In this document: piece by piece, positions 1-64,000 of the stretch | Layout of the letters: the number at the start of each line of letters is the position of its first letter | How positions within the stretch are numbered: position 1 is the stretch's first letter | Assembly (NCBI GenBank): GCA_016281125.1 | Contig: JAEEIA010000034.1 | Coordinates: forward strand, 1-64,000 | Origin: Oscillospiraceae bacterium | Lineage (GTDB): Bacteria; Bacillota; Clostridia; Oscillospirales; Ruminococcaceae | DNA: 64,000 bases | Direction: 5' to 3' | Notes under the pieces: model-generated | Database searches by the model: none | What the model was told of the DNA's origin: nothing | What the model saw: the letters and a program-made list of their open reading frames with translations, nothing else | Program-made: the position numbers and the translations under genes

Positions 1-117
1 TGACTCTCTCCTCTCTGTGCGCTCAATTTCAGCTCTGCGGAAAAGGTGAGGGGAGCGTTGGCTCAGGTGCCCCCATTGCTGGGAGAAGCAGCGTAACAGA
101 AGCCGCGGACACCAGAA
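1..117 (-). repeat. Diverged copy of an intergenic repeat family
   Basis: No gene is seen here. Read on the minus strand, this stretch resembles the direct repeats at 7927-8345: both share a 'cgcggcttctgt' core, a 'gctgcttctcc' block and a purine-rich 'gagagga' tract. The copy is diverged and the alignment was made by eye. Confidence 0.45.
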
Positions 118-382
118 TGTTTTACGCAGCAATTTGCCTTCCGGCGGACTTTAGATCAATGGAAGCTGGCACTGCCCGCTTATAGCAGATTGCTTTGATA
201 AAACAAAATGAGAATAAAAATGTTTACGCAGCAATTTGCCTTGTGGCGGGCTTTAGATCAACGGAGGCTGGCACTGCCCGCTTATAGCAGATTGCTTTGA
301 TAAAACAAAATGAGAATAAAAATGTTTACGCAGCAATTTGCCTTCCGGCGGACTTTAGATCAATGGAAGCGGGCCCTGCCCG
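118..382. repeat. Tandem repeat, about 102-bp unit, 2.6 copies
   Basis: Copies begin at 118, 221 and 323, each with 'tgtttacgcagcaatttgcc'; the third stops near 382. Units are nearly identical, with a few substitutions such as 'ccttccggcggac' against 'ccttgtggcgggc'. Each unit holds a 'gctggcactgcccgc' hairpin motif that recurs elsewhere in the window. No convincing coding frame runs through it. The repeats fill the space where a mazE-type antitoxin might have been expected before mazF. Confidence 0.85.
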
Positions 383-504
383 CCGGGCACAATTCGACAG
401 TGTTTGACATATCATGTGATGTGATCCGCGATTAAACTGCTGCAATCCGGACAAACTAAAAACAGCTCCCGTCCGGAGCAGCAAACAGAAAGGAATCATG
501 TACC

Positions 505-894
505 ATGCAAACAGTCAAACGCGGAGAGATCTATTACGCCGATCTCAGCCCGGTCGTCGGGTCGGAGCAGGGCGGCATCCGTCCCGTTCTCATCATCCAG
601 AACGACGTCGGCAACCGGTTCAGCCCCACCGTCATCGCCGCCGCGATTACCAGCCGCCGCGACAAAGCCCGGCTCCCCACCCATATCCCGCTGGATGCCT
701 GCGGCTGCGGCCTCAGCAAGGACAGCATCATTTTGCTGGAGCAGATACGTACCATTGACAAGCAGCGACTGCGCGAATGCATGGGCGGCATCCCGCTCGA
801 CGTCATGAAGCAGGTGGACAATGCGCTGGAGATCAGCTTCGGGCTGATTCCCCGTCCGCGCCGCATCAGCAGACCCGCAGAGCTCCGTCAGTGA
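505..894 (+). CDS. mazF: MazF/PemK-family mRNA interferase (EndoA type)
   Basis: This 129-residue protein has the full MazF/EndoA fold pattern: an N-terminal '[20 protein letters not shown]' block, then 'RPVLIIQND' and '[10 protein letters not shown]', and a C-terminal '[12 protein letters not shown]'. Members are sequence-specific, ribosome-independent RNases that cut ACA- or UACAU-like sites. Arg26 and the Thr of 'AAIT' match the active-site region. The ATG at 505 is preferred over the ATG at 498 because the 'gaaagga' site then lies about 10 bases upstream. No antitoxin gene is visible: upstream sequence is repeats and downstream is an unrelated gene. In Bacilli and many Clostridia mazE lies directly upstream, so this toxin looks solitary or has a distant partner. 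Confidence 0.9.
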
Positions 895-914
895 GCCCGC
901 TGCGAAAATTTTAC

Positions 915-942
915 TTGACATTCCCCGAAAAAGTGGTATAAT
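915..942 (+). promoter_or_regulatory. Sigma-A promoter for the first cyclophilin-like gene
   Basis: TTGACA (915-920) and TATAAT (937-942) are both perfect consensus with a 16-base spacer, 70 bases before the start codon at 1013. Confidence 0.85.
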
Positions 943-1012
943 AGAAAAGTATCTGCATGACCGCAGATGCAGACTGTGCGCCGCTTTTGCGCATACTGTA
1001 AGGAATGATAAT

Positions 1013-1840
1013 ATGAGAGCTACCGGTCCGGCAGTGCGCCCGGAAAAGCGGAAGGTCGTCAGGGGACTGCTGATTGTCCTGACGATCACGATGCTGAGTT
1101 CGTTCGGGCTCGGGCTTTGGGCGAACCTGACGAGCGATTACAAGACCGTTCTGAACTATGAGGACATCGACCTGATCCAGCTGGAGGCGCCGCAGTCCGG
1201 CGCAAAGGCTGCGGTCATTCACACCTCGCTCGGTGATATGCAGTTCACGCTGTATCCCGAGGAGTGCCCGCAGACCGTCGGCAGCTTTATCGCGCTGGCG
1301 GAAAGCGGCTACTATGATAATACCTATGTGTTCGAGCTGGCACCGTCGGTTTTTTTTGCGGGCGGTGCTGTGACGCCGCAGGGTGATCTGCCCGCAGGCA
1401 AGGCGGGGACTGCGCAGGAGCATATCCCGCAGGAGCTTTCCGCAAAGCTGTGGCCGTTCCGCGGCGCGCTCTGCGCCATGCAGACCGCAAACGAGGGCGG
1501 CTTCTGGAAAACCCTGACGCAGACGCGCGATACCTTCACCGGCAGCCGGTTCCTGGTCTGCAACTCCATTGAGATGGACGAGGAGATTCAGGAGGGGCTC
1601 CGCAGTGTCGAGAATGACGCGATGAAGCGCGTCGGTGAGGCGTTCATCGAGCACGGCGGTATCCCGAATTACGCGCAGCAGCTGACGGTTTTCGGTCAGC
1701 TCACCGAGGGTTTCGACGTCCTCGACGCGATCACCGCGGCAGAGGTCGGCCCGGGCGAGGATGCCGGGGACGGCGTGACGATCACGCGGCCGAAGGACGA
1801 AATCCGCATTCTCTCCGTCGAGATCGTTACAGTGCCGTAA
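1013..1840 (+). CDS. Membrane-anchored cyclophilin-like protein, active site degenerate
   Basis: This 275-residue protein has a short cytoplasmic N-terminus, one membrane anchor (about 20-38) and an extracellular cyclophilin-like domain (about 65-270). The fold is recognisable from 'AVIHTSLGDMQFTLYPEECP' and 'VFGQLTEGFDVLDAI'. Cyclophilins catalyse cis-trans isomerisation of X-Pro bonds. Here the catalytic 'FHRVI..FMIQGGD' block, which carries the essential Arg, is replaced by 'YVFELAPSVFFAGGAV', so isomerase activity is doubtful and a chaperone or structural role is more likely (inference). The next gene is an intact secreted cyclophilin, so the pair probably arose by duplication. Start chosen at an ATG after 'taaggaatgata'. 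Confidence 0.75.
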   Translation: MRATGPAVRPEKRKVVRGLLIVLTITMLSSFGLGLWANLTSDYKTVLNYEDIDLIQLEAPQSGAKAAVIHTSLGDMQFTLYPEECPQTVGSFIALAESGYYDNTYVFELAPSVFFAGGAVTPQGDLPAGKAGTAQEHIPQELSAKLWPFRGALCAMQTANEGGFWKTLTQTRDTFTGSRFLVCNSIEMDEEIQEGLRSVENDAMKRVGEAFIEHGGIPNYAQQLTVFGQLTEGFDVLDAITAAEVGPGEDAGDGVTITRPKDEIRILSVEIVTVP

Positions 1841-1981
1841 CCTGCGGCCATAATAATTTGTTTTGTGCATTATTTCGGTTTCATCGGCCGGAAATGCACG
1901 CGTTTTCTGTGTTATGACATAAATCAAATTGATTTTCTTATTTTTTTCTTGGAAAAAGATGACAGAATTGTAAATTTTCAC

Positions 1982-2010
1982 TTTACAAATAGCAAAAAAC
2001 GTGCTATAAT
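1982..2010 (+). promoter_or_regulatory. Sigma-A promoter for the cyclophilin lipoprotein
   Basis: TTTACA (1982-1987), a 17-base spacer, and perfect TATAAT (2005-2010). It lies 68 bases before the ATG at 2078 and separates this gene's expression from its paralogue upstream. Confidence 0.85.
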
Positions 2011-2077
2011 ATACTTAATATGTACGGGAACTGTGCGATTACGCATTTCGCCCGTGCAGAACAGGGAGTTTTTGGTA

Positions 2078-2917
2078 ATGCGAGCAACAAGACTTCTCTC
2101 AAGAACAGCCGCGGCCGTTTTGTGCAGTGCAGCAGCGATTCTCACGATGACCGGCTGCGAGCAGAAAAAGGTCGTGCTGGAATCCGGTGCGGATCAGCAG
2201 ACAGCCGCAAACGCCGCGCTGCTCGGTGCGGACGGCTGTGTGAATTATACGATGCCCGAAAAGGGCGAGGAGATCGTCGTCATGACGATCGAGGGCTACG
2301 GCGATGTGAAAATCCGCCTCTTCCCGGAGGAATCCCCGAAGGGCGTCGAGAACTTCACAACGCTGGTCAAAAACGGCTTTTACGATGAACTGATTTTTCA
2401 CCGCGTCATCGACGGGTTCATGATTCAGGGCGGCGATCCCAAGGGCAACGGCACCGGCGGTGTGGATGCCTGGGGCAGCGAAACCGGCTTTGCACAGACA
2501 TTTTCTCCGCGGCTCAATCATGTGTGTGGCGCGGTTTCCTATGCAGTCGGCAATGACAAAATGAACAAATCGCAGTTCTTTATCGTCACCGGCGAGCAGA
2601 TTCAGCCGGAAATGTTCAGCCAGTACACTGCGCTGTACGGCATCACCTTTACGCCTGCGCTCCAGACGCTCTATGAAACCGTCGGCGGTGCGCCGCATCT
2701 CGACGGCGTTCACGAGATCTTCGGGCAGGTTTTTGACGGTATGGAATACGTACTCGACATTCAGAAAGTACCGACAGACAAGAACCATAAACCGAAGTCT
2801 GCGGTACGGATCGAAAAAGCGGTCGTCACGGAGTATGACGGCGCAGCACCGCATTGGCTCAATGCGGTCGGCGAGGAGATCGGTTCGGATCCCGCCGGAA
2901 TCAACGATGAAGGATGA
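2078..2917 (+). CDS. Peptidyl-prolyl cis-trans isomerase, cyclophilin-type lipoprotein
   Basis: This 279-residue protein starts with a lipoprotein signal peptide ending in the lipobox 'LTMTGC', so it should be lipid-anchored outside the membrane. The cyclophilin domain (about 60-275) keeps the catalytic motif 'FHRVIDGFMIQGGDP' and the 'NKSQFFIV' block, so it should be an active prolyl isomerase helping exported proteins fold. A longer open frame reaches back to 1865, but the ATG at 2078 is chosen because it starts the signal peptide and lies just after a consensus promoter. It ends about 110 bases before murA. Confidence 0.9.
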   Translation: MRATRLLSRTAAAVLCSAAAILTMTGCEQKKVVLESGADQQTAANAALLGADGCVNYTMPEKGEEIVVMTIEGYGDVKIRLFPEESPKGVENFTTLVKNGFYDELIFHRVIDGFMIQGGDPKGNGTGGVDAWGSETGFAQTFSPRLNHVCGAVSYAVGNDKMNKSQFFIVTGEQIQPEMFSQYTALYGITFTPALQTLYETVGGAPHLDGVHEIFGQVFDGMEYVLDIQKVPTDKNHKPKSAVRIEKAVVTEYDGAAPHWLNAVGEEIGSDPAGINDEG

Positions 2918-3026
2918 TGGAGTCATTTTGGAAACGGAAAAGATTGCAGTGTCCGAAACAAATAAAAAAAACGGGGCACTGCGTGGATCTATAAAATTGC
3001 AATGTGAGGAACAAGGAGAACATGCC

Positions 3027-4337
3027 GTGAACACACCGAACAAATTTGTTATCAAAGGCGGACGGCAGCTGCGCGGCGAGGTCGAGATCAGCGGTGCAAA
3101 GAACGCAGTGGTGGCGATTCTGCCTGCAACCATTCTGGCAGACGAGCCATGCATCGTGGAAAATGTACCGGAGATCAGCGATGTGGAGATCTGCTTTGAT
3201 ATTCTGCGGGAGCTCGGCGCGACCGTCAGATATCTGGCGCCCCACACCTACGAGATCGACACCCGCGCGATCAAGAGTTACAGCGTCCCCTATGAAAAAG
3301 CTAGAAAAATGCGTGCGTCCTATTATTTCATGGGCGCGCTGCTCGGAAAATTCGGATACTGCCGTGTTTCCATGCCCGGCGGATGTCCCCTCGGCGACCG
3401 TCCGATTGACCAGCACCTCAAGGCGTTCACAAAGCTGGGCGCCGTGTGCAAGGTTGACCGCGGCATGGTCGATATTACGACGCAGGACGGCCTGAAGGGC
3501 AACCAGATCTTCTTTGACTGCGTGACTGTCGGCGCCACGATGAACGCGATCCTGGCCGCTGTCAAGGCGGACGGCCTGACGATCATCGAGAATGCCGCGA
3601 AAGAGCCGCATATTGTCGATCTGGCAAGTTTCCTGAACTCCATGGGCGCCGAAATCATGGGCGCCGGTACCGATACCATCAAGATCCGCGGCGTGAAATA
3701 TCTCCGCGGTACGAGCTATGCCGTCATTCCGGATCAGATTGAGGCCGGTACTTATATGGTCGCGGCTGCTGCGACCGGCGGCAATGTGCTTGTCAAGAAC
3801 GTCATTCCGAAGCATCTGGAATCCATCATCAGCGTGATGGAGAAGATCGGCGTCAAGATCGAGCAGTTTGACGATGCCGTGCGCGTTTCCGTGGACGGCC
3901 CGCTCGTCAAGACCAGCATCAAGACGCGCCCGCATCCGGGCTTCCCGACTGACATGCAGCCCCAGATCTCTGCACTGCTCTGCCTTGCGGAGGGCACCAG
4001 CATGATCAAGGAGGGCGTTTCCGAGCAGCGGTTCCAGTATGTCGATGAGCTGCGCAGAATGGGCGCGGATATTCAGGTGGACGGCAAGGTCGCCGTCATT
4101 GAGGGCACCGGCCGGCTGACCGGCGCACCGGTCAAGGCCTGTGATCTTCGTGCAGGTGCGGCGCTGATGATCGCCGGACTCGCGGCACAGGGCGTCACGA
4201 CGATCGAGGACATCTTCCACATCGAGCGCGGCTATGCCGATATGGAGGGCAAGCTCCGTGCGCTCGGCGCGGAAATCGAAAAGCGCGCGATTACCCAGAG
4301 TGAGAATATTCCGCAGCCCGATCAGGAAGCGGGATAA
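3027..4337 (+). CDS. murA: UDP-N-acetylglucosamine 1-carboxyvinyltransferase
   Basis: MurA transfers enolpyruvate from PEP to UDP-GlcNAc, the first committed step of peptidoglycan synthesis, in the cytoplasm. The protein is 436 residues, usual for the family. The N-terminal 'GGRQLRGEVEISGAKNA' and the loop 'PGGCPLGDRPIDQHL' are diagnostic; Cys120 in that loop is the residue that reacts with PEP and fosfomycin. The GTG at 3027 is preferred because 'aaggag' ends 8 bases before it. The ATG at 3022 runs into an immediate stop, and the in-frame ATG at 2907 would add a 40-residue tail foreign to the family. A long hairpin follows the gene. Confidence 0.95.
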   Translation: MNTPNKFVIKGGRQLRGEVEISGAKNAVVAILPATILADEPCIVENVPEISDVEICFDILRELGATVRYLAPHTYEIDTRAIKSYSVPYEKARKMRASYYFMGALLGKFGYCRVSMPGGCPLGDRPIDQHLKAFTKLGAVCKVDRGMVDITTQDGLKGNQIFFDCVTVGATMNAILAAVKADGLTIIENAAKEPHIVDLASFLNSMGAEIMGAGTDTIKIRGVKYLRGTSYAVIPDQIEAGTYMVAAAATGGNVLVKNVIPKHLESIISVMEKIGVKIEQFDDAVRVSVDGPLVKTSIKTRPHPGFPTDMQPQISALLCLAEGTSMIKEGVSEQRFQYVDELRRMGADIQVDGKVAVIEGTGRLTGAPVKACDLRAGAALMIAGLAAQGVTTIEDIFHIERGYADMEGKLRALGAEIEKRAITQSENIPQPDQEAG

Positions 4338-4356
4338 CGCAGAACATGCGGATGCA

Positions 4357-4410
4357 AGGAAGCCATAGTCCTTCTGATCGAGAGGTCGGAAGCACTGTGG
4401 CTTTCTGTTT
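4357..4410 (+). terminator. Long hairpin after murA
   Basis: The outer stem is 'aggaagccatagt' (4357-4369) with 'actgtggctttct' (4394-4406); the inner stem is 'cttctgatc' with 'ggtcggaag', allowing G-T pairs. A T-rich tract follows. Confidence 0.6.
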
Positions 4411-4499
4411 GTGTTGACTGATTTGATTTTGGAAAAGAGCGGCATGCGTTCCCGTGTGCCGGATACCTTTTATAAGGTTATAAGGGTTGAGATACAGAT

Positions 4500-5033
4500 A
4501 TGAACCGAGAAATCTTTGACCGGCTTTATGATTCCGGCGTGCTGGATTCCGCGCGCGCGGAGTACCTCTGGCTGCCGGAGATGAACTTTTTTCCGCCTGT
4601 GGCCGGCGGCGGAGAATACTGCGGACTGACCGCTTTTGCCATGACCGGAAAGAACGATCTGTTCTGCTGGGATGACGATGACCGTGTGTATCTTGCACCG
4701 CCGGATCATACCGAGCCGGTGCTCTACGCGGCGAATTTCCGGGATGCGATTTACCGCAGGCTGCTGGAATTTGCGTCCGATGCGTTCGGGACATTCTGCT
4801 CTGACGAAGAAAAAGCGGCGATGCCGCACGAGGCGGCGGAAGCGGTGATTTCGCATTCGGAGGCGCTTGCAATGCTGAAGGAATATGAAGGCGGCTTTGA
4901 AGCGCTTCTGCTGCCGGAACAGCTCGACGTGCTGCGGACGCTGCGGCGCGGCGGGTTTGACAAGTCGGGCGTGCTGCTGACGGAATCTGCCTGCGGCGCG
5001 CTGATCGGTGTGCTGCTGGATGCAGCGGGTTGA
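4500..5033 (+). CDS. Uncharacterised acidic cytoplasmic protein
   Basis: I do not recognise this 177-residue protein with certainty. It has no signal peptide or membrane segment. The pattern 'GLTAFAMTGKNDLFCWDDDD...PVLYAANFRDAIYRRLLEFA' loosely recalls SMI1/KNR4 (SUKH)-like proteins, which include immunity proteins, but this is a weak impression. It is flanked by hairpins on both sides, so it is probably monocistronic. The start follows 'aagggttgag', a modest ribosome binding site. Confidence 0.7.
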   Translation: MNREIFDRLYDSGVLDSARAEYLWLPEMNFFPPVAGGGEYCGLTAFAMTGKNDLFCWDDDDRVYLAPPDHTEPVLYAANFRDAIYRRLLEFASDAFGTFCSDEEKAAMPHEAAEAVISHSEALAMLKEYEGGFEALLLPEQLDVLRTLRRGGFDKSGVLLTESACGALIGVLLDAAG

Positions 5034-5064
5034 ATAACGGATCATGATATGATGACTGATACGG

Positions 5065-5098
5065 AGCACCGGTTTGACGGCCGGTGCTTTCCATTTTC
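5065..5098 (+). terminator. Rho-independent terminator
   Basis: Stem 'agcaccgg' (5065-5072) pairs with 'ccggtgct' (5081-5088) and is followed by a T-rich stretch, 30 bases after the stop codon of the upstream gene. Confidence 0.65.
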
Positions 5099-5203
5099 TG
5101 TCTTTGCAGAAATAGCGCTGCTTGTTCATGAGAGGATGCCGAAAGATTTTGACGCATCCTCTCATGATCCTTTTGTCCGATGTTTATTTTGGCTGGGCGC
5201 GGG

Positions 5204-5324
5204 GCGCGAATCCTGAGAGGAAACCACAAGAGAGGGGAGAGAAGCGCCGCCAGCGGCTTATTCTCTCCCCTCCCTTAAAGTTTCCTCTCAGACTCTCTTT
5301 CCTTATTCTACCCCTCTCTTGCTC
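5204..5324 (+). repeat. Left inverted repeat with internal palindrome
   Basis: A 121-bp element. Its reverse complement recurs at 8053-8173 with about seven mismatches and no gaps. The core 5213-5291 is itself a palindrome: 'ctgagaggaaac' and 'gtttcctctcag' form a 12-bp outer stem, continuing through 'gaggggagagaa' and 'ttctctcccctc'. The element would fold as a long hairpin in either DNA or RNA. It resembles a MITE or REP-like element. Confidence 0.9.
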
Positions 5325-5398
5325 CGAGCCGGGCACTGCCCGCACCGCTGTGCAGTTTTTTGCACATATGGATGTTAAAACAAAATCATTTCTCGGAA

Positions 5399-5427
5399 AG
5401 TTGTACGCAAACGTGCAACTTTTTTTG
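5399..5427 (+). terminator. Strong terminator upstream of the tail-like cassette
   Basis: Stem 'agttgtacg' (5399-5407) pairs with 'cgtgcaact' (5412-5420, one G-T pair) around loop 'caaa', followed by eight T residues. It sits between the left repeat and the first cassette gene, 100 bases before its start. It either ends read-through from the left or acts as an attenuator. Confidence 0.75.
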
Positions 5428-5525
5428 TTTTCTGCACCCCTTTCAGGGAGCGTGTGTCATCCGCACCGGCGATGCGGCTTGCCGCGGAGGGGGCAGCCGG
5501 TGCAGCAATCCGAAAGGAGGCTTTT

Positions 5526-5999
5526 ATGGAACTGACAGTCACCGTGCGGAACCGCCGCGCATCCGCAGACCTGCCCGCGCTTGTCTGCGGCAACGGCGAC
5601 TATTCGGCACATTTTGATCTTGACGGCGAATGGGATGCTTTTCCGCGCAGAATCGCGCAGTTTGTATTCTCTCAGAACGGGCGGGAGATCCGCAGAGAGG
5701 TTTACTTCACCGGCGACCGCTGCACAGTGCCGGTGCTCAGCGGGACAGATCTTGTTTCGGTCGGGCTGTATGCGGGCAGCATCCGGACAACTGTCCCCGC
5801 AAGGATTCCGTGCATCGCATCCATTACGGATCTGTGCGGAACATCGTATGACGGGCAGCCCGACGTCTATCACAGCATGATGCAGCAGCTCGCGGAAATT
5901 GAGGGCGGCTATACGGACTGCTTTCTGCTGCTCGCAGACCGTGACGGCGATTTTGTCGCCGCGGCGGACGGCAGCTGTATTTTATGCAGGGAGGTTTGA
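5526..5999 (+). CDS. Phage baseplate/tail-like protein, BppU-type N-domain
   Basis: This 157-residue protein is the first of four tightly packed genes. The blocks 'VRNRRASADLPALVCGNGDY', 'FDLDGEWDAFP' and 'VSVGLYAGSIRTTVPARIPC' fit the beta-rich N-terminal domain of phage baseplate upper/receptor-binding proteins of Clostridia phages, judged by pattern only. It is a paralogue of the gene at 6779. No signal peptide or membrane segment is seen. The ATG at 5526 follows a perfect 'aaaggagg'. It ends one base before the next start. No capsid, portal or tail-tube gene lies nearby, so this is not a complete prophage. Confidence 0.7.
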   Translation: MELTVTVRNRRASADLPALVCGNGDYSAHFDLDGEWDAFPRRIAQFVFSQNGREIRREVYFTGDRCTVPVLSGTDLVSVGLYAGSIRTTVPARIPCIASITDLCGTSYDGQPDVYHSMMQQLAEIEGGYTDCFLLLADRDGDFVAAADGSCILCREV

Positions 6000-6000
6000 T

Positions 6001-6786
6001 ATGGACGGGAAATTCTATACGCCCTATTCCAGGGAGGAGATTCTGACCGCGTTCCGGCGTGCGCTCGGGGATCTGACCGACACGCAGGTCTTTGCGCTGG
6101 TCGCGGATGAGGCAGCGCAGCGTGCGGAGGAGGACGATGTGCTCTCCAATGCGATTGCCGCGATCAATGCGGATCTTGCCGCAAATTATGTGCGCAGTAC
6201 CGCGCTGGACGCCGAAACGGACGCACGCACCGCCGCGGATCAGCAGCAGTGCGCCGCGCTGACCGGGCTGATCGACAGCGGCGCGAAAAATGTGCTGGAT
6301 CTGACAAATGCGCAGTCCGTGACCGTGAACGGCGTCACCTTTACCGTCAACAGTGACTGCTCCGTCACCTGCACCGGGCAGGCGACCGCAACGGCGTTTT
6401 TCAGCACGGCGGTCACGGTTCCGGCCGGGCAGTTTGTCTTTTCCGGTATGCCCGAGGACGGCAGCGCTGCGACCTACCGGCAGGAGCTCCGCGTCACGCC
6501 GACCGGCAACGTCTTTACGACGAATGAATCTGCGGCGGGCAGTGCCCTGACGGTTGCAAATGCGTGGTCGGGCTATTTCAATATCCGTGTTGCGGCGGGG
6601 TACGACTTCGGGAGCGGCAAAACGCTGCACCCGATGATCTGCACCGCGGCGGCGATGAACATTTCCGGCGAATATGTGCCGTACCGGCCGTCGTGGGATG
6701 AAATGTGGGCGGCCATTCAGGCGTTGCAGCAAACGGTCGGCGGTTCGCTGCGGGCTGCGCCGGAAACGGAGGCGAACCATGCCTGA
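6001..6786 (+). CDS. Phage tail-fibre-like protein
   Basis: This 261-residue protein starts with a helical region ('QVFALVADEAAQRAEEDDVLSNAIAAINADL', split here only for description) that looks like a coiled coil (about 30-95). A beta-rich C-terminal domain (about 98-240) follows, with 'NVLDLTNAQSVTVNGVTF' and 'HPMICTAAAMNISGEYVPY'. Repeated 'VTVNGVTFTV..DCSVTCTGQA' patterns and an 'F.PMI....Y.PY.PS' ending are typical of phage tail appendage proteins that contact the host surface. It starts two bases after the previous stop with 'gggaggt' upstream, and overlaps the next gene by 8 bases, so it is co-translated. Confidence 0.65.
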   Translation: MDGKFYTPYSREEILTAFRRALGDLTDTQVFALVADEAAQRAEEDDVLSNAIAAINADLAANYVRSTALDAETDARTAADQQQCAALTGLIDSGAKNVLDLTNAQSVTVNGVTFTVNSDCSVTCTGQATATAFFSTAVTVPAGQFVFSGMPEDGSAATYRQELRVTPTGNVFTTNESAAGSALTVANAWSGYFNIRVAAGYDFGSGKTLHPMICTAAAMNISGEYVPYRPSWDEMWAAIQALQQTVGGSLRAAPETEANHA

Positions 6787-7285
6787 GATTCGTCTGATTG
6801 TCAGAAACAAGCGGATTTATGCGGTAGATCAGCCTGTGATCGTATGCGGAAACAGCGATTTTACGCTGTATTTCGATCCGGATGCGGAATGGGCGCCGTT
6901 CCGCGAAAAGACAGCGCGGTTCTTCTGGTACGATAACCGCCGCAGAACGTATCTGCATACCGATGTGCTGTTTGCGGGCAATGCCGTGACCGTGCCGGTG
7001 CTCCGCGATACGAATGAGGTCGCGGTCGGGCTGTATGCCGGGGCGCTTCATGCGACGGCGCCGATCCGGATTCCCTGTGCGGAGGCGGTCACAGACGGCT
7101 CGGATATTCCGGAAGTGCTGCCGCCGCCGCTTTATACGCAGCTGCTCTCGTATCTGCGGGAGCTGGCAGAGGAAACAGCCGTCAGGCAGGCGGAGCGCGT
7201 GCAGCACGGCATCACGGTGCGTGTGCCGGTGAACGGCACGCTTGCGCCGATTGAGGAAACAGGAGGTCAATATGTCAATCCGTAA
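6779..7285 (+). CDS. Phage baseplate/tail-like protein, paralogue of the gene at 5526
   Basis: This 168-residue protein is clearly related to the product of 5526-5999. Both have the pattern V-R-N-[KR]-R, 'P..VCGN.D', 'FD.D.EW..F', 'VLFAGN..TVPVL', 'VAVGLYAGALH.T.P.RIPC'. It adds a helical C-terminal tail ('YLRELAEETAVRQAERVQ') and an extended end. It overlaps the previous gene by 8 bases and the next by 14, a strongly coupled operon. The role is inferred as a virion appendage or adhesin building block; the true partner is unknown. Confidence 0.7.
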   Translation: MPEIRLIVRNKRIYAVDQPVIVCGNSDFTLYFDPDAEWAPFREKTARFFWYDNRRRTYLHTDVLFAGNAVTVPVLRDTNEVAVGLYAGALHATAPIRIPCAEAVTDGSDIPEVLPPPLYTQLLSYLRELAEETAVRQAERVQHGITVRVPVNGTLAPIEETGGQYVNP

Positions 7286-7925
7286 AGTAATCACCGGAAA
7301 CCGTGCGGCGGAAATCGCGCTGCTGCTGGAGGAAAGCGGGCTGTTCCATGCCGTCGAGCTGAACGCGGCGGGCAACACCGTCAGCTGCCGCGGCGCGGAC
7401 GGAAAGCTGCGGTTTGTCCTGAAAACCAGTGCCTACGAGGGTTCGGCGCTGGCGGACTGCACGTTTTACGTCAGCGAGAACAGCAGCTTCCGGAACAATC
7501 TTTCCACGGCGACGCAGCACGCGCTTGCAGTGAACTGTGTGTATCTGTGCAGCAGCGGCGTGATTCTGGACTGCGAAAAGGGCGCGGTTCTGCTGACGAA
7601 AAATAATCTCGGAGAGCTGCTGTACGTCGTCAGCGACTGGTCGGCCGCGGCGAAGGCGGAGGCGCTTTGCAGCCTGCGGGTGTATTCCTTTGGCGATTAT
7701 GTCCGGAGCAGCTATCCGGTCAATCTGCAAACGGCGTATAATCAGCGGGACGGCGCGGTCGTGTTTGTGCCGTTTGTATCTGCGCCTGCGGATGATGCGC
7801 AGCCGGTTTATGCGGCGCATGCGTATTTCACGCCGGTGTATCAGTATGCCGAAAGCGGCAGGCTCAGTGCTGAGGAACGGCAGTATCTTGCCTATGCGGG
7901 ATGCTGGGCGATGGAAGATATCTAA
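7272..7925 (+). CDS. Uncharacterised last gene of the tail-like cassette
   Basis: This 217-residue protein is not recognised. It is beta-rich and hydrophilic, with no signal peptide or membrane helix. 'TATQHALAVNCVYLCSSGVIL' and 'VYSFGDYVRSSYPVNLQ' suggest a compact globular domain. The ATG at 7272 is preceded by 'aggaggt', and the start lies inside the 3' end of the previous gene. Its place at the end of the cassette fits a phage-derived structural or receptor-recognition protein (inference). The right-hand repeat cluster begins immediately after the stop codon. Confidence 0.6.
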   Translation: MSIRKVITGNRAAEIALLLEESGLFHAVELNAAGNTVSCRGADGKLRFVLKTSAYEGSALADCTFYVSENSSFRNNLSTATQHALAVNCVYLCSSGVILDCEKGAVLLTKNNLGELLYVVSDWSAAAKAEALCSLRVYSFGDYVRSSYPVNLQTAYNQRDGAVVFVPFVSAPADDAQPVYAAHAYFTPVYQYAESGRLSAEERQYLAYAGCWAMEDI

Positions 7926-7926
7926 A

Positions 7927-8345
7927 GCGGGCAGCGCCCGCTGGCAATTCCTTCCGGAGGCATTTTACCAAGCGCGCCCATTTTTCACAAGTACACGCCG
8001 CTGTTCGCGGCTTCTGAAAGGACAATTCTCCCAAGTATTCTGCTGAAGCGCAGAGCAAGAGAGGGGAGGAATAAGGAAAGAGAGTCTGAGAGGAAACCTT
8101 AAGGGAGGGGAGAGAATAAGCCGCTTGCGGCACATCTCTCCCCTCTTTTGTGGTTTCCTCTCAGGATTCGCGCCGCGGGCAGCGCCTGCTGGCAATTCCC
8201 TCCGGAGGAATTTTACCGAGCGCGCCCAATTTTATCATGTACACGCCGCTGTTCGCGGCTTCTGTAAAGCTGCTTCTCCCCGGCACTCTGCTGAAACGCA
8301 GAGAAAGAGAGTAGAGGAATAAGGAAAGACAGCAGACTGGGCGCA
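7927..8345 (+). repeat. Two direct copies of a roughly 165-bp repeat
   Basis: Copy A starts at 7927 and copy B at 8175. Both open with 'gcgggcagcgcc', then 'gctggcaattcc', 'ccggagg.attttacc', 'gtacacgccgctgttcgc', 'ctgctgaa.cgcagag' and 'aggaataaggaaag'. The right inverted repeat overlaps the end of copy A and sits between the copies. No gene is present. Two shorter 'ccggaggaatacgccagcggg' units follow at about 8413-8470. Confidence 0.85.
8053..8173 (-). repeat. Right inverted repeat with internal palindrome
   Basis: Reverse complement of the 121-bp element at 5204-5324, about 94 percent identical by eye. The palindromic core is 8086-8164, the same 79-base length as the left copy. The two copies face each other across 2.7 kb that contains exactly the four tail-like genes. 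Confidence 0.9.
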
Positions 8346-8478
8346 GTCACGCCAAAGAAGCCGCGTTCAGCGGCGTGTCTGGCAAAAGCTGGGAGTGCAT
8401 CGGTCAATTCACCCGGAGGAATACGCCAGCGGGGGCTCCCCGCCCGGAGGAATACGCCAGCGGGCGCTGCCCGCCGCA
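8346..8478. repeat. Short hairpin repeats, no gene
   Basis: Contains two near-identical units around 'cggaggaatacgccagcggg', each followed by a GC-rich hairpin of the 'gcgggcgctgcccgc' type found at many other intergenic places in this window. No coding frame is supported. Confidence 0.6.
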
Positions 8479-8507
8479 TTGACTTTTTTGCGGATTTGTG
8501 GTATGAT
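8479..8507 (+). promoter_or_regulatory. Sigma-A promoter
   Basis: TTGACT (8479-8484), 17-base spacer, TATGAT (8502-8507), preceding the membrane protein gene at 8572. Confidence 0.8.
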
Positions 8508-8571
8508 ATATCATAGGCTTTTTGTAAGCGGCAGGTCTGCCGTTTTCATTCTTACGATCGGAGAGTGCATC

Positions 8572-9114
8572 ATGGCCGGTACCCAAAAAAACAGCGACCG
8601 CGTCGCCCTCGGCGGCATTGTTGCGGCGCTCTGCATCGTGATCATGTTCCTGACAGGCGTGGTGCCGGCGCTCTATATCGTTTCTCCTATGGCCGCCGGA
8701 CTGCTCATGGTCATCCTCGTGGAGGAGGTTTCCGTCAGCTGGGCGTGGCTCACCTATCTCGCGGTCAGCCTGCTCTCTCTGATTGTAACCTTTGACAAGG
8801 ACGCCGCGCTGATGTTCATTCTCTTTTTCGGCTATTATCCGATCCTGCGCCTCAGCGTTGAAAAGATCAGAGTCAGGCTGCTGAAACTGCTCTGCAAATA
8901 CCTGATGTTCAACGTGTTCCTCGTGATCGACTGGTTCCTGACCGTGTATCTGCTCGGACTGCCGACCTTTGAGGATACCGGCCCGGTGATGTACGCCGTG
9001 CTGATCGCCGCGTTCAATATTATCTTTTACTTTTACGACCGCATCCTCTCCAGAATGGACTGGATCTATCATCAGGTGTTTGTGAAGAAGGTGCTCGGAA
9101 GGCACGGAAGGTGA
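8572..9114 (+). CDS. Multi-spanning membrane protein of unknown function
   Basis: This 180-residue protein has about five hydrophobic helices (roughly 12-32, 36-50, 55-75, 80-95, 110-135 and 140-160). The N-terminal 'RVALGGIVAALCIVIMF' pattern is reminiscent of ECF-transporter S components and DUF2232-like proteins, which would give a substrate-binding or energy-coupling role, but I cannot assign a family. The ATG at 8572 follows 'cggagag'. It is first in a run of small membrane proteins, with only 9 bases to the next gene, and a consensus promoter lies upstream. Confidence 0.7.
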   Translation: MAGTQKNSDRVALGGIVAALCIVIMFLTGVVPALYIVSPMAAGLLMVILVEEVSVSWAWLTYLAVSLLSLIVTFDKDAALMFILFFGYYPILRLSVEKIRVRLLKLLCKYLMFNVFLVIDWFLTVYLLGLPTFEDTGPVMYAVLIAAFNIIFYFYDRILSRMDWIYHQVFVKKVLGRHGR

Positions 9115-9123
9115 GGACATCTT

Positions 9124-9582
9124 ATGCTGTTTACGGAATATACCTGCCCGTTCTGCCGCGGTGTATGCAGAACACAGCCCGGAAAGGGCACGGTCTGCCC
9201 TTACTGCATGAATCAGCTCGCAAAGCCGGACCCCCATGCGGCAGCGTTTCTCGGAAGGCAGTATCAGGCGAAGCGCCGTGCATGGTACGGGCTCATGATC
9301 GGGACGCTGGTTGTGCAGACGCTGCTGGCATTCGGCATGGGCGGCGACTTCCATGATCCCGATTGGGCGCACTCCACTGCGGCGAAGGCAATTCTCATTA
9401 TCTGGTTTCTTTCTGTGCTGATCTGTCCGGCGCTGATTGTGGATCTGCGGCAGGACGAATGGTGGGTCACGGATAAGCCGGTACACAGACTGCCGCTGCA
9501 TATTGTATTGCAGCTTGCGATGATTCTGACGCTTGTCATCGGGATTCTGCTCTATCAGGTCGTTGAACCGCTCATCGGATGA
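9124..9582 (+). CDS. Zinc-ribbon membrane protein 1
   Basis: This 152-residue protein has an N-terminal zinc ribbon with two knuckles, 'CPFCRGVC' and 'CPYC' (about 8-28), then a basic stretch and three membrane helices (about 55-73, 88-108 and 126-146). Zinc ribbons of this kind are common on small Firmicutes membrane proteins of unknown role. It resembles the genes at 9648 and 10346 in layout: ribbon, 'R..WY' motif, then paired helices. Spacing to its neighbours suggests an operon with 8572-9114. Confidence 0.75.
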   Translation: MLFTEYTCPFCRGVCRTQPGKGTVCPYCMNQLAKPDPHAAAFLGRQYQAKRRAWYGLMIGTLVVQTLLAFGMGGDFHDPDWAHSTAAKAILIIWFLSVLICPALIVDLRQDEWWVTDKPVHRLPLHIVLQLAMILTLVIGILLYQVVEPLIG

Positions 9583-9647
9583 AACGGTGCGCTGATTTCA
9601 GAATCCATATTCTTACTGACTGATTTGATAACCGGAGGATTTTTCTC

Positions 9648-10256
9648 ATGGCTTTTGTGACAATTACCTGCCCGCAGTGCGGCGGACAGGCTCAGATTGA
9701 GGCCGGCAGGAGCGTGATGTGCCCCTACTGCGGACGCGAAATTTCCGCACCGGCCGCGGATATGAATTTTGCGTTTGCGCCCGCACCGGATATGCAGCAG
9801 CCGGTGGACGTGCAGTTCTCGCCGCCGCCTGTGCAGTATGCGCCGCAGCAGGTTGCGGATCCTGCACAGTTTACGGCAGCTGCACCGCAGCAGTATGCGG
9901 CGCCGGTTCCGCAGTATGATCCGCGCGTGCTCGCCGAGGCGCAGCAGAAGCGCAAAAACTGGTATACCATCGTCGGCGGGCTGATGGCCTTTCAGACGCT
10001 GCTGTTTGCGGTCGGTGTGCTGCTTGCGTCGCTTGACATCAATATCGGTGTGGCAATGATCCTGACATGGGTGCTGTCGCTGATGCTTTTCAGCCCGTTC
10101 TCTGCTGCCATGCGCCCGGACAATGCCTATATTGAAAAGAAACCGCTGTGCAAAAGCAAGGTCGGATGGAGCATTCTCCAGTTCCTGCTCAGTGCCTCCG
10201 CTACGTCCGCAATCGGCGCAATCATGTTTGCAATTCTGTACGCCCTGTTCGGGTGA
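9648..10256 (+). CDS. Zinc-ribbon membrane protein 2, Pro/Gln-rich linker
   Basis: This 202-residue protein has an N-terminal zinc ribbon ('CPQCGG' and 'CPYCGR', about 6-27), a Pro/Gln/Ala-rich disordered linker (about 35-95), then three membrane helices (about 105-130, 133-150 and 178-200). The 'KRKNWYTIVGGLMAFQTLL' block aligns with 'KRRAWYGLMIGTLVVQTLL' in the preceding gene, showing common ancestry. The start follows 'cggagga'. Function unknown; the layout suggests a membrane protein whose cytoplasmic ribbon contacts a protein or nucleic acid. Confidence 0.75.
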   Translation: MAFVTITCPQCGGQAQIEAGRSVMCPYCGREISAPAADMNFAFAPAPDMQQPVDVQFSPPPVQYAPQQVADPAQFTAAAPQQYAAPVPQYDPRVLAEAQQKRKNWYTIVGGLMAFQTLLFAVGVLLASLDINIGVAMILTWVLSLMLFSPFSAAMRPDNAYIEKKPLCKSKVGWSILQFLLSASATSAIGAIMFAILYALFG

Positions 10257-10258
10257 GT

Positions 10259-10316
10259 CTTTTTTGGGGCGCTGCCCCAAACCCCGCTTAAGGGACATTG
10301 TCCCTTAAGAATCCCG
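10259..10316. repeat. Intergenic double-hairpin repeat
   Basis: Two adjacent stem-loops: 'ggggcgctgcccc' and 'cttaagggacattgtcccttaag'. The layout matches the element at 10839-10893 and the arms of the element at 23531-23853. It may also act as the terminator of the preceding gene. Confidence 0.6.
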
Positions 10317-10345
10317 CTTTACAATCAAATATGGGGAAGTTATTT

Positions 10346-10819
10346 ATGGACACAAACACATTTTACTGCCCGAAATGCGGGCGGGAACTGATGGTTCCTG
10401 TTGATACGAATGCATTTTACTGCACATACTGTGCCGCGCCTCTGCAAATGGAAAACGGCACGCTTCTTGCCGGACTGACTGGTTCGGAGCCGCAGCGACG
10501 GGAACAGAATCCGTTCAGACTGGATGCGAAATGCATCAGATTTTATCTGCTTTCGCTCGCGGCTGCGGTCGTAATTCCAATTATCGTCAATGCTTTGTTC
10601 AGCTCGAAAACTGCAATCAGCGGGCATGTGCTCACATTACCGTCACTGATGATCACCATGCTGGTTACCGGAATTCTTCTGGCAAAAACCTTGCCGTTCC
10701 GGGAACGCAAGCGTCCTGACTTTCTCGGCAGGATCGCACTGGCGCTGATGATTTGGCTGCTTGAATTATTTCTCGCTGACTTCTTTTTCAGGCTTACCCT
10801 GTTCACAGCCTACTGCTGA
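10346..10819 (+). CDS. Zinc-ribbon membrane protein 3
   Basis: This 157-residue protein has a ribbon 'CPKCGR...CTYC' (about 8-30), a short linker and four hydrophobic helices (about 62-80, 92-110, 123-140 and 143-157). The ATG at 10346 is chosen because 'ggggaag' lies 6 bases upstream; an open frame extends back to 10298 but that part lies in a repeat. Same layout as the two genes before it, so the three probably arose by duplication and divergence. Confidence 0.7.
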   Translation: MDTNTFYCPKCGRELMVPVDTNAFYCTYCAAPLQMENGTLLAGLTGSEPQRREQNPFRLDAKCIRFYLLSLAAAVVIPIIVNALFSSKTAISGHVLTLPSLMITMLVTGILLAKTLPFRERKRPDFLGRIALALMIWLLELFLADFFFRLTLFTAYC

Positions 10820-10838
10820 TTGATTATGATCCCGTCAC

Positions 10839-10893
10839 GGGATTCCAAAGGGGCGCAGTCCCTTTGGCAGGTTTGGGCGGAGCCCATTACAAA
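10839..10893. repeat. Intergenic hairpin repeat
   Basis: The block 'ggattccaaagg' followed by the stem 'aaaggggcgcagtcccttt' and 'ggcgga' recurs in the right arm of the element at 23531-23853. It lies between the third zinc-ribbon gene and aspS. Confidence 0.65.
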
Positions 10894-10945
10894 TACATCC
10901 GCTATGCGGATACATTTATACATTCACAAAGGAGTAATGAAAACA

Positions 10946-12718
10946 ATGGACAACATGCAAGGTATGAAGCGCACCTGCTACTGCGGTGAGGTGCTCGAAG
11001 CGGGCAAGACCGTCACGGTCGGCGGCTTTGTCGATACCGTCCGCGACAAGGGCGGCATCCTGTTCATCGTCCTGCGCGACCGCACCGGCGTCGTGCAGCT
11101 GACCTTCGATGACACGACCGACAAGGCGCTCTTTGAAAAGGCTGCGTCCTGCAAGAGCGAGTACGTCATCATGGCAAAGGGTGAGGTGCGCGAGCGCGAG
11201 AGCAAGACCGATAAAATTGCAACCGGTCATGTTGAAATCTACGTCACCGAGCTGCGCATTCTGGCCAAAGCCAAGACGCCCCCGTTTGAGATCACCGCGC
11301 AGACCAAGGTCAACGAGGAGCTGCGCCTGAAATACCGCTATCTCGACCTCCGCAGAGCGCCGCTCCAGCAGAATCTGATTCTGCGCCACAAAATCGCGCA
11401 GTGCGCACGGCAGTATTTCTACGAGAACGGTTTCCTCGAAATCGAAACGCCGATGATGATGAAGTCCACGCCGGAGGGCGCAAGAGATTATCTCGTGCCG
11501 TCCAGAGTGCATCACGGGGAGTTCTACGCGCTGCCGCAGTCCCCGCAGATCTACAAGCAGCTGCTCATGGTCGCGGGCTACGACAGATACATCCAGCTTG
11601 CAAGATGCTTCCGCGACGAGGATCTCCGCGCAGACCGTCAGCCGGAATTCACGCAGATCGACCTTGAAATGAGCTTTGTCGATGTGGACGATATCCTCGA
11701 TCTGACCGAGGGCTTCCTGATCCGGCTGTTCAAGGACGTCATGCACCGCGAGCTGAAAACCCCGCTGCCCAGACTGACCTATACCGAGGCTATGGAGCGC
11801 TTCGGCTCCGACAAGCCGGATCTCCGCTTCGGCATGGAGCTGACCGACCTTTCCGAAACCGTGAAGGACTGCGAGTTTGCCGTGTTCTCCGGCGCGCTGG
11901 CAGCAGGCGGCTCCGTGCGCTGCATCACCGCGAAGAATGCCGCCGCGACGCTGACGCGCAAGGAGATTGACAAGCTGACCGAAATGGTCAAAGGCATCGG
12001 TGCAAAGGGACTTGCGTATATCCGCTGGGTGGATGCGGAGCCGAACTGCTCCTTCGGCAAGTTCCTCAAAGACGGCGAGCTTGACGCGATCCTGAAAACC
12101 GCGGGCGCGGAGCAGGGCGACGTCGTGCTGATTGTTGCGGACAGAAATGCCGTGACGCTGCCGGTGCTCGGCGCACTGCGCAATCAGCTGGCAAGAAAGC
12201 TCGATCTCATTCCGGAAAACGAATTCAACTTCCTGTGGATCACCCAGTTCCCGTTCTTTGAGAAGGACGAGGAAACCGGCGAGTGGCTGGCGATGCATCA
12301 TCCGTTCACGATGCCGATGGACGAGTGCCTGCAATATCTGGACACCGCGCCGGAGAAGGTCTTTGCTAAGGCCTATGACCTGGTGCTCAACGGCACCGAG
12401 CTCTGCTCCGGTTCGATCCGTATTACGGATTATGAATTGCAGCAGAAGATGTTTGAATCGCTCGGCCTGACCGATGAGGAGATTGAGGCCAAGTTCGGAT
12501 TCCTTGTCGAAGCGTACAAGTACGGCGCACCGCCTCACGGCGGCCTCGGCATCGGTCTGGACAGACTGACCATGACGCTTGCACAGTGCGATTCCCTGCG
12601 TGACGTTGTCGCGTTCCCGAAGGTGCAGAATGCCCGCGAGCTGATGAGCGGCTGCCCGTCCCCGGTGGACAAGGAGAGCCTTGACATCCTCGGCATTGCG
12701 GCAATCAAAGAGGACTGA
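10946..12718 (+). CDS. aspS: Aspartyl-tRNA synthetase
   Basis: This enzyme charges tRNA-Asp with aspartate. At 590 residues it is the normal bacterial size, with an OB-fold anticodon-binding domain (about 10-105), a class II catalytic core and the bacterial GAD insertion (about 280-420). Class II motif 2 is 'FRDEDLRADRQPEFTQID'; motif 3 is 'GIGLDRL' near the end. The ATG at 10946 is preferred over the one at 10937, which would leave only two bases after 'aaaggag'. No T-box leader is seen. The gene sits among zinc-ribbon membrane proteins without an obvious functional link. Confidence 0.97.
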   Translation: MDNMQGMKRTCYCGEVLEAGKTVTVGGFVDTVRDKGGILFIVLRDRTGVVQLTFDDTTDKALFEKAASCKSEYVIMAKGEVRERESKTDKIATGHVEIYVTELRILAKAKTPPFEITAQTKVNEELRLKYRYLDLRRAPLQQNLILRHKIAQCARQYFYENGFLEIETPMMMKSTPEGARDYLVPSRVHHGEFYALPQSPQIYKQLLMVAGYDRYIQLARCFRDEDLRADRQPEFTQIDLEMSFVDVDDILDLTEGFLIRLFKDVMHRELKTPLPRLTYTEAMERFGSDKPDLRFGMELTDLSETVKDCEFAVFSGALAAGGSVRCITAKNAAATLTRKEIDKLTEMVKGIGAKGLAYIRWVDAEPNCSFGKFLKDGELDAILKTAGAEQGDVVLIVADRNAVTLPVLGALRNQLARKLDLIPENEFNFLWITQFPFFEKDEETGEWLAMHHPFTMPMDECLQYLDTAPEKVFAKAYDLVLNGTELCSGSIRITDYELQQKMFESLGLTDEEIEAKFGFLVEAYKYGAPPHGGLGIGLDRLTMTLAQCDSLRDVVAFPKVQNARELMSGCPSPVDKESLDILGIAAIKED

Positions 12719-12796
12719 GAAATCAGTATAACAGGGGAACTATCCCCGGACAGAAGCAGCCGAACCGTATGAACCGGATTGAAGGAGGTATGTACC

Positions 12797-13999
12797 GTGA
12801 TTTGCAAACGCTGCGGCTCTCAGATGTTCAACAATGCAACAAGCTGTCCGTTCTGCGGCGCCGTAATCGGCGCTGAGAATGAAACCGATACGAGCAGGAA
12901 TCTGATCCCGGATCTGGAATCCCTTTCCAACCCGGCAGCACCGCCGGAGCAGTTTGCTGCACCGGAGGTGCCCCCGCAGCCGGATTCCGGTGCGCCGGTG
13001 CAGAACCCGGCTGCACAGAACCCGTTTGCGGATGATCCGATTCCGAAGAACCCGTTTGCGGACGATCCGATTCCGAAGAATCCGTTTGCAGACGATCCGA
13101 TTCCGAAGAACCCGTTTGCAGACGATCCGATTCCGAAGAACCCGTTTGCAGACGATCCGATTCCGAAGAATCCGTTTGCACAGAATCCGTCCGCGCAGAA
13201 TCCGCTGCCGCCGCTGGGCGGTGCGGGCGTACCGTCCGCAAGCGGCTTTTCGCCGCTGCCGCCGATCTCCGGCGTGCAGGGCAGCGGCGCAGGCGTATCC
13301 GGCAAGCTGCCGATGCGCCTGACCGCAAAGGTTCTGATCTGCATTGCGCTCCTGTGCTTCTTCCTGCCGTTTGTCACGGTGTCCTGCTCGATGGGCGACC
13401 TGGGCAGTGACAAGGTTATTGCGACCTACAACGGCTTTGAACTTATGAGCGGCAATCTGGAATATGAAGATCCGGCGGCAAAGATGAACGAATCCCTCAA
13501 CGGGATGTTCGGCGAAGGATTCTTTGACGATTACGCGGATGCAAGTGCGGACGATGACGATGACGACAGCGGATTCGGCTTTGAGGACGTCGGCGCGGAC
13601 GATGATATGCTCAGTCTGTTCGGCAATGTGCAGCAGGAGCAGAACGCGGCTGCGGATGCTGCGGAAGAGGCTGAGAACGGTGCGGAAGAACAGAAGAAAA
13701 ACTACTATCTGATCGGCGCGTTCATCTGCGGCATTGCCGCATTCGGTCTGCTCTTTATCAAGGGCAAAAAGCTGGAGATTGTCAGTATGCTGTTCAGCGT
13801 GATTGCGGCCATGCTGACGCTGATCTCCTCACTGACCTTTACCTCATTCTATCATGTCACGGCGAGTGGGGAGATGGCACAGCTGATCAAGGTCAAAACA
13901 AGGTACGGCTTGTATATGGTCGCCGTGTTCTTTATTCTTGCTGCTGCTGCGGCGCTGATGGAACAGATCAACGTCAACAGCAGCACCGGCGATTACTGA
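12797..13999 (+). CDS. Zinc-ribbon membrane protein 4 with NPFADDPIPK repeats
   Basis: This 400-residue protein begins with a zinc ribbon ('CKRCGSQ...CPFCGA', about 3-22). A long Pro-rich linker follows (about 40-170) that holds five tandem copies of 'NPFADDPIPK', then a membrane helix (about 178-200), an extracellular acidic loop with an Asp run (about 240-290) and three more helices (about 305-322, 330-352 and 370-392). The GTG start at 12797 has 'aaggaggt' 7 bases upstream; the ATG at 12779 would overlap that site. Repeat number is probably variable between strains. Function unknown. Confidence 0.75.
   Translation: MICKRCGSQMFNNATSCPFCGAVIGAENETDTSRNLIPDLESLSNPAAPPEQFAAPEVPPQPDSGAPVQNPAAQNPFADDPIPKNPFADDPIPKNPFADDPIPKNPFADDPIPKNPFADDPIPKNPFAQNPSAQNPLPPLGGAGVPSASGFSPLPPISGVQGSGAGVSGKLPMRLTAKVLICIALLCFFLPFVTVSCSMGDLGSDKVIATYNGFELMSGNLEYEDPAAKMNESLNGMFGEGFFDDYADASADDDDDDSGFGFEDVGADDDMLSLFGNVQQEQNAAADAAEEAENGAEEQKKNYYLIGAFICGIAAFGLLFIKGKKLEIVSMLFSVIAAMLTLISSLTFTSFYHVTASGEMAQLIKVKTRYGLYMVAVFFILAAAAALMEQINVNSSTGDY
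13021..13170 (+). repeat. Five tandem 30-bp coding repeats
   Basis: Five in-phase 30-bp units encode NPFADDPIPK, with only silent differences (gcg/gca, gat/gac, aac/aat) between copies. Units are contiguous without spacers, so this is a protein repeat and not a CRISPR array. Confidence 0.95.
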
Positions 14000-14029
14000 G
14001 AAAAATAACCATTCGAGAGGGATTTCCAA

Positions 14030-15070
14030 ATGAACGTAAACGAACTGATGGCGCTGATCCGCACGGAAATGACCGGCGATCCGGAAAAGGATATCAAGCA
14101 TTTGCAGGATATGGCGCATGACCTCCGCAGAGAGGAAAACGCAACGGAGCTGCTTTCCGCAATCGCGGACTACGCTTTCAATATGATGCCCGAAAATGCA
14201 AAGGAAACCATGAAGGAAACGACCTTTGTCGAAGGCAAGCGCATGGACCGCGTATTCGGCGAGGTCAGAACGCTCGTCAATGCCGGAAACTGCGCAGAGG
14301 CGGAACCCAAGCTGCGCGCGATTTCCGATAAGATCAGGGAGCATTTTGAGGACAAGGAGCCGAAGTGGTTCAGCTTCCGCAACCCGTTTGAGTATCATAT
14401 GTACCGCTTCCTCTATCCCGAGGACACGGTCTTTGAGCGCGCGCCGTTTGATTTTGCGCATTACCTTGCGCTGTACAGCTATGTGCTGGTCGAGCTGGGG
14501 CAGGTGCCTGCGGCGGAAACCGCAGTCCGCAGAGCAATCAAGTTCAACCCCGTTGCGGCGGATATCCGCTTTGAACTTGCGGAGATCTGCAAATTCGCGC
14601 ACAATCAGGAGCAGCTCCTGCGCGTGAATCAGGAAACGCTGCCGCTGTGTACGGACGGTGCCTCCATCGCGCGCGTGCTTGCGAACATGGGCTTCTATTG
14701 CTATGTCGCGCAGGAATTTGCGGACGCTGCTGCCTTCTACTTCGAGAGCCTGCGCTTCCAGAAGAATCAGGCGGTTGATTTTGAATTGCAGGACGTGCTG
14801 AAGCGCATGAAGACCTTCGGCATCAAGTTTGCGCCGCCGACACGCGGGCAGACGCTCGATACCTATGACAAGTACGGGCTGCCGGTGCCGCCGAATGATG
14901 CGCTGGTCAATCTGGCGCTGACGCTCGCGGACAATGCGCGCAATTACGGGCGGCTGGATCTGGAAAGCCACTTCCTGCATACCGCATATACCATGACGAA
15001 CAATGTTGAGATTCTGGAACGGCTGGAGCGCGTTGCCGCCGAGATGAAGGCCGAGCGCGATAATCAGTAA
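14030..15070 (+). CDS. TPR-like helical repeat protein
   Basis: This 346-residue cytoplasmic protein is almost all helical. Segments such as 'YSYVLVELGQVPAAETAVRR' (about 155-180) and 'GFYCYVAQEFADAAAFYFES' (about 220-245) fit tetratricopeptide repeats, which act as protein-docking scaffolds. It starts 30 bases after the zinc-ribbon gene at 12797 and is probably in the same transcript, so the two may work together (inference). The start has 'gagaggg' upstream. No catalytic motif is visible. Confidence 0.65.
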   Translation: MNVNELMALIRTEMTGDPEKDIKHLQDMAHDLRREENATELLSAIADYAFNMMPENAKETMKETTFVEGKRMDRVFGEVRTLVNAGNCAEAEPKLRAISDKIREHFEDKEPKWFSFRNPFEYHMYRFLYPEDTVFERAPFDFAHYLALYSYVLVELGQVPAAETAVRRAIKFNPVAADIRFELAEICKFAHNQEQLLRVNQETLPLCTDGASIARVLANMGFYCYVAQEFADAAAFYFESLRFQKNQAVDFELQDVLKRMKTFGIKFAPPTRGQTLDTYDKYGLPVPPNDALVNLALTLADNARNYGRLDLESHFLHTAYTMTNNVEILERLERVAAEMKAERDNQ

Positions 15071-15156
15071 TCAGAACAGCGGCGCTGTCCGCGCGGGCGG
15101 GTTCCCGCTGCCGATGACGCCGCTTTGCTTTGCGATACGGAAAAAAGGAGGCTGCT

Positions 15157-16188
15157 ATGATACGGATTCTGCCGTCTGACGGACGCTTGCAGTATATGGG
15201 ACGCATTGATATGCGGGAGCCGGATGCGCCGGATTTTTACTGGGCGGGTTCGCTCGTACAGTTTGCATTTACCGGGAATCAGCTGGTGCTGATCCTCGAA
15301 AACCACGCGAATTTTGCAGGCTTGCAGCTTGGCTGCATCCTGGACGGGAACGAAATGCAGATCGCGCTCGGGGATGCGGACAACCGCTATGATATTCCGG
15401 TATCCGGCGCGGGAAAGCACACCTGCACCGTGTTCAAGCGGCAGGATTCCACGCACCATTTTATCCTGCGGGAGATTCTGCTCAGCGACGGCGGCGGGCT
15501 GCTGACGCTTCCGCCGCTGCCGGAACTGAAGCTCGAATGCTACGGCGACAGTGTGACCGCGGGCTCTGTTGTGGAGCGGTATGATCTGGCCGGGCAGCCT
15601 GATCCGCCGGACTACGATGCGCGGTATGACAACGCGTGGCACAGCTATGCGATGCAGACCGCCCGGCTGCTCGGCGCGCAGATCAATCTGGTTGCGCAGG
15701 GCGGCATTGCGCTCCATGACGGCACGGGCTGGTATGCATTCGGAAAATACGGCATGGAAACCTGCTTTGACAAGCTCTGCTATTTCTCTGATATGCCGAT
15801 GACGGACTGGGATTTTTCGCGCTATACGCCGGATTTTGTCACGTTCGCAATCGGGCAGAATGACGCGCATATCGGGGAGGAAGACCGTCTGCTGACCGTT
15901 GAGGAGCGGGCGCGCTGGCTCGATACCTACTGCCGGATCATCGAAGAACTGATGCGGAAATATCCGAACGCGTTGTTTATCCTGTTCCTCACTGTGATGA
16001 TGCATGACGCATACTGGGAAACGCTGCTCGATGACGCCTGCGAACGGCTGAGCAGCCCGCGTGTGAAGCGGTTCCGGTTTACCAGAAGCGGCACCGGCGT
16101 GCCCGGGCATCCGCGGATTCCGGAGCAGTGCGAAATGGCCTGCGAGCTGACCGAATACATCCGCGGGCTGATGCATCCGCCGGTCTAA
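15157..16188 (+). CDS. GDSL/SGNH esterase, carbohydrate esterase family 2-like
   Basis: This 343-residue protein has an N-terminal jelly-roll (about 10-115) and a C-terminal SGNH hydrolase domain (about 120-340), the layout of CE2 acetyl-xylan or acetyl-glucomannan esterases. Block I is 'ECYGDSVTAG' with nucleophile Ser132; block III is 'AIGQND'; His318 in 'GHPRIPEQ' is the likely catalytic His. There is no signal peptide, so it should act on acetylated oligosaccharides inside the cell. The start follows 'aaaaaaggagg'. Its last four bases overlap the convergent gene at 16185-16577. Confidence 0.8.
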   Translation: MIRILPSDGRLQYMGRIDMREPDAPDFYWAGSLVQFAFTGNQLVLILENHANFAGLQLGCILDGNEMQIALGDADNRYDIPVSGAGKHTCTVFKRQDSTHHFILREILLSDGGGLLTLPPLPELKLECYGDSVTAGSVVERYDLAGQPDPPDYDARYDNAWHSYAMQTARLLGAQINLVAQGGIALHDGTGWYAFGKYGMETCFDKLCYFSDMPMTDWDFSRYTPDFVTFAIGQNDAHIGEEDRLLTVEERARWLDTYCRIIEELMRKYPNALFILFLTVMMHDAYWETLLDDACERLSSPRVKRFRFTRSGTGVPGHPRIPEQCEMACELTEYIRGLMHPPV

Positions 16189-16577
16189 TGCGCCGGGTGA
16201 TACTGCCGGTTCAGCCTTCTGCACAGCAGGGAGCCAGGGATACAGAGCAGCACCCAGAGCAACGAAAACAGCGGGCAGATCAGCCCGCGGAAATTGAATG
16301 CGCGGTCGGTGTAATCCCAGACCGCCCAGCCCATGATCACATTGTCAATCACGCCCGCGGTGAACTCCGCGGACGTCACAAACAGTCCGCCGAGCAGCGC
16401 CCGCATCCACAACGGATCATTCAGGCGCTGCTCCATGCTGTACAGGTACATGAGCGCCGCGCCGCCCAGAATCCCCATTGTCCAGTGCGTATAGCCGCGC
16501 CCCGCGATTTCCAGCATCGCATACAGGAAAAAGCCGAATAGGAAAACCGCTGTGTATTCTCCGGCCTGTCTTTGCAT
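16185..16577 (-). CDS. Putative ABC-transporter permease family membrane protein (PF06541-like)
   Basis: This 130-residue protein has four predicted helices. The blocks 'GRGYTHWTMGILGG', 'TAGVIDNVIMGWAVWDY' and 'FNFRGLICPLFSLLW' match the widespread Firmicutes family annotated as putative ABC transporter permease (CmpB-like), whose function is unproven. The internal ATG at 16577 is chosen because 'aaaggag' lies 7 bases upstream; a longer frame reaches 16694 from a GTG. No ATPase or binding protein lies beside it. It is convergent with the esterase. Confidence 0.75.
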   Translation of the reverse strand: MQRQAGEYTAVFLFGFFLYAMLEIAGRGYTHWTMGILGGAALMYLYSMEQRLNDPLWMRALLGGLFVTSAEFTAGVIDNVIMGWAVWDYTDRAFNFRGLICPLFSLLWVLLCIPGSLLCRRLNRQYHPAH

Positions 16578-16730
16578 GGCACTGCTCCTTTCTTTGCCTT
16601 TGTCCGGTTTAGTATCGGCAGCTTTGCGGGGGATTATGCAGGCCTGCGATGTGTTCGCGGTATTGCTCCATTGTTTGCGCGGCCATTCGTGCACCTCTTA
16701 TCGGGACGGATGCCGTCTGCAAGCATGAGA

Positions 16731-16758
16731 AAACCGCCTTGATTACTCAGGGCGGTTT
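16731..16758 (-). terminator. Terminator of the AT-rich pair
   Basis: Perfect 8-bp stem 'aaaccgcc' (16731-16738) with 'ggcggttt' (16751-16758), T-rich on the minus strand, touching the stop codon of the gene at 16757. Confidence 0.7.
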
Positions 16759-16987
16759 AATCGACATTATCTGGTAACGGTTCAAGTTCACCGTCACGAA
16801 TCATTCCAAGTTCGGCAGACAGCAAAATAATGTCTGAAATTGTAATATCCGGATGTGAAAGAATGTACTGATACATATACTCTCTATCATCGCTATGTGG
16901 TGCGTTATCGAGAATGCCGGATATATATTCCTGATTGTTGGTAATCTTATTCAGCAATTCTTTCAAACGTGATTCGGTATCAGCCAT
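16757..16987 (-). CDS. Small acidic protein coupled to a toxin-like gene, possible immunity protein
   Basis: This 76-residue protein is acidic and mostly helical ('SRLKELLNKITNNQ', 'DREYMYQYILSHPDITISDIILL'). I do not recognise its family. The internal ATG at 16987 is chosen because 'aaaagga' lies 8-9 bases upstream and inside the preceding gene. The two reading frames overlap by 8 bases, which suggests translational coupling, the arrangement usual for toxin/immunity pairs. AT content is clearly higher than in neighbouring genes, which suggests horizontal acquisition. Confidence 0.6.
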   Translation of the reverse strand: MADTESRLKELLNKITNNQEYISGILDNAPHSDDREYMYQYILSHPDITISDIILLSAELGMIRDGELEPLPDNVD

Positions 16988-17303
16988 TTCTAATTCTCCT
17001 TTTCGCAATGATTCTGTAATCACCAAATCCGTGATTTTCTACTGTGTACTGATAATTACCAATACGCTTTACAAAAACAGGACTTGTTTTATCATCATCT
17101 GTCAAGTGTGAAGCGATTTCGCTCATAACATGAGCATATTCTTGCTTAGGTAACCGAATCGTCGGCATGTCTTCGCTGTTTCGATGCGCGAAGAATTGCA
17201 TACTAATTCGTAAACTCGGTCCCTGTTGTATTGTACCATTTTCGGGGAGCTTTGTCAAGCCATGTTTCGCCTGCAAAGCCTTCGCCTGCTCCTTCGTGAA
17301 CAC
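16980..17303 (-). pseudogene. C-terminal remnant of a larger (possibly MuF-type) toxin protein
   Basis: A GTG-started 107-residue frame with the blocks 'FTKEQAKALQAKHGLTKLP', 'QFFAHRNSEDMPTIRLPK' and 'NYQYTVENHGFGDYRIIAKR'. The same frame continues upstream through 'PEPGAGAGDPV' to a stop at 17358-17360 with no start or ribosome site, so this looks like the tail of a longer protein cut off on its left. The pattern recalls C-terminal nuclease-like domains of phage MuF polymorphic toxins, but that is an impression, not a proven match. It is AT-rich and followed by a coupled small gene. It could still be expressed from the GTG. Confidence 0.5.
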
Positions 17304-17515
17304 AACCGGATCCCCGGCACCGGCACCCGGCTCAGGCGCTTCCCAGGTGCGTTTGCTTCACACATCCTGCCGTACGTTTCGCAAGCGAAACTGCGCAGTT
17401 TGCCAAAGGCAAACGTGCGCTGCCGTCCGTTCTCGTAAGTAACAGAGCACGCAGTTGTCGTGGCGGCGGTAAACGTCCTTCGGCTCGCTGCCCGCGTGCG
17501 GGTTGTACAGTTTAT
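17304..17515. other. Non-coding stretch with two small perfect hairpins
   Basis: Holds 'gtttcgcaagcgaaac' (17376-17391) and 'gtttgccaaaggcaaac' (17398-17414), two adjacent stem-loops with matching outer bases, then GC-rich sequence. No supported gene; part is debris upstream of the toxin remnant. Confidence 0.5.
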
Positions 17516-17544
17516 TTGACATTGTGCGCGATTTGTGGTATAAT
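17516..17544 (+). promoter_or_regulatory. Sigma-A promoter of the GH3 gene
   Basis: Perfect TTGACA (17516-17521), 17-base spacer and perfect TATAAT (17539-17544), 78 bases before the start at 17622. Confidence 0.9.
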
Positions 17545-17621
17545 ACGGATAAAGCGTATGCAGAATACGAGCATCATGCAGATTCAGAACACAAACCTGC
17601 GAAGCAGGGGAGGGCCTACAT

Positions 17622-20426
17622 ATGAAACGCACACTTGACTGGAACGAATATCTGGCGCGCGCCGCGGAGGCCGTTGCAGAGGGCATCGTCATGCTCAGAA
17701 ATGACAATGCTGCACTGCCGCTCCCGGCAGATGAGGAAATTGCCGTGTTCGGGCGCATTCAGCTGCATTATTACAAAAGCGGCACCGGCTCCGGCGGCAT
17801 GGTCAATGTTTCCAAAGTCACCGGCATCACGGACGGTCTGCTCGAAGCGGGCGTGAAGCTCAACGAAAAGCTGCTCGATACCTACCGCAAATGGGACGCC
17901 GCGAACCCCTATGACCTCGGCGCGGGCTGGGGCGGGGAACCGTGGTCGCAGGCCGAAATGCCGCTCGATGAAGCGCTTGTTGCGGAAACTGCCGCGGTCT
18001 GTCAGCGGGCGGTCGTCATCATCGGGCGTACCGCGGGTGAGGAGCAGGATAACCGCATGGAGCCCGGCTCCTATCTGCTGACCGACGACGAAAAGGAAAT
18101 GCTCCGCCTTTGCAGAAAGTATTTTGCAAAGGTCATTGTGCTGCTGAACACCGGCAACATCATTGACATGCACTTTGTGGATGACTACGCGCCGGACGCC
18201 GTGCTCTATGTCTGGCAGGGCGGCATGACCGGCGGCACCGGCACTGCGGCTGTCCTGACCGGAACGGTTTCGCCCTCGGGCAAGCTGCCGGATACAGTTG
18301 CATATGAGATCACCGATTACCCGTCCGATGCGAATTTCCACGGCGAGAACGAGGATATTTACGCGGAGGATATCTACGTCGGCTACCGCTATTTTGAAAC
18401 CTTTGCCAAAGACCGCGTGCGGTATCCGTTCGGCTTCGGCCTTTCGTATACGACGTTTGACATTGCCTGCGGCATCCGCTTCAAAAACCGCGATATGTGG
18501 TTCCTGCCCGTAACCGTGACGAATACCGGCAGGGTGCCGGGCAAGGAGGTCGTGCAGCTGTATGTCGAGTGCTCGCAGGGAAAGCTCGGACAGCCTGCGC
18601 GGCAGCTGCTGATTTTCTACAAGACCGGACTGCTTGCGCCGGGCGAATCCGAAACGGTGCATCTGGAGCTGGTGATTCCGGAATCCTACGATGACAGCGG
18701 TGTCACCGGGCATCCGGACTGCTGGCTCCGCGAGGCCGGTACGTACAGATACTATGTCGGCTCGGATGTGCGGAGTGCGCAGTATGCGGCATCCAGAGAG
18801 CTGGATGAAACCATTGTCCTGAAACAGTGCAGGCAGGCGCTGGCGCCGGTCAAGGCGTTCCGGCGCATGAAGCCCGCGCCGGACGGAAACGGCGGCTATA
18901 CCGTGACAGAGGAGGACACGCCGCTGCTGGCGTTCGACGAGGCAAAGCGCAGAGCCGATGCGCTCCCGGATGAGATGCAGCCCGAAGGCAGCGGATATCA
19001 GCTGGCGGATGTGCTGCACGGCAGGGTTTCCATGGAAGCGTTCATCGCGCAGCTCAGCAATGAGGAGCTTGCGCAGATTGTCCGCGGCGAGGGCATGGGC
19101 AGCCCGCGTGTGACCGCGGGTACGGCGTCGGCGTTCGGCGGTGTTTCCGATGCGCTGACGGCATACGGCATTCCGGCGGCATGCTGCTCAGACGGCCCCT
19201 CCGGGATGCGGCTTGACTGCGGCACCAAGGCATTCAGTCTGCCGAACGGCACGCTGCTTGCATCGACATTCAACATGAAGCTGGTGCGCGAGCTGTTTGC
19301 CTGCGTCGGTCTGGAAATGACCGCAAACCGCGTGGATTGCCTGCTCGGGCCGGGCATGAATATTCACCGGCATCCGCTCAACGGCAGAAACTTTGAGTAT
19401 TTTTCCGAGGATCCGAAGCTGACCGGCCTGATGGCCTGCGCGGAGCTCGCAGGACTGCGCTCGGCAGGCGTGACCGGAACGGTCAAGCACTGCTGCGCGA
19501 ACAATCAGGAAACGAACCGGCATTTCATGGACTCGGTTGTATCCGAACGCGCGCTCCGTGAGATCTATCTGCGCGGTTTTGCACTGGCGGTCAGCGAAGG
19601 CGGCGCACAGTCAATCATGACGACCTACGGCTCCGTCAACGGTGTCTGGACGGCGGGCAATTATGACCTCTGCACCGAGATCATCCGGAAGGAGTGGTGC
19701 TATACCGGCTTCCTGATGACCGACTGGTGGGCGAATATCAATGAGCGCGGTATGGAACCCGATAAGCGCGATCTGGCGGCGATGGTGCGCGCGCAGAATG
19801 ACGTGTACATGGTCTGTGCGGACTGCGCCGAGCATGATGACAATATCATGGAGGCACTTGCCGGCGGCACGCTGACACGCGCAGAGCTCCAGCGCTCGGC
19901 TGCGAATATCTGCCGGTTCCTGATGCATACCAATGCTATGAAGCGGCTGCTCGGAGAGGAAACCGAGGCCGAGATCCGGAACCGTCCGGCGGACGAAACC
20001 GATGACGGGCAGCCGGTGGTGTTCTACGAGCTCGACAGCGAGCTGACGATTCCGCTGACGGAGATCTGCACGGACAAGGGCACGAATTACGCCTTTGCGC
20101 TGACGGTCAATCAGCCGGGCTGGTACCGCGTGACGGTCACCGGCGCTTCGGATCAGGGTGAGCTTGCACAGATCCCCGTGACGCTGTTCAGCATGGGGAC
20201 GGCCTGCGGGACATTCACCTGGAACGGGACGGGCGGAAAGCCGGTTTCGTTCACCAAGCGGATTCCGCTGTTCTCCCGCTTTACCGCGAACCGGCTGTTC
20301 TTTGCGCAGAGCGGCATGCACATGGAGAGCATCCGCTTTGAACTGCTGACGACGGATTTCAATTTTGCTGCAATGGGTGACACCGATCCCGGTGCGCCCG
20401 CTGCGGAGGATTCTGCCGGTGCATAA
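17622..20426 (+). CDS. Beta-glucosidase-type glycoside hydrolase family 3, reversed domain order
   Basis: This 934-residue enzyme has the GH3 modules in reversed order. The alpha/beta sandwich (GH3_C) comes first (about 10-285), then a fibronectin-III-like domain (about 295-390), then the TIM-barrel catalytic domain (about 460-770), and last a jelly-roll-like tail (about 800-915). The catalytic block 'GFLMTDWW' supplies nucleophile Asp701, and 'GTVKHCCANNQETNR' and 'MNIHRHPLNGRNFEYFSEDP' are GH3 hallmarks. The reversed order is known from Ruminococcus albus beta-glucosidase. No signal peptide is seen, so it should split imported beta-glucosides in the cytoplasm. Start follows 'gcagggga'. Confidence 0.9.
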   Translation: MKRTLDWNEYLARAAEAVAEGIVMLRNDNAALPLPADEEIAVFGRIQLHYYKSGTGSGGMVNVSKVTGITDGLLEAGVKLNEKLLDTYRKWDAANPYDLGAGWGGEPWSQAEMPLDEALVAETAAVCQRAVVIIGRTAGEEQDNRMEPGSYLLTDDEKEMLRLCRKYFAKVIVLLNTGNIIDMHFVDDYAPDAVLYVWQGGMTGGTGTAAVLTGTVSPSGKLPDTVAYEITDYPSDANFHGENEDIYAEDIYVGYRYFETFAKDRVRYPFGFGLSYTTFDIACGIRFKNRDMWFLPVTVTNTGRVPGKEVVQLYVECSQGKLGQPARQLLIFYKTGLLAPGESETVHLELVIPESYDDSGVTGHPDCWLREAGTYRYYVGSDVRSAQYAASRELDETIVLKQCRQALAPVKAFRRMKPAPDGNGGYTVTEEDTPLLAFDEAKRRADALPDEMQPEGSGYQLADVLHGRVSMEAFIAQLSNEELAQIVRGEGMGSPRVTAGTASAFGGVSDALTAYGIPAACCSDGPSGMRLDCGTKAFSLPNGTLLASTFNMKLVRELFACVGLEMTANRVDCLLGPGMNIHRHPLNGRNFEYFSEDPKLTGLMACAELAGLRSAGVTGTVKHCCANNQETNRHFMDSVVSERALREIYLRGFALAVSEGGAQSIMTTYGSVNGVWTAGNYDLCTEIIRKEWCYTGFLMTDWWANINERGMEPDKRDLAAMVRAQNDVYMVCADCAEHDDNIMEALAGGTLTRAELQRSAANICRFLMHTNAMKRLLGEETEAEIRNRPADETDDGQPVVFYELDSELTIPLTEICTDKGTNYAFALTVNQPGWYRVTVTGASDQGELAQIPVTLFSMGTACGTFTWNGTGGKPVSFTKRIPLFSRFTANRLFFAQSGMHMESIRFELLTTDFNFAAMGDTDPGAPAAEDSAGA

Positions 20427-20446
20427 ACTGGAAGGAGGTGTTTTGC

Positions 20447-20815
20447 ATGGCATCTGCAAGAAATATTGTGATTGCCGGGGATTATACCGGCTGCCGTGTC
20501 TTCTGCATGACCGGCAAGCTGGCGTATATCTCCGGGACGATGAAAAAGATGGATGATATTTTCCTGACGCCGGAATTTGTCACGCGCTATGAGCTGATGA
20601 CGGAGGACATTATCCGCTCGGGAAATTCGCTGATGCTGACCGGCGTGCTGGATCCGGGCTGCCTGATGAAGATCCGGCTTCATGCGACGCCTGCGATGCA
20701 GAAAAAAGGCATTTATACCGTTGCGATCAAGTTTGAGGACGACAAGCGCTCTCTGCTTGAGGTGGACGAGAAAACCTTCCGTGCCATCGAACGCCGCATG
20801 GCGACAGCGGAATAA
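20447..20815 (+). CDS. Small protein of unknown function
   Basis: This 122-residue protein is soluble and beta-rich ('VIAGDYTGCRVFCMTGKLAYI', then 'LTPEFVTRYELMTED', and a final 'KTFRAIERRMA' helix). I do not recognise it. The ATG at 20447 follows a strong 'aaggaggtg', 20 bases after the GH3 gene, so the two are likely co-transcribed. A stable hairpin follows. Confidence 0.65.
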   Translation: MASARNIVIAGDYTGCRVFCMTGKLAYISGTMKKMDDIFLTPEFVTRYELMTEDIIRSGNSLMLTGVLDPGCLMKIRLHATPAMQKKGIYTVAIKFEDDKRSLLEVDEKTFRAIERRMATAE

Positions 20816-20828
20816 CAGTTCTCTGAAA

Positions 20829-20857
20829 GGGGACGCCCTCTGCTGCAGGGCGTCCCC
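20829..20857 (+). terminator. Hairpin ending the GH3 transcript
   Basis: Perfect 11-bp stem: 'ggggacgccct' (20829-20839) with 'agggcgtcccc' (20847-20857). The T-run is weak, so efficiency is uncertain. Confidence 0.6.
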
Positions 20858-20980
20858 TCATACTTTCGATAAAGGTATCGCTGCGCGATGATTTGTAACG
20901 GGGCTCTGCAATCTTTTATTCCGGGGAGCAGCTGTTTGACCGGCAGACTGAAAGATATCATCTTTTCTTCTCTTATCCCA

Positions 20981-21009
20981 TTGAAATTTGCTGAATTATG
21001 TGTTATAAT
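20981..21009 (+). promoter_or_regulatory. Sigma-A promoter of the GH25 lipoprotein
   Basis: TTGAAA (20981-20986), 17-base spacer, TATAAT (21004-21009). The transcript would have a leader of about 135 bases before the start at 21152, with no recognisable riboswitch. Confidence 0.8.
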
Positions 21010-21151
21010 GTGTCATGGTAAACTGCAATGCCGTTTCATACGGGATTGCGTCAGCATATGTCTTGATACGGCGTTTTTTCTCAGGGTGGTCTGCTCCGGT
21101 CACGGAATTTGCTGCTCTGTGCTTTGCCGTTGATTCCCGGAAAGGAAACCC

Positions 21152-22462
21152 ATGAAATATATCTGCATTTTTACTGTACTCTTTTCCGCCTTCCTGCTTT
21201 CCGGATGTGCGGATCAGCCGTCGGACAGCAGCAATTCCGGCTCCGAAGCAGTCACGACGACGGCGGCGGAAACTGCGGTGACGACAACCTGCATCACGAC
21301 AACGGCACCGGTCACGACGACCGTTGTCACGACAACCAGAAAGGTGGATCCGCCGACTGATCTTCTGATGCGCTGCCTTGATACCGTCGAGGCCGGTGCG
21401 GATATCACGCTGGACGAGTTCATCACCGAACGGAATGTCGAGCTGAAAGACGGCACTGCCCTGCTCGATACTTCCAATCTCGGCTATATTGACGTGGAGG
21501 TTCCGTATCTTTACGACGGCGCGGAATTCACGCAGAAGCTGCAATACCGTGTGCTTGATACGACGGAACCGTATATCATCAACCCGGGGCTGAATTCCTA
21601 TCACAAGGCCGGAACGGAATTTGATCTGAATCAGTATATCGGGTACGCGGACAATTTCGACCGGCATCCTGCGCTCACCTATGAAGGTGAGATTGATCCG
21701 GAAACCGTCGGCTCCTATCCGCTGGCCGTGACCGTCACGGACAGCTCCGGCAATTACAGCGCGTGGGAGGTCACGATTCAGGTTGTCGAGGAAGTGCCGA
21801 AAGCCGTGGATACGAACCCGCGTGTGAATTACAGCGATTTTATCAGCCGGTACGACGGCGATAACGTGCGGTTCGGCATTGACGTTTCTGCATGGCAGGA
21901 GGATGTGGACTACAAAGCGGTGCGCGATGCCGGATGCAGCTTTGTGATTATTCGCGTCGGCTATTATTACAGCAAGATTGTTCCGGACGAGTATTTCCAG
22001 AAGAACCTGAAAAATGCCGCTGCTGCCGGTCTGGATGTCGGCGTATATTTCTACACGACAGACCGCACAATAGACGGCGTCCGGGAGCATGTGCGCTGGA
22101 TTGCCGATCAGCTGAAGGGGCAGAAATCCGGCATGACAATCGCCTTTGACTGGGAGGAGTTCTCCCACTTCCAGCAATACGGCATGAGCATCCGGGATCT
22201 GAACGATGTCTATGCCGCGTTTGCGGACGAGGTCACGAAGCTGGGGCACAAGCCGATGCTTTACAGCAGCAAGATCTTCCTGAATACGATCTGGAGCGAA
22301 AAATCGAAAAACACTGCGCCCGTCTGGCTGGCGCACTACGTTGACGAAACCAACTACGCGGGCGAATACGAAATCTGGCAGGCCAGCGCCTACGGCCGGA
22401 TTCCGGGCGTGGACGGCGATGTGGATATGGATATTCAGTATCTGAATCAGCAGACAGAATGA
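21152..22462 (+). CDS. GH25 lysozyme-like lipoprotein
   Basis: This 436-residue protein has a lipoprotein signal with lipobox 'LLSGC' (Cys19), a Thr-rich spacer (about 30-65), an Ig-like region (about 75-210) and a C-terminal GH25 muramidase domain (about 240-433). 'FGIDVSAWQ' supplies Asp244, and 'AFDWEEF' supplies Asp333 and Glu335, matching the family's acidic cluster. 'DGDVDMDIQYL' is the usual end. It should cut peptidoglycan at the cell surface, for wall growth or remodelling. Thr-rich spacers like this occur on several exported proteins in the window. Confidence 0.9.
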   Translation: MKYICIFTVLFSAFLLSGCADQPSDSSNSGSEAVTTTAAETAVTTTCITTTAPVTTTVVTTTRKVDPPTDLLMRCLDTVEAGADITLDEFITERNVELKDGTALLDTSNLGYIDVEVPYLYDGAEFTQKLQYRVLDTTEPYIINPGLNSYHKAGTEFDLNQYIGYADNFDRHPALTYEGEIDPETVGSYPLAVTVTDSSGNYSAWEVTIQVVEEVPKAVDTNPRVNYSDFISRYDGDNVRFGIDVSAWQEDVDYKAVRDAGCSFVIIRVGYYYSKIVPDEYFQKNLKNAAAAGLDVGVYFYTTDRTIDGVREHVRWIADQLKGQKSGMTIAFDWEEFSHFQQYGMSIRDLNDVYAAFADEVTKLGHKPMLYSSKIFLNTIWSEKSKNTAPVWLAHYVDETNYAGEYEIWQASAYGRIPGVDGDVDMDIQYLNQQTE

Positions 22463-22507
22463 CCGTCGGTCTGCGCCTGTCATATTTGCAGGAAGCATAC
22501 AATACAG

Positions 22508-22566
22508 ATGCCGGTTCCGGACGAAACAGGCGCAGCGACCGCCTGCATTTCCGGAACCGGCATTTT
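22508..22566 (+). terminator. Terminator of the GH25 gene
   Basis: A 13-bp perfect stem 'atgccggttccgg' (22508-22520) with 'ccggaaccggcat' (22551-22563), an inner 'aggcg/cgcct' stem, and 'tttt'. Confidence 0.75.
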
Positions 22567-22682
22567 GCGGACGCACCGGATTTCCGATGCGGGATTGTAT
22601 CACCGTTTGTTACCGTTTCCCCCCGTGGTGTATGCACTGTGCAATACTGTCTTTACAGAAGCGGAAATATCCTGTTACAGTC

Positions 22683-22744
22683 TTACGAAATATCATTACA
22701 GTTTCGTAATAGCTCTTCCATTTTCCGGAAAAATGTGCTATCAT
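22683..22744 (+). promoter_or_regulatory. Possible promoter with upstream inverted repeat
   Basis: An extended -10 'TGCTATCAT' (22736-22744) lies 48 bases before the start at 22793. Upstream, 'ttacgaaa' (22683-22690) and 'tttcgtaa' (22702-22709) form an inverted repeat suited to a regulator. No good -35 is present. Confidence 0.4.
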
Positions 22745-22792
22745 GATGCTCGTCAACAGGAGTTGAACAAACAATGTGAAGGAGAAATAACC

Positions 22793-23527
22793 ATGAAAAA
22801 GAATACGATGATTTTTGCTGCGGCTCTGCTGAGCCTTTGCCTGACTGCATGCGGAACCGAACCGTCCACCGGTACGGAGGACAGCGCGGTGACGACTGCT
22901 GTGACAGAAGCGCTCACGACCGCTGATGCCGACGAAACCACTGCAGAGGATACGGAAACGACTGCTGCGGAGGCGGAAACCGCCGATTCCGCGGAGGAGG
23001 AAGCCGCTGAAACCACGACCGCAGCCGCTGAGGACAGCAAGGATGCGGCCGATACCAAGGCGCTGGAAGAGGCTGCCGTCGAGGCAATGAAGAATCTGAA
23101 CACGCTCCAGGGCTGGATGGCCGGCGGTGCAGGTCTTGAGATTGACAGCGCGGACGCGCCGATCAGGGACGAGCAGTCCGGTGAGGTCAAGTACGCCAAG
23201 ATTACCGCTGCCGATGCGCCGCAGACCGTCGCAGAGGTCGAGGAGCTGATCGGAAAGACCGTCACCGGCGAACTGAAGGACGATCTGCTTGCAAGCTGCG
23301 CCAACGCGTTCAAGGAGCAGGACGGTGCGCTCTATGTGGAAATCCTCAGCGCACACGGCTTCCACAAGTTTGAGGTTGAGGACGGTGTCACGCTCTCCGA
23401 GGTGACCGACAAGGGCTTTACCGCTACCGCAAAGGGCGAGAACAACCTCGACGGCCGCGGCAAGGCGACCTTCGTCAAGGACGGCGGCAACTGGGTCATC
23501 GACAGCTATGAGTTCGGTGAGTTCTAA
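22793..23527 (+). CDS. Lipoprotein of unknown function
   Basis: This 244-residue protein has a lipoprotein signal ending 'LTAC', a Thr/Glu/Ala-rich acidic spacer (about 25-85) and a globular C-terminal domain (about 90-244). The 'VAEVEELIGKTVTGELKDDL' and 'GRGKATFVKDGGNWVIDSYE' blocks give the last part the look of a small alpha+beta domain (DUF4829/IseA-like), but I cannot assign it. Start follows 'gaaggaga'. Monocistronic, ending three bases before an inverted-repeat element. Confidence 0.75.
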   Translation: MKKNTMIFAAALLSLCLTACGTEPSTGTEDSAVTTAVTEALTTADADETTAEDTETTAAEAETADSAEEEAAETTTAAAEDSKDAADTKALEEAAVEAMKNLNTLQGWMAGGAGLEIDSADAPIRDEQSGEVKYAKITAADAPQTVAEVEELIGKTVTGELKDDLLASCANAFKEQDGALYVEILSAHGFHKFEVEDGVTLSEVTDKGFTATAKGENNLDGRGKATFVKDGGNWVIDSYEFGEF

Positions 23528-23530
23528 ATC

Positions 23531-23853
23531 GGTATCTCCGATGGAATTGTAATGAGGGCTCTTGCCATCAAACTCCCGGCAGAGGGATATCCCTTTGGAA
23601 TCTTATAATAAGAAAAACGAAGGCGCTGACCGTTTGGAGTCAGCGCCTTCGTTTGTTGATATATTTGTTGATACAGAGGTATTTCCGACAGAAAGGGAAT
23701 GGAGCTTTGCCCTCTTGCTTAAGGTTAAGAATCCCATTGCGGTGAAAATGATGTATTTACATCTGTTTTCTTATTGCAGGATTCCAAAGGGACAGTGCCC
23801 CTTTGGCAGGAGTTTGAGGGCGGAGCCCTCATTTCTAATCCAACGGAGATACC
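23531..23853. mobile_element. MITE-like element with ~88-bp imperfect terminal inverted repeats
   Basis: The left arm (23531-23618) and the reverse complement of the right arm (23765-23853) align along their whole length: 'ggtatctccg', then 'gagggct', 'catcaaactcc', 'ccctttggaatc' and 'aataagaaaa'. The element fits exactly between two convergent genes, three bases after one stop and touching the other. It encodes no transposase. It contains a strong hairpin at 23615-23654. Its arm motif recurs at 10839-10893. Confidence 0.75.
23615..23654 (+). terminator. Perfect 16-bp hairpin inside the MITE-like element
   Basis: 'aaacgaaggcgctgac' pairs with 'gtcagcgccttcgttt' around an 8-base loop. A-rich before and T-rich after, so it can stop transcription from both convergent genes. 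Confidence 0.75.
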
Positions 23854-24507
23854 TCATTCCCCGCTGTCCTGGTCGGGGACGGCGCTGTCGTTGATGACAA
23901 GGCCGCCTGCCCTCGCTTTCAGCGCAAGATGCAGTCTGCTCCGGAAGCCGGTCTTTTCCAGCATCTCCGTAATATGCTTCTGCACACTGCGCTTCGTGAT
24001 GCCGAGCTTCTCCGCAATCTCCGAATTGGACGCGCCGCCGACCAGCTCCCGCAGAACCTCCAGCTCCTTTTCCGTCAGGTTCGTGCTCGCCGTATTCCCG
24101 AACCAGACCTCCGGTGTCTGTGACGGATACACCGATTCGCCTGCCATCGTTCTGTTCATGATATTCAGCAGCGGCACCTCCTGAATCTCCTTCTGCCAGA
24201 AGCTGTCCACGCCGATTTCCTTTGCGCGGCGGATGTACGAAACCTCCGGCATCGACGTCACCATGAGGATTTTGATTTCCGGGTGTTTCTGCTTGATTGT
24301 CTGCGCGGCCTCAAAGCCGTCCGACACAATCCCCATCACCACATCCATCAGCACGAGATCGACCGCATTCCGGTCGCAGAACGTGACTGCGTCCTCCGGT
24401 GTCGATACACTGCCGATATGCTCATACTGCGGCGCGGTTTCGATCACATTCTCAAACATCTGACGAACGATGCGCTGATCGTCCGCAATCAATACCTTAT
24501 ATGCCAT
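23854..24507 (-). CDS. NarL/LuxR-family response regulator
   Basis: This 217-residue protein has an N-terminal receiver domain (about 1-125) with acidic pocket Asp9/Asp10, phospho-acceptor Asp55 in 'LVLMDVVMG', Thr84 and Lys106. A C-terminal LuxR-type helix-turn-helix follows (about 150-205, 'LTEKELEVLRELVGGASNSE'). It should bind DNA when phosphorylated by the kinase encoded just upstream, whose gene overlaps it by 11 bases. It is last in a three-gene minus-strand operon. Confidence 0.93.
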   Translation of the reverse strand: MAYKVLIADDQRIVRQMFENVIETAPQYEHIGSVSTPEDAVTFCDRNAVDLVLMDVVMGIVSDGFEAAQTIKQKHPEIKILMVTSMPEVSYIRRAKEIGVDSFWQKEIQEVPLLNIMNRTMAGESVYPSQTPEVWFGNTASTNLTEKELEVLRELVGGASNSEIAEKLGITKRSVQKHITEMLEKTGFRSRLHLALKARAGGLVINDSAVPDQDSGE

Positions 24508-25804
24508 GCGGCGTACCTCTTTTCTCTTTATCCGGTGCTGCGTTGCAGTCCGGTTCGTTCCGGATAATCGTCAGATACGGCGGGGAATACGGATGCGCTT
24601 TCAGCTTCGGCAGGGTCAGGCGCATTTCAAAGACAGGATCGGCAGAAATCTCCATGCTGCCGCCGATCTCCGCGGCGGCGCGTGCGACATTGCGCAGACC
24701 GCCCGCAGGCTGCATATCCTTTGCAGGGGGCTTGCCGTTGTTCGTGAAGCGGAGCTCATATGCACTGCCCGTATCCACAGTGCGTATGGTTGCGCAGTCG
24801 CCGTCTGCGTGACGGCGGACGTTCATGGTGTGGACTGCGATTGCGGTATCTATCACAGGAATCAGCGGATCCTCCGTCGGGAGCGTGCCTTCGGTCACCA
24901 GCCTGATGCCGAGGAGCTTTGCGCGCTGACAGTTGACGAAGTACGGCGTCTGCCATTCCTCGCGGTCCTCCTGCTCCAGCAGACGGATGTTGTCCTTCCA
25001 CATGCGGAACATTTCCTCGCGGTTCACACAGGACGGGTCGGAGAGCCAGCGCCGCGCAAGCAGCAGCGCCTGCCCGAGATTGTCGTGGATGCGCACCTTG
25101 ATCTGGAGCACTTCCTTTTCCATGATGACATATTTCAGTTCGGAATGCAGCGCTTTCAGGCGCGTATTGATCGCCTTGACGCGTGCCTGCTTTTCCTCCA
25201 GCTCCTCGGTCAGACGGTATTCTTCCGTGATGTCTGACGCGATCAGCTCGTAGATCGGTGCGCCGTCCAGTGCCGCCTCATAGCGGGCAAAGCCGTATGC
25301 ACGGCCGTCCGGCAGACGGATAATCGGCTTTTCGCCGCCGCTGATGCTGCACGGCAGCGTGCTCTCTGTCAGCTGCTGCCAGAACATTGCGGCATTGGAG
25401 AGCGCCGCGCCGGTTGCGTCCCGGCAGATGCGGCTCATGCTCGGGTTGACGATCTTGGACAGTCCCTCCGGGAAATAGACGCAGAGCCCGGCAGGCAGCG
25501 TATCAAAGCATTCCTTGATCGACACGACGGAGAGCTTGCTGCGCCGTATGATGCGGATGCGCCGGAAAACGGCTGCCGCAAGCAAGGTCAGCAGAATAAG
25601 CGGAATGCAGAGCAGCGGCGAAGGCCGTCTGTCCGTGCGCATCAGCAGCTGTACGATCAGGAATGCGCCGAAGCCTGCCAGCGCGGTCAGCATGGGGTAC
25701 AGGCGCCTCACGGACATCCGTGCCAGCAGCACCAGCGCATAGAAGTACAGGAAAATCAGCGCGGTTGCCCAGAGCGCTGCAAGCCCTGCCTGAAATTCAT
25801 GCAT
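24497..25804 (-). CDS. Membrane sensor histidine kinase, HPK7-like
   Basis: This 435-residue kinase has two to three N-terminal membrane helices (about 5-30, 37-55 and 63-80), a PAS-like region (about 95-190), a coiled coil (about 195-235) and a dimerisation/phospho-acceptor block 'RIHDNLGQALLL' with His240. An ATPase-like domain ends the protein ('NVRRHADG' as N-box, then 'FTNNGKPP' where a DxGxG box is usual, and 'GGLRNVARAAAEIGG'). It pairs with the LuxR regulator. The G1-like box is atypical, so ATP binding should be tested. The ATG at 25804 has 'ggaggaggtg' upstream and overlaps the previous gene by 8 bases. Confidence 0.85.
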   Translation of the reverse strand: MHEFQAGLAALWATALIFLYFYALVLLARMSVRRLYPMLTALAGFGAFLIVQLLMRTDRRPSPLLCIPLILLTLLAAAVFRRIRIIRRSKLSVVSIKECFDTLPAGLCVYFPEGLSKIVNPSMSRICRDATGAALSNAAMFWQQLTESTLPCSISGGEKPIIRLPDGRAYGFARYEAALDGAPIYELIASDITEEYRLTEELEEKQARVKAINTRLKALHSELKYVIMEKEVLQIKVRIHDNLGQALLLARRWLSDPSCVNREEMFRMWKDNIRLLEQEDREEWQTPYFVNCQRAKLLGIRLVTEGTLPTEDPLIPVIDTAIAVHTMNVRRHADGDCATIRTVDTGSAYELRFTNNGKPPAKDMQPAGGLRNVARAAAEIGGSMEISADPVFEMRLTLPKLKAHPYSPPYLTIIRNEPDCNAAPDKEKRGTPHGI

Positions 25805-27383
25805 ATGTCGCACCTCCTCCCGCACAGATCCGGTATGCGCCGTCCTCCTCCGTGACGGTCAGCCGCAGTGCCGAATCCTGCAAATACGGCGCCAGCGCGG
25901 CGGCATCCGGTTCGGCATCCATCCGGATATCCAGCAGCAGCTCCGGCGATGCGGAAATGACCACGCTGCAAATCGTGAAGCGGGCGACGGTCTGTTCCAT
26001 CAGCGCTTCAAACAGGTCATAGGTCTGGATGATTTCCGCCGCATTGCAGTCCCGCGGGGACGGGCTTTCCAGCACGCACTCCTTGCCGAGCAGATGCAGG
26101 CATTCGAGGCTCTCGCGGACGGAATACAGCAGCTCGTCCGTCGGAATGACCGGACTGCGGTTTGCCAGCAGCATCAGATTTGCGCAGCGCTTGACATAGG
26201 TGCCCAGCAGCAGACTGTGCGGCAGATGCTCCGCGGCCGTTTCGCTGTCCCGGAGCGTTTCGGCGATTTCGGCAAGCTGACTGTGCGTATGCAGGGCGAT
26301 GGCGTCGTACAGGCGGTTCTGCGTTTCGTAGCGCGTGCGCTCCGCGGTGACGGCGTTTTCCTCCTCAATCAGCTCGTTTTCCTCCTCGATGCGCTCGTTC
26401 ATGTCCTCGAGCCGCAGATTCAGCCGCCGGATCGCGGAAACATCCTCCGTCCACGTCATGCTGCCGCCGAGGATCGGTTTGCCGCGGACGAGCAGATAGG
26501 CATTGGATGCGCGGTCGAAGCTGGCCTCGGACGCGTAGCGCACGGCGCCGGTGCTGTCCTTCAGCTCCGCATTGATATGCGAGAGCCGGAACAGCTCGCG
26601 GTAGCCGGTGTTTGTCTGGAGCAGCCCGATGATCGAGCAGCCGTGCCAGCATCCGATAAAGATCAGTGAAAAGGCAGACTGCACATTGAACAGCCGGACA
26701 CCGTGAAACGACGGCGTTCCGCCGCTGATGACGTACCACGCAAGCAGCAGTGCGCCGATGCCGGAGAGCAGAACCGGGATATACCATTTTGCGCGGCATT
26801 TGGACAGGCGGCAGCGGTAGAGCATGACCGCAAATGCGCCGTAGCCGAGCACCAGCGACCAGATGACGAGCAGCACGTAGCACCATCCGTGGCGGTAGCT
26901 GCCGTCCGGCGCAATGATGAGCAGCGCGCGGTGCTTGTCATTCAGCATGAAGAAGATGCTGAGCAGCAGCGCACAGACGCGGAGGATATGGACATGCTTC
27001 GGCAGATGCTCGTGCTCCTCCGTGCCGATGCAGAGTGCCGTCTGATAGGTCATCAGCGGGACGATGCAGAACGGGATATAGTAAAGGTACCAGAAATAGC
27101 GCACGGCCGTCCCGGAATACGCGAAGAACATGTATTTGCACATGCGTGCGACGAACAGTGCGGTCAGCGCGTAGCTGATGCCCAGCAGATTGCGCCGGAT
27201 GCGCGGGTGAATGATCTGCCCGCGGATATACTGCCCCCATGTGAAGCAGAGCAGACCGGAAATGAACAGCTCCGTATAGCGGAAATGCGAGAACGTGTGC
27301 AGCAGGCTGAGGAAAAAGGAGCCCGCAAGATATAGGATGACGACAAAAACATAAGTCAGGGCGTGCTTCCGGATTCCGGGCAT
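25797..27383 (-). CDS. Multi-TM sensor protein with degenerate kinase-like C-terminus
   Basis: This 528-residue protein has about eight membrane helices (roughly 10-250), then a cytoplasmic PAS-like block ('SGAVRYASEASFD' region, about 280-325). A coiled coil rich in 'EEENELIEEENAV' (about 330-350) and a helical C-terminal region follow. The C-terminus carries 'ALHTHSQLAEIAETLRDSE' where a kinase would have its phospho-His, but I see no N, G1 or G2 ATP-binding boxes. It probably senses a signal and passes it to the kinase encoded next (inference). The ATG at 27383 follows 'aaaaaggaggtg'. First gene of the operon. Confidence 0.75.
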   Translation of the reverse strand: MPGIRKHALTYVFVVILYLAGSFFLSLLHTFSHFRYTELFISGLLCFTWGQYIRGQIIHPRIRRNLLGISYALTALFVARMCKYMFFAYSGTAVRYFWYLYYIPFCIVPLMTYQTALCIGTEEHEHLPKHVHILRVCALLLSIFFMLNDKHRALLIIAPDGSYRHGWCYVLLVIWSLVLGYGAFAVMLYRCRLSKCRAKWYIPVLLSGIGALLLAWYVISGGTPSFHGVRLFNVQSAFSLIFIGCWHGCSIIGLLQTNTGYRELFRLSHINAELKDSTGAVRYASEASFDRASNAYLLVRGKPILGGSMTWTEDVSAIRRLNLRLEDMNERIEEENELIEEENAVTAERTRYETQNRLYDAIALHTHSQLAEIAETLRDSETAAEHLPHSLLLGTYVKRCANLMLLANRSPVIPTDELLYSVRESLECLHLLGKECVLESPSPRDCNAAEIIQTYDLFEALMEQTVARFTICSVVISASPELLLDIRMDAEPDAAALAPYLQDSALRLTVTEEDGAYRICAGGGATYA

Positions 27384-27475
27384 CGGAACACCTCCTTTTT
27401 GCAATTTGTGAATACTGCACAGAACTGATGCGGAATTTATGCTGAGAATTCACGCGCCAGGTTCACTTTTGACCA

Positions 27476-27504
27476 CTGACAAAATCTCAGAACTATGCTA
27501 TAAT
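27476..27504 (+). promoter_or_regulatory. Possible plus-strand promoter in the 27.4-27.7 kb gap
   Basis: CTGACA (27476-27481), 17-base spacer, TATAAT (27499-27504). The only thing downstream before the terminator at 27705 is about 200 non-coding bases, so a small RNA is possible. Confidence 0.4.
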
Positions 27505-27573
27505 AGCATCAGCGGGAAACATCCGGGGGAAAAAGCGGCCGGATCCGCAAAAGTGCAAAATATCCTAACTTAC

Positions 27574-27603
27574 AGTATAACATGGCGCCGTTTGCTTTGT
27601 CAA
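27574..27603 (-). promoter_or_regulatory. Promoter of the two-component operon
   Basis: On the minus strand TTGACA (27598-27603) and TATACT (27574-27579) are 18 bases apart. Transcripts would begin near 27567 and carry a leader of about 180 bases before the start at 27383. Confidence 0.8.
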
Positions 27604-27704
27604 GCGGACGCAATATGATTATGAAAAACAATATTTTACGGTGATGATCTCCTGCGCAGAGAACGCGGATTCATCGCGCAGAGATCCTTTTGCCGGACAT
27701 GCTG

Positions 27705-27733
27705 AGCGCACCCTGAGGGGTGTGCTTTTTTTG
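27705..27733 (+). terminator. Terminator upstream of sigI
   Basis: Nine-base-pair stem 'agcgcaccc' (27705-27713) with 'ggggtgtgct' (27718-27726), then seven T residues. It has no protein gene in front of it on this strand. Confidence 0.75.
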
Positions 27734-27778
27734 TCTGCCGCCTGCTTTTTTTATGCGAAAGGAAATGCCGTTAAATTC

Positions 27779-27807
27779 TTGACATTTTCGCACAGCTGTG
27801 TTATAAT
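27779..27807 (+). promoter_or_regulatory. Sigma-A promoter of sigI
   Basis: Perfect TTGACA (27779-27784), 17-base spacer, perfect TATAAT (27802-27807). It lies 159 bases before the sigI start; a GC-rich hairpin at about 27851-27885 lies in the leader. Confidence 0.85.
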
Positions 27808-27910
27808 GAAAAAAATGCTGCTGCGGCGTGTTCAGCAGAAACCAGTAATGCGCACCGCTCCGGCCAGACGTCGGGGCGGTTTGCGATTTTGACGGAATTT
27901 TACTGCGATT

Positions 27911-27938
27911 ACCCCGGTTTTCGGCGGATTACTGCGTA
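27911..27938 (+). promoter_or_regulatory. SigI-type promoter of sigI-rsgI
   Basis: ACCCC (27911-27915), 19 bases, CGTA (27935-27938). SigI promoters in Bacillus and Clostridium thermocellum have a CCCC-type -35 and a CGAA/CGTA-type -10. The same sequence and spacing occurs at 30018-30045. It would give autoregulation. Confidence 0.65.
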
Positions 27939-27965
27939 TTCTTTAAGTAATATGGGGGTGATGGG

Positions 27966-28682
27966 GTGAAAAGCGATTCGCATCAGATCATAACCCGCGT
28001 CTATCAGGCCAAAACTGACAGCCGTGCTGCGGATGCGCTGATTGCATCCTATATGCCGTTCATAAAATCAGAGACTGCCAAATTTCTGAAGCGACCGCCC
28101 GATCCCAGCGATGACGAACTGAGCATCGCAATGTTTGCGTTCTACGAAGCAATCAGAAGCTATGTGAAATCCCGCGGCGCGTTTCTCAATTATGCCGCAT
28201 TGCAGATCCGAAGCCGTCTGATTGACAATTACCGCCGTGAGGCACGGAATAAAGGTCAGATTTCGCTGGACAGCAGCGACGAGGAGCAGGCTGATCTGCT
28301 TGAAACCATTCCGGACGGTCACGATGAATACGAGGCGCATGAAATGCGCGAGGCGACCAGACAGGAGATCGAGGAGCTATCCGCTCAGATGACGGAGTTC
28401 GGCGTGTCCATGACCGATGTCGCGGACAATTCCCCGCGGCAGGGCAGAACCGTCGAAAGCTGCCGGAGAGCAATCGCCTATGCGCGGAGCCATCCGGATC
28501 TGCTGGAGGAGTTCCTCCGCACAAAGCGTGTTCCGATTGCAAGGCTTGCTGAGGGCGCGGCCGTAGACCGGAAATCGCTCGAGCGGCACAGACGCTATCT
28601 TGTGGCGGTGCTGCTCATCTGTACAAATGGGTATGAGATCCTGCGCGGACATATTATGCAGGTTCTGAAAGGGGGGTGCTGA
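27966..28682 (+). CDS. sigI: RNA polymerase sigma-I factor
   Basis: This 238-residue protein has sigma region 2 ('FLNYAALQIRSRLIDNYRREARNKG', described in parts: 'AALQIRSRLIDNYRR' is the -10 recognition helix) and a SigI-type C-terminal domain (about 130-230) in place of classic region 4. In Clostridium thermocellum SigI factors switch on cellulosome and wall-polysaccharide genes when the RsgI partner senses polymer. The GTG at 27966 has 'gggggtg' upstream. The anti-sigma gene starts two bases after its stop. Both a sigma-A and a SigI-type promoter precede it. Confidence 0.85.
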   Translation: MKSDSHQIITRVYQAKTDSRAADALIASYMPFIKSETAKFLKRPPDPSDDELSIAMFAFYEAIRSYVKSRGAFLNYAALQIRSRLIDNYRREARNKGQISLDSSDEEQADLLETIPDGHDEYEAHEMREATRQEIEELSAQMTEFGVSMTDVADNSPRQGRTVESCRRAIAYARSHPDLLEEFLRTKRVPIARLAEGAAVDRKSLERHRRYLVAVLLICTNGYEILRGHIMQVLKGGC

Positions 28683-28683
28683 G

Positions 28684-29907
28684 ATGAAATATCTGGTGAC
28701 GGAATGCCACGAGGGCTTTGCCGTGCTCATGGATGAGCAGGCGGGCTTTGTCCACGCGGCGAATCTGCATTATCAGGTCGGGCAGACTGTGACGAATCCG
28801 ATCCTGATGCAGGAGGCAGAGCCGGAGCAGAAGCATATTACGGTGAAAAAGCTGATGCCGTTCATGGCGGCAGCCGCCTGCATCGCTGTCGTTTCGGCGG
28901 CCGGGTTCCGGTATTATACACGGAATGTCAAGACGTATTCCGTTGTGCTCATGTCATCTGACGCCAATATTAAAATGTATCTGAATCAGCAGGGTGAGGT
29001 CGTCAGCCTGAAAAGCGACGACGATTACGGCGCCGCGCTGATCAAGCATTACAGTGCAAAGCACAAGAGCAAGACCGATGTTGCCAATGATCTGCTTCAG
29101 AAGCAGATTGACGAGGGGCATCTGACCAGCAGCGACACGGTGGATATTTATATTTCCGCCTTCAACGATGCGGAGTTTGATACCTATAAAACAGAGTTTG
29201 AAACGGAGATTCAGCAGGTCAGGGTGAGCGTGCAGGAAATGGCTGCTGCACCGGAGCCGCCGAAGCCCGTCAAGCCGGATCCCAAGGCAGAGGCCAAGAA
29301 GGATCCCAGGGCGGAAGCCAAAAAGGATCCGAAGGAGGAACCGAAGGCCGGCCCCAAGGCTGACCTGAATGCAGAACAGGCGCTGCCCGATCCGCCCGAT
29401 CCGGCCAATGCGCAGGCAGCACAGCCTGCCGCACCGAAGGCTGATCCGCCTGCGGCAGTCAAGCCCGGCGCTCAGCCGAAGAATGACGTCAAGCCGATTG
29501 GCCCGATGATGCCGCCGACACCGCCCGCTGCGGAGGTGAAGCCTGCGGAGGAGGGCAAGACACCGGTCGCTCCGGAGCCTGCTGCACCGGAGGAAAAGCC
29601 CGATCCCGAAAAGGATCCCGGCAAGAAGCCGGATGAAATCGAAAAGCCCGATCCGGAGGCCAAGCCGGACGATGATATTCCTGCGCCGGACAATAAACCG
29701 GAAAAAACGGAAACGCCGGAGGAGCAGGATAGGGGGAACCCGGTGCTGCCCGCACCTGAGAGCGGACAGCCCGGTGCAGAAATCGGCCCGGAGGAACAGG
29801 AGCCTGAAGAGATCCAGCCTCTGCCGATGAAACCGGAACCGGCAAGCGGGCTGCTCCCGAAGGCCGATCCGTTGGTGAAACCGGCGCCTCTGGAAGCATT
29901 TGCATAA
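28684..29907 (+). CDS. RsgI-like anti-sigma-I factor with Pro-rich extracellular tail
   Basis: This 407-residue protein has the RsgI layout: a cytoplasmic N-terminal anti-sigma domain (about 1-52, 'GFAVLMDEQAGFVHA'), one membrane helix (about 58-77), an extracellular RsgI core (about 80-185) and a disordered Pro/Lys/Glu/Asp-rich tail (about 190-400). It should hold SigI inactive until an outside signal arrives. In characterised RsgI proteins the core has a D-x-N-P-S motif cut between Asn and Pro; here the position reads 'SSDANIKMYLN', without Pro. No carbohydrate-binding module is seen, unlike clostridial homologues. The tail may reach into the wall. Confidence 0.8.
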   Translation: MKYLVTECHEGFAVLMDEQAGFVHAANLHYQVGQTVTNPILMQEAEPEQKHITVKKLMPFMAAAACIAVVSAAGFRYYTRNVKTYSVVLMSSDANIKMYLNQQGEVVSLKSDDDYGAALIKHYSAKHKSKTDVANDLLQKQIDEGHLTSSDTVDIYISAFNDAEFDTYKTEFETEIQQVRVSVQEMAAAPEPPKPVKPDPKAEAKKDPRAEAKKDPKEEPKAGPKADLNAEQALPDPPDPANAQAAQPAAPKADPPAAVKPGAQPKNDVKPIGPMMPPTPPAAEVKPAEEGKTPVAPEPAAPEEKPDPEKDPGKKPDEIEKPDPEAKPDDDIPAPDNKPEKTETPEEQDRGNPVLPAPESGQPGAEIGPEEQEPEEIQPLPMKPEPASGLLPKADPLVKPAPLEAFA

Positions 29908-29923
29908 GCCTGTATTCTTTTTC

Positions 29924-29959
29924 GGACTGCTGCACAACCTGCGGCGGTCCTATTTTTTT
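29924..29959 (+). terminator. Terminator of sigI-rsgI
   Basis: Eleven-base-pair stem 'ggactgctgca' (29924-29934) with 'tgcggcggtcc' (29940-29950), two G-T pairs, then 'tattttttt'. Confidence 0.85.
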
Positions 29960-30017
29960 CAGGAAATACGTTCAAAATATTGCGAACTGTATTTTTTTCA
30001 AAAAATTTTTTCAGGAT

Positions 30018-30045
30018 ACCCCGTTTTTTGCGATCCCGATCCGTA
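30018..30045 (+). promoter_or_regulatory. SigI-type promoter of the secreted Pro-rich gene
   Basis: ACCCC (30018-30022), 19 bases, CGTA (30042-30045), matching the element before sigI. No sigma-A promoter is apparent between the terminator at 29924 and the start at 30130, which supports SigI control. Confidence 0.65.
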
Positions 30046-30129
30046 ACCTGATAACAGAAAGCAAAACATGCTTTTCGCTCCCGATCATAACGACGGAGCA
30101 ACATGAAAAAAGGAAAAGGAGTCCTGATC

Positions 30130-30957
30130 ATGAAACTGAAGACCAGAAAGCAGATCCTGTCCGCAATCGCAGCGCTCGCAGTTCTGTCCGCAGCGACCGG
30201 CGCAACCGCATTTGCAGCGAACCTCGCTGAAAAAGAGAACACTGCTCCGGCTATCACCGATGAGGTGAAGGAAGAGGCTGAGGCTGAGGTCGAGGCACCG
30301 GCACCGGCAGCAGAAGCTCCGGCAGCTGAGGCACCGGCTGAAGAGGCTGAGGCCGAGGAACCGGCAGCTGAAGCTCCGGCAGCTGAAACGCCCGCAGCTG
30401 AAACGCCCGCAGCAGAGGCTGAGGATGTTGAGGCACCGGCAGAAGAAGCTGAGAAGCCTGCAAAGCCGGTCGGCAAGCATGAGATCATTGCGATGATCAA
30501 CAAGACCTTCGATCTCGAAACCTTCGAGTTCAAGGATGACGATGCAAAGGCTGAGTGGATTGACTTCTGCCAGACCACGCTGAAGCCGGAGCTCGAGAAG
30601 GAAGCAAACAAGCCGGTTCCGTCTGAGGACGAGAAGCCGGAGCCGCCGAAGCCTGCTGAGGAAGGCGAGAAGCCGGAACCGCCGAAGCCTGCTGAGGAAG
30701 GCGAGAAGCCGGAGCCCCCGAAGCCTGCTGAGGAAGGCGAGAAGCCGGAGCCCCCGAAGCCTGCTGAAGAAGGCGAGAAGCCGGAGCCTCCGAAGCCGGC
30801 CGAGAACGGCGAGAAGCCGGAGCCCCCGAAGCCGCCTGTCCCGGGTGAAGGCCCTGCGGGTCCGCATCATGAGGCACCGAAGGCTGCTGAGGAAGCAGCT
30901 GAGGAGACCGCTGAAGCTGTTGAAGAAACAACTGCTGAAACCGAAGCAGCTGAGTAA
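30130..30957 (+). CDS. Secreted acidic Pro-rich repeat protein
   Basis: This 275-residue protein has a signal peptide (about 1-29, ending 'TAFA'), an Ala/Glu/Pro-rich stretch (about 35-110), a short globular-looking part ('MINKTFDLETFEFKDDDAKA' and on, about 120-158) and six tandem 'EKPEPPKPAEEG'-type repeats (about 168-239). An Ala/Glu-rich end follows. No sorting signal or enzyme motif is seen. The ATG at 30130 is preferred over 30103 because 'aaaaggag' lies 8 bases before it and the signal peptide then starts cleanly. A SigI-type promoter precedes it, suggesting a wall- or matrix-associated role linked to SigI/RsgI. Confidence 0.75.
   Translation: MKLKTRKQILSAIAALAVLSAATGATAFAANLAEKENTAPAITDEVKEEAEAEVEAPAPAAEAPAAEAPAEEAEAEEPAAEAPAAETPAAETPAAEAEDVEAPAEEAEKPAKPVGKHEIIAMINKTFDLETFEFKDDDAKAEWIDFCQTTLKPELEKEANKPVPSEDEKPEPPKPAEEGEKPEPPKPAEEGEKPEPPKPAEEGEKPEPPKPAEEGEKPEPPKPAENGEKPEPPKPPVPGEGPAGPHHEAPKAAEEAAEETAEAVEETTAETEAAE
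30631..30846 (+). repeat. Six tandem 36-bp coding repeats
   Basis: Six in-phase units encode EKPEPPKPAEEG or close variants (the last two end in ENG and PVPG). Near-identical DNA between copies suggests recent expansion or gene conversion. Confidence 0.92.
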
Positions 30958-31060
30958 TTCTTCGATTCGTATTGATCGTTTGGTTTTCCCCCCGAACGTT
31001 CATATACTTCCCTAATTTTCCCCAATTCCCTTCCCAAAACGTAAGCTTTTTGCTCCACAA

Positions 31061-31104
31061 AAAAACCGTCCTCATCAGCCGTGGCAAGATGAGGGCGGTT
31101 TTTC
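31061..31104 (+). terminator. Bidirectional terminator after the Pro-rich gene
   Basis: 'aaaaaccgtcctcatc' pairs with 'gatgagggcggttttt' (one G-T/mismatch position) and gives A-run/T-run on both sides. Confidence 0.8.
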
Positions 31105-31122
31105 TCTGATGCAAAAAAATGC

Positions 31123-31156
31123 AGCGGCACGGACGGTTTGTCGGTGCCGCTTTTTC
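31123..31156 (+). terminator. Second terminator hairpin
   Basis: 'agcggcac' (31123-31130) pairs with 'gtgccgct' (31144-31151), preceded by seven A and followed by five T; works for either strand. Confidence 0.7.
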
Positions 31157-31245
31157 GTTGTAACTGTAATAAATCCGGTCAGACTGTTTCAGAAGCCTGA
31201 CCGGAATATGCTGCGGATCATCTGCGGCGGGAAAATTGCGCTGTC

Positions 31246-31274
31246 TTGACAAAAACCATGTAAAATGCTATAAT
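31246..31274 (+). promoter_or_regulatory. Orphan sigma-A promoter
   Basis: Perfect TTGACA (31246-31251), 17-base spacer, perfect TATAAT (31269-31274). No plus-strand coding region begins before 31647, and a terminator hairpin lies only 40 bases downstream. Confidence 0.85.
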
Positions 31275-31280
31275 ACTTGC

Positions 31281-31355
31281 AGATGATGCTGTGAAACCGT
31301 CATCGCATAGCAGCGCACCTGACTTGCACAGGCGCGCATTATTTTTCCTTTTTTG
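31281..31355 (+). ncRNA. Possible ~70-nt small RNA, convergent with the DUF896 gene
   Basis: A perfect promoter at 31246-31274 is followed by an inner stem-loop ('gatga...tcatc') and a terminator: 'gcgcacctg' (31313-31321) with 'caggcgcgc' (31329-31337) and a T-rich tract to 31355. The 3' end overlaps the 3' end of the minus-strand gene at 31339-31554. No family recognised. Confidence 0.45.
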
Positions 31356-31554
31356 CATCTGCAACGCGGCGGATGACATTGCCGTCCTTGTCCACAATGA
31401 CCGTGTGCTCCAGCGTGCCGACCAGATTGCGGCGGAACAGTTCTCGGTACTGATTCCGGAGCACCTCACGCTCCGCAATTTCGGCGTCGTCCAGCCCGAC
31501 GGTCTTTGCCTTGTGTGCAAGCTCGTTGATGCGGTCAAGCAGTCCCTGATCCAA
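31339..31554 (-). CDS. DUF896 family protein
   Basis: This 71-residue helical protein fits the DUF896/YnzC family: 'LDRINELAHKAKTVGLDDAEIAER' near the N-terminus, 'LRNQYRELFRRNL' in the middle and a 'VDKDGN' tail. YnzC of Bacillus subtilis is a small helical-hairpin protein of the SOS-linked yneAB-ynzC operon; a precise role is unknown. The start is a TTG at 31554, about 11 bases after 'aaagga'; the frame is closed by a stop at 31561-31563, so no other start fits. A consensus promoter lies upstream. Confidence 0.8.
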   Translation of the reverse strand: MDQGLLDRINELAHKAKTVGLDDAEIAEREVLRNQYRELFRRNLVGTLEHTVIVDKDGNVIRRVADAKKEK

Positions 31555-31588
31555 AAGGGATCACATCCTTTCCGTTTTGATTAAGCCT

Positions 31589-31617
31589 ATTATACCACAG
31601 ATCCGCGCGGTTTGCAA
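31589..31617 (-). promoter_or_regulatory. Promoter of the DUF896 gene
   Basis: Minus-strand TTGCAA (31612-31617), 17-base spacer, TATAAT (31589-31594), about 35 bases before the TTG start. Confidence 0.8.
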
Positions 31618-31646
31618 GACCGTCCGCGGAGATTACGGAGAATTCC

Positions 31647-32360
31647 ATGATTGCACTTGTTACCGGCGCGTCGCGGGGCATCGGCGCGGCTGCTGCGAGA
31701 AGGCTCGCGGCGGACGGCTATACCGTGATCGTTCACTGCAATACGAATCTGAATCAGGCGCAGGCGGTTGCGGATGAAATCGGCGGCACTGTCATGCAGG
31801 CCGATCTTGCGGATTTTTCGCAGATTGACCGTATGACCGATGAAATTATCCGGCAGTTCGGTCGGATTGATCTGCTCGTCAATAACGCGGGCATCGCGCT
31901 GAACGGCCTGTTTCAGGATATTTCCGATGCGGATGCCATGCGGCTGTTTCTGGTCGATGTCGGCGGCACAATGCATACCGCCAAGCGCGTGCTGCCGCAT
32001 ATGCTGCGCGCACATCAGGGCTGCATCATCAATGTCGCGTCTGTCTGGGGCGAAACCGGCGCCGCCTGTGAGGTGCATTACTCCGCGGCAAAGGCGGCTG
32101 TGATTGGCTTTACAAAGGCGCTGGCGAAGGAGGCCGGGCCGTCCGGCATCCGCGTGAACTGTGTTTCGCCGGGCGTCATCGACACCGACATGAACCGGAT
32201 GCACGGCGCGGAAACCATGCAGGCGCTCGCGGAGGAAACCGCGCTCTGCCGGATCGGAACACCGGAGGAGGTCGCGGCGGCCATTGCATTTCTCGCCTCG
32301 GAGCAGGCGGGCTTTATCACCGGACAGGTGATTCCGGTCAACGGAGGATTTCTGATATGA
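31647..32360 (+). CDS. SDR-family oxidoreductase, FabG-like
   Basis: This 237-residue protein has the classical short-chain dehydrogenase pattern: NAD(P)-binding 'TGASRGIG' (6-13), 'NNAG' (79-82) and catalytic Ser132, Tyr145 and Lys149. It resembles 3-oxoacyl-ACP reductase FabG, which reduces 3-ketoacyl-ACP with NADPH in fatty acid synthesis. It is not beside other fab genes, so another substrate is possible. The position usually held by the fourth catalytic residue Asn reads Asp104 ('LVDVGG'), which is unusual. It overlaps the next gene by 4 bases (ATGA). Confidence 0.88.
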   Translation: MIALVTGASRGIGAAAARRLAADGYTVIVHCNTNLNQAQAVADEIGGTVMQADLADFSQIDRMTDEIIRQFGRIDLLVNNAGIALNGLFQDISDADAMRLFLVDVGGTMHTAKRVLPHMLRAHQGCIINVASVWGETGAACEVHYSAAKAAVIGFTKALAKEAGPSGIRVNCVSPGVIDTDMNRMHGAETMQALAEETALCRIGTPEEVAAAIAFLASEQAGFITGQVIPVNGGFLI

Positions 32361-32953
32361 ATGATGCAGAAAAAAAGCGGTTCGCCGACCAGATTGCGTT
32401 TCTGGTTGAGATGGACAAAATGAAGAATATCTACCGGCAGACGCGTGTGCTGCATGAGGATCGCGCGGAGAATGACGCCGAGCACGCATGGCATCTTGCG
32501 ATGCTGGCGCTTGTGCTGAGCGAATATTCCAATGAGCCGGTCGATCTGAAAAAGGTGCTTGCGACCGTGCTGATTCATGACGTTGTGGAAATCGACGCGG
32601 GCGATACCTATGCCTATGATGCGGCGGGCAATGCGACCAAGGCGGAACGCGAGCAGAAGGCCGCTGACAGGCTGTTCGGGTTGCTGCCGGAGGATCAGGC
32701 GGCATATATGCGGCAGCTCTGGGACGAGTTTGAGGCGAACGAAACGCCGGAAGCGAAGTTTGCAAATGCGCTTGACCGCGTGCAGCCGCTGATGCTTAAT
32801 TACTGCAAGCATGGCGAATCGTGGAAAACGCACGGCACAAGGCGGGAGCAGGTCGAGCAGCGCAATCAGATTGTCCGGGAGGGCTCTGCGGTGCTCAGCG
32901 ATTTTGTATTCGCATTGATTCAGAGTGCTTCTGAGGAGGGGCTGCTGAAATAA
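32357..32953 (+). CDS. HD-domain hydrolase, YfbR/5'-nucleotidase-like
   Basis: This 198-residue protein matches the HD_3/YfbR group, which removes phosphate from deoxynucleoside 5'-monophosphates. Metal ligands fit 'ENDAEHAWHLAML' (His43), 'LIHDVVEIDAGD' (His74, Asp75) and a distal Asp in 'NALDRVQPL'. It is translationally coupled to the SDR gene by an ATGA overlap. A dNTP-pool role is the best guess by family, although substrate range varies. Confidence 0.85.
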   Translation: MNDAEKKRFADQIAFLVEMDKMKNIYRQTRVLHEDRAENDAEHAWHLAMLALVLSEYSNEPVDLKKVLATVLIHDVVEIDAGDTYAYDAAGNATKAEREQKAADRLFGLLPEDQAAYMRQLWDEFEANETPEAKFANALDRVQPLMLNYCKHGESWKTHGTRREQVEQRNQIVREGSAVLSDFVFALIQSASEEGLLK

Positions 32954-32996
32954 GCAGGTAGAAAGATTATTTCAGTATGATTGATAGGAGCAAATT

Positions 32997-34106
32997 ATGA
33001 AAAAATGCTGCAGGATCCTCTTTAAGATCGTGAAATGGGTATGCATCGTAATAATATCTGTGATCGTTTTATTCTTCATCGTCCGATTCGCCGGTCAAAG
33101 GATCAACAACCGAACGCCCGAAGGCGGCATCAATGAAACGATGTATGTCGATATAAACGGCACAAAGCAGTGGATCAACATTTACGGGCAGGAGAAGGAT
33201 AATCCCGTGCTGCTGTATCTGCACGGCGGGCCGGGACAGCCTACAAGCTACGAAGACTATCCTGTTCTGAGAAAGCTGAGCGATATTTATACCGTTGTTA
33301 ATTGGGATCAGCGTGCCTGCGGCCACAGCTGGACGAAAGACCAGATGGGCACGCAGATCACTTACGAACAGCTTTTCAGCGACGGCGAGGAAATGACAAA
33401 GTTTCTGCTGGATTATACGGGCAGGGATAAAATCAGTATCATGGGGATTTCCTGGGGAGCAGCCTTCGGTGCAAGACTTGTTCTCGATCACCCTGAAAAC
33501 TATGACAGATTCTTTGCACTGAGCCTTCCCGTCGATAGCATCGAGCAGATGAAAGCACTGAAAAACGAGGCGCTGGAGTGGACGAAGGACGATCCCGAAT
33601 ATCACGCGATTGCCGAAAGCATCATTACCGATCAGGCTGAATTCGATAAAATGACAATCGAGGAACAGCGGCAGCTCGGTGTCAAATGGGATAAGATCTA
33701 TGCAAAATATACCGAGCCCGATTCCGAGTTCGCAGGAGATGTGAATGTCGTTTCTGCCATGATTTTTTGCCCGTACTGGTCGGTCAGGGACTACTATAAT
33801 TTCTTCTTTGCGTCTGTTCCTGCAAGGGTAGAGGACTATCCGCAGTATCCATATCTTGACTGCTGTCAGTGGGGGATGATGCGTGTGATTTCAATTCTGG
33901 ACAGAACGGATTACAAGGTGCCTGTTTATATTATTATGGGCGATAAGGACTACACTGTGATGACATCCGTCACGAAGGAATACTATGATAAGATTACAGC
34001 TTCCGATAAGGGCTACTATGAGGTCGAAGGCGGGCATTATATGCCGATGCTGCTTTCCGGGAAACTGTCTGAAACAGTGCATGAAATAACAGAACAGGCT
34101 TCATAA
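32997..34106 (+). CDS. Membrane-anchored alpha/beta hydrolase, proline-iminopeptidase-like
   Basis: This 369-residue protein has an N-terminal membrane anchor (about 10-30) and an alpha/beta-hydrolase domain. The oxyanion motif 'YLHGGPGQPTS' and nucleophile elbow 'GISWGAAFG' (Ser152) match the proline-iminopeptidase/peptidase S33 group; a C-terminal 'GGHYMPML' supplies the His. The active site should face outside. It probably hydrolyses small peptides, amides or esters; substrate unknown. Base composition is slightly more AT-rich than its neighbours. The start follows 'taggagc'. Confidence 0.82.
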   Translation: MKKCCRILFKIVKWVCIVIISVIVLFFIVRFAGQRINNRTPEGGINETMYVDINGTKQWINIYGQEKDNPVLLYLHGGPGQPTSYEDYPVLRKLSDIYTVVNWDQRACGHSWTKDQMGTQITYEQLFSDGEEMTKFLLDYTGRDKISIMGISWGAAFGARLVLDHPENYDRFFALSLPVDSIEQMKALKNEALEWTKDDPEYHAIAESIITDQAEFDKMTIEEQRQLGVKWDKIYAKYTEPDSEFAGDVNVVSAMIFCPYWSVRDYYNFFFASVPARVEDYPQYPYLDCCQWGMMRVISILDRTDYKVPVYIIMGDKDYTVMTSVTKEYYDKITASDKGYYEVEGGHYMPMLLSGKLSETVHEITEQAS

Positions 34107-34256
34107 ATCAGATTGATTGCAGATGTTTTTCGGAAACGGGCGTTATCAGAAGCTCCTATGATACTTACAAAGTGCAGACTGCGGAGCGCACCGGTCAGTT
34201 CAGCCGAAAGAAACTGACCGGCTCCGCGCATACGGGAGAACAGAAAAGGAGAAACC

Positions 34257-35171
34257 ATGCTGGATGTTGCACTGCTCGGCACGGGCGGTACCATGCCGAT
34301 GAAAAACCGCTGGCTGACCAGCTGCCTGATCCGCAATGAGGGACAGGGCGTGCTGATCGACTGCGGAGAGGGTACGCAGATTGCGCTGAAATGCGCCGGG
34401 CGCTCGGTGCAGAAGCTCGATCTGCTCTGCTTTACGCATTATCACGCGGATCATATCAGCGGATTGCCGGGGCTGCTGCTCTCCATGGGACTGGAGGGGC
34501 GCACCGAGCCGCTGATGCTTGCGGGGCCGCGCGGGCTCCGCAGAACGGTCGAGGGACTGCGCGTTATCGCGCCGGAGCTGCCGTTCCCGCTGGAATTTAC
34601 AGAGTTTGAGGGCGATGCGTTCACGATGCACGCTGCCGGACTGGAAATCACGGCATTTGCGGTGCAGCATACCATGCCGTGCTACGGGTTCCGGCTGCAT
34701 CTGCCGCGCATCGGAAAATTTGATCCGGCGCGCGCCAGAGCTGCGGGGATTCCGCTCCGTGTCTGGGGACTGCTCCAGAAGCAGGAAACCGTCGAAGCAG
34801 ACGGCGTGACCTATCACCAGTCGCAGGTGCTCGGTGCGCCGCGGCGCGGTCTGACCGTGACCTACTGCACGGATACGCGGCCGGTTCCGGCGATTCTGAA
34901 ATATGCCGACAGTGCGGATCTGCTGATTCTGGAGGGCATGTACGGCGAGGCGGAGAAGCGCGGAAAGGCGATTGAAACCAAGCACATGATGTTTTCCGAG
35001 GCTGCGGAAATCGCGCGGGACAGCAATGCGCAAAGGCTCTGGCTGACGCATTTTTCACCCTCGCTGCCGAATCCGAAGGAGTATCTCCCGGATGTGCAGC
35101 GCATCTTCCCGCAGACCGTCATTCCCGAGGACGGCAGACAGATCGACCTGATGTTCACTGACGAGGCGTGA
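34257..35171 (+). CDS. rnz: Ribonuclease Z (tRNA 3' processing endonuclease)
   Basis: This 304-residue metallo-beta-lactamase-fold enzyme is the usual size of RNase Z, which cuts off tRNA 3' trailers before CCA addition. 'LGTGGTMPMKNR' starts the fold, and the zinc motif is 'THYHADHISG' (His61, His63, Asp65, His66). Further metal-binding blocks are 'QHTMPCYGF' and 'LTHFSP', and 'YCTDTRP' is present. A CCA-adding enzyme is encoded 0.8 kb downstream, so two steps of tRNA 3'-end maturation are close together. Start follows 'aaaaggag'. Confidence 0.92.
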   Translation: MLDVALLGTGGTMPMKNRWLTSCLIRNEGQGVLIDCGEGTQIALKCAGRSVQKLDLLCFTHYHADHISGLPGLLLSMGLEGRTEPLMLAGPRGLRRTVEGLRVIAPELPFPLEFTEFEGDAFTMHAAGLEITAFAVQHTMPCYGFRLHLPRIGKFDPARARAAGIPLRVWGLLQKQETVEADGVTYHQSQVLGAPRRGLTVTYCTDTRPVPAILKYADSADLLILEGMYGEAEKRGKAIETKHMMFSEAAEIARDSNAQRLWLTHFSPSLPNPKEYLPDVQRIFPQTVIPEDGRQIDLMFTDEA

Positions 35172-35177
35172 GTTCAC

Positions 35178-35948
35178 ATGAAGAAAAAGATAATCCGCCT
35201 GCTGATCGTCCTGCTCTGCACCGGGCTGTTGATGGCGGGAACGGCAGGCTGTGCCGTGCTCCGTGCCGAGCACGAATTCCAGACCGGGGTGCAGATCACC
35301 GCGGAAAATGTGCCGGAGGGGACATATTATGCCGATCTTCTGGTAAAGCTGCCGGAGAGAGATCCGCTCCGGGTTCCGGATACGGGCGTGCGGTTTTCCG
35401 GTGCAGACATCACGGAGAACAGTGAGATTTTCCGGTATCACAAGGACAATTACGTCAGCGCGTCGCTGCATTACGGCTATGCGCAAAGCATTTCTGTGCC
35501 GGATGTGCCGGATCAGCGGAGGCTTACAACGGTGCTGACAATCAGCGGAAACACAAAGAACGGCAGATTCAGCAAAGGCAAGGATTTTTTGCGGATTCCG
35601 TCCTTTCGCATTGCGTATGTCAGTCAGGACGGCAGCGTGCTCGGTGTGACCGGCCCCGCGGAAGCCGTTTCTCATTTTACGCCGTTGAGCCCGCAGATTC
35701 CGTTTTCTGCGGACGGAACGAATGCGCATTATGACATAACAGTGGGCGACGACTGGAATCCGGCAGCGGAGATGCTGGCTGCCGAGGTGATTCTGCTGAT
35801 TCTGCTCCTGCTCATTGCAGCGCCGGTTTATGCGGTTGTCCGGGCGATCCGCCGGCGCCGTGAACAGGCGGCTGTCATCGCGCGGATTCAGCAGAATGCT
35901 GCCGGTGCGAACGGCGAAAAATGCGGTCAGACGAATAAGGATGATTGA
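35178..35948 (+). CDS. Exported protein with C-terminal membrane anchor
   Basis: This 256-residue protein has an N-terminal signal ending in lipobox-like 'AGTAGC' (Cys25), an extracellular beta-rich domain (about 35-195), and a C-terminal membrane helix (about 205-228) with a basic cytoplasmic tail ('RAIRRRREQ'). I do not recognise the family. It starts 6 bases after rnz and ends one base before the CCA-transferase gene, so it is in the same operon. Confidence 0.7.
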   Translation: MKKKIIRLLIVLLCTGLLMAGTAGCAVLRAEHEFQTGVQITAENVPEGTYYADLLVKLPERDPLRVPDTGVRFSGADITENSEIFRYHKDNYVSASLHYGYAQSISVPDVPDQRRLTTVLTISGNTKNGRFSKGKDFLRIPSFRIAYVSQDGSVLGVTGPAEAVSHFTPLSPQIPFSADGTNAHYDITVGDDWNPAAEMLAAEVILLILLLLIAAPVYAVVRAIRRRREQAAVIARIQQNAAGANGEKCGQTNKDD

Positions 35949-35949
35949 T

Positions 35950-37305
35950 ATGACACAGTTTCACATTACCCCGCCTGCGCCGGTGCAGACCGCGCTGGAC
36001 AGGCTGAATGCGGCGGGCTTTGAGGCCTTTGTCGTCGGCGGCTGCGTGCGCGATGCGCTGCGGGGCGCCGAACCCCATGACTGGGACTGCACGACGAATG
36101 CAAAGCCGCAGCAGATCTGCGGCTGCTTCCGCGATTTTCATGTGATTGAAACCGGATTGCAGCACGGGACGGTCACGGTCGTGATTGACCGTATGCCGAT
36201 TGAGATAACGACCTACCGCATTGACGGTGTCTATGCCGACCACCGGCGGCCGGATTCGGTCACGTTCACCGATTCGCTGACCGACGACCTCGCGCGGCGG
36301 GATTTCACGGTCAATGCAATGGCATATCACCCGGCGCGCGGGCTGATTGATCCGTTTCACGGCGCGGACGATCTGCAATGCAGCATGATCCGCTGCGTCG
36401 GGAATCCGCAGGATCGCTTTGAGGAGGACGGCCTGCGCATTCTGCGGGCGATGCGGTTTGCGTCCGTGCTGGATTTTGCGGTGGATCCGCAGACTGCGGC
36501 GGCAGTCCGGAGGCAGAAGGCGCTGCTGCATCATATCTCCGCGGAGCGCATTGACACGGAGCTGACAAAGCTGCTCTGCGGCAAGGCAGCCGAGCGCGTG
36601 CTCACCGAATTTGCAGAGGTGCTCTTTGCGGTGCTGCCGGAGCTGGAACCGATGTACGGCTTTGACCAGAGAAATCCGCACCATGACTACGATGTGTATA
36701 CGCACACGCTCAAGACGGTCGCGGCCTGTCCGCCGGAGCCGGTGCTGCGCTGGGCGGCGCTGCTCCATGACACCGGCAAGCCGCATGTCTTTACGGAGGA
36801 CGAACGCGGCGGACATTTTTACCGGCATGCAGCAGTTTCCGTTGAGATTGCGGAGCGGGCGCTCAAAGCGATGAAATGTGACCGCAAACGATATGACCGC
36901 GTGCTGCTGCTCGTGGAAAAGCATGATCTTGTCATGAACGGCACGGAAAAGCAGATCAAGCGGATTGTGTCGCAGATCGGCATGGATGCGGCGGAGCAGC
37001 TCCTGCTTCTGCATAAGGCGGATGTGACCGCGCAGGCGGCCTGTCACCGCGCGGAGCGGATCGCAGAATCCGACCGGCTGCTTACGGTACTCGCGGCACT
37101 CCGGGAGGCGGACGCCTGCATGAGCCTGAAACAGCTTGCAGTTTCCGGCAGCGATTTGCTTGCAGCGGGCGTTCCGGAGGGCAGAGCCGTCGGGACGATG
37201 CTGCACCGGCTGCTGGATGCGGTGATAGAGGGCAGTATGCCGAATGAACGGGATGCGCTGCTTGCATATGTGCAGGAACAGGGAGATCAGACGGGGAATG
37301 CCTGA
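35950..37305 (+). CDS. cca: CCA tRNA nucleotidyltransferase
   Basis: This 451-residue enzyme adds or repairs the 3' CCA of tRNA. The polymerase head has 'VGGCVRDALRG' (29-39) and the catalytic 'DWD' (Asp44 and Asp46). The template motif follows 'DDLARRDFTVNAMAY', and 'DRFEEDGLRILRAMRFA' is typical. An HD domain with 'LLHDTGK' (His273, Asp274) is present. The ATG at 35950 is preferred over 35941 because 'aaggatg' would overlap the earlier one. It works downstream of RNase Z, encoded nearby. Confidence 0.95.
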   Translation: MTQFHITPPAPVQTALDRLNAAGFEAFVVGGCVRDALRGAEPHDWDCTTNAKPQQICGCFRDFHVIETGLQHGTVTVVIDRMPIEITTYRIDGVYADHRRPDSVTFTDSLTDDLARRDFTVNAMAYHPARGLIDPFHGADDLQCSMIRCVGNPQDRFEEDGLRILRAMRFASVLDFAVDPQTAAAVRRQKALLHHISAERIDTELTKLLCGKAAERVLTEFAEVLFAVLPELEPMYGFDQRNPHHDYDVYTHTLKTVAACPPEPVLRWAALLHDTGKPHVFTEDERGGHFYRHAAVSVEIAERALKAMKCDRKRYDRVLLLVEKHDLVMNGTEKQIKRIVSQIGMDAAEQLLLLHKADVTAQAACHRAERIAESDRLLTVLAALREADACMSLKQLAVSGSDLLAAGVPEGRAVGTMLHRLLDAVIEGSMPNERDALLAYVQEQGDQTGNA

Positions 37306-37317
37306 TCTCCCTTTTTT
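37281..37317 (+). terminator. Terminator of the rnz-cca operon
   Basis: Perfect 10-bp stem 'gggagatcag' (37281-37290) with 'ctgatctccc' (37302-37311), then six T; the hairpin includes the cca stop codon. Confidence 0.9.
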
Positions 37318-37368
37318 CCGAAAGTGACAGAATTGTAATTTGCATGTCACGGAATAGAGAGATTATTG

Positions 37369-37377
37369 TGCTATCAT
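37369..37377 (+). promoter_or_regulatory. Possible extended -10 promoter of the ABC exporter
   Basis: 'TGCTATCAT' is an extended -10 without a clear -35, 32 bases before the start at 37409. The same sequence precedes the lipoprotein gene at 22793. Confidence 0.4.
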
Positions 37378-37408
37378 AAAGACATCAATCATAGGGGAGG
37401 GATCCGCA

Positions 37409-38110
37409 ATGGAATTTCTGACAATCGAACATCTCAGCAAAATCTACGGCAAAGGCGAAACCGAAGTGCGCGCTCTGGATGACGTCAGCTTCACGGTGCC
37501 GAAGGGACAGATGACGGCCGTGATCGGCCCGTCCGGCTCCGGAAAATCGACGCTGCTGCATATTCTCGGCGGTGTGGATCAGCCGACCTCCGGCAAGGTG
37601 TATCTGGACGGACAGGACGTCTATGCGCAGTCTGAAAAAAAGCTGGCGATCTTCCGGCGGCGGCAGGTCGGGCTGATTTATCAGTTTTACAACCTGATTC
37701 CCGTGCTGACCGCGGAGGAAAACATCACGCTGCCGTTGATTATGGACGGCAGAAAGCCCGACCGCGAGGCGATTCTGAAGCTGCTTGACAAGCTGGAGCT
37801 GACCGACCGGCGGCGGCATCTGCCCTCGCAGCTTTCCGGCGGACAGCAGCAGCGCGTGTCCATCGGCAGGGCGCTGTTTACATCGCCTGCGGTGATCCTC
37901 GCGGACGAGCCGACCGGAAACCTCGACAGCAAAAACTCCGCGGAGATCATTCAGCTGCTCAGAAACTCAAATCTGGAGCTAAAACAGACCATGCTGATTA
38001 TCACGCATGATGAGAATATCGCGCTGCAATGTGACCGCATCCTGACGCTTGCGGACGGCAGAATCGTTTCAGACACCCTGACGGAGGGAGGGCGGCGCCA
38101 TGAAGTTTGA
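37409..38110 (+). CDS. ABC transporter ATP-binding protein, MacB/LolD type
   Basis: This 233-residue ATPase has Walker A 'GPSGSGKST' (40-48), Q-loop '[15 protein letters not shown]', signature 'LSGGQQQR' (about 137-144), Walker B 'VILADEP' and the H-loop His in 'ITHDE'. It is the power unit for the large FtsX-type permease encoded next, which it overlaps by 11 bases. Such pairs do mechanotransmission or export, including resistance to wall-active peptides (BceAB), but no sensor kinase is next to this one. Confidence 0.95.
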
Positions 38111-40487
38111 ACTGCTGCTCGCAAGGCGGTATCTGTCCGCACAGCGGCGGCATTCCGTGCTGACGGTTTGCAGCATCGTGATCGCCGTGGCGCTGCTGAC
38201 CGCGCTCAGCACATGCTTTTCCACATTGCGCGGGATTTTTCGGGATGCCGCCTTTGACGAGGCACCGTATCATGTGCTGCTGTATGACGTCACGGAGGCA
38301 CAGTGCAGACAGGTCGAAAAGATGAACCATATCGGCAGCTGTACGTTTGTTCCTGCTGATGACGGGAAGAGCGGGGATGGCTTGATTCTGTTTGACAGCT
38401 ATATCGGCTCGCTGGCGAAATACATCTCCGAAATGAACCGTTCGCTGAACCGGAAGGGCAGCCGCAGCTATTCAATGAACAGTGAGCTGATTTCACTGGA
38501 TCTGATCGACGAAAGCAGCAGAGTGGATGCAGTCATGACATATACCGTGTTCGTCATCTTCCTGATGTTCTTCGCACTGGGGATGCGTATGCTGATTGAC
38601 ACGGCGTTTGAGGTGTCCTCCAAAGAACGGGAGCGGCAGTTCGGCGTGCTGCGCTCGATCGGTGCAACGCCGCGGCAGGTGCTGAAAATCCAGAGCTTTG
38701 AGGGGATTCTGCTGTCGCTGATTGCAGTGCCGCTCGGCTGTCTGACCGGCATCGGAACGGCATATCTCATCTTCCGCGCCGTGCTCTCGACCGGCATTGC
38801 ATCGTATTATCTGGAGACGGAAAAAATCCCGCAGATTGTGCGTCTGCATCTGAGCCCGCTGCTGATTGCGTGCTCCGCCGTCATCGGCATCATGTGGGTG
38901 TTCTTCTCTGCATACGGTACCGGTATGCGCAATGCGAAGCGTTCGCCGGTGCTGATGATTACATCGCGGGCAGGCGGTGTGAAGCGCGTCCGGAATCACC
39001 GGCTTTCGGGGCTGCTGTTCGGCTGGACGGGCAGGCTCGCCGCACGCAATGCAAGGCGTGAGAAAAAGCGGTTTGTCATCACGGTGCTGGCGCTGACCGT
39101 TTCGCTGACAATGTTTGCCGGCGTTTCCTCTGTTATGGATGCGGTCATGAACAAGATTTCGGAAGAGGAGAACGCCGGGCTCGGGAGAAGAACGGATCTG
39201 GATTTTTCGGTTCACGAGAATCCGCTTGCGAAAACGGAAGCGGCATGGGAAAAACAGATGTTTGAACGTCAGGATCGGAGTATAAGGTATTCAGAGGTTA
39301 GGACATCGAAAGCGCCGGAACATCCGACCGCTTATTACAAGGGCGTTCAGGCGCTGGAACAGAGCGGGTATTTCAAGGATCTGCTTTGGACAGTTTCACC
39401 CGGCTGGGGAGCCGGAGGATGCGATTGCGGGGACGGACATTTCAACAGTGTGTTCGTTTATTACTTGAACGAAACGGCATATGACCGTTTTTTCGGAGAA
39501 CATGCGCCGATGTCCTATGCGGAACTGGAAAAAGCAGGCGGGGGACTGCTCGTCGGGGATGAACCGGAAATCATACCGGTAAAGGACGGCGCGGTCACGC
39601 TGTTGTTTGAATGCAAGCGGCAGCTGAATGACATGACAGAGGAGGAGTATGATGCGCTGATCAAGGATGTGCCGGAGTCAGAACGCTGGCGGTCGGAATA
39701 TCCGAATCAGGAGGTGCTGCACGGCGCAGACGGAGAACCGGAAGAATACTTCTACTGGACAACAGAGGAAACAACCGTGACATTTCCGGTTGCACAGGTC
39801 GTGACAATGCCGTTTGATCCGAAGAATTATATATCGCCGGGGCAGGCACATCTGATTCTGCCGGAATCGCTGTTCCGGGAACGGGACTGGCAGAAGTTCG
39901 ATGATTTCAATTTCGGCGTATATATCAGCTGCAATCTGAAGAATCCGGAGCAGTATCAGGAGGCACTCAGTTTCCTGGAAAACAGCACAGATATCACATA
40001 TCAAAACATTTCGGATAATTTTACCTATATCCAGCGTTTGAAAAAGACAACCAGTTCATGGTCGGTCGGGCTGAACGCGGTCACGGTCATGCTTGCGCTC
40101 ATTGCGATTGTCAACCTGATCAACATTGTATCCACGGGCGTTCTGAACCGGAAGCGGGAATTTGCCGCAATGCAGTGCAGCGGCATGACCCGCGGGCAGA
40201 TGTACCGGCTTGTTGTGATCGAATGCCTGCAATTTACGCTGTTTGCAGCAATCGCGTCCACGATTCTCTGCCTGCTGATTATCCGCGGAACGACGTGGTT
40301 CCTGGTGGGCATGACGATTGAGGCTTCCCCAGGGGACGTCGATCTGGGCGTGTCGTATCTGACGCCGGTTATCCGGATCTGGACTGCGGCCGTCGCCGCC
40401 TTTGCAGTGACGCTGCTGGCCTCGGTGATTCCGCTTCACCGGATGCGAAAAGAACCTCTTGCTGAGCAGATCCGGGCAGCGGAATAG
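38100..40487 (+). CDS. ABC transporter permease, FtsX/MacB type
   Basis: This 795-residue membrane protein has an N-terminal helix (about 18-40), three helices around 145-260 with an FtsX motif ('RERQFGVLRSIGATPRQVLK'), a large extracellular domain (about 345-640) and three C-terminal helices ('NAVTVMLALIAIVNLINI', then two more). Another FtsX core 'KREFAAMQCSGMTRGQM' precedes the last helices. The double-FtsX layout and size fit eight-to-ten-TM exporters of the peptide-resistance/lipoprotein class. Substrate unknown. It is followed by a terminator. Confidence 0.9.
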   Translation: MKFELLLARRYLSAQRRHSVLTVCSIVIAVALLTALSTCFSTLRGIFRDAAFDEAPYHVLLYDVTEAQCRQVEKMNHIGSCTFVPADDGKSGDGLILFDSYIGSLAKYISEMNRSLNRKGSRSYSMNSELISLDLIDESSRVDAVMTYTVFVIFLMFFALGMRMLIDTAFEVSSKERERQFGVLRSIGATPRQVLKIQSFEGILLSLIAVPLGCLTGIGTAYLIFRAVLSTGIASYYLETEKIPQIVRLHLSPLLIACSAVIGIMWVFFSAYGTGMRNAKRSPVLMITSRAGGVKRVRNHRLSGLLFGWTGRLAARNARREKKRFVITVLALTVSLTMFAGVSSVMDAVMNKISEEENAGLGRRTDLDFSVHENPLAKTEAAWEKQMFERQDRSIRYSEVRTSKAPEHPTAYYKGVQALEQSGYFKDLLWTVSPGWGAGGCDCGDGHFNSVFVYYLNETAYDRFFGEHAPMSYAELEKAGGGLLVGDEPEIIPVKDGAVTLLFECKRQLNDMTEEEYDALIKDVPESERWRSEYPNQEVLHGADGEPEEYFYWTTEETTVTFPVAQVVTMPFDPKNYISPGQAHLILPESLFRERDWQKFDDFNFGVYISCNLKNPEQYQEALSFLENSTDITYQNISDNFTYIQRLKKTTSSWSVGLNAVTVMLALIAIVNLINIVSTGVLNRKREFAAMQCSGMTRGQMYRLVVIECLQFTLFAAIASTILCLLIIRGTTWFLVGMTIEASPGDVDLGVSYLTPVIRIWTAAVAAFAVTLLASVIPLHRMRKEPLAEQIRAAE

Positions 40488-40529
40488 CATTTCACGTTCA
40501 TTTGAGATACTGCTGTGCCGAAAGGTACA

Positions 40530-40567
40530 CGGGCGCTTCTGAATCAGGGAGCGCCCGCTTCTTTTTG
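40530..40567 (+). terminator. Terminator of the ABC exporter
   Basis: Eight-base-pair stem 'cgggcgct' (40530-40537) with 'agcgcccg' (40550-40557), then 'cttcttttt'. Confidence 0.8.
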
Positions 40568-40590
40568 CCCGAAGCTCCGCAATCATTCCA

Positions 40591-40619
40591 TTGACAAAGC
40601 GGCAAAAATCTGGTATCAT
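40591..40619 (+). promoter_or_regulatory. Sigma-A promoter of radC-uvrB
   Basis: Perfect TTGACA (40591-40596), 17-base spacer, TATCAT (40614-40619), 54 bases before the radC start. Confidence 0.88.
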
Positions 40620-40672
40620 ATAAGACAGCAGTTTCAACTGTTTTGTCGCAGACGGAAAGGGGGAGCAGCCTG

Positions 40673-41362
40673 ATGGCGGACAGTATTCATGCGGGACACC
40701 GCAAGCGGATGCGCGAGCGCTTTTTGAAAACGGAGCTCAACGGCTATCAGCCGCATGAGCTGCTGGAAATGCTGCTTTTTTACGGAATCCCGCGTGTGGA
40801 TACCAACCCGATTGCACATGCGCTGCTGGAACGCTTCGGCAGCTTGCAGGGCGTGCTTTCCGCTTCTCCTGATCAGCTCAGTCAGATTCCCGGGATGACC
40901 GAGTCTGCGGCCTGCCTGATTGCGCTGCTGCGGGCGGTGTATACCTATGATGCAGAGGATCATTCCCGCGGAATGCCGGTGGAATCCTTTGACGGAGTCT
41001 GCGATTATTTTACGCGGCTTTACCGCTTTGAACAGCGGGAGATAGCCCGCGCGGCGTTTCTGGATCCGCAGCTGCGACTGATAAGCTGCGAGGTTATTGC
41101 ACAGGGGCATCCGACTGCGGCGGCCGTTACCGTGCGGCAGCTGACTGAGCGTGCCTGTGCGGCGGGCTGCAATGTCATCGTGCTGGCGCACAATCATCCG
41201 AACGGCAGCACGTCGCCGTCCGATACCGATATTGCCGTGACGCGGCAGCTGGCGGAGCTGCTCGCGGCAGACGGGCTTTCGCTGGCCGATCATGTGATTG
41301 TCAGCGGCGATGCGGCGCTCTCTCTGCGGGAGGCCGGCGTTTTTATGGGAATTGAGCTCTGA
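40673..41362 (+). CDS. radC: RadC family protein (JAB/MPN domain)
   Basis: This 229-residue protein has the RadC layout: an N-terminal UPF0758 helix-hairpin-helix part (about 15-85) and a C-terminal JAMM metal-protease-like domain with '[13 protein letters not shown]' (His173, His175, Asp184). The true role of RadC is unsettled; the old DNA-repair assignment is in doubt. The ATG at 40673 is chosen over a TTG at 40643 because 'aaaggggga' lies between them. It starts the radC-uvrB operon, with only 14 bases to uvrB. Confidence 0.9.
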
Positions 41363-41376
41363 GAGCGGGAGGATAC

Positions 41377-43341
41377 ATGGAACAGCGCAGTTTTCAGCTC
41401 CATGCGCCGTATGAACCGGCAGGCGACCAGCCGAAGGCGATCCGGCAGCTGGTCGAGGGCTTTGAAGCCGGAAAGGAAAAACAGATTCTGCTCGGTGTGA
41501 CAGGCTCCGGCAAGACCTTTACCATGGCGAATGTCATTGCGGCGCGGAACAAGCCGACGCTTGTGCTTGCGCATAACAAGATTCTGGCAGCGCAGCTCTG
41601 TTCGGAGTTCCGGGAGTTCTTTCCGGAAAATGCGGTTGAATATTTTGTGTCGTATTACGATTACTATCAGCCGGAGGCCTATATTCCGAGCACGGACAGC
41701 TATATTGAAAAGGATTCGTCGATCAACGATGAAATCGACCGTCTGCGGCACAGCGCGACCATGGCGCTGGCAGAGCGCTCGGACGTCATTATCGTGGCGT
41801 CGGTGTCGTGCATTTATTCGCTCGGTTCGCCGGATGAATACCGCGGCATGTCTGTTTCGATGCGTCCGGGCATGGAGATGTCCCGCGAAACGCTGCTCGA
41901 AGAGCTGGTGCGGATCCAGTATCAGCGCAATGACCTTGCGCTTGACCGCGGCAAATTCCGCGTTCACGGCGACGTGGTGGACATCTGTCCGGTGAATACA
42001 TTTGAAAACGTGATCCGCGTGGAGTTTTTCGGGGACGAGATCGACCGCATCACGGAGATTGCCCTGATGACCGGCGAGCCGATTGCACAGCTCAAGCACG
42101 CGGTCATCTTTCCGGCCAGCCATTACGTCGTATCCGGCGAGCAGCTTGAGGATGCCATCGGGGATCTGGAGCAGGAGCTTGAAGAACGTGTCACCTTCTT
42201 TGAGGCGAATCACCGTCCGCTGGAGGCAGAGCGCATCGCGCAGCGGACGCATTACGATATTGAGATGCTGCGTGAAATCGGCTTTTGCAGCGGCATCGAG
42301 AACTATTCCCGCGTGCTGGCGCGGCGTGCGCCGGGCTCGCGGCCGTGTACGCTGCTGGATCACTTCCCGGAGGATTTCCTGCTGATTGTGGATGAATCGC
42401 ATGTCACGCTGCCGCAGGTCGGGAGCATGTACGCAGGCGACCGCGCCCGCAAGGAAACGCTCGTGGAATACGGGTTCCGGCTGCCGAGCGCCTTTGATAA
42501 CCGTCCGCTGAATTTTCAGGAGTTCACCGCGAAGATTCACGAGGCGATGTTTGTTTCTGCGACGCCGGGCAAACTGGAAAAGGAATTCGCATCGCAGACC
42601 GTGGAGCAGGTCATCCGCCCGACGGGGCTGGTCGATCCGGTGGTCAAGGTCAAGCCGGTCATCGGGCAGATCGAGGATCTGCTGTCAGAGATTCACATGC
42701 GTGTCGATAAAAACGAGCGCGTGCTGATCACGACGCTGACCAAGAAGATGGCGGAGGATCTGACCGCCTATCTTGCCAATATGGAAGTCCGCGTGCGCTA
42801 TATGCACCACGATATTGACACGGTGGAGCGCATGGAGATCATCCGCGACCTGCGGCTCGGGGAATTTGACGTGCTGGTGGGCATCAACCTGCTGCGCGAG
42901 GGCCTTGATCTGCCGGAGGTATCGCTGGTGGCGATTCTCGATGCGGACAAGGAGGGCTTCCTCCGCTCGGAAACCTCGCTGATTCAGACGATCGGCCGTG
43001 CGGCGCGGAATGCGCACGGCGAGGTCATCATGTACGCCGATGAAATCACGGGCAGCATGGAGCGTGCGCTGCGGGAAACGGAGCGCCGCCGGAGTTTGCA
43101 GCTCGCATACAACGAAGCGCACGGCATCGTGCCGCAGACGATTGTCAAGGATGTGCGCGAGGTGCTGGAAATCTCAACAAAGGAAAAGACCGAGAAGAAG
43201 GTCACGAAGAAGATGAATAAGCAGGAGCGCGAAAACCTGATTGCAGAGCTGACTGCGCAGATGAAGGAGGCAGCAAGGCTGCTGGAATTTGAGCACGCCG
43301 CATTCCTGCGCGACAAGATCAAAGAACTGCAAAAGGGGTGA
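41377..43341 (+). CDS. uvrB: Excinuclease ABC subunit B
   Basis: UvrB is the damage-verifying helicase subunit of nucleotide excision repair. At 654 residues it has normal length. Walker A is 'GVTGSGKT' (40-47), the beta-hairpin contains '[20 protein letters not shown]' (shown by its ends), and motif VI is 'QTIGRAARN'. A C-terminal UVR motif ('[18 protein letters not shown]') binds UvrC. Start follows 'gcgggagga'. A tiny membrane protein gene follows closely. Confidence 0.97.
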
Positions 43342-43347
43342 CGGCTT

Positions 43348-43572
43348 GTGAGTTTGTCAGATGCATGCGGCGTGACCGGGTTGATCGGAATGGTGCTGCT
43401 GGCGGCGGCGTTTATCCTTTCCGGCGCACGGAAGGACGCAGAGCGCACAGGCGACGGGAAGCGTGCCTTTGTTCTGAAGCGAATTGTTACGCTGTGCCTG
43501 ATTTTCGGGACAGCCTGCTGGTGCATCGCCGGGCTTCTGGTGATGGCGCAGATGGCGCAGTCCGTTCACTGA
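43348..43572 (+). CDS. Small two-helix membrane protein
   Basis: This 74-residue protein has two helices (about 10-27 and 45-68) joined by a basic loop ('GARKDAERTGDGKRAFVLKR'). It begins with a GTG 6 bases after the uvrB stop, so it is probably co-expressed. I do not recognise a family. Confidence 0.65.
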   Translation: MSLSDACGVTGLIGMVLLAAAFILSGARKDAERTGDGKRAFVLKRIVTLCLIFGTACWCIAGLLVMAQMAQSVH

Positions 43573-43643
43573 AAAAACGGAGGAGCAGTCACTGAATATG
43601 CCGCATTTCTGCGGCGGGAAACCGTACTGAAAGGAGTATTCAT

Positions 43644-44189
43644 ATGGAACAGAAAACGGAGAAGAAAAAGGGAAATGCGGGTATCATTGTTTTGATTCTG
43701 ATTCTGCTGATTCCGATTGCAGCAGCATTGATTCTGGATAAAACAGATGCGGGCTATTTCCTGAAATGTCACATCAGCAAGGATCCGCGCATGCAGTGTG
43801 AGGTTGTGATGCAGCTGGACGGCGCGCCTTGTCCGCTGACTGCGGCGCAGGTGACCGGTCTGCCGATGGACAACGGAGCGGAGAATAAGGTTTCGGATGT
43901 GGAATCCGATGCATCCGGCTGTTCCTTCCTGTGCAAGGGCGGCGAGTACGGCGCGCAGCCGTTTCAGATCACCTTCTCCTACGGCGACGGGCAGACTGCC
44001 GTGATTCCTGTCAAGCCGGTGATCGGCGCGAACTGGGAAATGACCGACCTCGTGCTGACAATTCAGGCGGATTCCGCTGCGGAAACCTATACCTATTCCG
44101 CGACGCTCTATGTCAACGGGCGGGCGTATAAGAGTACCGGAGAGGCTGCGTTTGATTCGGAGGACGGCATCCGGGTCAGCGACATATAA
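43644..44189 (+). CDS. Membrane-anchored extracellular protein of unknown function
   Basis: This 181-residue protein has a basic N-terminus, one membrane helix (about 11-33) and an extracellular beta-rich domain (about 40-178) with three Cys ('CHISKDPRMQC', 'CSFLC'). No known family is recognised. The start follows 'gaaaggag'; 9 bases separate it from the SF0329-HAD gene, so they are likely one operon. Confidence 0.7.
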   Translation: MEQKTEKKKGNAGIIVLILILLIPIAAALILDKTDAGYFLKCHISKDPRMQCEVVMQLDGAPCPLTAAQVTGLPMDNGAENKVSDVESDASGCSFLCKGGEYGAQPFQITFSYGDGQTAVIPVKPVIGANWEMTDLVLTIQADSAAETYTYSATLYVNGRAYKSTGEAAFDSEDGIRVSDI

Positions 44190-44198
44190 GGAGTACAA

Positions 44199-45362
44199 AT
44201 GCATACCTGGACAAAAATGCGGCAGAAGCTGGAGCAGGAATATCTGGCAGAATCTCTGCGCGGACGGCTCAGTTATTTCGTCACGACCTATCATGCGATG
44301 CATGACGGGGACGAGGGCAGAGTTGCGGTGCGTCTGGACGGTGCGGAGATCCTGAAAAGCAACTTCTTCGAGCGCTTTGACGCGATGTGGAAAAAGTATG
44401 AGATTCTGGAGCAGGATCCGGCGGTTCCCGATCCGTGGCGGCAGTCCGCCGTGGAGGCCATCCGTGAGGGCAGCTTTTACCAGATGGATTTTTACCGCGC
44501 ATTCCGTGAATTTGACAGCCGAAGCATCACGGAGAGCCTTGCCTCTGAAAATGCGCTCGTGCGGATGCTTGCGCTGCTCGACCGCCGCACCGGAAAGCGC
44601 ACGCTGGAAAAGCTGCGCGTACCGATGCAGAAAGCGCCGCAGTGGCTGCAAATGATCTATTTTATCAGGCTGGAGGCGGAGCATATGCCGCTTCTGCAAG
44701 AAAGGAAACCGATGAAAAAAGGCATACTATTTGATCTGGACGGCACGCTCTGGGATTCGTCCGCGGAGTGTACGGAGGCATGGAACACCGTGATCCGGGA
44801 GCAGACCGGCCGGACAGAGCAGTTTACCGTGGATGACATGCATAACTTTATGGGCAGAACGATGGAGGCCATTGCGGCACTGATGTTCCCGTCGCTGCCC
44901 GAAGCAGAGCGTCTGCATATTCTGGAGCTCTGCACGGCGCATGAGCATGATTTCCTGCGGTCGCATCCGGCGCGGCTGTATGACGGCGAGCGGGAGATTA
45001 TCGAGGCGCTTGCAAAGGACTATGCACTCGGCGTAGTGAGCAACTGTCAGGACGGCTATATTGAGATTTATCTTGACCAGTGCGGCTTTTCCGAACTGTT
45101 CTGCGACTGCGAATGCGCAGGCAGGACGGGAAAGTCGAAGGGGCAGAATATCCGGCTCGTGATGGAGCGTCAGGGGATTACCGACTGCATCTATGTCGGC
45201 GACACACAGGGCGATGCGGATGCCGCCGAAGAGGCAGGCATTCCGTTTATCCATGCGGCATACGGCTTCGGCAGGCCTGACGCCTGCGCGGCTGCGGTCC
45301 GCAATATCAAAGAGCTGCCGGAAGCGGCGGCAAATATTTTTTCCGAAAAAAGGAGTAATTGA
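44199..45362 (+). CDS. SF0329-family protein fused to a HAD phosphatase
   Basis: This 387-residue frame joins two proteins. Residues 1-165 ('MHTWTKMRQKLEQEYLAESL', 'VAVRLDGAEILKSNFFERF') fit the SF0329 family, which is normally a stand-alone protein of about this length and unknown role. Residues 172-380 are a HAD hydrolase of the phosphoglycolate-phosphatase type: motif I 'LFDLDGTLWD', motif II 'VVSNCQD', a Lys in motif III, and motif IV 'GDTQGDADAA'. An internal ATG at 44712 has 'gaaagga' 6 bases upstream, so the HAD part may also be made alone. No stop codon separates them. Confidence 0.85.
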   Translation: MHTWTKMRQKLEQEYLAESLRGRLSYFVTTYHAMHDGDEGRVAVRLDGAEILKSNFFERFDAMWKKYEILEQDPAVPDPWRQSAVEAIREGSFYQMDFYRAFREFDSRSITESLASENALVRMLALLDRRTGKRTLEKLRVPMQKAPQWLQMIYFIRLEAEHMPLLQERKPMKKGILFDLDGTLWDSSAECTEAWNTVIREQTGRTEQFTVDDMHNFMGRTMEAIAALMFPSLPEAERLHILELCTAHEHDFLRSHPARLYDGEREIIEALAKDYALGVVSNCQDGYIEIYLDQCGFSELFCDCECAGRTGKSKGQNIRLVMERQGITDCIYVGDTQGDADAAEEAGIPFIHAAYGFGRPDACAAAVRNIKELPEAAANIFSEKRSN

Positions 45363-45364
45363 AA

Positions 45365-45631
45365 ATGGCTGATCACAAGGTTACATTTATGCAGAATGAG
45401 TACACGAATGACACGACCGGCGAAAAGGCACCGGGCGTCACCGTGATCCTGAACGGCAAGTTCGGCGAGGTCATCTCGCAGCTGCTGGAGGCAAATCCGA
45501 ACTTCACCAGCAATATTCAGGTGATTCAGGAGGCGCTGTTCCGCGGCCTGAATTCGATGCTCAAGGAGAAGAACATCGGCGCGGATCCGGATGCGCCCGG
45601 GGATGAGGCGCCGGAAACGGAAGAAGCATAA
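45365..45631 (+). CDS. Small cytoplasmic protein of unknown function
   Basis: This 88-residue protein begins with a beta-strand region ('KVTFMQNEYTNDTTGEKAPG'), then helices ('GEVISQLLEANPNF', 'IQEALFRGLNSMLKE') and an acidic tail. Not recognised. The ATG at 45365 is 9 bases after 'ggag'; the TTG at 45359 would be too close. It sits between the fusion gene and dnaE, with close spacing. Confidence 0.6.
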   Translation: MADHKVTFMQNEYTNDTTGEKAPGVTVILNGKFGEVISQLLEANPNFTSNIQVIQEALFRGLNSMLKEKNIGADPDAPGDEAPETEEA

Positions 45632-45664
45632 GGAAAACACAGCACATCAGAAGGAGGTGCGGAA

Positions 45665-48600
45665 ATGGAATCGTTTGTGCATCTGCATGTGCATACCGAG
45701 TATTCGCTGCTGGACGGTGCCTGCCGCATCGACCGGCTGATGCAGAAGGTGCGCGAAAACGGACAGATGGCTGTTGCGATGACCGACCACGGCGTCCTGT
45801 ACGGCGCGGTGCAGTTCTATCAGGCAGCCATGGAGGCGGGAATTCACCCGGTGATCGGCTGTGAGGTTTATATCGTCCGGAGCATTTCGCTGAACAAGGT
45901 ATGGATGCGGGAACCGGAGCCGTTCAGACTGGTGCTGCTCTGCAAGAACAATATCGGCTACCGGAATCTGGTGCAGCTGGTTTCTGCGTCCAATACGCAG
46001 GAGATGCACGGCCCGCCGCTCATTGACCGTGCAATGCTCACCGCCCACAGCGACGGTCTGATCTGCCTTTCCGGCGGCCGGCACAGTGAGATCACAAAGC
46101 TGCTGCTGCGCGGGCAGAGCATTCAGGCACAGGAAGCTGCAATGGAATATGCATCTGTGTTCGGCGAGGGTGATTTCTTTCTGGAGATCCAGAACCACGG
46201 CAGCCCGGATGAGGAACTGGTTCTGCACGGCATGTCGGAGATTTCCCGGAGCACGGGCATCCCGATGGCCGTGACGAATGACGCGCATTATCTGACGCGG
46301 GAAGACGCAGACACACATAAGCTGCTCTCCTGCATCCGGACGGGCGCCGTGCTGTCGGAGCCGGGCAGGGGAACGCTCCCGAACGATCAGTATGATCTGA
46401 AATCAACCGTGGAGATGAACGAGCTGTTCCGGGATTATCCCGAGGCGCTCCGCAATACCGAGGAAATCGCAAAGCGCTGCAATGTGCAGTTCACGTTCGG
46501 CGTGCTGCGGCTCCCGAAGTACCGCATCTCCGGGATTTCCGATACGGAGCTGTACTTCCGGTCGCTCTGCGAAAGCGGACTGCGCGGGCGTTACGGCACG
46601 GAGCCCCCGCAGGAGGCGGCTGAACGGCTGGAATACGAATACGATGTCATCCGGCGGATGGGCTATATCGACTATTTCCTGATTGTCTGGGATTTCGTGA
46701 TGTACGCGAAGAACAACGGTATTCCGGTCGGCCCGGGGCGCGGCTCCGGCGCGGGCAGCCTCTGTGCTTACTGCATCGGCATCACGGATATCGACCCGCT
46801 GAAAAACGGCCTGCTGTTTGAACGCTTCCTGAATCCGGAGCGCGTCAGTATGCCGGATTTTGACATTGACTTCTGCATTGAGGGCAGACAGCAGGTCATT
46901 GACTATGTCACGAAAAAATACGGCGCGGATCATGTTGCGCAGATCATTGCCTTTGATACGATGAAGGCGCGGGCCGCCGTGCGCGATACCGCAAGATGCA
47001 TGGAACTGCCGTATGCGCTCCGCGACAGTGTCTGCGCGGCGATCCCCGAGGATCCGAATATGACCATTGAAAAGGCGCTGGAGCAGTCGGCGGAGCTGCG
47101 GACACTGCGCGACAGTGACCGGCAGGTGCGTTCGCTGCTGGAGCTTGCACAGCAGATTGAGGGAATGCCGCGGCATACCACGATTCATGCGGCGGGCGTT
47201 GTCATTTCGGCAGAGCCTGTCATGCAGCTGGTGCCGCTTCAGCGGACGGAATCCGCGATTGTCACGCAGTATACGATGGGTGTGCTGGAGCAGCTCGGTC
47301 TGCTCAAAATGGACTTTCTCGGGCTGCGCAACCTGACGGTGATCCGCGATACCGAGCGGCAGATCCGCAGGCGGCAGCCGGGCTTTTCTGTACAGCGGAT
47401 CCCGGAGGACGATCCCGGAGTATTCACGATGCTGTCCAACGGCGACAGCGCCGGTGTCTTTCAGCTGGAATCGGACGGCATCAGGCGCGTGCTGATGCAG
47501 ATGCGCCCGAAGAATATCTCCGACCTGATTGCGGTGATTTCGCTTTACCGCCCCGGGCCGATGGAGTCGATTCCGCAGTATCTGGCCGCGCGCGCCGATC
47601 CGGAAAAGGTGCATTACGATCACCCGCTGCTGGAGCCGATTCTGAAAGAAACCTTCGGCTGCATCGTCTATCAGGAGCAGGTCATGGAGATCTGCCGGAC
47701 GCTGGCGGGATACTCCTACGGCAGAGCCGATCTGGTGCGCCGTGCCATGGCCAAGAAAAAGCATGACGTTATGGAAAAGGAGCGCGAGGTCTTTCTGCAC
47801 GGCAATGATTCCTGCTGCGGCGCGGTTGCAAACGGCGTCCCCGAGGAAACGGCCGATGCCATCTTTGACCGCATGGCGGCCTTTGCGAGCTATGCATTCA
47901 ACAAATCCCATGCGGCAGCCTATGCGCGGCTCGCGTATGAAACTGCCTATCTGAAATGCCGCTGGCCATATGAATACTTCGCGGCGCTGCTGACCTCGGT
48001 GATTCCGACGACCGGCAAGCTGAAGGAGTATATCGGCGCCTGCGCATCGTCGGGGATCCGGCTTCTGCCGCCGCATATCAACCGGAGCGAGGCGGGCTTT
48101 TCCGCGGCGGGTGAGGGCATCCGCTTCGGCCTGCTCGGTATCCGCGGCGTCGGCAAAAGCATGGCGGAAAGCTGGCTTGCGGTACGCAGAGATCACGGGC
48201 CGTTCAGTGATTTGCAGGATTTCCTGGAAAGCTGTCCGGAAAACAGCATCAACAAGCGCGCCGTGGAAAGCCTGATCCGTGCGGGCGCATTTGACGGCCT
48301 CGGCTGGAACCGCAGACAGATGGTGGAGCAGTACGAGGGCATGATCACGGCGATTTCCGCGCGGAAGCGTTCGGTTGTCAGCGGGCAGCTCTCGCTGTTC
48401 GCGGATTTGTATCCGGTGTCAGAGCAGGCGACGCAAATAAAGGCACTTCCGGTGCCGGAGTATCCGGAGCGGATTCTGCTGGAAATGGAAAAGGATTACA
48501 CCGGTGTATACCTGAGCGGGCATCCGCTGGACCGGATCAAAGACGGGCTGAATCTGCTGCATCTGCCGGAGATTGCTGACGCCGTCCGGATGAAGGACGG

Positions 48601-49105
48601 GCAAAAGCTGCGGCTGTTCGGGTTTGTCACGGATATCCGGACGCTCACAACGAGAAAGGGCGAAAAGATGTGTACCCTGACGGTCGAGGACTTCACGGGC
48701 ACAGTGGACTGCGTGGTGTTTCCGAAGCTGTATCAGGAGCAGCAGACGCTGCTGAGAATGATGTCGGTGCTCTGCATCAGTGCGACGGTTTCCAAAAAGG
48801 AAAACGAAACCAGACTGCTCTGTGACAGCTTGCTCAGCGAGGAGCAGATGCGCGCGTATGTTCAGAAGCGCTGCGTGCTCTGCGTCAAGCTGGACGATGC
48901 CGATACCAAGCTGCTGGAGCAGATCTATAACATGTTTCTGCGGTTCAGCGGGACGCAGCCCTGCTGCTTCTGGCTGAACACGAGCCGCAGATATCTGTAT
49001 CCGAAGCTGCCCGGCGGCGGCGTTTTGCTGAGCAAAGAGTTTGTGCAGCAGCTGCAAAAGCTGATTCCGCTGTCCCGGTGCGGGCTGATTGAGAAAAAGA
49101 GGTGA
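45665..49105 (+). CDS. dnaE: DNA polymerase III subunit alpha
   Basis: This 1146-residue replicative polymerase of the DnaE type has an N-terminal PHP domain ('VHLHVHTEYSLLDGACRID', about 4-280) and the polymerase core. 'GPGRGSGAGSLCAY' lies about 355-370 and the catalytic 'PDFDIDF' carries Asp400 and Asp402. A fingers region, a helix-hairpin-helix domain (about 820-900), and an OB fold near 970-1060 follow. The PHP ligands look mostly intact, so proofreading or pyrophosphatase activity is possible. Start follows 'agaaggaggt'. It ends four bases before the dGTPase gene. Confidence 0.96.
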   Translation: MESFVHLHVHTEYSLLDGACRIDRLMQKVRENGQMAVAMTDHGVLYGAVQFYQAAMEAGIHPVIGCEVYIVRSISLNKVWMREPEPFRLVLLCKNNIGYRNLVQLVSASNTQEMHGPPLIDRAMLTAHSDGLICLSGGRHSEITKLLLRGQSIQAQEAAMEYASVFGEGDFFLEIQNHGSPDEELVLHGMSEISRSTGIPMAVTNDAHYLTREDADTHKLLSCIRTGAVLSEPGRGTLPNDQYDLKSTVEMNELFRDYPEALRNTEEIAKRCNVQFTFGVLRLPKYRISGISDTELYFRSLCESGLRGRYGTEPPQEAAERLEYEYDVIRRMGYIDYFLIVWDFVMYAKNNGIPVGPGRGSGAGSLCAYCIGITDIDPLKNGLLFERFLNPERVSMPDFDIDFCIEGRQQVIDYVTKKYGADHVAQIIAFDTMKARAAVRDTARCMELPYALRDSVCAAIPEDPNMTIEKALEQSAELRTLRDSDRQVRSLLELAQQIEGMPRHTTIHAAGVVISAEPVMQLVPLQRTESAIVTQYTMGVLEQLGLLKMDFLGLRNLTVIRDTERQIRRRQPGFSVQRIPEDDPGVFTMLSNGDSAGVFQLESDGIRRVLMQMRPKNISDLIAVISLYRPGPMESIPQYLAARADPEKVHYDHPLLEPILKETFGCIVYQEQVMEICRTLAGYSYGRADLVRRAMAKKKHDVMEKEREVFLHGNDSCCGAVANGVPEETADAIFDRMAAFASYAFNKSHAAAYARLAYETAYLKCRWPYEYFAALLTSVIPTTGKLKEYIGACASSGIRLLPPHINRSEAGFSAAGEGIRFGLLGIRGVGKSMAESWLAVRRDHGPFSDLQDFLESCPENSINKRAVESLIRAGAFDGLGWNRRQMVEQYEGMITAISARKRSVVSGQLSLFADLYPVSEQATQIKALPVPEYPERILLEMEKDYTGVYLSGHPLDRIKDGLNLLHLPEIADAVRMKDGQKLRLFGFVTDIRTLTTRKGEKMCTLTVEDFTGTVDCVVFPKLYQEQQTLLRMMSVLCISATVSKKENETRLLCDSLLSEEQMRAYVQKRCVLCVKLDDADTKLLEQIYNMFLRFSGTQPCCFWLNTSRRYLYPKLPGGGVLLSKEFVQQLQKLIPLSRCGLIEKKR

Positions 49106-49109
49106 GCCG

Positions 49110-50345
49110 ATGCGGTATTATGAATCCCTTTCTCCGGAACTGGAGCAGGAAATCGCGGAAAAGCAGCGGGCGGGCTGGGTTTCGCCCTTTGCCTGCAAAA
49201 ACAGCGATGTGATCCGCCGCTATGACCGTCCGGGCGATGCGCCGAAGGTCTACCGGCAGCCGTTTTCCAAGGACGCGGACAAGATCCTGAACAGCCTGTT
49301 CTATAACCGCTATGCGGACAAGACGCAGGTATTCTCGTTTTACCGCAATGATGATCTGTCGCGGCGTGCGCTGCATGTGCAGCTCGTTTCGCGGATCGCG
49401 CGGAATATCGGCGCGGTGCTCGGGCTGAATGCGGATCTGATTGAGGCCATTGCAATCGGGCATGACATGGGGCATACGCCGTTCGGCCATGCAGGAGAGC
49501 ACGCGCTGCATGCGCTGTATCACGAAAAGACGGGCAGGTGCTTCCGGCACAATCTGCACAGCGTCCGCGTGCTGGACAGTATGATCCCCTATAACATTTC
49601 CCTGCAGACGCTGGACGGCATCGTCTGCCACAACGGGGAGCTTCCGCTGGCGGAATACACCCCGCAGCCAATCGGGGACTTTGCCGCATTTGATGCGCGC
49701 ATGGCGGCCTGCATCCTGGATGAGGACGGCGACCGCGGGCTGATTCCCGGGACGCTGGAGGGCTGTCTGGTGCGCATCTGCGATATGCTTGCGTATCTTG
49801 GAAAGGACAGGCAGGATGCGGTGCGCGCGCATCTGATTCCCGCGGAATCTGTTTTCCCGGAAACGCCGGTCGGCAAAACAAATGCGGAGCTGATCAACAA
49901 TCTGGAGGTCAACCTGATCGAGCAGAGCTTCGGCATGCCGTATCTCAAATTTGACGAAACCCATTTTCTTGCGCTGAAGCAGCTGAAAAAGGACAACTAC
50001 GAGCGCATTTATTTCCAGGAGGCCGTGCAGAAGCAGGTCAGGGACAGCGTTGTGCCGATGATGGAGCAGATGTATGCGCACATCTATCAGGATGCGGTGT
50101 CCCGGAACCGGGAATCCTGCCTGTACCAGCATCACATTGCGGCGGTGCTGGAAAAGCAGCGCTGGTATCCGGCGGAGCAGCCCTATACGGAAACCGATCC
50201 GCATGATCTGACCGTGGATTTCATCGCCGCGATGACCGATGATTATTTTGTGGATTATTACCGCGAGCTGTTCCCGAAAAGCCCGTATCATATCGAGTAT
50301 GTCGGCTATTTTGACGGGACGCAGGATACGCTGATTCTGCCGTAG
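49110..50345 (+). CDS. dgt: dGTPase-type deoxynucleotide triphosphohydrolase
   Basis: This 411-residue HD-domain enzyme fits the dGTPase family, which splits dNTPs to deoxynucleoside and tripolyphosphate. 'RNDDLSRRALHVQLVSRIAR' precedes the metal block 'IGHDMGHTPFGHAGE' (His118, Asp119), with later metal ligands near 'FRHNLHSVRVLD'. Its start lies 4 bases after dnaE, so the replicative polymerase and a dNTP-pool enzyme are in one transcript. The ATG at 49110 follows 'agaggtg'; the upstream frame start is not used. Confidence 0.9.
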   Translation: MRYYESLSPELEQEIAEKQRAGWVSPFACKNSDVIRRYDRPGDAPKVYRQPFSKDADKILNSLFYNRYADKTQVFSFYRNDDLSRRALHVQLVSRIARNIGAVLGLNADLIEAIAIGHDMGHTPFGHAGEHALHALYHEKTGRCFRHNLHSVRVLDSMIPYNISLQTLDGIVCHNGELPLAEYTPQPIGDFAAFDARMAACILDEDGDRGLIPGTLEGCLVRICDMLAYLGKDRQDAVRAHLIPAESVFPETPVGKTNAELINNLEVNLIEQSFGMPYLKFDETHFLALKQLKKDNYERIYFQEAVQKQVRDSVVPMMEQMYAHIYQDAVSRNRESCLYQHHIAAVLEKQRWYPAEQPYTETDPHDLTVDFIAAMTDDYFVDYYRELFPKSPYHIEYVGYFDGTQDTLILP

Positions 50346-50399
50346 CAATTTATGACCGCAAACTCCGCAATCGTTAAGAAAAACTTATGGATTTCCTGC

Positions 50400-50428
50400 T
50401 TGCATTTTCCTGCTTGCCGTGCTATAAT
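50400..50428 (+). promoter_or_regulatory. Sigma-A promoter of the glycosyltransferase gene
   Basis: TTGCAT (50400-50405), 17-base spacer, perfect TATAAT (50423-50428), 68 bases before the start at 50496. Confidence 0.82.
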
Positions 50429-50495
50429 AAAAGATACGGGTGCCGGCAGCCGCATTCTGCCGGAGATGTTCAAATCAATCGGAGGTCGCACAAGC

Positions 50496-51578
50496 ATGGC
50501 GAACTATCAAAACATATTGGTCGTAATCCCCTCACTGGATCCGGACGAGCGGCTGCTGAATGTCATTCGCGGCGTACAGGCCAAGGGCTTTACGGATATC
50601 CTGCTGGTGGATGACGGCTCTGCGCCGGAAAATCAGCATTATTTTGAGGAGGGCGCGGCACTCGGCTGTGCGGTGCTGCATCATGAGGTCAACAAGGGCA
50701 AGGGCAGAGCGCTGAAAACCGCGTTTGAGTGGTTTATGAAGAACCGTCCGGATTCTGCAGGCGCCGTGACCATCGACGGCGACGACCAGCACAAGCCGGA
50801 TGATATCGCCGCCTGTGTCGATCTGCTCAGTCAGCAGAAGCAGGATTCCCTGATTCTCGGCGTCCGGAATTTTGACCTTGACCATGTGCCGCCGAAAAGC
50901 CGCTTCGGCAACAAGCTGACCTCGTCGGTATTCCGGCTGTTCTGCGGCCTGAAGGTCAGCGATACGCAGACAGGTCTGCGCGTGTTCCCGCGGGGCATCA
51001 TCCCGAAGATGCTGGAGGTTTCCGGTGAGCGCTTTGAGTACGAAACGAATATGCTGCTGGTGTGCAAGCAGGCGGATATTCCGCTTGTGGAGCAGACAAT
51101 CGAAACCGTGTACATCAACTCCAACGAAACAACGCACTTCCACCCGATCAAGGATTCCCTGCGGATTTACGGCATTATCATTAAGTTTTTCCTGAGCTCG
51201 CTGCTGTCCTTCCTGTTGGATTACGGCCTGTTCAATGTCTTTTATGCGGCGTTCCGGAATCTGGCGCACAGACTGTTCCTGGCAACGGCGCTGGCGCGTA
51301 TCCTGAGTTCTGTTTTCAATTTCACGCTCAACCGCAAGGCGGTGTTCCGGAGCGACGCGCCGCTTTCCAAGACCATCGCACGGTATTATATTCTCTGGGG
51401 CTTCCAGCTGCTGGCGTCCTTCGGGCTCGTCCGGCTGCTCTCCGGCATCTTCGGAGAGGGCGGCTTCGTGGTCGCGATCTTAAAGCTGATTGTGGATATG
51501 TTCCTGTATTTTGTCAGCTTCCGCGTGCAGCAGGCCTGGGTTTTCAAGCCCGACAATACCGAAATCAAATCAGAATAA
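50496..51578 (+). CDS. Bifunctional GT2 glycosyltransferase/GtrA family protein
   Basis: This 360-residue protein has an N-terminal GT2 domain (about 1-225) with 'ILLVDDGS' and the metal-binding 'TIDGDDQHKPDD', resembling dolichyl/polyprenyl-phosphate sugar synthases. A C-terminal GtrA domain follows (about 230-350; four helices, 'NFTLNRKAVF'). GtrA proteins are thought to flip lipid-linked sugars. The two-domain fusion is known in Firmicutes and suits modification of wall polymers. The ATG at 50496 has 'ggaggt' 9 bases upstream. Confidence 0.9.
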   Translation: MANYQNILVVIPSLDPDERLLNVIRGVQAKGFTDILLVDDGSAPENQHYFEEGAALGCAVLHHEVNKGKGRALKTAFEWFMKNRPDSAGAVTIDGDDQHKPDDIAACVDLLSQQKQDSLILGVRNFDLDHVPPKSRFGNKLTSSVFRLFCGLKVSDTQTGLRVFPRGIIPKMLEVSGERFEYETNMLLVCKQADIPLVEQTIETVYINSNETTHFHPIKDSLRIYGIIIKFFLSSLLSFLLDYGLFNVFYAAFRNLAHRLFLATALARILSSVFNFTLNRKAVFRSDAPLSKTIARYYILWGFQLLASFGLVRLLSGIFGEGGFVVAILKLIVDMFLYFVSFRVQQAWVFKPDNTEIKSE

Positions 51579-51591
51579 CGGATGAAATAAT

Positions 51592-52167
51592 ATGATGAAA
51601 AAAACAACACCGATCTCAGCATCAGACGATAGCAGGATACCGGCATTTTCGCCGGAAACAGCATTTGAACGCATGATCTGCACGGCGGATGATGCATTGG
51701 CATGGGCACTCCGGGAGCCGGTTGCGGTATTCCGGGATGTCCGCTGCGTGTCCGGACAGGCCGTCTGGGACGCGTTTTACAGCGCAGTCAGCGCAAAGCA
51801 GCCCGCTTCGGTTCTGTGCGCGTATTTCTACGAGCTGGACAGGGCACATGTGTCCCCGGAATTGTACGAGGCGGAAAAGGATCTGTATCCGCAGATGTTC
51901 TTTTCGCTTGTTGCGTATGACGGGGAAACCTTCCGGCTCAGATCCCGGATCAGCACGGATACCGTTCTGGACAGAGATGAGCCCTTTCTGTATCTCGTGC
52001 ATCTGATCGGAGAAAACCCGCCCGGTGCGCTGTACCGGTATACGGAGGAGTACGATCTGGTCAATGACGCGTCCGTCACCTGGGAGCGTTTGCAAAGGTC
52101 GATGTTCAGTTCACAGTACGGCGACTTTATCCGGCACGCGTCTGTGTATATGGATATGCATGACTGA
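51592..52167 (+). CDS. Hypothetical soluble protein
   Basis: This 191-residue protein is not recognised. It is soluble and mixed alpha/beta: 'PETAFERMICTADDALAWAL' is a helix, 'VLCAYFYELDRAHVSPELYE' looks like a strand-helix unit. It lies 13 bases after the GT2-GtrA gene, so likely one transcript. No clear ribosome site, which leaves the exact start less certain. Confidence 0.6.
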   Translation: MMKKTTPISASDDSRIPAFSPETAFERMICTADDALAWALREPVAVFRDVRCVSGQAVWDAFYSAVSAKQPASVLCAYFYELDRAHVSPELYEAEKDLYPQMFFSLVAYDGETFRLRSRISTDTVLDRDEPFLYLVHLIGENPPGALYRYTEEYDLVNDASVTWERLQRSMFSSQYGDFIRHASVYMDMHD

Positions 52168-52173
52168 TAACCG

Positions 52174-52210
52174 AAAAAAATGCGCCTCGCTGCTGTCCGC
52201 GGCGGGGCGC
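52174..52210 (-). terminator. 12-bp hairpin with T-run on the minus strand
   Basis: 'gcgcctcgctgc' (52182-52193) pairs with 'gcggcggggcgc' (52199-52210), two G-T pairs. The seven A at 52174-52180 become a T-run on the minus strand. On the plus strand it has no T-run, so it is oriented to stop minus-strand transcription although no minus-strand gene lies just upstream. Confidence 0.65.
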
Positions 52211-52365
52211 TACATCAAATCAGTAGGGTGTTAGGAGAACACAATGTCGATCTGACAGTATCATCATAGCACAGATCCTGCGAAAAAAATGTCAAAAGAG
52301 AGAAGCATTCCGGGCGTTCTGGAATGTTTTTTTTGTGCGTATATTTTTTGCAGGAGGTGAGGGCG

Positions 52366-53658
52366 GTGCATTGGCTGACGGCTTGGAACAGTCTGCTCTG
52401 GCAGTGGATTCTGCCGGTACTGCTGACAGTCACGGCGATTGTCTGCGGGATCCGGCAGCGCGGCAAACCTGTGTACGGGCTCGGCGGCGTGCTGCGCAGG
52501 ACATATGGAAGTCTGCTGTCCCGGAACGCAGACCGGCAGCAGCGGCGGGTGTTTGCGTCTGCGCTGGCAGCGACGATGGGCACGGGCAATCTGGTCGGGA
52601 CGGCGCTGGCGGTCATGACAGGCGGCGCGGGTGCAGTGTTCTGGATGTGGATGTCCGCGCTGCTCGGAATGCTGCTCGTTTATGCGGAAAACCGGCTCGC
52701 GGCGCGGTACCGCAGGGACGGGCTCGCCGGAACGGCGGCGTATCTGCGGTTCGGGCTGAACAGCCGGTTTCTGCCGGTATTTTTTTCGGTTTGCTGTATG
52801 CTGGCGGCGCTCGGCATGGGCGATCTGGCGCAGAGCAGCACGGTCGCGCAGACCGCGCACAGCTTCGGGATGCCGCTGCCTGCCGCCGGATGTGTGACGG
52901 CTGCGCTGCTGCTTCTGATTCTCAGCGGCGGCGGAAAGCGAATCGGCGGGGTTGCTGCATGGTTGATGCCGCTGCTCTGCGGCGGGTATCTGCTTGGCTG
53001 CTTCTGGCTCATTGCGCTGCATTTCCGTGCGCTGCCGGGTGCGTTCATGCAGATTCTGCGCGGGGCATTCGGAATGCGTGCAGCCGGTGCGGGCATCAGC
53101 GCGGCGGCGTTTCTCGGCAGTATGCGCACGGGCATCTGCCGCGGGATGTTCTCGCATGAGGCCGGACTCGGCAGTTCCGCCATGCTGCATATGGATGCGG
53201 ACAACGCAGCGGCACAGTGCGAATGGGCAGCTGCGGAGGTCTTTGCGGATACGCTGGTCAGCTGCACCGCGACCGCGCTTGTCATCCTGACGGCGCCGGC
53301 GTCCGGTGCGCAGGATGCTGCAGAACTGCTGCTCGATGCGTTTTCATCAGGGCTCGGGCAGTATGCGCGTGTGTTTCTCGGTATCTGCATGATGCTGCTG
53401 GCCTTTGCGACGATGCTCGGGTGGTATCGTTGCGGGGAGGGCTGTGCCTGCGCGCTGTTCGGGATGCGCGCCGCGCCGGTGTTCCGCGCGGCATATCTGC
53501 TGGCGGCATTTGCAGGCGCACTCGGGGAGCCTGTGTGGATCTGGACGTTCTGTGACTGCATGAACGGTATGACCGCCCTGCCGAATCTGTACACGCTGCT
53601 GCGGCTGCATTCCGTTCAGGCAGAAACACAGCCGCACAGTGAATCAGACCAATTATAG
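52366..53658 (+). CDS. AGCS-family sodium:amino-acid symporter
   Basis: This 430-residue protein has about ten membrane helices and fits the alanine/glycine:cation symporter family. Signature blocks are 'MGTGNLVGTALAVMTGGAGAVFW', shown here only by its start 'MGTGNLVGTA', then 'MWMSALLGMLLVYAE', and 'AAAFLGSMRTGICRGMFSHEAG' with its conserved 'RG.FSHEAG' end. It should import alanine, glycine or a related amino acid with Na+. The GTG at 52366 has 'aggagg' about 7 bases upstream. Length is slightly short for the family (usually 450-490). Confidence 0.9.
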   Translation: MHWLTAWNSLLWQWILPVLLTVTAIVCGIRQRGKPVYGLGGVLRRTYGSLLSRNADRQQRRVFASALAATMGTGNLVGTALAVMTGGAGAVFWMWMSALLGMLLVYAENRLAARYRRDGLAGTAAYLRFGLNSRFLPVFFSVCCMLAALGMGDLAQSSTVAQTAHSFGMPLPAAGCVTAALLLLILSGGGKRIGGVAAWLMPLLCGGYLLGCFWLIALHFRALPGAFMQILRGAFGMRAAGAGISAAAFLGSMRTGICRGMFSHEAGLGSSAMLHMDADNAAAQCEWAAAEVFADTLVSCTATALVILTAPASGAQDAAELLLDAFSSGLGQYARVFLGICMMLLAFATMLGWYRCGEGCACALFGMRAAPVFRAAYLLAAFAGALGEPVWIWTFCDCMNGMTALPNLYTLLRLHSVQAETQPHSESDQL

Positions 53659-53735
53659 TCCGAAATCACTGTGCGGCCGGAAATCTGTCGTATGACGCGG
53701 AATGCGCTGAATGTGCGAAGGGAGGCGTGGATGTG

Positions 53736-54266
53736 TTAGTCCGCTTTGCCTTGCTTTGTAATATTTCCTTGCTCATCCGCCTCAATACGTTTGTCATGAA
53801 TACGATCAATATACTTTTTGATCATTCCGTTTTCGTACCACTCATAAAATTTCCCCGTAATTTTTCCTTTACGATAGAAACTATAGTAGTGAATCTTACC
53901 CGATGGATAAAAAGATACTTCTATTCCATCCTTTAATCCATCTTCATAAAAGGTATAAGACATAAGGTTACCGTTATCATTTTTTTTATATATCAGTCCG
54001 GTAAAATATCCTTCCAAATCGCAAACAAAGTAGAAATTTGCTTCATCAAACCCGATTTCTTCATCTTCAAAATCAATTCCATGTTCAATCACATATTCCA
54101 CGGATAATATTTTCAGCTTTTTTTGTATCATCACATGATCCCTGGATAATTTATTCAGCATATCATGTATCATCAAATGATTCCTGGATAATTGATTCTG
54201 CCTGTCAGAACTCTCAGGTATGGCTGGCTTAGGAACTGATGCCTTATGTTTTGGTTTTATAAACAT
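53736..54266 (-). CDS. YwqK-family MORN-like repeat protein, copy 3
   Basis: This 176-residue protein has a helical N-terminus with repeated 'SRDHVMI'-type units (about 25-55) and a C-terminal half of MORN-like strands ('YEDGLKDGIEVSFYPSGKI', 'KFYEWYENGMIKK'). YwqK in Bacillus is encoded in the ywqJ toxin locus and family members are often annotated as antitoxin or immunity proteins. The three adjacent copies share 'YENGMIKK' and 'DG.EV.FY.SG'. The ATG at 54266 has 'gggaggtg' upstream. Low GC sets it apart from its surroundings. Confidence 0.75.
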   Translation of the reverse strand: MFIKPKHKASVPKPAIPESSDRQNQLSRNHLMIHDMLNKLSRDHVMIQKKLKILSVEYVIEHGIDFEDEEIGFDEANFYFVCDLEGYFTGLIYKKNDNGNLMSYTFYEDGLKDGIEVSFYPSGKIHYYSFYRKGKITGKFYEWYENGMIKKYIDRIHDKRIEADEQGNITKQGKAD

Positions 54267-54294
54267 CTCATCGCACCTCCCGACTTCTGATAAA

Positions 54295-54801
54295 TCACAG
54301 TACGCATTGCCTTGTGATTTTTCCTTGTTTATCAAACTCGATGCGCTTGTTTCGCGTATAATCCACGACCTTTTTGATCATTCCGTTTTCGTACCATTCA
54401 TAGGATTTCCCTACCGCTTTTCCTTTATCATAGACACGATAACTCTGCACCGCACCGGAGGGATAGAAATCAACTTCTACTCCATCCTGTAAACCATTTA
54501 CATAATATGCATAATCCATCAGGGTTCCATCCTGAAAATCCGTGTTGAAAAAATGATAATACTTCATATCTTTATGATCGTAAACCTCATATGCCAGTCC
54601 GGTAAAACGAACTCCGTTACGATCAACCGTATAGTATCCGCATTCGTCCCAGTTGAGTTCTGCGTCGTCCCAGAATACGCCGTGTTCAATCACATCATCC
54701 CGTGATAAGATTGTCAGCTTTTGATGTTCGATCACATAATCTCTGGACAATCGTTTCCGTTCATCCGGCGTCAAAATTTCATTCTGTTTCCTGGATGTCA
54801 T
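54295..54801 (-). CDS. YwqK-family MORN-like repeat protein, copy 2
   Basis: This 168-residue paralogue has 'LSRDYVIEHQKLTILSRDDV' near the N-terminus (two tandem copies of an 8-residue unit) and MORN-like strands 'YYVNGLQDGVEVDFYPSGAV' and 'KSYEWYENGMIKKVVDYTR'. Like its neighbours it lacks a signal peptide and membrane segments. Start follows 'ggaggg'. AT-rich codon use is the same as in the other two copies, so the three probably arrived or duplicated together. Confidence 0.75.
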   Translation of the reverse strand: MTSRKQNEILTPDERKRLSRDYVIEHQKLTILSRDDVIEHGVFWDDAELNWDECGYYTVDRNGVRFTGLAYEVYDHKDMKYYHFFNTDFQDGTLMDYAYYVNGLQDGVEVDFYPSGAVQSYRVYDKGKAVGKSYEWYENGMIKKVVDYTRNKRIEFDKQGKITRQCVL

Positions 54802-54831
54802 ATATATCAGCCCTCCGGAAGAAGAAATATG

Positions 54832-55308
54832 TTAGTACAATTTGCCTTGATATGTTATTTCCCCGTTCTCATCAAACTCAATGCACGTTTTTTGGTCCCA
54901 ATCAGTAATGTATTCAATTTTTCCATTTTCGTACCATCCAAAAATTTTTCCTACTAACCTACTATTTTTCCAAAACCTATAGTTTTCGACCTTGCCCGAA
55001 TCATAGAAGTGAACTTCTGCTCCGTCTCTCAAACCATCTTTATAATGCCTATAATAATCAATGTTCAGATTGCTCCATGCTTCATATAACACGCCGCTGA
55101 ACACGCCGCTGTAATCACGCATGTCATCAGGATAGTCCATATCATCACGATAGCACATATAATCTTTGTTGCACCTGGTGATCTCTTCAAGTTCAACCTC
55201 ATCCCAATTTATTCCGTGTTCGATCACATAATCCCTGGATAAGATTGTTATCACTTTATTTTCAAGCAAATAGTCAAGGGAAAACTTACCCGGATCAATC
55301 GGATTCAT
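54832..55308 (-). CDS. YwqK-family MORN-like repeat protein, copy 1
   Basis: This 158-residue paralogue is first in the row of three. 'SLDYLLENKVITILSRDYVI' matches the repeated N-terminal units of the others, and the C-terminal strands 'YKDGLRDGAEVHFYDSGKV' and 'KIFGWYENGKIEYITDW' are MORN-like. The ATG at 55308 is preceded by 'ggaggagg'. An AraC regulator gene lies 68 bases upstream on the same strand, so co-transcription is possible. No toxin partner is recognised in the window. Confidence 0.75.
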   Translation of the reverse strand: MNPIDPGKFSLDYLLENKVITILSRDYVIEHGINWDEVELEEITRCNKDYMCYRDDMDYPDDMRDYSGVFSGVLYEAWSNLNIDYYRHYKDGLRDGAEVHFYDSGKVENYRFWKNSRLVGKIFGWYENGKIEYITDWDQKTCIEFDENGEITYQGKLY

Positions 55309-55376
55309 ATTATCTCAGCCCTCCTCCAAAGGGTTATGAACGGCACTGCATGATGATGCGGCAGCGTCCGTTTCTT

Positions 55377-56108
55377 TCATTTCCGCACGCGGAAGAATGC
55401 CTCGCGGTAGCGTTTGGGCGTCAGACCGGTCTGCTTGCGGAACACCTGAATGAAGTGACTCTCCGAGCTGAAACAGAGATAATCCGAGATTGCAAGGCAG
55501 GAGAATTCGGAATACCGCAGCATGTTTTCTGCCGCTTCCACGCGCTTTTTCGTGATGTATTCCGAAACGGACATGCCGACCTCCCTGCGGAACAGCCGGG
55601 AGAGATAGGTCGGGCTTAATCCCGCCGCTTTCGCCAAGTCCGGCAGCGTCAGCTTGGTGTGCAGATTGTCGTAGATATAATCAATGCAGATCGTGACCGC
55701 GCGCGGATAGCGGTTCTGCTTTTTGAGCAGGTGCATCCGCTGGGCATAGTCCTCCACAACCTCACGGTGCAGCATCCGTACCTCCTCGGCCTCCTTGCAG
55801 CGGTCGATGCTGTGGATATAGATGTCGCTTAAATTATAGGCCTCCTCCATCTCCATGCCGCCCTCAATGCAGGCTCTGGTGATCAGCGCGACCGTGATAA
55901 TCAGATGATACTGGAGATTGCGCAGCGGCTCTGTGCTGAGCTTGCCCATTTCGCTGATTTCAAACGGCTGATACAGCCGCCGCATTTCCTGCACATCGCC
56001 GTCCTGAATTGCCTTGAAAAACGCGTTTTCACGTTCGTATGCAAGGTGTGATATACTCTGCTCGCGGTTCAGGAATGCCTGATGCGTCAGTTTCTTTTCG
56101 ATGTCCAT
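55377..56108 (-). CDS. AraC-family transcriptional regulator
   Basis: This 243-residue protein has an N-terminal helical sensing part (about 1-140) and a C-terminal AraC DNA-binding domain with two helix-turn-helix units (about 145-243). The units are 'LTLPDLAKAAGLSPTYLSRL' and 'AISDYLCFSSESHFIQVFRK'. Its gene is divergent from the GH16 lichenase, sharing a 150-bp control region, so it is likely the lichenase regulator (inference from position). The ATG at 56108 follows 'gaaaggggt'. Confidence 0.92.
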   Translation of the reverse strand: MDIEKKLTHQAFLNREQSISHLAYERENAFFKAIQDGDVQEMRRLYQPFEISEMGKLSTEPLRNLQYHLIITVALITRACIEGGMEMEEAYNLSDIYIHSIDRCKEAEEVRMLHREVVEDYAQRMHLLKKQNRYPRAVTICIDYIYDNLHTKLTLPDLAKAAGLSPTYLSRLFRREVGMSVSEYITKKRVEAAENMLRYSEFSCLAISDYLCFSSESHFIQVFRKQTGLTPKRYREAFFRVRK

Positions 56109-56125
56109 AAGATGACCCCTTTCTT

Positions 56126-56154
56126 ATTATAATATATTTCGGGGAATAATGCAA
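56126..56154 (-). promoter_or_regulatory. Promoter of the AraC gene
   Basis: Minus-strand TTGCAT (56149-56154), 17-base spacer, perfect TATAAT (56126-56131), only about 18 bases before the start codon. Confidence 0.78.
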
Positions 56155-56181
56155 CAGAAATCTGATAAAAAAGGTTTCTGT

Positions 56182-56214
56182 TTGATATTTTCGCACAAAA
56201 ATTTGTGCTATACT
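56182..56214 (+). promoter_or_regulatory. Promoter/operator of the GH16 gene
   Basis: TATACT (56209-56214) as -10; the nearest -35-like TTGATA (56182-56187) is 21 bases away, too far for good unassisted activity. The inverted repeat 'gcacaaa/tttgtgc' (56193-56208) lies between them and touches the -10, fitting control by the divergent AraC protein or another regulator. Confidence 0.55.
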
Positions 56215-56258
56215 GACAATAGAAATCCATGGGGGATTTTCAAAAGGAGGGTTATGAT

Positions 56259-58190
56259 ATGAGGAAGCATTTTCGTACCATGTCGGCTGTTTCCGCACTT
56301 CTGATCACGGCAGGGGTGCTGATGAGTGCAGTCAGTGCAGCAGTTGACCTTCAGGGTGATGTAAACAATGACGGCGTTCTGAACAGAGATGACGCGCTTG
56401 CGCTTCGTTCCGTTCTGGCCGGTGTTTCCACGGACCTGAAGGAGAAGATGGACTTCAACGGCGACAGAAAGATCGACGCAAAGGATCTTTCCGTGATGAA
56501 GTACAGCATTATGAATCCGCAGCCGCAGCAGCAGGATCCGCCGCAGCAGCAGGATCCGCCGCAGCAGCAGAGCGGGCCGCAGGATACCCCGAGCGGTATC
56601 AAGGACTACGGCACACCGATGAACGCGAATGCAACGATGGTTTCCGACTTCCGCAAGGGCGCGGGCGACTTCTTTGCATCCGAGGGCTGGACGAACGGCA
56701 AGCCGTTTGACTGCTGGTGGTATAAGCAGAACGCACAGATCGTGAACAGTGCGCTGGAGCTGAAGATCGACCAGAAGTGGACGAATGACCGCAACAATGA
56801 CTGGGATCCGCAGTATTCCGGCGGTGAGTTCCGTACCAACAATTTCTATCACTACGGTTATTATGAGTGCTCGATGCAGGCGATCAAGAATGACGGCGTT
56901 GTGTCCTCGTTCTTCACCTACACCGGTCCGTCCGATGTTATCAACGGACAGGAGAACCCGTGGGACGAGGTCGATATTGAGATCCTCGGCAAGGATACCA
57001 CGAAGATGCAGCTCAACTATTACAGAAACGGCGTCGGCAAGCACGAGTATATGTATGACCTCGGCTTTGACGCTTCTGAGGGCTATCACACCTACGGCTT
57101 TGACTGGCAGTCCGACCATATCACATGGTATGTGGACGGCAAGGAAGCCTACACGATGCGCGGCGACTGCCCGAAGACGGCCAGCAAGATCATGATGAAC
57201 GCATGGCCGGGCAGAACTGTCGATGACTGGCTCAAGCCGTACAACGGCAACAAGCCGCTGACCGCACATTATCAGTGGGTCACCTACGACAAGAACGGCA
57301 AATCCGGCAGCGGCCAGCAGCAGAACCCGGGTCAGCAGCAGAATCCGTGGGAAAACCCCGGTCAGCAGCAGAATCCGTGGGAAAACCCCGGCCAGCAGCA
57401 GAACCCGTGGGAGAACCCCGGCCAGCAGCAGAATCCGGGCGAGAATCCGGGTCAGCAGCAGAATCCGGGCGAAAACCCCGGTCAGCAGCAGAGCAGCTCC
57501 GGTATGAACGCCAATGCGACCATGGTTTCCAACTTCACGACCGGCAATGCGGGCGACTTCTTCGCTTCCGACGGCTGGACGAACGGCAAGCCGTTTGACT
57601 GCTGGTGGTACAAGCAGAACGCACAGATCGTAAACGGTCTGCTGGAGCTCAAGATCGACCAGAAGTGGAATCCGGGCGATGCAAATTCCGACTGGAATCC
57701 GCAGTATTCCGGCGGTGAGTTCCGCACCAACAACTTCTATCACTACGGCTACTATGAAACCTCGATGAAGGCAATCAAGAATGACGGCGTTGTGTCCTCG
57801 TTCTTCACCTACACCGGCCCGTCTGATGTCGTCAACGGACAGAAGAATCCATGGGACGAAATCGACATTGAGATCCTCGGCAAGGATACCACCCAGGTTC
57901 AGCTGAACTATTACAGAAACGGACAGGGCAATCATGAGAAGATGATCAGCCTCGGGTTCGATGCTTCGCAGGATTTCCACAGATACGGCTTCAACTGGCA
58001 GCCCGGAAAGATCACATGGTATATCGACGGCAAGGAAGTCTGGTCGATGTCCGGTGATGTTCCGGTCACCCCGAGCAAGATCATGATGAATGCTTGGCCG
58101 GGCAAGACGGTTGATGACTGGCTCAAGGCCTACAACGGCAACAAGCCGCTGACCGCTTACTATCAGTGGGTCACCTACAACCAGCAGTAA
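56259..58190 (+). CDS. Secreted dockerin-bearing lichenase with two GH16 domains
   Basis: This 643-residue secreted enzyme has a signal peptide (1-28), a type I dockerin (about 32-86, with 'GDVNNDGVLNRDD' and 'MDFNGDRKIDAKDL'), a Pro/Gln linker, GH16 domain 1 (about 121-345), a linker of 'QQQNPWENPG' units (353-412) and GH16 domain 2 (about 416-643). Each domain has the lichenase catalytic motif: Glu237, Asp239 and Glu241 in the first; Glu534, Asp536 and Glu538 in the second. It should cut beta-1,3-1,4-glucan and dock to a scaffoldin. The two domains are very similar, an internal duplication. An N-terminal dockerin is unusual. Confidence 0.93.
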   Translation: MRKHFRTMSAVSALLITAGVLMSAVSAAVDLQGDVNNDGVLNRDDALALRSVLAGVSTDLKEKMDFNGDRKIDAKDLSVMKYSIMNPQPQQQDPPQQQDPPQQQSGPQDTPSGIKDYGTPMNANATMVSDFRKGAGDFFASEGWTNGKPFDCWWYKQNAQIVNSALELKIDQKWTNDRNNDWDPQYSGGEFRTNNFYHYGYYECSMQAIKNDGVVSSFFTYTGPSDVINGQENPWDEVDIEILGKDTTKMQLNYYRNGVGKHEYMYDLGFDASEGYHTYGFDWQSDHITWYVDGKEAYTMRGDCPKTASKIMMNAWPGRTVDDWLKPYNGNKPLTAHYQWVTYDKNGKSGSGQQQNPGQQQNPWENPGQQQNPWENPGQQQNPWENPGQQQNPGENPGQQQNPGENPGQQQSSSGMNANATMVSNFTTGNAGDFFASDGWTNGKPFDCWWYKQNAQIVNGLLELKIDQKWNPGDANSDWNPQYSGGEFRTNNFYHYGYYETSMKAIKNDGVVSSFFTYTGPSDVVNGQKNPWDEIDIEILGKDTTQVQLNYYRNGQGNHEKMISLGFDASQDFHRYGFNWQPGKITWYIDGKEVWSMSGDVPVTPSKIMMNAWPGKTVDDWLKAYNGNKPLTAYYQWVTYNQQ

Positions 58191-58207
58191 TATAGATTTC
58201 CTCCCCA

Positions 58208-58260
58208 CTCCCGCAGCCGTTTCGCATTTTCCGGCTGCGGGAGGATATATATCCTTTTTT
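58208..58260 (+). terminator. Terminator of the GH16 gene
   Basis: Perfect 12-bp stem 'ctcccgcagccg' (58208-58219) with 'cggctgcgggag' (58232-58243), then a small 'ggatatatatcc' hairpin and six T. Confidence 0.9.
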
Positions 58261-58310
58261 CAGCAGACTAAATTCGTGTCTGCTGATTTTTTTTGCATTG
58301 TATTATGCGT

Positions 58311-58337
58311 AAGCCGGAGGCGGTCTGCCCCCGGCTT
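58311..58337 (-). terminator. Hairpin at the end of the FkbM operon
   Basis: 'aagccgg' (58311-58317) pairs with 'ccggctt' (58331-58337). It lies 7 bases after the FkbM stop on the minus strand; weak T-run. Confidence 0.5.
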
Positions 58338-58343
58338 TATTTG

Positions 58344-59435
58344 TTATTCAGCGTACTGGGTGCTGCCGTTGTCCTCGCAGACGGCGTAGAGGTTCGTTTC
58401 CCAAGCGGGAATATAGGGGAGATGCCGGATAAACAGCCGGTACCGCGGATTGATCCGCTTGACCAGCAGCGGCAGCTCAAAGATGTCCTCATTGCGGTGG
58501 TAGAGCGAGATCATCAGCTTCGGGGCAAAGCGCGCGATTGAGCGGCTTGCGCCCCAGAGCGCCTCACGTTCTGCACCCTCGACGTCCATTTTCAGGAGCG
58601 TCAGCGGATTGCCTGCCAGTAGGTTATCCACAGAGCGCGCCGGCGTCATGATGCCGTCTGCGGCGACTGCGGACTGTCTGCCCGCCTTTGCACCGAACGG
58701 CAGCTCGGTATCCACGCACCAGGCCGTACACTGATAGCACTGCACAGAGGGCGTATCGCCGACGAATTTGACCAGCTTCTTATAGTTCTTCTTGTCCGGC
58801 TCCACGGCGACAATGCGGTGATATTTGCCGCGGGTGTATTCCAGCATCTCACGGATCGTGTCGCCGTTGTAGGCGCCCAGATCGACGTAGATTTCATGGT
58901 TCGTTGGCTGGAGCACGCGGTTCCAGATCTCGTCCTTCGTATCGACCTGATCCATCAGGTACGCCGGATTGCCGCTGATCTTGAAATTGATGATGTTCGC
59001 GTAGATCTGGCGGGAGCGCTCGTCTGCAAGCGACTGATACACCTGCTGGATTTCATCCTCATGCTCCGTGCAGTATTCGGGTGTGAACAGTCCGCCGCCG
59101 ACAACCGGGACATCCGGCACATAGAGCTGATAACGCTCGCCGAGCGTGCGGATGCGGTCGATCATCTGCGGAGAGCAGACCGCGAATGCCAGTACAACAA
59201 CAAAATCATCGTACTGCTGCTCGAGCTCCGAGAGCTTTTTCACGGGATATCCGGCAAAATCATGACCGCGGACAAACTCGTCACTGGCGAAGATGCCTGC
59301 GACCGGGATCTCGTAATTTCGCATCGCGGCAAGAATCCGGACAGCGCCGTCACCCATTCCGTAGAGGAAAATCGGGCGTGTTTCCGCTTTCAGACGTTCC
59401 CATACAGATATTTTTTCCGTAACAAATTGCAGCAT
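58344..59435 (-). CDS. FkbM-family SAM-dependent methyltransferase
   Basis: This 363-residue protein has an N-terminal Rossmann-like region ('PIFLYGMGDGAVRILAA', about 20-140) and a C-terminal FkbM methyltransferase domain (about 180-350). 'IYVDLGAYNGDTIREML' is the SAM site, 'VAVEPDKKNY' follows, and 'LKMDVEGAEREAL' is the family hallmark. Such proteins O-methylate sugars of surface polysaccharides. It starts 17 bases after the PH-domain gene, last in a three-gene minus-strand unit that begins with GH31. Confidence 0.9.
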   Translation of the reverse strand: MLQFVTEKISVWERLKAETRPIFLYGMGDGAVRILAAMRNYEIPVAGIFASDEFVRGHDFAGYPVKKLSELEQQYDDFVVVLAFAVCSPQMIDRIRTLGERYQLYVPDVPVVGGGLFTPEYCTEHEDEIQQVYQSLADERSRQIYANIINFKISGNPAYLMDQVDTKDEIWNRVLQPTNHEIYVDLGAYNGDTIREMLEYTRGKYHRIVAVEPDKKNYKKLVKFVGDTPSVQCYQCTAWCVDTELPFGAKAGRQSAVAADGIMTPARSVDNLLAGNPLTLLKMDVEGAEREALWGASRSIARFAPKLMISLYHRNEDIFELPLLVKRINPRYRLFIRHLPYIPAWETNLYAVCEDNGSTQYAE

Positions 59436-59452
59436 GATCAGTTATCCCTTCG

Positions 59453-59917
59453 TTAATCGTTATGGTCGTGGCAGTCGCAGTCACAGTCATCAGCCGGATG
59501 ATCCATCATATCATCATGGTGATGCGGCATATGGCCGCCTGCCATTCCGCCGGTGATCGCGTAGAGATCACGGCCTCTGGTGTTGTAGCGGTCGCGCTCG
59601 GCATTGATCTGCTTGTCGAGCATCTTGAGCACCTCGCGCGGGCGCTTGACGCAGCGGACTTCCTTCTCCGGCGTGTCGGTGTCGCGGACGAAAATGATGA
59701 TTGTGCCGCAGCCGACGATCCGCTGCCAGAACGGCAGCTTGAGCTTTTTGTCTGTGACCTTGTAGAGATCGAGCTCGTCCTCGTCCAGGCTCAGCCAGCC
59801 CGTCCGCGTGATGAACTTGGTTTCCGTGAGAAAATAGCGGGTAAAGGTCCACGGCAGGCCGAGGAATGTCCGCTTCCGGTCGGACCAGATGTATTCGATT
59901 TCATTTTTCTTGCTCAT
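59453..59917 (-). CDS. PH-like domain protein with His/Asp/Cys-rich tail
   Basis: This 154-residue protein has a bacterial PH-like fold (about 5-105): 'YIWSDRKRTFLGLPWTFTRY', 'FITRTGWLSLDEDELDLYKV' and 'IVGCGTIIIFVRDTD' are typical strands. Its tail (about 125-154) is rich in His, Asp and Cys ('HMPHHHDDMMDH', 'CDCDCHDH') and may bind metal. The ATG at 59917 is chosen because 'aaaggag' lies 8 bases upstream. No membrane helices are seen, unlike many bPH2 proteins. Confidence 0.75.
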   Translation of the reverse strand: MSKKNEIEYIWSDRKRTFLGLPWTFTRYFLTETKFITRTGWLSLDEDELDLYKVTDKKLKLPFWQRIVGCGTIIIFVRDTDTPEKEVRCVKRPREVLKMLDKQINAERDRYNTRGRDLYAITGGMAGGHMPHHHDDMMDHPADDCDCDCHDHND

Positions 59918-59983
59918 AGCAAAGCTCCTTTCGCCGGTGATCCGGTTGATTGGGATATTCAGCGGGTGTGTTTCCCGCAATGT

Positions 59984-62347
59984 TTACAGGTCAATGACTG
60001 TGATGCCGTTTTCCGCGGCAGGCATGCGCTTCCCGGTGCCGGGAACGGCGACGGTATACGGGATACCGGCAGCCGTGCAGCGCAGCGTGATGCGGTTCCC
60101 TGCGCGTTCTGCGGTCAGTGTGCAGAACAGGCTGCCGTCTGCATGGCGCAGCGCCGCAGCCGCCGTATGGCCGTCTGCAAGCCCGCAGATCAGAACCTCG
60201 GCATGATGCAGGCTGTCGCCGCAGGGGCGGTCACATTCCGCGCTCCGCACCAGCACGGTATCCGGCCGGATATAGAGCGGCATTTCCAGATAGCTGCATG
60301 TTTTTTTCAGCCAGCGGCCGCCTGTGACGGTTTCTCCGCTGAGCAGGTCGTACCATTCGCCGTGCGGAAGATAGAATTCCGCTTCGCCGGATTCGTCCGT
60401 GACGGGTGCGCAGAGCAGACTGTCACCGAGCATATACTGCCGGTCGAGCGTCAGGCAGGCGGGATCGTCCCCGAAGTCCAGGAACATTGCACGCATCATC
60501 GGGATGCCGGTTTCATGTGTTTTGTTCGCCTGCGCCCAGAGATACGGCATCAGCCGCAATTTCAGACGTGTGAAGAACCGCAGCACGGCACATGCGTTTT
60601 CGGGATCGGCAGGATCGTCCTCCTCATAGAGCCACGGCACGCGGTACGAATGCGAACCGTGCAGACGGCTGTGCGTGCTCATCAGGCCGAACGCAACCCA
60701 GCGCTTGTAGACATCCGGGGATGCGGTCTGCTCAAAGCCGCCGATGTCGTGCGAGAAGAATCCGAAGCCCGAGGATGTCAGCGAAAGCCCGCCGCGGAGC
60801 GTTTCAGCCATTGCGGAATAGGTCGCTTCACAGTCGCCGCCCCAGTGTACCGGGAACTGCTGACAGCCCGCGGCTGCGCTTCTTGCAAAGAGCACGGCAT
60901 TTCCCTTGCCCTTGCAGTCCTCCAGCGCTTCAAATACCGTTTTATTATAAAGATACGCGTAATAATTATGCATACCCGCCGGGTCGGAGCCGTCATGCCA
61001 GACGACGTCCCTTGCCGGGATGCGTTCGCCGAAATCGGTCTTGACCGCATCAACGCCGTCTGCACAGAGCCCGCGGATTTTGTCCGCGAACCACGCCCGG
61101 GCGGCCGGGTTTGTGAAATCCACAATGCCCATGCCGGACTGCCAGAAATCCGTCTGGAAAATGCTGCCGTCTGTTCTCCGGAGCAGGTATCCGTTTGCGG
61201 CGGCCTCGTCAAACAGCGGGGACGCCTGCGCAATATACGGATTGATCCAGACGCAGATGCCGACACCGTACTGCGCTTTCAGACGCTTCAGCATGGCTTT
61301 CGGTTCTGGGAACATGTCAGTGTCCCAGACAAAGCTCGTCCACGTCTGCGGCTTCATCCAGAAGCAGTCGAAATGGAACATGGAGAGCGGAATCTGCCTT
61401 TTCTGCATCCCGCTGAGCATTTCACAGACGGTCTGCTCGTCGTAATCCGTCGTGAACGAGGTCGAGAGCCAGAGCCCCAGCGAAGAAAGCGGCGGCAGCG
61501 CAGGCTTTCCGGTCAGATCGGTATAATGCCGCAGCACATCGGCGCAGGTTTCGCCGCCGATGACGCAGTAGGTGAGGGATTCGCCCGCGGCGGTCATGCT
61601 GATTTTGGATACGGTATCCGATGCCGCCTCAAAGCTGATATGCTCTGTGTGCTGCACGAATACGCCGTAGCCGCGGGAGCTGAGATAAAACGGCACGGAT
61701 TTGTAGCTCTGATCCGTGCAGGTGCCGCCGTCGGCATTCCAGATGTCAACGGTCTGCCCGTTTTTGATAAATGGCGTGAAGCGCTCGCCGAAGCCGTAGA
61801 GATACTCTCCGGCGCTCAGGTCAAGCTGCTCGCGGATCCACCTGCCGCTTGTATTCGGCGGGATGCTCCAGAACGGCGCGTCCGCTGCATCGCGGCGTTC
61901 GGCTTCGATGCGGGCGGCATCCGCGCTGATATAGGATGCGCCGCGGCTTCCGCTGCCTGTGAGCCGCTTTCCGGCATAGGTGAAGCGGATATTCCAGTCG
62001 CCGGTTCTGGCGACCGTTACGGCGGTTTTCCCGGACGTCAGCGTGACGGTATCTTCTGTTTCGGTGATCACCGGCTGAAAATCCGGATCCTCCGACAGTG
62101 CAAATTCCGGCATACGGCCGGCTGCACCCTTGTGGTGATACAGATGAACGCGAATGATATTTTCCCGCGGGGAAGAGAACACGGCTGTCAGCATCACACC
62201 GCCGAGCGTCATGCTGCGGTGCAGGATTCTGTGCGCCGACGCGCTGACTGTGACGCTCCCGCCGCTGATCCGGACATTGCACGGCGCTGCGGCATAGCTG
62301 ACCGAAAATCCTTGCTTTGTAAGCCAGAAGCCGTCTGCAAATTTCAT
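59984..62347 (-). CDS. yicI: GH31 alpha-xylosidase, YicI-like
   Basis: This 787-residue enzyme closely follows the Escherichia coli YicI pattern: an N-terminal beta-sandwich (about 1-250), a TIM barrel (about 285-650) and C-terminal beta domains. Nucleophile Asp438 lies in 'AVKTDFGERIP', and acid/base Asp505 in 'PVHWGGDCEATY'. 'SGFGFFSHDIGGFE' and 'YLPHGEWYDLLSG' are typical. It removes alpha-xylose from xyloglucan oligosaccharides and has no signal peptide, so it acts inside the cell. 'gggaggtg' lies 11 bases before the ATG. Confidence 0.93.
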   Translation of the reverse strand: MKFADGFWLTKQGFSVSYAAAPCNVRISGGSVTVSASAHRILHRSMTLGGVMLTAVFSSPRENIIRVHLYHHKGAAGRMPEFALSEDPDFQPVITETEDTVTLTSGKTAVTVARTGDWNIRFTYAGKRLTGSGSRGASYISADAARIEAERRDAADAPFWSIPPNTSGRWIREQLDLSAGEYLYGFGERFTPFIKNGQTVDIWNADGGTCTDQSYKSVPFYLSSRGYGVFVQHTEHISFEAASDTVSKISMTAAGESLTYCVIGGETCADVLRHYTDLTGKPALPPLSSLGLWLSTSFTTDYDEQTVCEMLSGMQKRQIPLSMFHFDCFWMKPQTWTSFVWDTDMFPEPKAMLKRLKAQYGVGICVWINPYIAQASPLFDEAAANGYLLRRTDGSIFQTDFWQSGMGIVDFTNPAARAWFADKIRGLCADGVDAVKTDFGERIPARDVVWHDGSDPAGMHNYYAYLYNKTVFEALEDCKGKGNAVLFARSAAAGCQQFPVHWGGDCEATYSAMAETLRGGLSLTSSGFGFFSHDIGGFEQTASPDVYKRWVAFGLMSTHSRLHGSHSYRVPWLYEEDDPADPENACAVLRFFTRLKLRLMPYLWAQANKTHETGIPMMRAMFLDFGDDPACLTLDRQYMLGDSLLCAPVTDESGEAEFYLPHGEWYDLLSGETVTGGRWLKKTCSYLEMPLYIRPDTVLVRSAECDRPCGDSLHHAEVLICGLADGHTAAAALRHADGSLFCTLTAERAGNRITLRCTAAGIPYTVAVPGTGKRMPAAENGITVIDL

Positions 62348-62392
62348 ACGCGCCGCTGCACCTCCCGTTGCCGAATATAATTATACACATAT

Positions 62393-62421
62393 ATCATACC
62401 ATAAATCCGCCCGAAAGTCAA
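62393..62421 (-). promoter_or_regulatory. Promoter of the GH31 operon
   Basis: Minus-strand TTGACT (62416-62421), 17-base spacer, TATGAT (62393-62398), about 46 bases before the start. Confidence 0.85.
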
Positions 62422-62442
62422 TCTGTCATGCGCTGATCGTGC

Positions 62443-62480
62443 AAAAAAATCCCGCTGCGTCTTTTGCAGCGGGATTTTTT
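62443..62480 (-). terminator. Bidirectional terminator of the SleB-type gene
   Basis: 'aaaaaaatcccgctgc' (62443-62458) pairs with 'gcagcgggatttttt' (62466-62480). It separates the SleB gene from the GH31 promoter on the minus strand. Confidence 0.9.
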
Positions 62481-62508
62481 ATGTATGTTGGAACCATGCT
62501 ATCGTAAC

Positions 62509-63342
62509 TTAATAAGCGGTCCGGAAGTAATTGCGGTATCCGTCACCATTGAAGTAGAGATACCCGTGACTGAACTGCGACGGATCCGAGAGGTACAGGT
62601 CAACAGCAGCTTTGACACTGTCCGTCACATAGCCCGACATTTCTTCCATTCTGACCAGACGCTCCAGACCGGCGAACTGATTTCGCTGTATCAGGACCTC
62701 GTAGATCGTGTTCGGGAAGGCGGGCGAGTTGACGCGGTTCATAATCACTTCCACAACAAGTGCTTTTTCAGATTCCGGCACCCAGCTTGCGCCGTACTCA
62801 TGCCCGACGACATTGCAGAGCATGGTGTACTCGCGGTCTGTGACCGTGATTGCGGTCGGTGCGGCATCCGCAGTGACTTCAGCTTCACATTCCGGTGCGG
62901 CGGTCGTTTCGGCCTGGGTTGACGGTGCAGCCTCGGCTGCGTCAGGCGCTGCGGTGACCTCCGTGACGGAAGCGGCTGTGAGGAACTGCGCGGGATCCTC
63001 CTGAGATGTGCTTGTTGTGACCGTTTCCGCAGTGGCCTCGGTGACAGGAACTGTCGTGCTCTGAACGGTTGTCGTCGTCAGGGCAGAGGCTGCGGACGTG
63101 CATGTTGTGCCCTTTGCCGTCGTTCTGGCGGGCACAGTGGTTTTTGCTGTGGTAAGGGTTGTTACGATAGAGGTCGTTTCGATCGAAGCTGCGGTGGTAA
63201 CAGATTCTGCCGTGTTCTCATTCATATATGCAACACTTGCTTCGGTTTTCGCAACGGAAACTTCCGCGTTGATGATGCCGCCGTGGAGCATACCGTAAGA
63301 GAGGAGGCACAGGGAAGCTGCTGCGACCTTCACTTTTCTCAT
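62509..63342 (-). CDS. Secreted cell-wall hydrolase, SleB domain with Thr-rich spacer
   Basis: This 277-residue protein has a signal peptide (1-26), a long Thr/Ala/Ser-rich spacer (about 45-165) and a C-terminal hydrolase_2/SleB-type domain (about 168-277): 'EYTMLCNVVGHEYGASW' holds the likely catalytic Glu ('HEYG'), then 'EVIMNRVNSPAFPNTIYEVL' and 'QRNQFAGLERL'. SleB domains are lytic transglycosylases; outside spores they are used in wall turnover. The spacer probably spans the wall. It is monocistronic, between its own promoter and terminator. Start follows 'gaaagga'. Confidence 0.88.
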   Translation of the reverse strand: MRKVKVAAASLCLLSYGMLHGGIINAEVSVAKTEASVAYMNENTAESVTTAASIETTSIVTTLTTAKTTVPARTTAKGTTCTSAASALTTTTVQSTTVPVTEATAETVTTSTSQEDPAQFLTAASVTEVTAAPDAAEAAPSTQAETTAAPECEAEVTADAAPTAITVTDREYTMLCNVVGHEYGASWVPESEKALVVEVIMNRVNSPAFPNTIYEVLIQRNQFAGLERLVRMEEMSGYVTDSVKAAVDLYLSDPSQFSHGYLYFNGDGYRNYFRTAY

Positions 63343-63392
63343 CGACTCATCCTTTCGTAAAAAAATGGGTGCGTCTGTACGACGCTTTCCAT

Positions 63393-63421
63393 ATCATACC
63401 ATATTTTCGCAGATATTACAA
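63393..63421 (-). promoter_or_regulatory. Promoter of the SleB-type gene
   Basis: Minus-strand TTGTAA (63416-63421), 17-base spacer, TATGAT (63393-63398), 51 bases before the start. Confidence 0.75.
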
Positions 63422-63635
63422 CGAGATTACAGAATTTTCCATTTTGTAATCAAAATTCCTTCGCATGCATGGTTCTCTTTCTGTTTATCCTGCACAATGA
63501 TTTTGCATATTTTTGTGGTGCAGACGGCTCCGAAAATCGGAGCTGTCTTGTGAAATGACAGATTTTCCGCGTGTTTATGTGCATTTCGTTTCACACTTCT
63601 GTCACAATTTATTCATAATAATCTGCACAGCCGCA
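63422..63635. other. AT-rich intergenic stretch without a gene
   Basis: Lies between two outward-facing promoters. I see no coding frame, no stable hairpin with a T-run and no known regulatory RNA. Confidence 0.5.
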
Positions 63636-63664
63636 TTGACATTTCTGCGGATTCATATTATAAT
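63636..63664 (+). promoter_or_regulatory. Sigma-A promoter of the last gene
   Basis: Perfect TTGACA (63636-63641), 17-base spacer, perfect TATAAT (63659-63664), 38 bases before the start at 63703. Confidence 0.9.
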
Positions 63665-63702
63665 AATAGGAGAAGATTTCTGACAGAAAGGAAAGGTGCA
63701 GT

Positions 63703-64000
63703 ATGGCACATAAACTGGAAGAACAGATTCACAGGCTTGCGGATACGCTGATGGCGGATTACTGCGGCGGGCGCATCATTGATGCGGAGGTTACGCTCGA
63801 TCATCCGAACAAGGACATTGTCATTGACATTGTATTCAAGCTGCGGCAGATCATTTTCCCGGGATACTTCCGCAATCAGGCATACCGCGTTTATACAGTG
63901 CGGAATCATGTTTCGATGCTGCTGGAAGACGTGATATTCAATCTGATCAAACAAATTTCGATTGTTCTGGTCTATGCACCGGAATACTGCGATGCTTCGC
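63703..64000 (+). CDS. N-terminal part of a probable serine O-acetyltransferase
   Basis: Only 99 residues are in the window. They start 'MAHKLEEQIHRLADTLMADY' and continue through 'VFKLRQIIFPGYFRNQAYRV' and 'ISIVLVYAPEYCDAS'. The helical build and the 'LR.I.FPGYF' block recall the N-terminal domain of EpsC-type serine acetyltransferases, which make O-acetylserine for cysteine synthesis. The left-handed beta-helix needed to prove this is beyond the edge. 'gaaaggaaaggtg' gives a strong ribosome binding site. Confidence 0.55.
   Translation, partial: MAHKLEEQIHRLADTLMADYCGGRIIDAEVTLDHPNKDIVIDIVFKLRQIIFPGYFRNQAYRVYTVRNHVSMLLEDVIFNLIKQISIVLVYAPEYCDAS

Follow-up and report, generated by a model that had tools for sequence, protein, structure and literature searches.

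A palindromic leader shared by a baseplate-like operon and a phage head operon points to a putative gene transfer agent-like particle in a Ruminococcus-type genus

Four consecutive genes (T1-T4) in a 64,000-nucleotide stretch of an Oscillospiraceae genome, here called the window, probably constitute the distal operon of a domesticated, vertically inherited particle that resembles a gene transfer agent (GTA) and is encoded by two operons. The same 67-nt palindromic leader opens both the T1-T4 operon and a phage head operon located on a second contig, C61. These bacteria of gut and rumen appear to have kept a phage-derived particle and to inherit it as their own.

GTA-like packaging has been reported to be common among gut Ruminococcaceae; one of them, Ruminococcus callidus, packages 4.6-kb fragments, and random host DNA in particles has been published for both R. 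callidus and Faecalibacterium (PMC12946183). The Faecalibacterium element, FpGTA, comprises a head operon encoding TerS, TerL, portal and capsid and, elsewhere and apart from it, an operon for baseplate, RBP, holin and endolysin; its particles are described as being without visible tails (Borodovich et al., 2026; PMC12946183). The parts of that report on which we draw name GTA genes for Faecalibacterium only (PMC12946183).

Two operons under a common leader

All four genes of the distal operon lie on the forward strand and are free of internal stop codons. T1 (5526-5999) and its paralogue T3 (6779-7285) encode upper-baseplate (BppU)-like proteins, T2 (6001-6786) is tail-tip- or fibre-like as judged from its position and a weak PHROG match of unknown function (phrog_35108, 3.4e-5), and T4 (7272-7925), the last gene of the operon, is 45-56% identical in four congeners. 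The initial annotation called the genes phage appendage-like, and this was right. A search with the T1/T3 alignment detected relatives in 23 viral contigs; no relatives were found for T2 in phages or for T4 in viral contigs. The best PDB match of the predicted T3 model was 4v96, a phage genome-injection device, at a weak TM of 0.33-0.38 (Foldseek, T1/T3); we take this entry to be the TP901-1 structure and its T1/T3-like part to be BppU. Pfam and NCBIfam searches of T1-T4 and a PDB sequence search with the T1/T3 profile returned nothing convincing, and PADLOC found no system in T1-T4 plus the neighbouring gene g177. A T1/T3-type gene occurs in 27 of 30 genomes of the genus, prophage copies counted.

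Upstream of the operon are the host genes '505' (MazF/PemK-like through its G004 homologue), two cyclophilins and murA (505-4337, forward strand), then g177 (4500-5033, forward strand) and a terminator-like hairpin (5063-5090). Downstream lies a host membrane-protein gene used as a marker (8572-9114, forward strand), which is away from the operon in the congeners fetched. Comparison of distal loci covered 23 without a prophage signature, 22 besides the one in the window, with L318 and L332 set aside as prophages. In nine species the distal operon has a CNNM gene close by. Such a gene was found at 9 of the 22 other loci, with the relative orientation shared by eight of the nine; at the other 13, no CNNM gene was found in the stretch fetched, some of these stretches ending early.

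The window contig (C50) and C61 overlap at their starts by 61 identical bases. This overlap, which lies inside repeat-like sequence, and synteny place the head operon probably just beyond window position 1, so that the two operons of the source genome (G000) would probably be only about 6 kb apart; in G003 they are about 218 kb apart by leader coordinates. Head and baseplate genes thus occupy separate operons, as in FpGTA. The gene order on C61 is terS, terL, portal, major capsid, p301, p120, p143, p128 and the baseplate hub p312, and it includes the phage-derived capsid, portal and terminase genes expected of a GTA: the terminase matches Terminase_2 (9e-13) and Terminase_6N (5e-13), the portal phrog_30703 (3.6e-113), and the capsid Phage_capsid_4 (6.5e-8) and phrog_3922 (4e-59). 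The p312 model (pLDDT 92) matches hubs of the phage Mu gp44 type (E 1e-15 to 1e-14, TM about 0.65-0.70), and a PDB sequence search with the p312 profile gave nothing convincing. Its alignment (A5) has 12 rows and leaves out L258, L310 and L312, which have a stop in the aligned stretch, and L313. Neither a tape-measure gene nor a sheath or long tail gene was seen in the head operon of the source genome.

The full nine-gene order is kept at 8 of the 12 head loci of the genus; two of the remainder are without detectable p143 or p143 and p128, and two stretches stop at the capsid gene. At the loci checked, host genes surround the head operon. It has '505', cyclophilin or murA beside it at seven of these 12 loci, the '505' end being a frequent neighbour, and murA or cyclophilin is near it at 1 of 18 loci in other genera (G081). 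None of ten flanking proteins picked from two head loci belonged to a phage family, and two further loci were inspected by eye; in this sample from four loci no genes for phage replication or integration were seen, as would be expected of a GTA.

The leader (5374-5440, forward strand) contains an 11-bp palindrome at about 5396-5423 that may represent a terminator-like hairpin or an operator. At E<=0.01, 18 of the 30 genomes of the genus contain a match to it, and the source genome has 11 sites, one before T1 and one before terS. By table reading, it is present on the coding strand just upstream of terS at 10 of the 12 genus head loci (E at most 0.006) and upstream of the first T gene at 17 of the 23 non-prophage distal loci (E<=0.1), leaving two and six loci, respectively, with no match. 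Outside the set used to build the model, matches occur at seven of nine head loci (one palindrome-only) and 11 of 17 distal loci (two palindrome-only). None of the five prophage loci that carry T homologues has the leader, and the tail-protease/tape-measure pair typical of prophages is upstream of no leader-bearing locus. Covariation in the leader hairpin did not rise above that of its shuffles. Rfam returned 14 matches in the stretch 4900-8700, all below gathering scores, of which 13 are microRNAs that resemble the hairpin, and nothing reached the gathering score at seven loci.

Inheritance of the head operon and exchange of the distal operon

By sequence matches, the capsid gene is present almost throughout the genus, essentially as a single copy: it was found in 28 of 30 genomes, one with a fragment only and one with an extra fragment, and no internal stops occur among the matches listed. 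Capsid and T1/T3-type genes are both present in 26 of the 30. Capsid distances follow host-marker distances with r=0.87 in the 26 genomes from which both genes were extracted, and none of 9,999 permutations gave as high a value. Homologues of the capsid gene occur in 67 of 148 genomes of the family; the sole head genes detected in G121 and G140, two reduced genomes, were p301 and capsid, with neither terminase nor portal.

The dN/dS ratios of terL, portal and capsid are 0.04-0.22 in valid pairs from five genomes, similar to those of host genes, which indicates purifying selection on the structural genes in the pairs tested (the set leaves out the MCP-G020 rows, whose sequence was wrongly extracted, and the truncated murA-G025 row). 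The ratios of T1-T4 are also below 1. Between G020 and G024, dS is 0.52-0.71 for T1-T4 and 0.07-0.15 for terL, portal and host genes. In Mantel comparisons of T3 across 17 genomes (G002 and G021 are in the tree only), the distal operon correlated with capsid at r=0.41 and with the host marker at 0.32. These values indicate that the distal operon follows the capsid loosely only; vertical inheritance, which holds for the head operon, applies to the distal one in part.

The T3 tree indicates that distal genes are exchanged with phages, phage sequences being intermixed outside the clade formed by G000, G003, G020, G024 and G025. In prophage G000:C20, homologues of T2/T3 and a holin follow a gene of tape-measure size, and an integrase-like gene is present (the long gene and the integrase recognised by eye); G003:C17 carries homologues of T1-T3, G003:C13 carries homologues of T1-T4, a holin and a lysin, and G023:C8 and G019:C30 have a T1 homologue each. 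At the family level some relatives sit in larger elements, with a sheath-like gene in G120 (by eye).

Dispersed palindromic repeats around the distal operon

The operon is bracketed by a 121-nt repeat present at 5204-5324 (forward) and, inverted, at 8053-8173 (reverse strand). About seven mismatches between the elements had been claimed, and the two copies are indeed 94% identical over 121 nt. The 79-nt palindrome proposed as the core of each is present in both, at 5213-5291 (31-nt arms, 5213-5243/5261-5291) and at 8086-8164 (30-nt arms, 8086-8115/8135-8164), with arms 87% complementary in each case. The inverted repeat as a whole extends to arms of 133 nt (5197-5329/8048-8180) that are 92% complementary. 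Across 15 copies in the genus, 15 of 28 palindrome pairs are changed on both sides and 91.4% of cells pair. As a repeat, the element goes beyond chance. The elements enclose exactly four genes, as annotated, and in addition the conserved leader. The right side is more elaborate than annotated: 85% identical mosaic modules flank the element there on either side (7927-8084 and 8175-8332). Further copies of the former are found at other loci of this genome and of congeners, and modules related to the latter lie upstream of the 8572 gene in both G020 and G024.

The initial annotation proposed a mobilisable or invertible cassette or, alternatively, two MITE copies bracketing the operon by accident, and suggested a search for further copies and for empty sites. 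The geometry allows a cassette in principle, since long arms of such complementarity could recombine. The element was found at 12 places in the source genome; within the genus, 16 of 30 genomes have it, counting the source, as do none of the 31 outside the genus (61 searched altogether). When 7-15 copies were placed uniformly, 3-15% of simulations had at least one pair no more than 2,970 bp apart; bracketing by two copies is not very improbable. T1-T4 occur in the same order in congeners G020, G024, G025 and G003, and BLAST found no element around them in 15-20 kb of each. The gene g177 precedes T1 in the same orientation both in the window and in the three of these four congeners that have it (G020, G024 and G025); since g177 lies outside the left repeat, the unit that moved in this lineage exceeds the bracketed interval. 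Alignment shows an empty left site in the same three congeners, and comparison between species revealed neither empty and filled sites nor both orientations bounded by the repeats. No site-specific recombinase was matched among T1-T4, and the distal operon of G018, which is opposite in orientation to CNNM, belongs to a genome with no match to the element. Recombination between the repeats is therefore a highly improbable account of the operon, and the accidental bracketing fits. On the best reading, the repeats are mosaic palindromes of a dispersed kind; they came to flank T1-T4 by insertion in this lineage, and the operon is not driven by them. Palindromic repeats of the REPIN, BIME and MITE types are dispersed, with covarying arms and mosaic modules, and the present element resembles them in each of these respects; it differs in its length of 121 nt and its confinement to one genus among the genomes searched.

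A candidate GTA-like particle and its alternatives

In the proposed particle, the C61 operon would make the head, connector and hub, and the T1-T4 operon the distal part, namely the baseplate and receptor contact. The leader may act as an operator or as an antitermination switch and in this way co-regulate the two operons. Host DNA would be packed by the terminase into a small capsid, T1 and T3 would form a baseplate on the hub, the tail being minimal or absent, and T2 and T4 would touch recipient cells, so that the particle would work like a GTA, moving DNA between cells.

The arrangement is like that of FpGTA in its related gut Clostridia host and its split head and baseplate operons. The proposed particle differs in its shared palindromic leader, BppU-like pairs and Mu gp44-like hub. 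As for lysis genes, a CHAP lysin is present in 9 of the 22 other non-prophage distal loci (G025, G028, G002, G001, G016, G018, G027, G009 and G015), whereas G020 and G024 gave no more than weak partial matches and the source genome none. GTAs of the RcGTA type are phage structural genes vertically inherited at more than one locus under purifying selection. The present gene set shares these properties in a different host phylum, with its two operons under one leader and a source head operon lacking a tape-measure gene. PBSX of Bacillus subtilis, a defective phage-like element that packages host DNA, is one contiguous prophage, whereas the particle proposed here, phage-derived too, is encoded by two dispersed operons. 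Baseplate modules of TP901-1-type siphophages share the structural match of T1/T3 and have T-type counterparts in prophages of the genus; T1-T4 are detached from tape measure and tail protease and stand under the particle's own leader.

T homologues in same-genus prophages could mean that T1-T4 are what is left of an ordinary, now decaying siphophage prophage and have no connection with the head operon. This is improbable, given four stop-free genes with dN/dS below 1, the recurrent CNNM neighbourhood, and a leader common to the head operon that is missing, as noted, from the prophage loci, whose tail-protease/tape-measure pair no leader-bearing locus has upstream. A somewhat stronger contender, still unlikely, is that the same two-operon domesticated particle is a tailocin- or PBSX-like killer, or otherwise no DNA-delivery device. 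PBSX packs host DNA without injecting it, and the FpGTA authors keep this option open in their Discussion (PMC12946183). Fast-evolving, swapped distal genes would fit diversification of target range as well as of recipient range. However, constraint is stronger on terminase, portal and capsid than on the distal genes, a pattern more in keeping with DNA packaging than with killing alone, and no tape-measure, sheath or long tail gene was seen in the source head operon. We therefore favor the GTA-like reading. Much more tentatively, a GTA lineage might run through much of the family, with an inherited capsid operon and a swappable baseplate operon, a single palindromic switch for both, placed ahead of a multicopy structured RNA as well and so forming one regulon, and an almost tailless particle of capsid, connector, Mu-type hub and BppU-type baseplate.

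The analysis names a candidate GTA-like gene set for a Ruminococcus-type genus, in which one short DNA motif ties together the two halves and a conserved packaging core is set apart from an exchangeable adsorption operon. Because the genes are named, the capsid is near-universal and inherited, and a motif links the operons, the regulation, packaging and recipient range of the putative particle become directly testable.

Repeats bracketing the distal operon

The phage-appendage-like genes T1-T4 (5526-7925, plus strand), a distal operon of four co-oriented open reading frames, are enclosed by inverted copies of a 121-nt element (5204-5324 and 8053-8173), as the initial annotation had it. The arms are 133 nt long and 92% complementary, and each copy is itself palindromic, with a 79-nt palindrome. 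In 15 copies from the genus, 91.4% of cells pair, compared with 83.4% when shuffled and 43-62% when slid, and both sides have changed in 15 of 28 pairs; the palindrome is maintained. A search for further copies in the organism's own genome (3.9 Mb, 98 contigs) located 12 places, seven of which have a complete or almost complete element; eight additional matches are these copies read on the opposite strand. The element is carried by 16 of the 30 genus genomes (own included) and is absent from all 31 non-genus genomes searched. Its copies are fused to other repeated modules in varying combinations, which we take to resemble bacterial interspersed mosaic elements.

The initial annotation considered a mobilisable or invertible cassette or fortuitous bracketing and proposed looking for empty sites. 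Alignment of the gap between g177 (4500-5033), outside the left repeat, and T1 revealed such a site in the congeners G020, G024, and G025, as opposed to extra DNA in the window; these genomes carry the element at other sites, and it was not found in their fetched T1-T4 loci. With 7-15 randomly placed copies, some pair lies <3 kb apart in 3-15% of simulations, so the bracket requires no special cause. In the same three genomes and G003, T1-T4 keep their order and follow a CNNM-type transporter gene; the intervening gene is g177 in three of the four and a different one in G003. T genes also adjoin CNNM in the more distant species G028, G002, G001, G007, and G018, and CNNM was not found in the fetched stretch at 13 of 22 other non-prophage distal loci. 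The organism's own CNNM gene is elsewhere (contig C76), and g177 and T1-T4 together lie between murA (within 505-4337) and a host gene at 8572-9114, which are not adjacent in the congeners fetched; the moved block is thus larger than the bracketed interval. At the G018 distal locus (L324, G018:C46), the operon is complete to the lysin and convergent with CNNM, the sole locus of nine so oriented; G018 has no match to the 121-nt element.

A palindromic leader shared with a head operon

Contig C61 carries terS, terL, portal, capsid, p301 (phrog_16951), p120, p143, p128, and p312 within about 7 kb. The predicted structure of p312 (pLDDT 92) matches phage Mu gp44-type baseplate hubs, and the interval from p128 to p312 contains no gene of tape-measure size. 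A palindromic leader before T1 (5374-5440) matches sites upstream of terS in other species, and 18 of 30 genus genomes gave hits with a covariance model built from 11 sites. Eleven sites occur in the own genome: one before T1, one before terS on C61, a weaker one on C28 (L201:1763-1825) preceding an AAA/primase-like gene, and eight in a noncoding element. The leader is directly 5' of terS in 10 of 12 fetched genus head loci, and six of 18 other-genus loci show a weak hit ahead of terS/terL (G081, E 0.0012; G066, G032, G093, G165, and G190, E 0.02-0.43). It precedes the T genes at 17 of 23 loci lacking a prophage signature, i.e., tail-protease-sized and tape-measure-sized genes just upstream, and at none of five loci with one. 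Because the leader hairpin is terminator-like, both an operator and an attenuator are possible. A G028 copy (L204, G028:C6:12804-12870) precedes an HTH-type gene, a candidate regulator, near a pheT-like gene (both identified by eye).

The multicopy noncoding element, structured and ~210 nt long, starts with the leader and terminates in CTTGACAATTGAATA, which we liken to boxA. Own copies lie at L194:1641-1860, L196:1545-1765, L198:1211-1430, L199:1336-1555, and L104:6642-6861 (plus strand) and at L197:350-567 and L107:8999-9218 (minus strand); in congener copies (L240, L243-L246, L248, L249, and L251) the part of the leader present at the start is mainly the palindrome. Both sides have changed in 12 of 36 predicted pairs, and Rfam gave no match at gathering in those of the own copies' loci that were searched. 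The element possibly belongs to the same regulon as the leader-bearing operons.

Read on the opposite strand, the window's first bases overlap the start of C61 by 61 identical bases, and the host gene '505' adjoins the head operon in G020, G024, G025, G003, G004, and G014; on these grounds the two own leaders are probably about 6 kb apart. In G003 the distance is about 218 kb. The flanking proteins tested at the G004 and G169 head loci belong to glutamine synthetase, MutY-like glycosylase, phosphoribosyltransferase, cyclophilin, PemK/MazF, RNase P, YidC-type, MnmE, and ProRS families, besides one weak membrane match. A human-faecal sequence labelled 'Bacteriophage sp.' (MT835508.1, L259) has a head operon of this kind (terS-terL-portal-p301-capsid) beside ABC-transporter genes, and may represent bacterial chromosomal DNA retrieved from particles or an erroneous classification.

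Vertical inheritance of the core and probable exchange of receptor-side genes

The capsid gene occurs in 28 of 30 genus genomes (misses, G002 and G026), as a fragment only in G011 and with one extra fragment in G009. Across 26 genomes, its distances correlate with those of the host 8572 gene (r=0.87; 0 of 9,999 permutations as high), with means of 0.25 and 0.34, respectively, and dN/dS of terL, portal, and capsid is 0.04-0.22 in valid pairs. Capsid homologues occur in 67 of 148 family genomes and 58 of 123 genera, singly in all but three of the 67; some of these genomes measure 0.7-1.2 Mb. The case for the whole family is weaker than that for the genus, since some homologues lie in longer elements (by eye, a sheath-like gene is present in G120) and only p301 and capsid were detected in G121 and G140, terminase and portal not being found.

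T1/T3-type genes, paralogous and BppU-like, occur in 27 of 30 genus genomes (misses, G010, G013, and G026), mostly in at least two copies, some of them prophage-borne. Their fold combines a beta-rich domain with a helix and, among PDB entries, resembles most closely, though weakly, a phage genome-injection device (4v96; E 1e-3, TM 0.33-0.38). Between G020 and G024, dS is 0.52-0.71 for T1-T4 as opposed to 0.07-0.15 for terL, portal, and host genes. The T3 sequences from the five closest species group in one clade; genus-wide, T3 intermixes with phage sequences and correlates with capsid at r=0.41 (1 of 9,999 permutations as high). Prophages carry genes similar to those of the distal operon, and prophage-like loci with tape-measure-sized and T1-T3-type genes (L316, own C20; L329, G003:C17; L330, G003:C13; L318, G023:C8; L332, G019:C30) are likely donors of distal alleles. 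Exchange with prophages, affecting receptor-side genes and sparing the packaging core, is the simplest account.

Likeness to gene transfer agents

The main doubts about reading the two operons as a gene transfer agent (GTA) are that the own genome has no match to the CHAP lysin of nine other distal loci, that a tailocin-like function is possible, and that the distal operon is loosely linked. According to Borodovich et al. (2026; PMC12946183), GTA-like packaging occurs in Ruminococcaceae, with R. callidus packaging 4.6-kb fragments, and FpGTA is defined by two operons, one for the head and another, about 125 kb away, for baseplate and lysis. As there described, FpGTA parallels the anatomy of T1-T4 and the head operon. 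The two-operon particle, a candidate member of the GTAs, would thus work like one.
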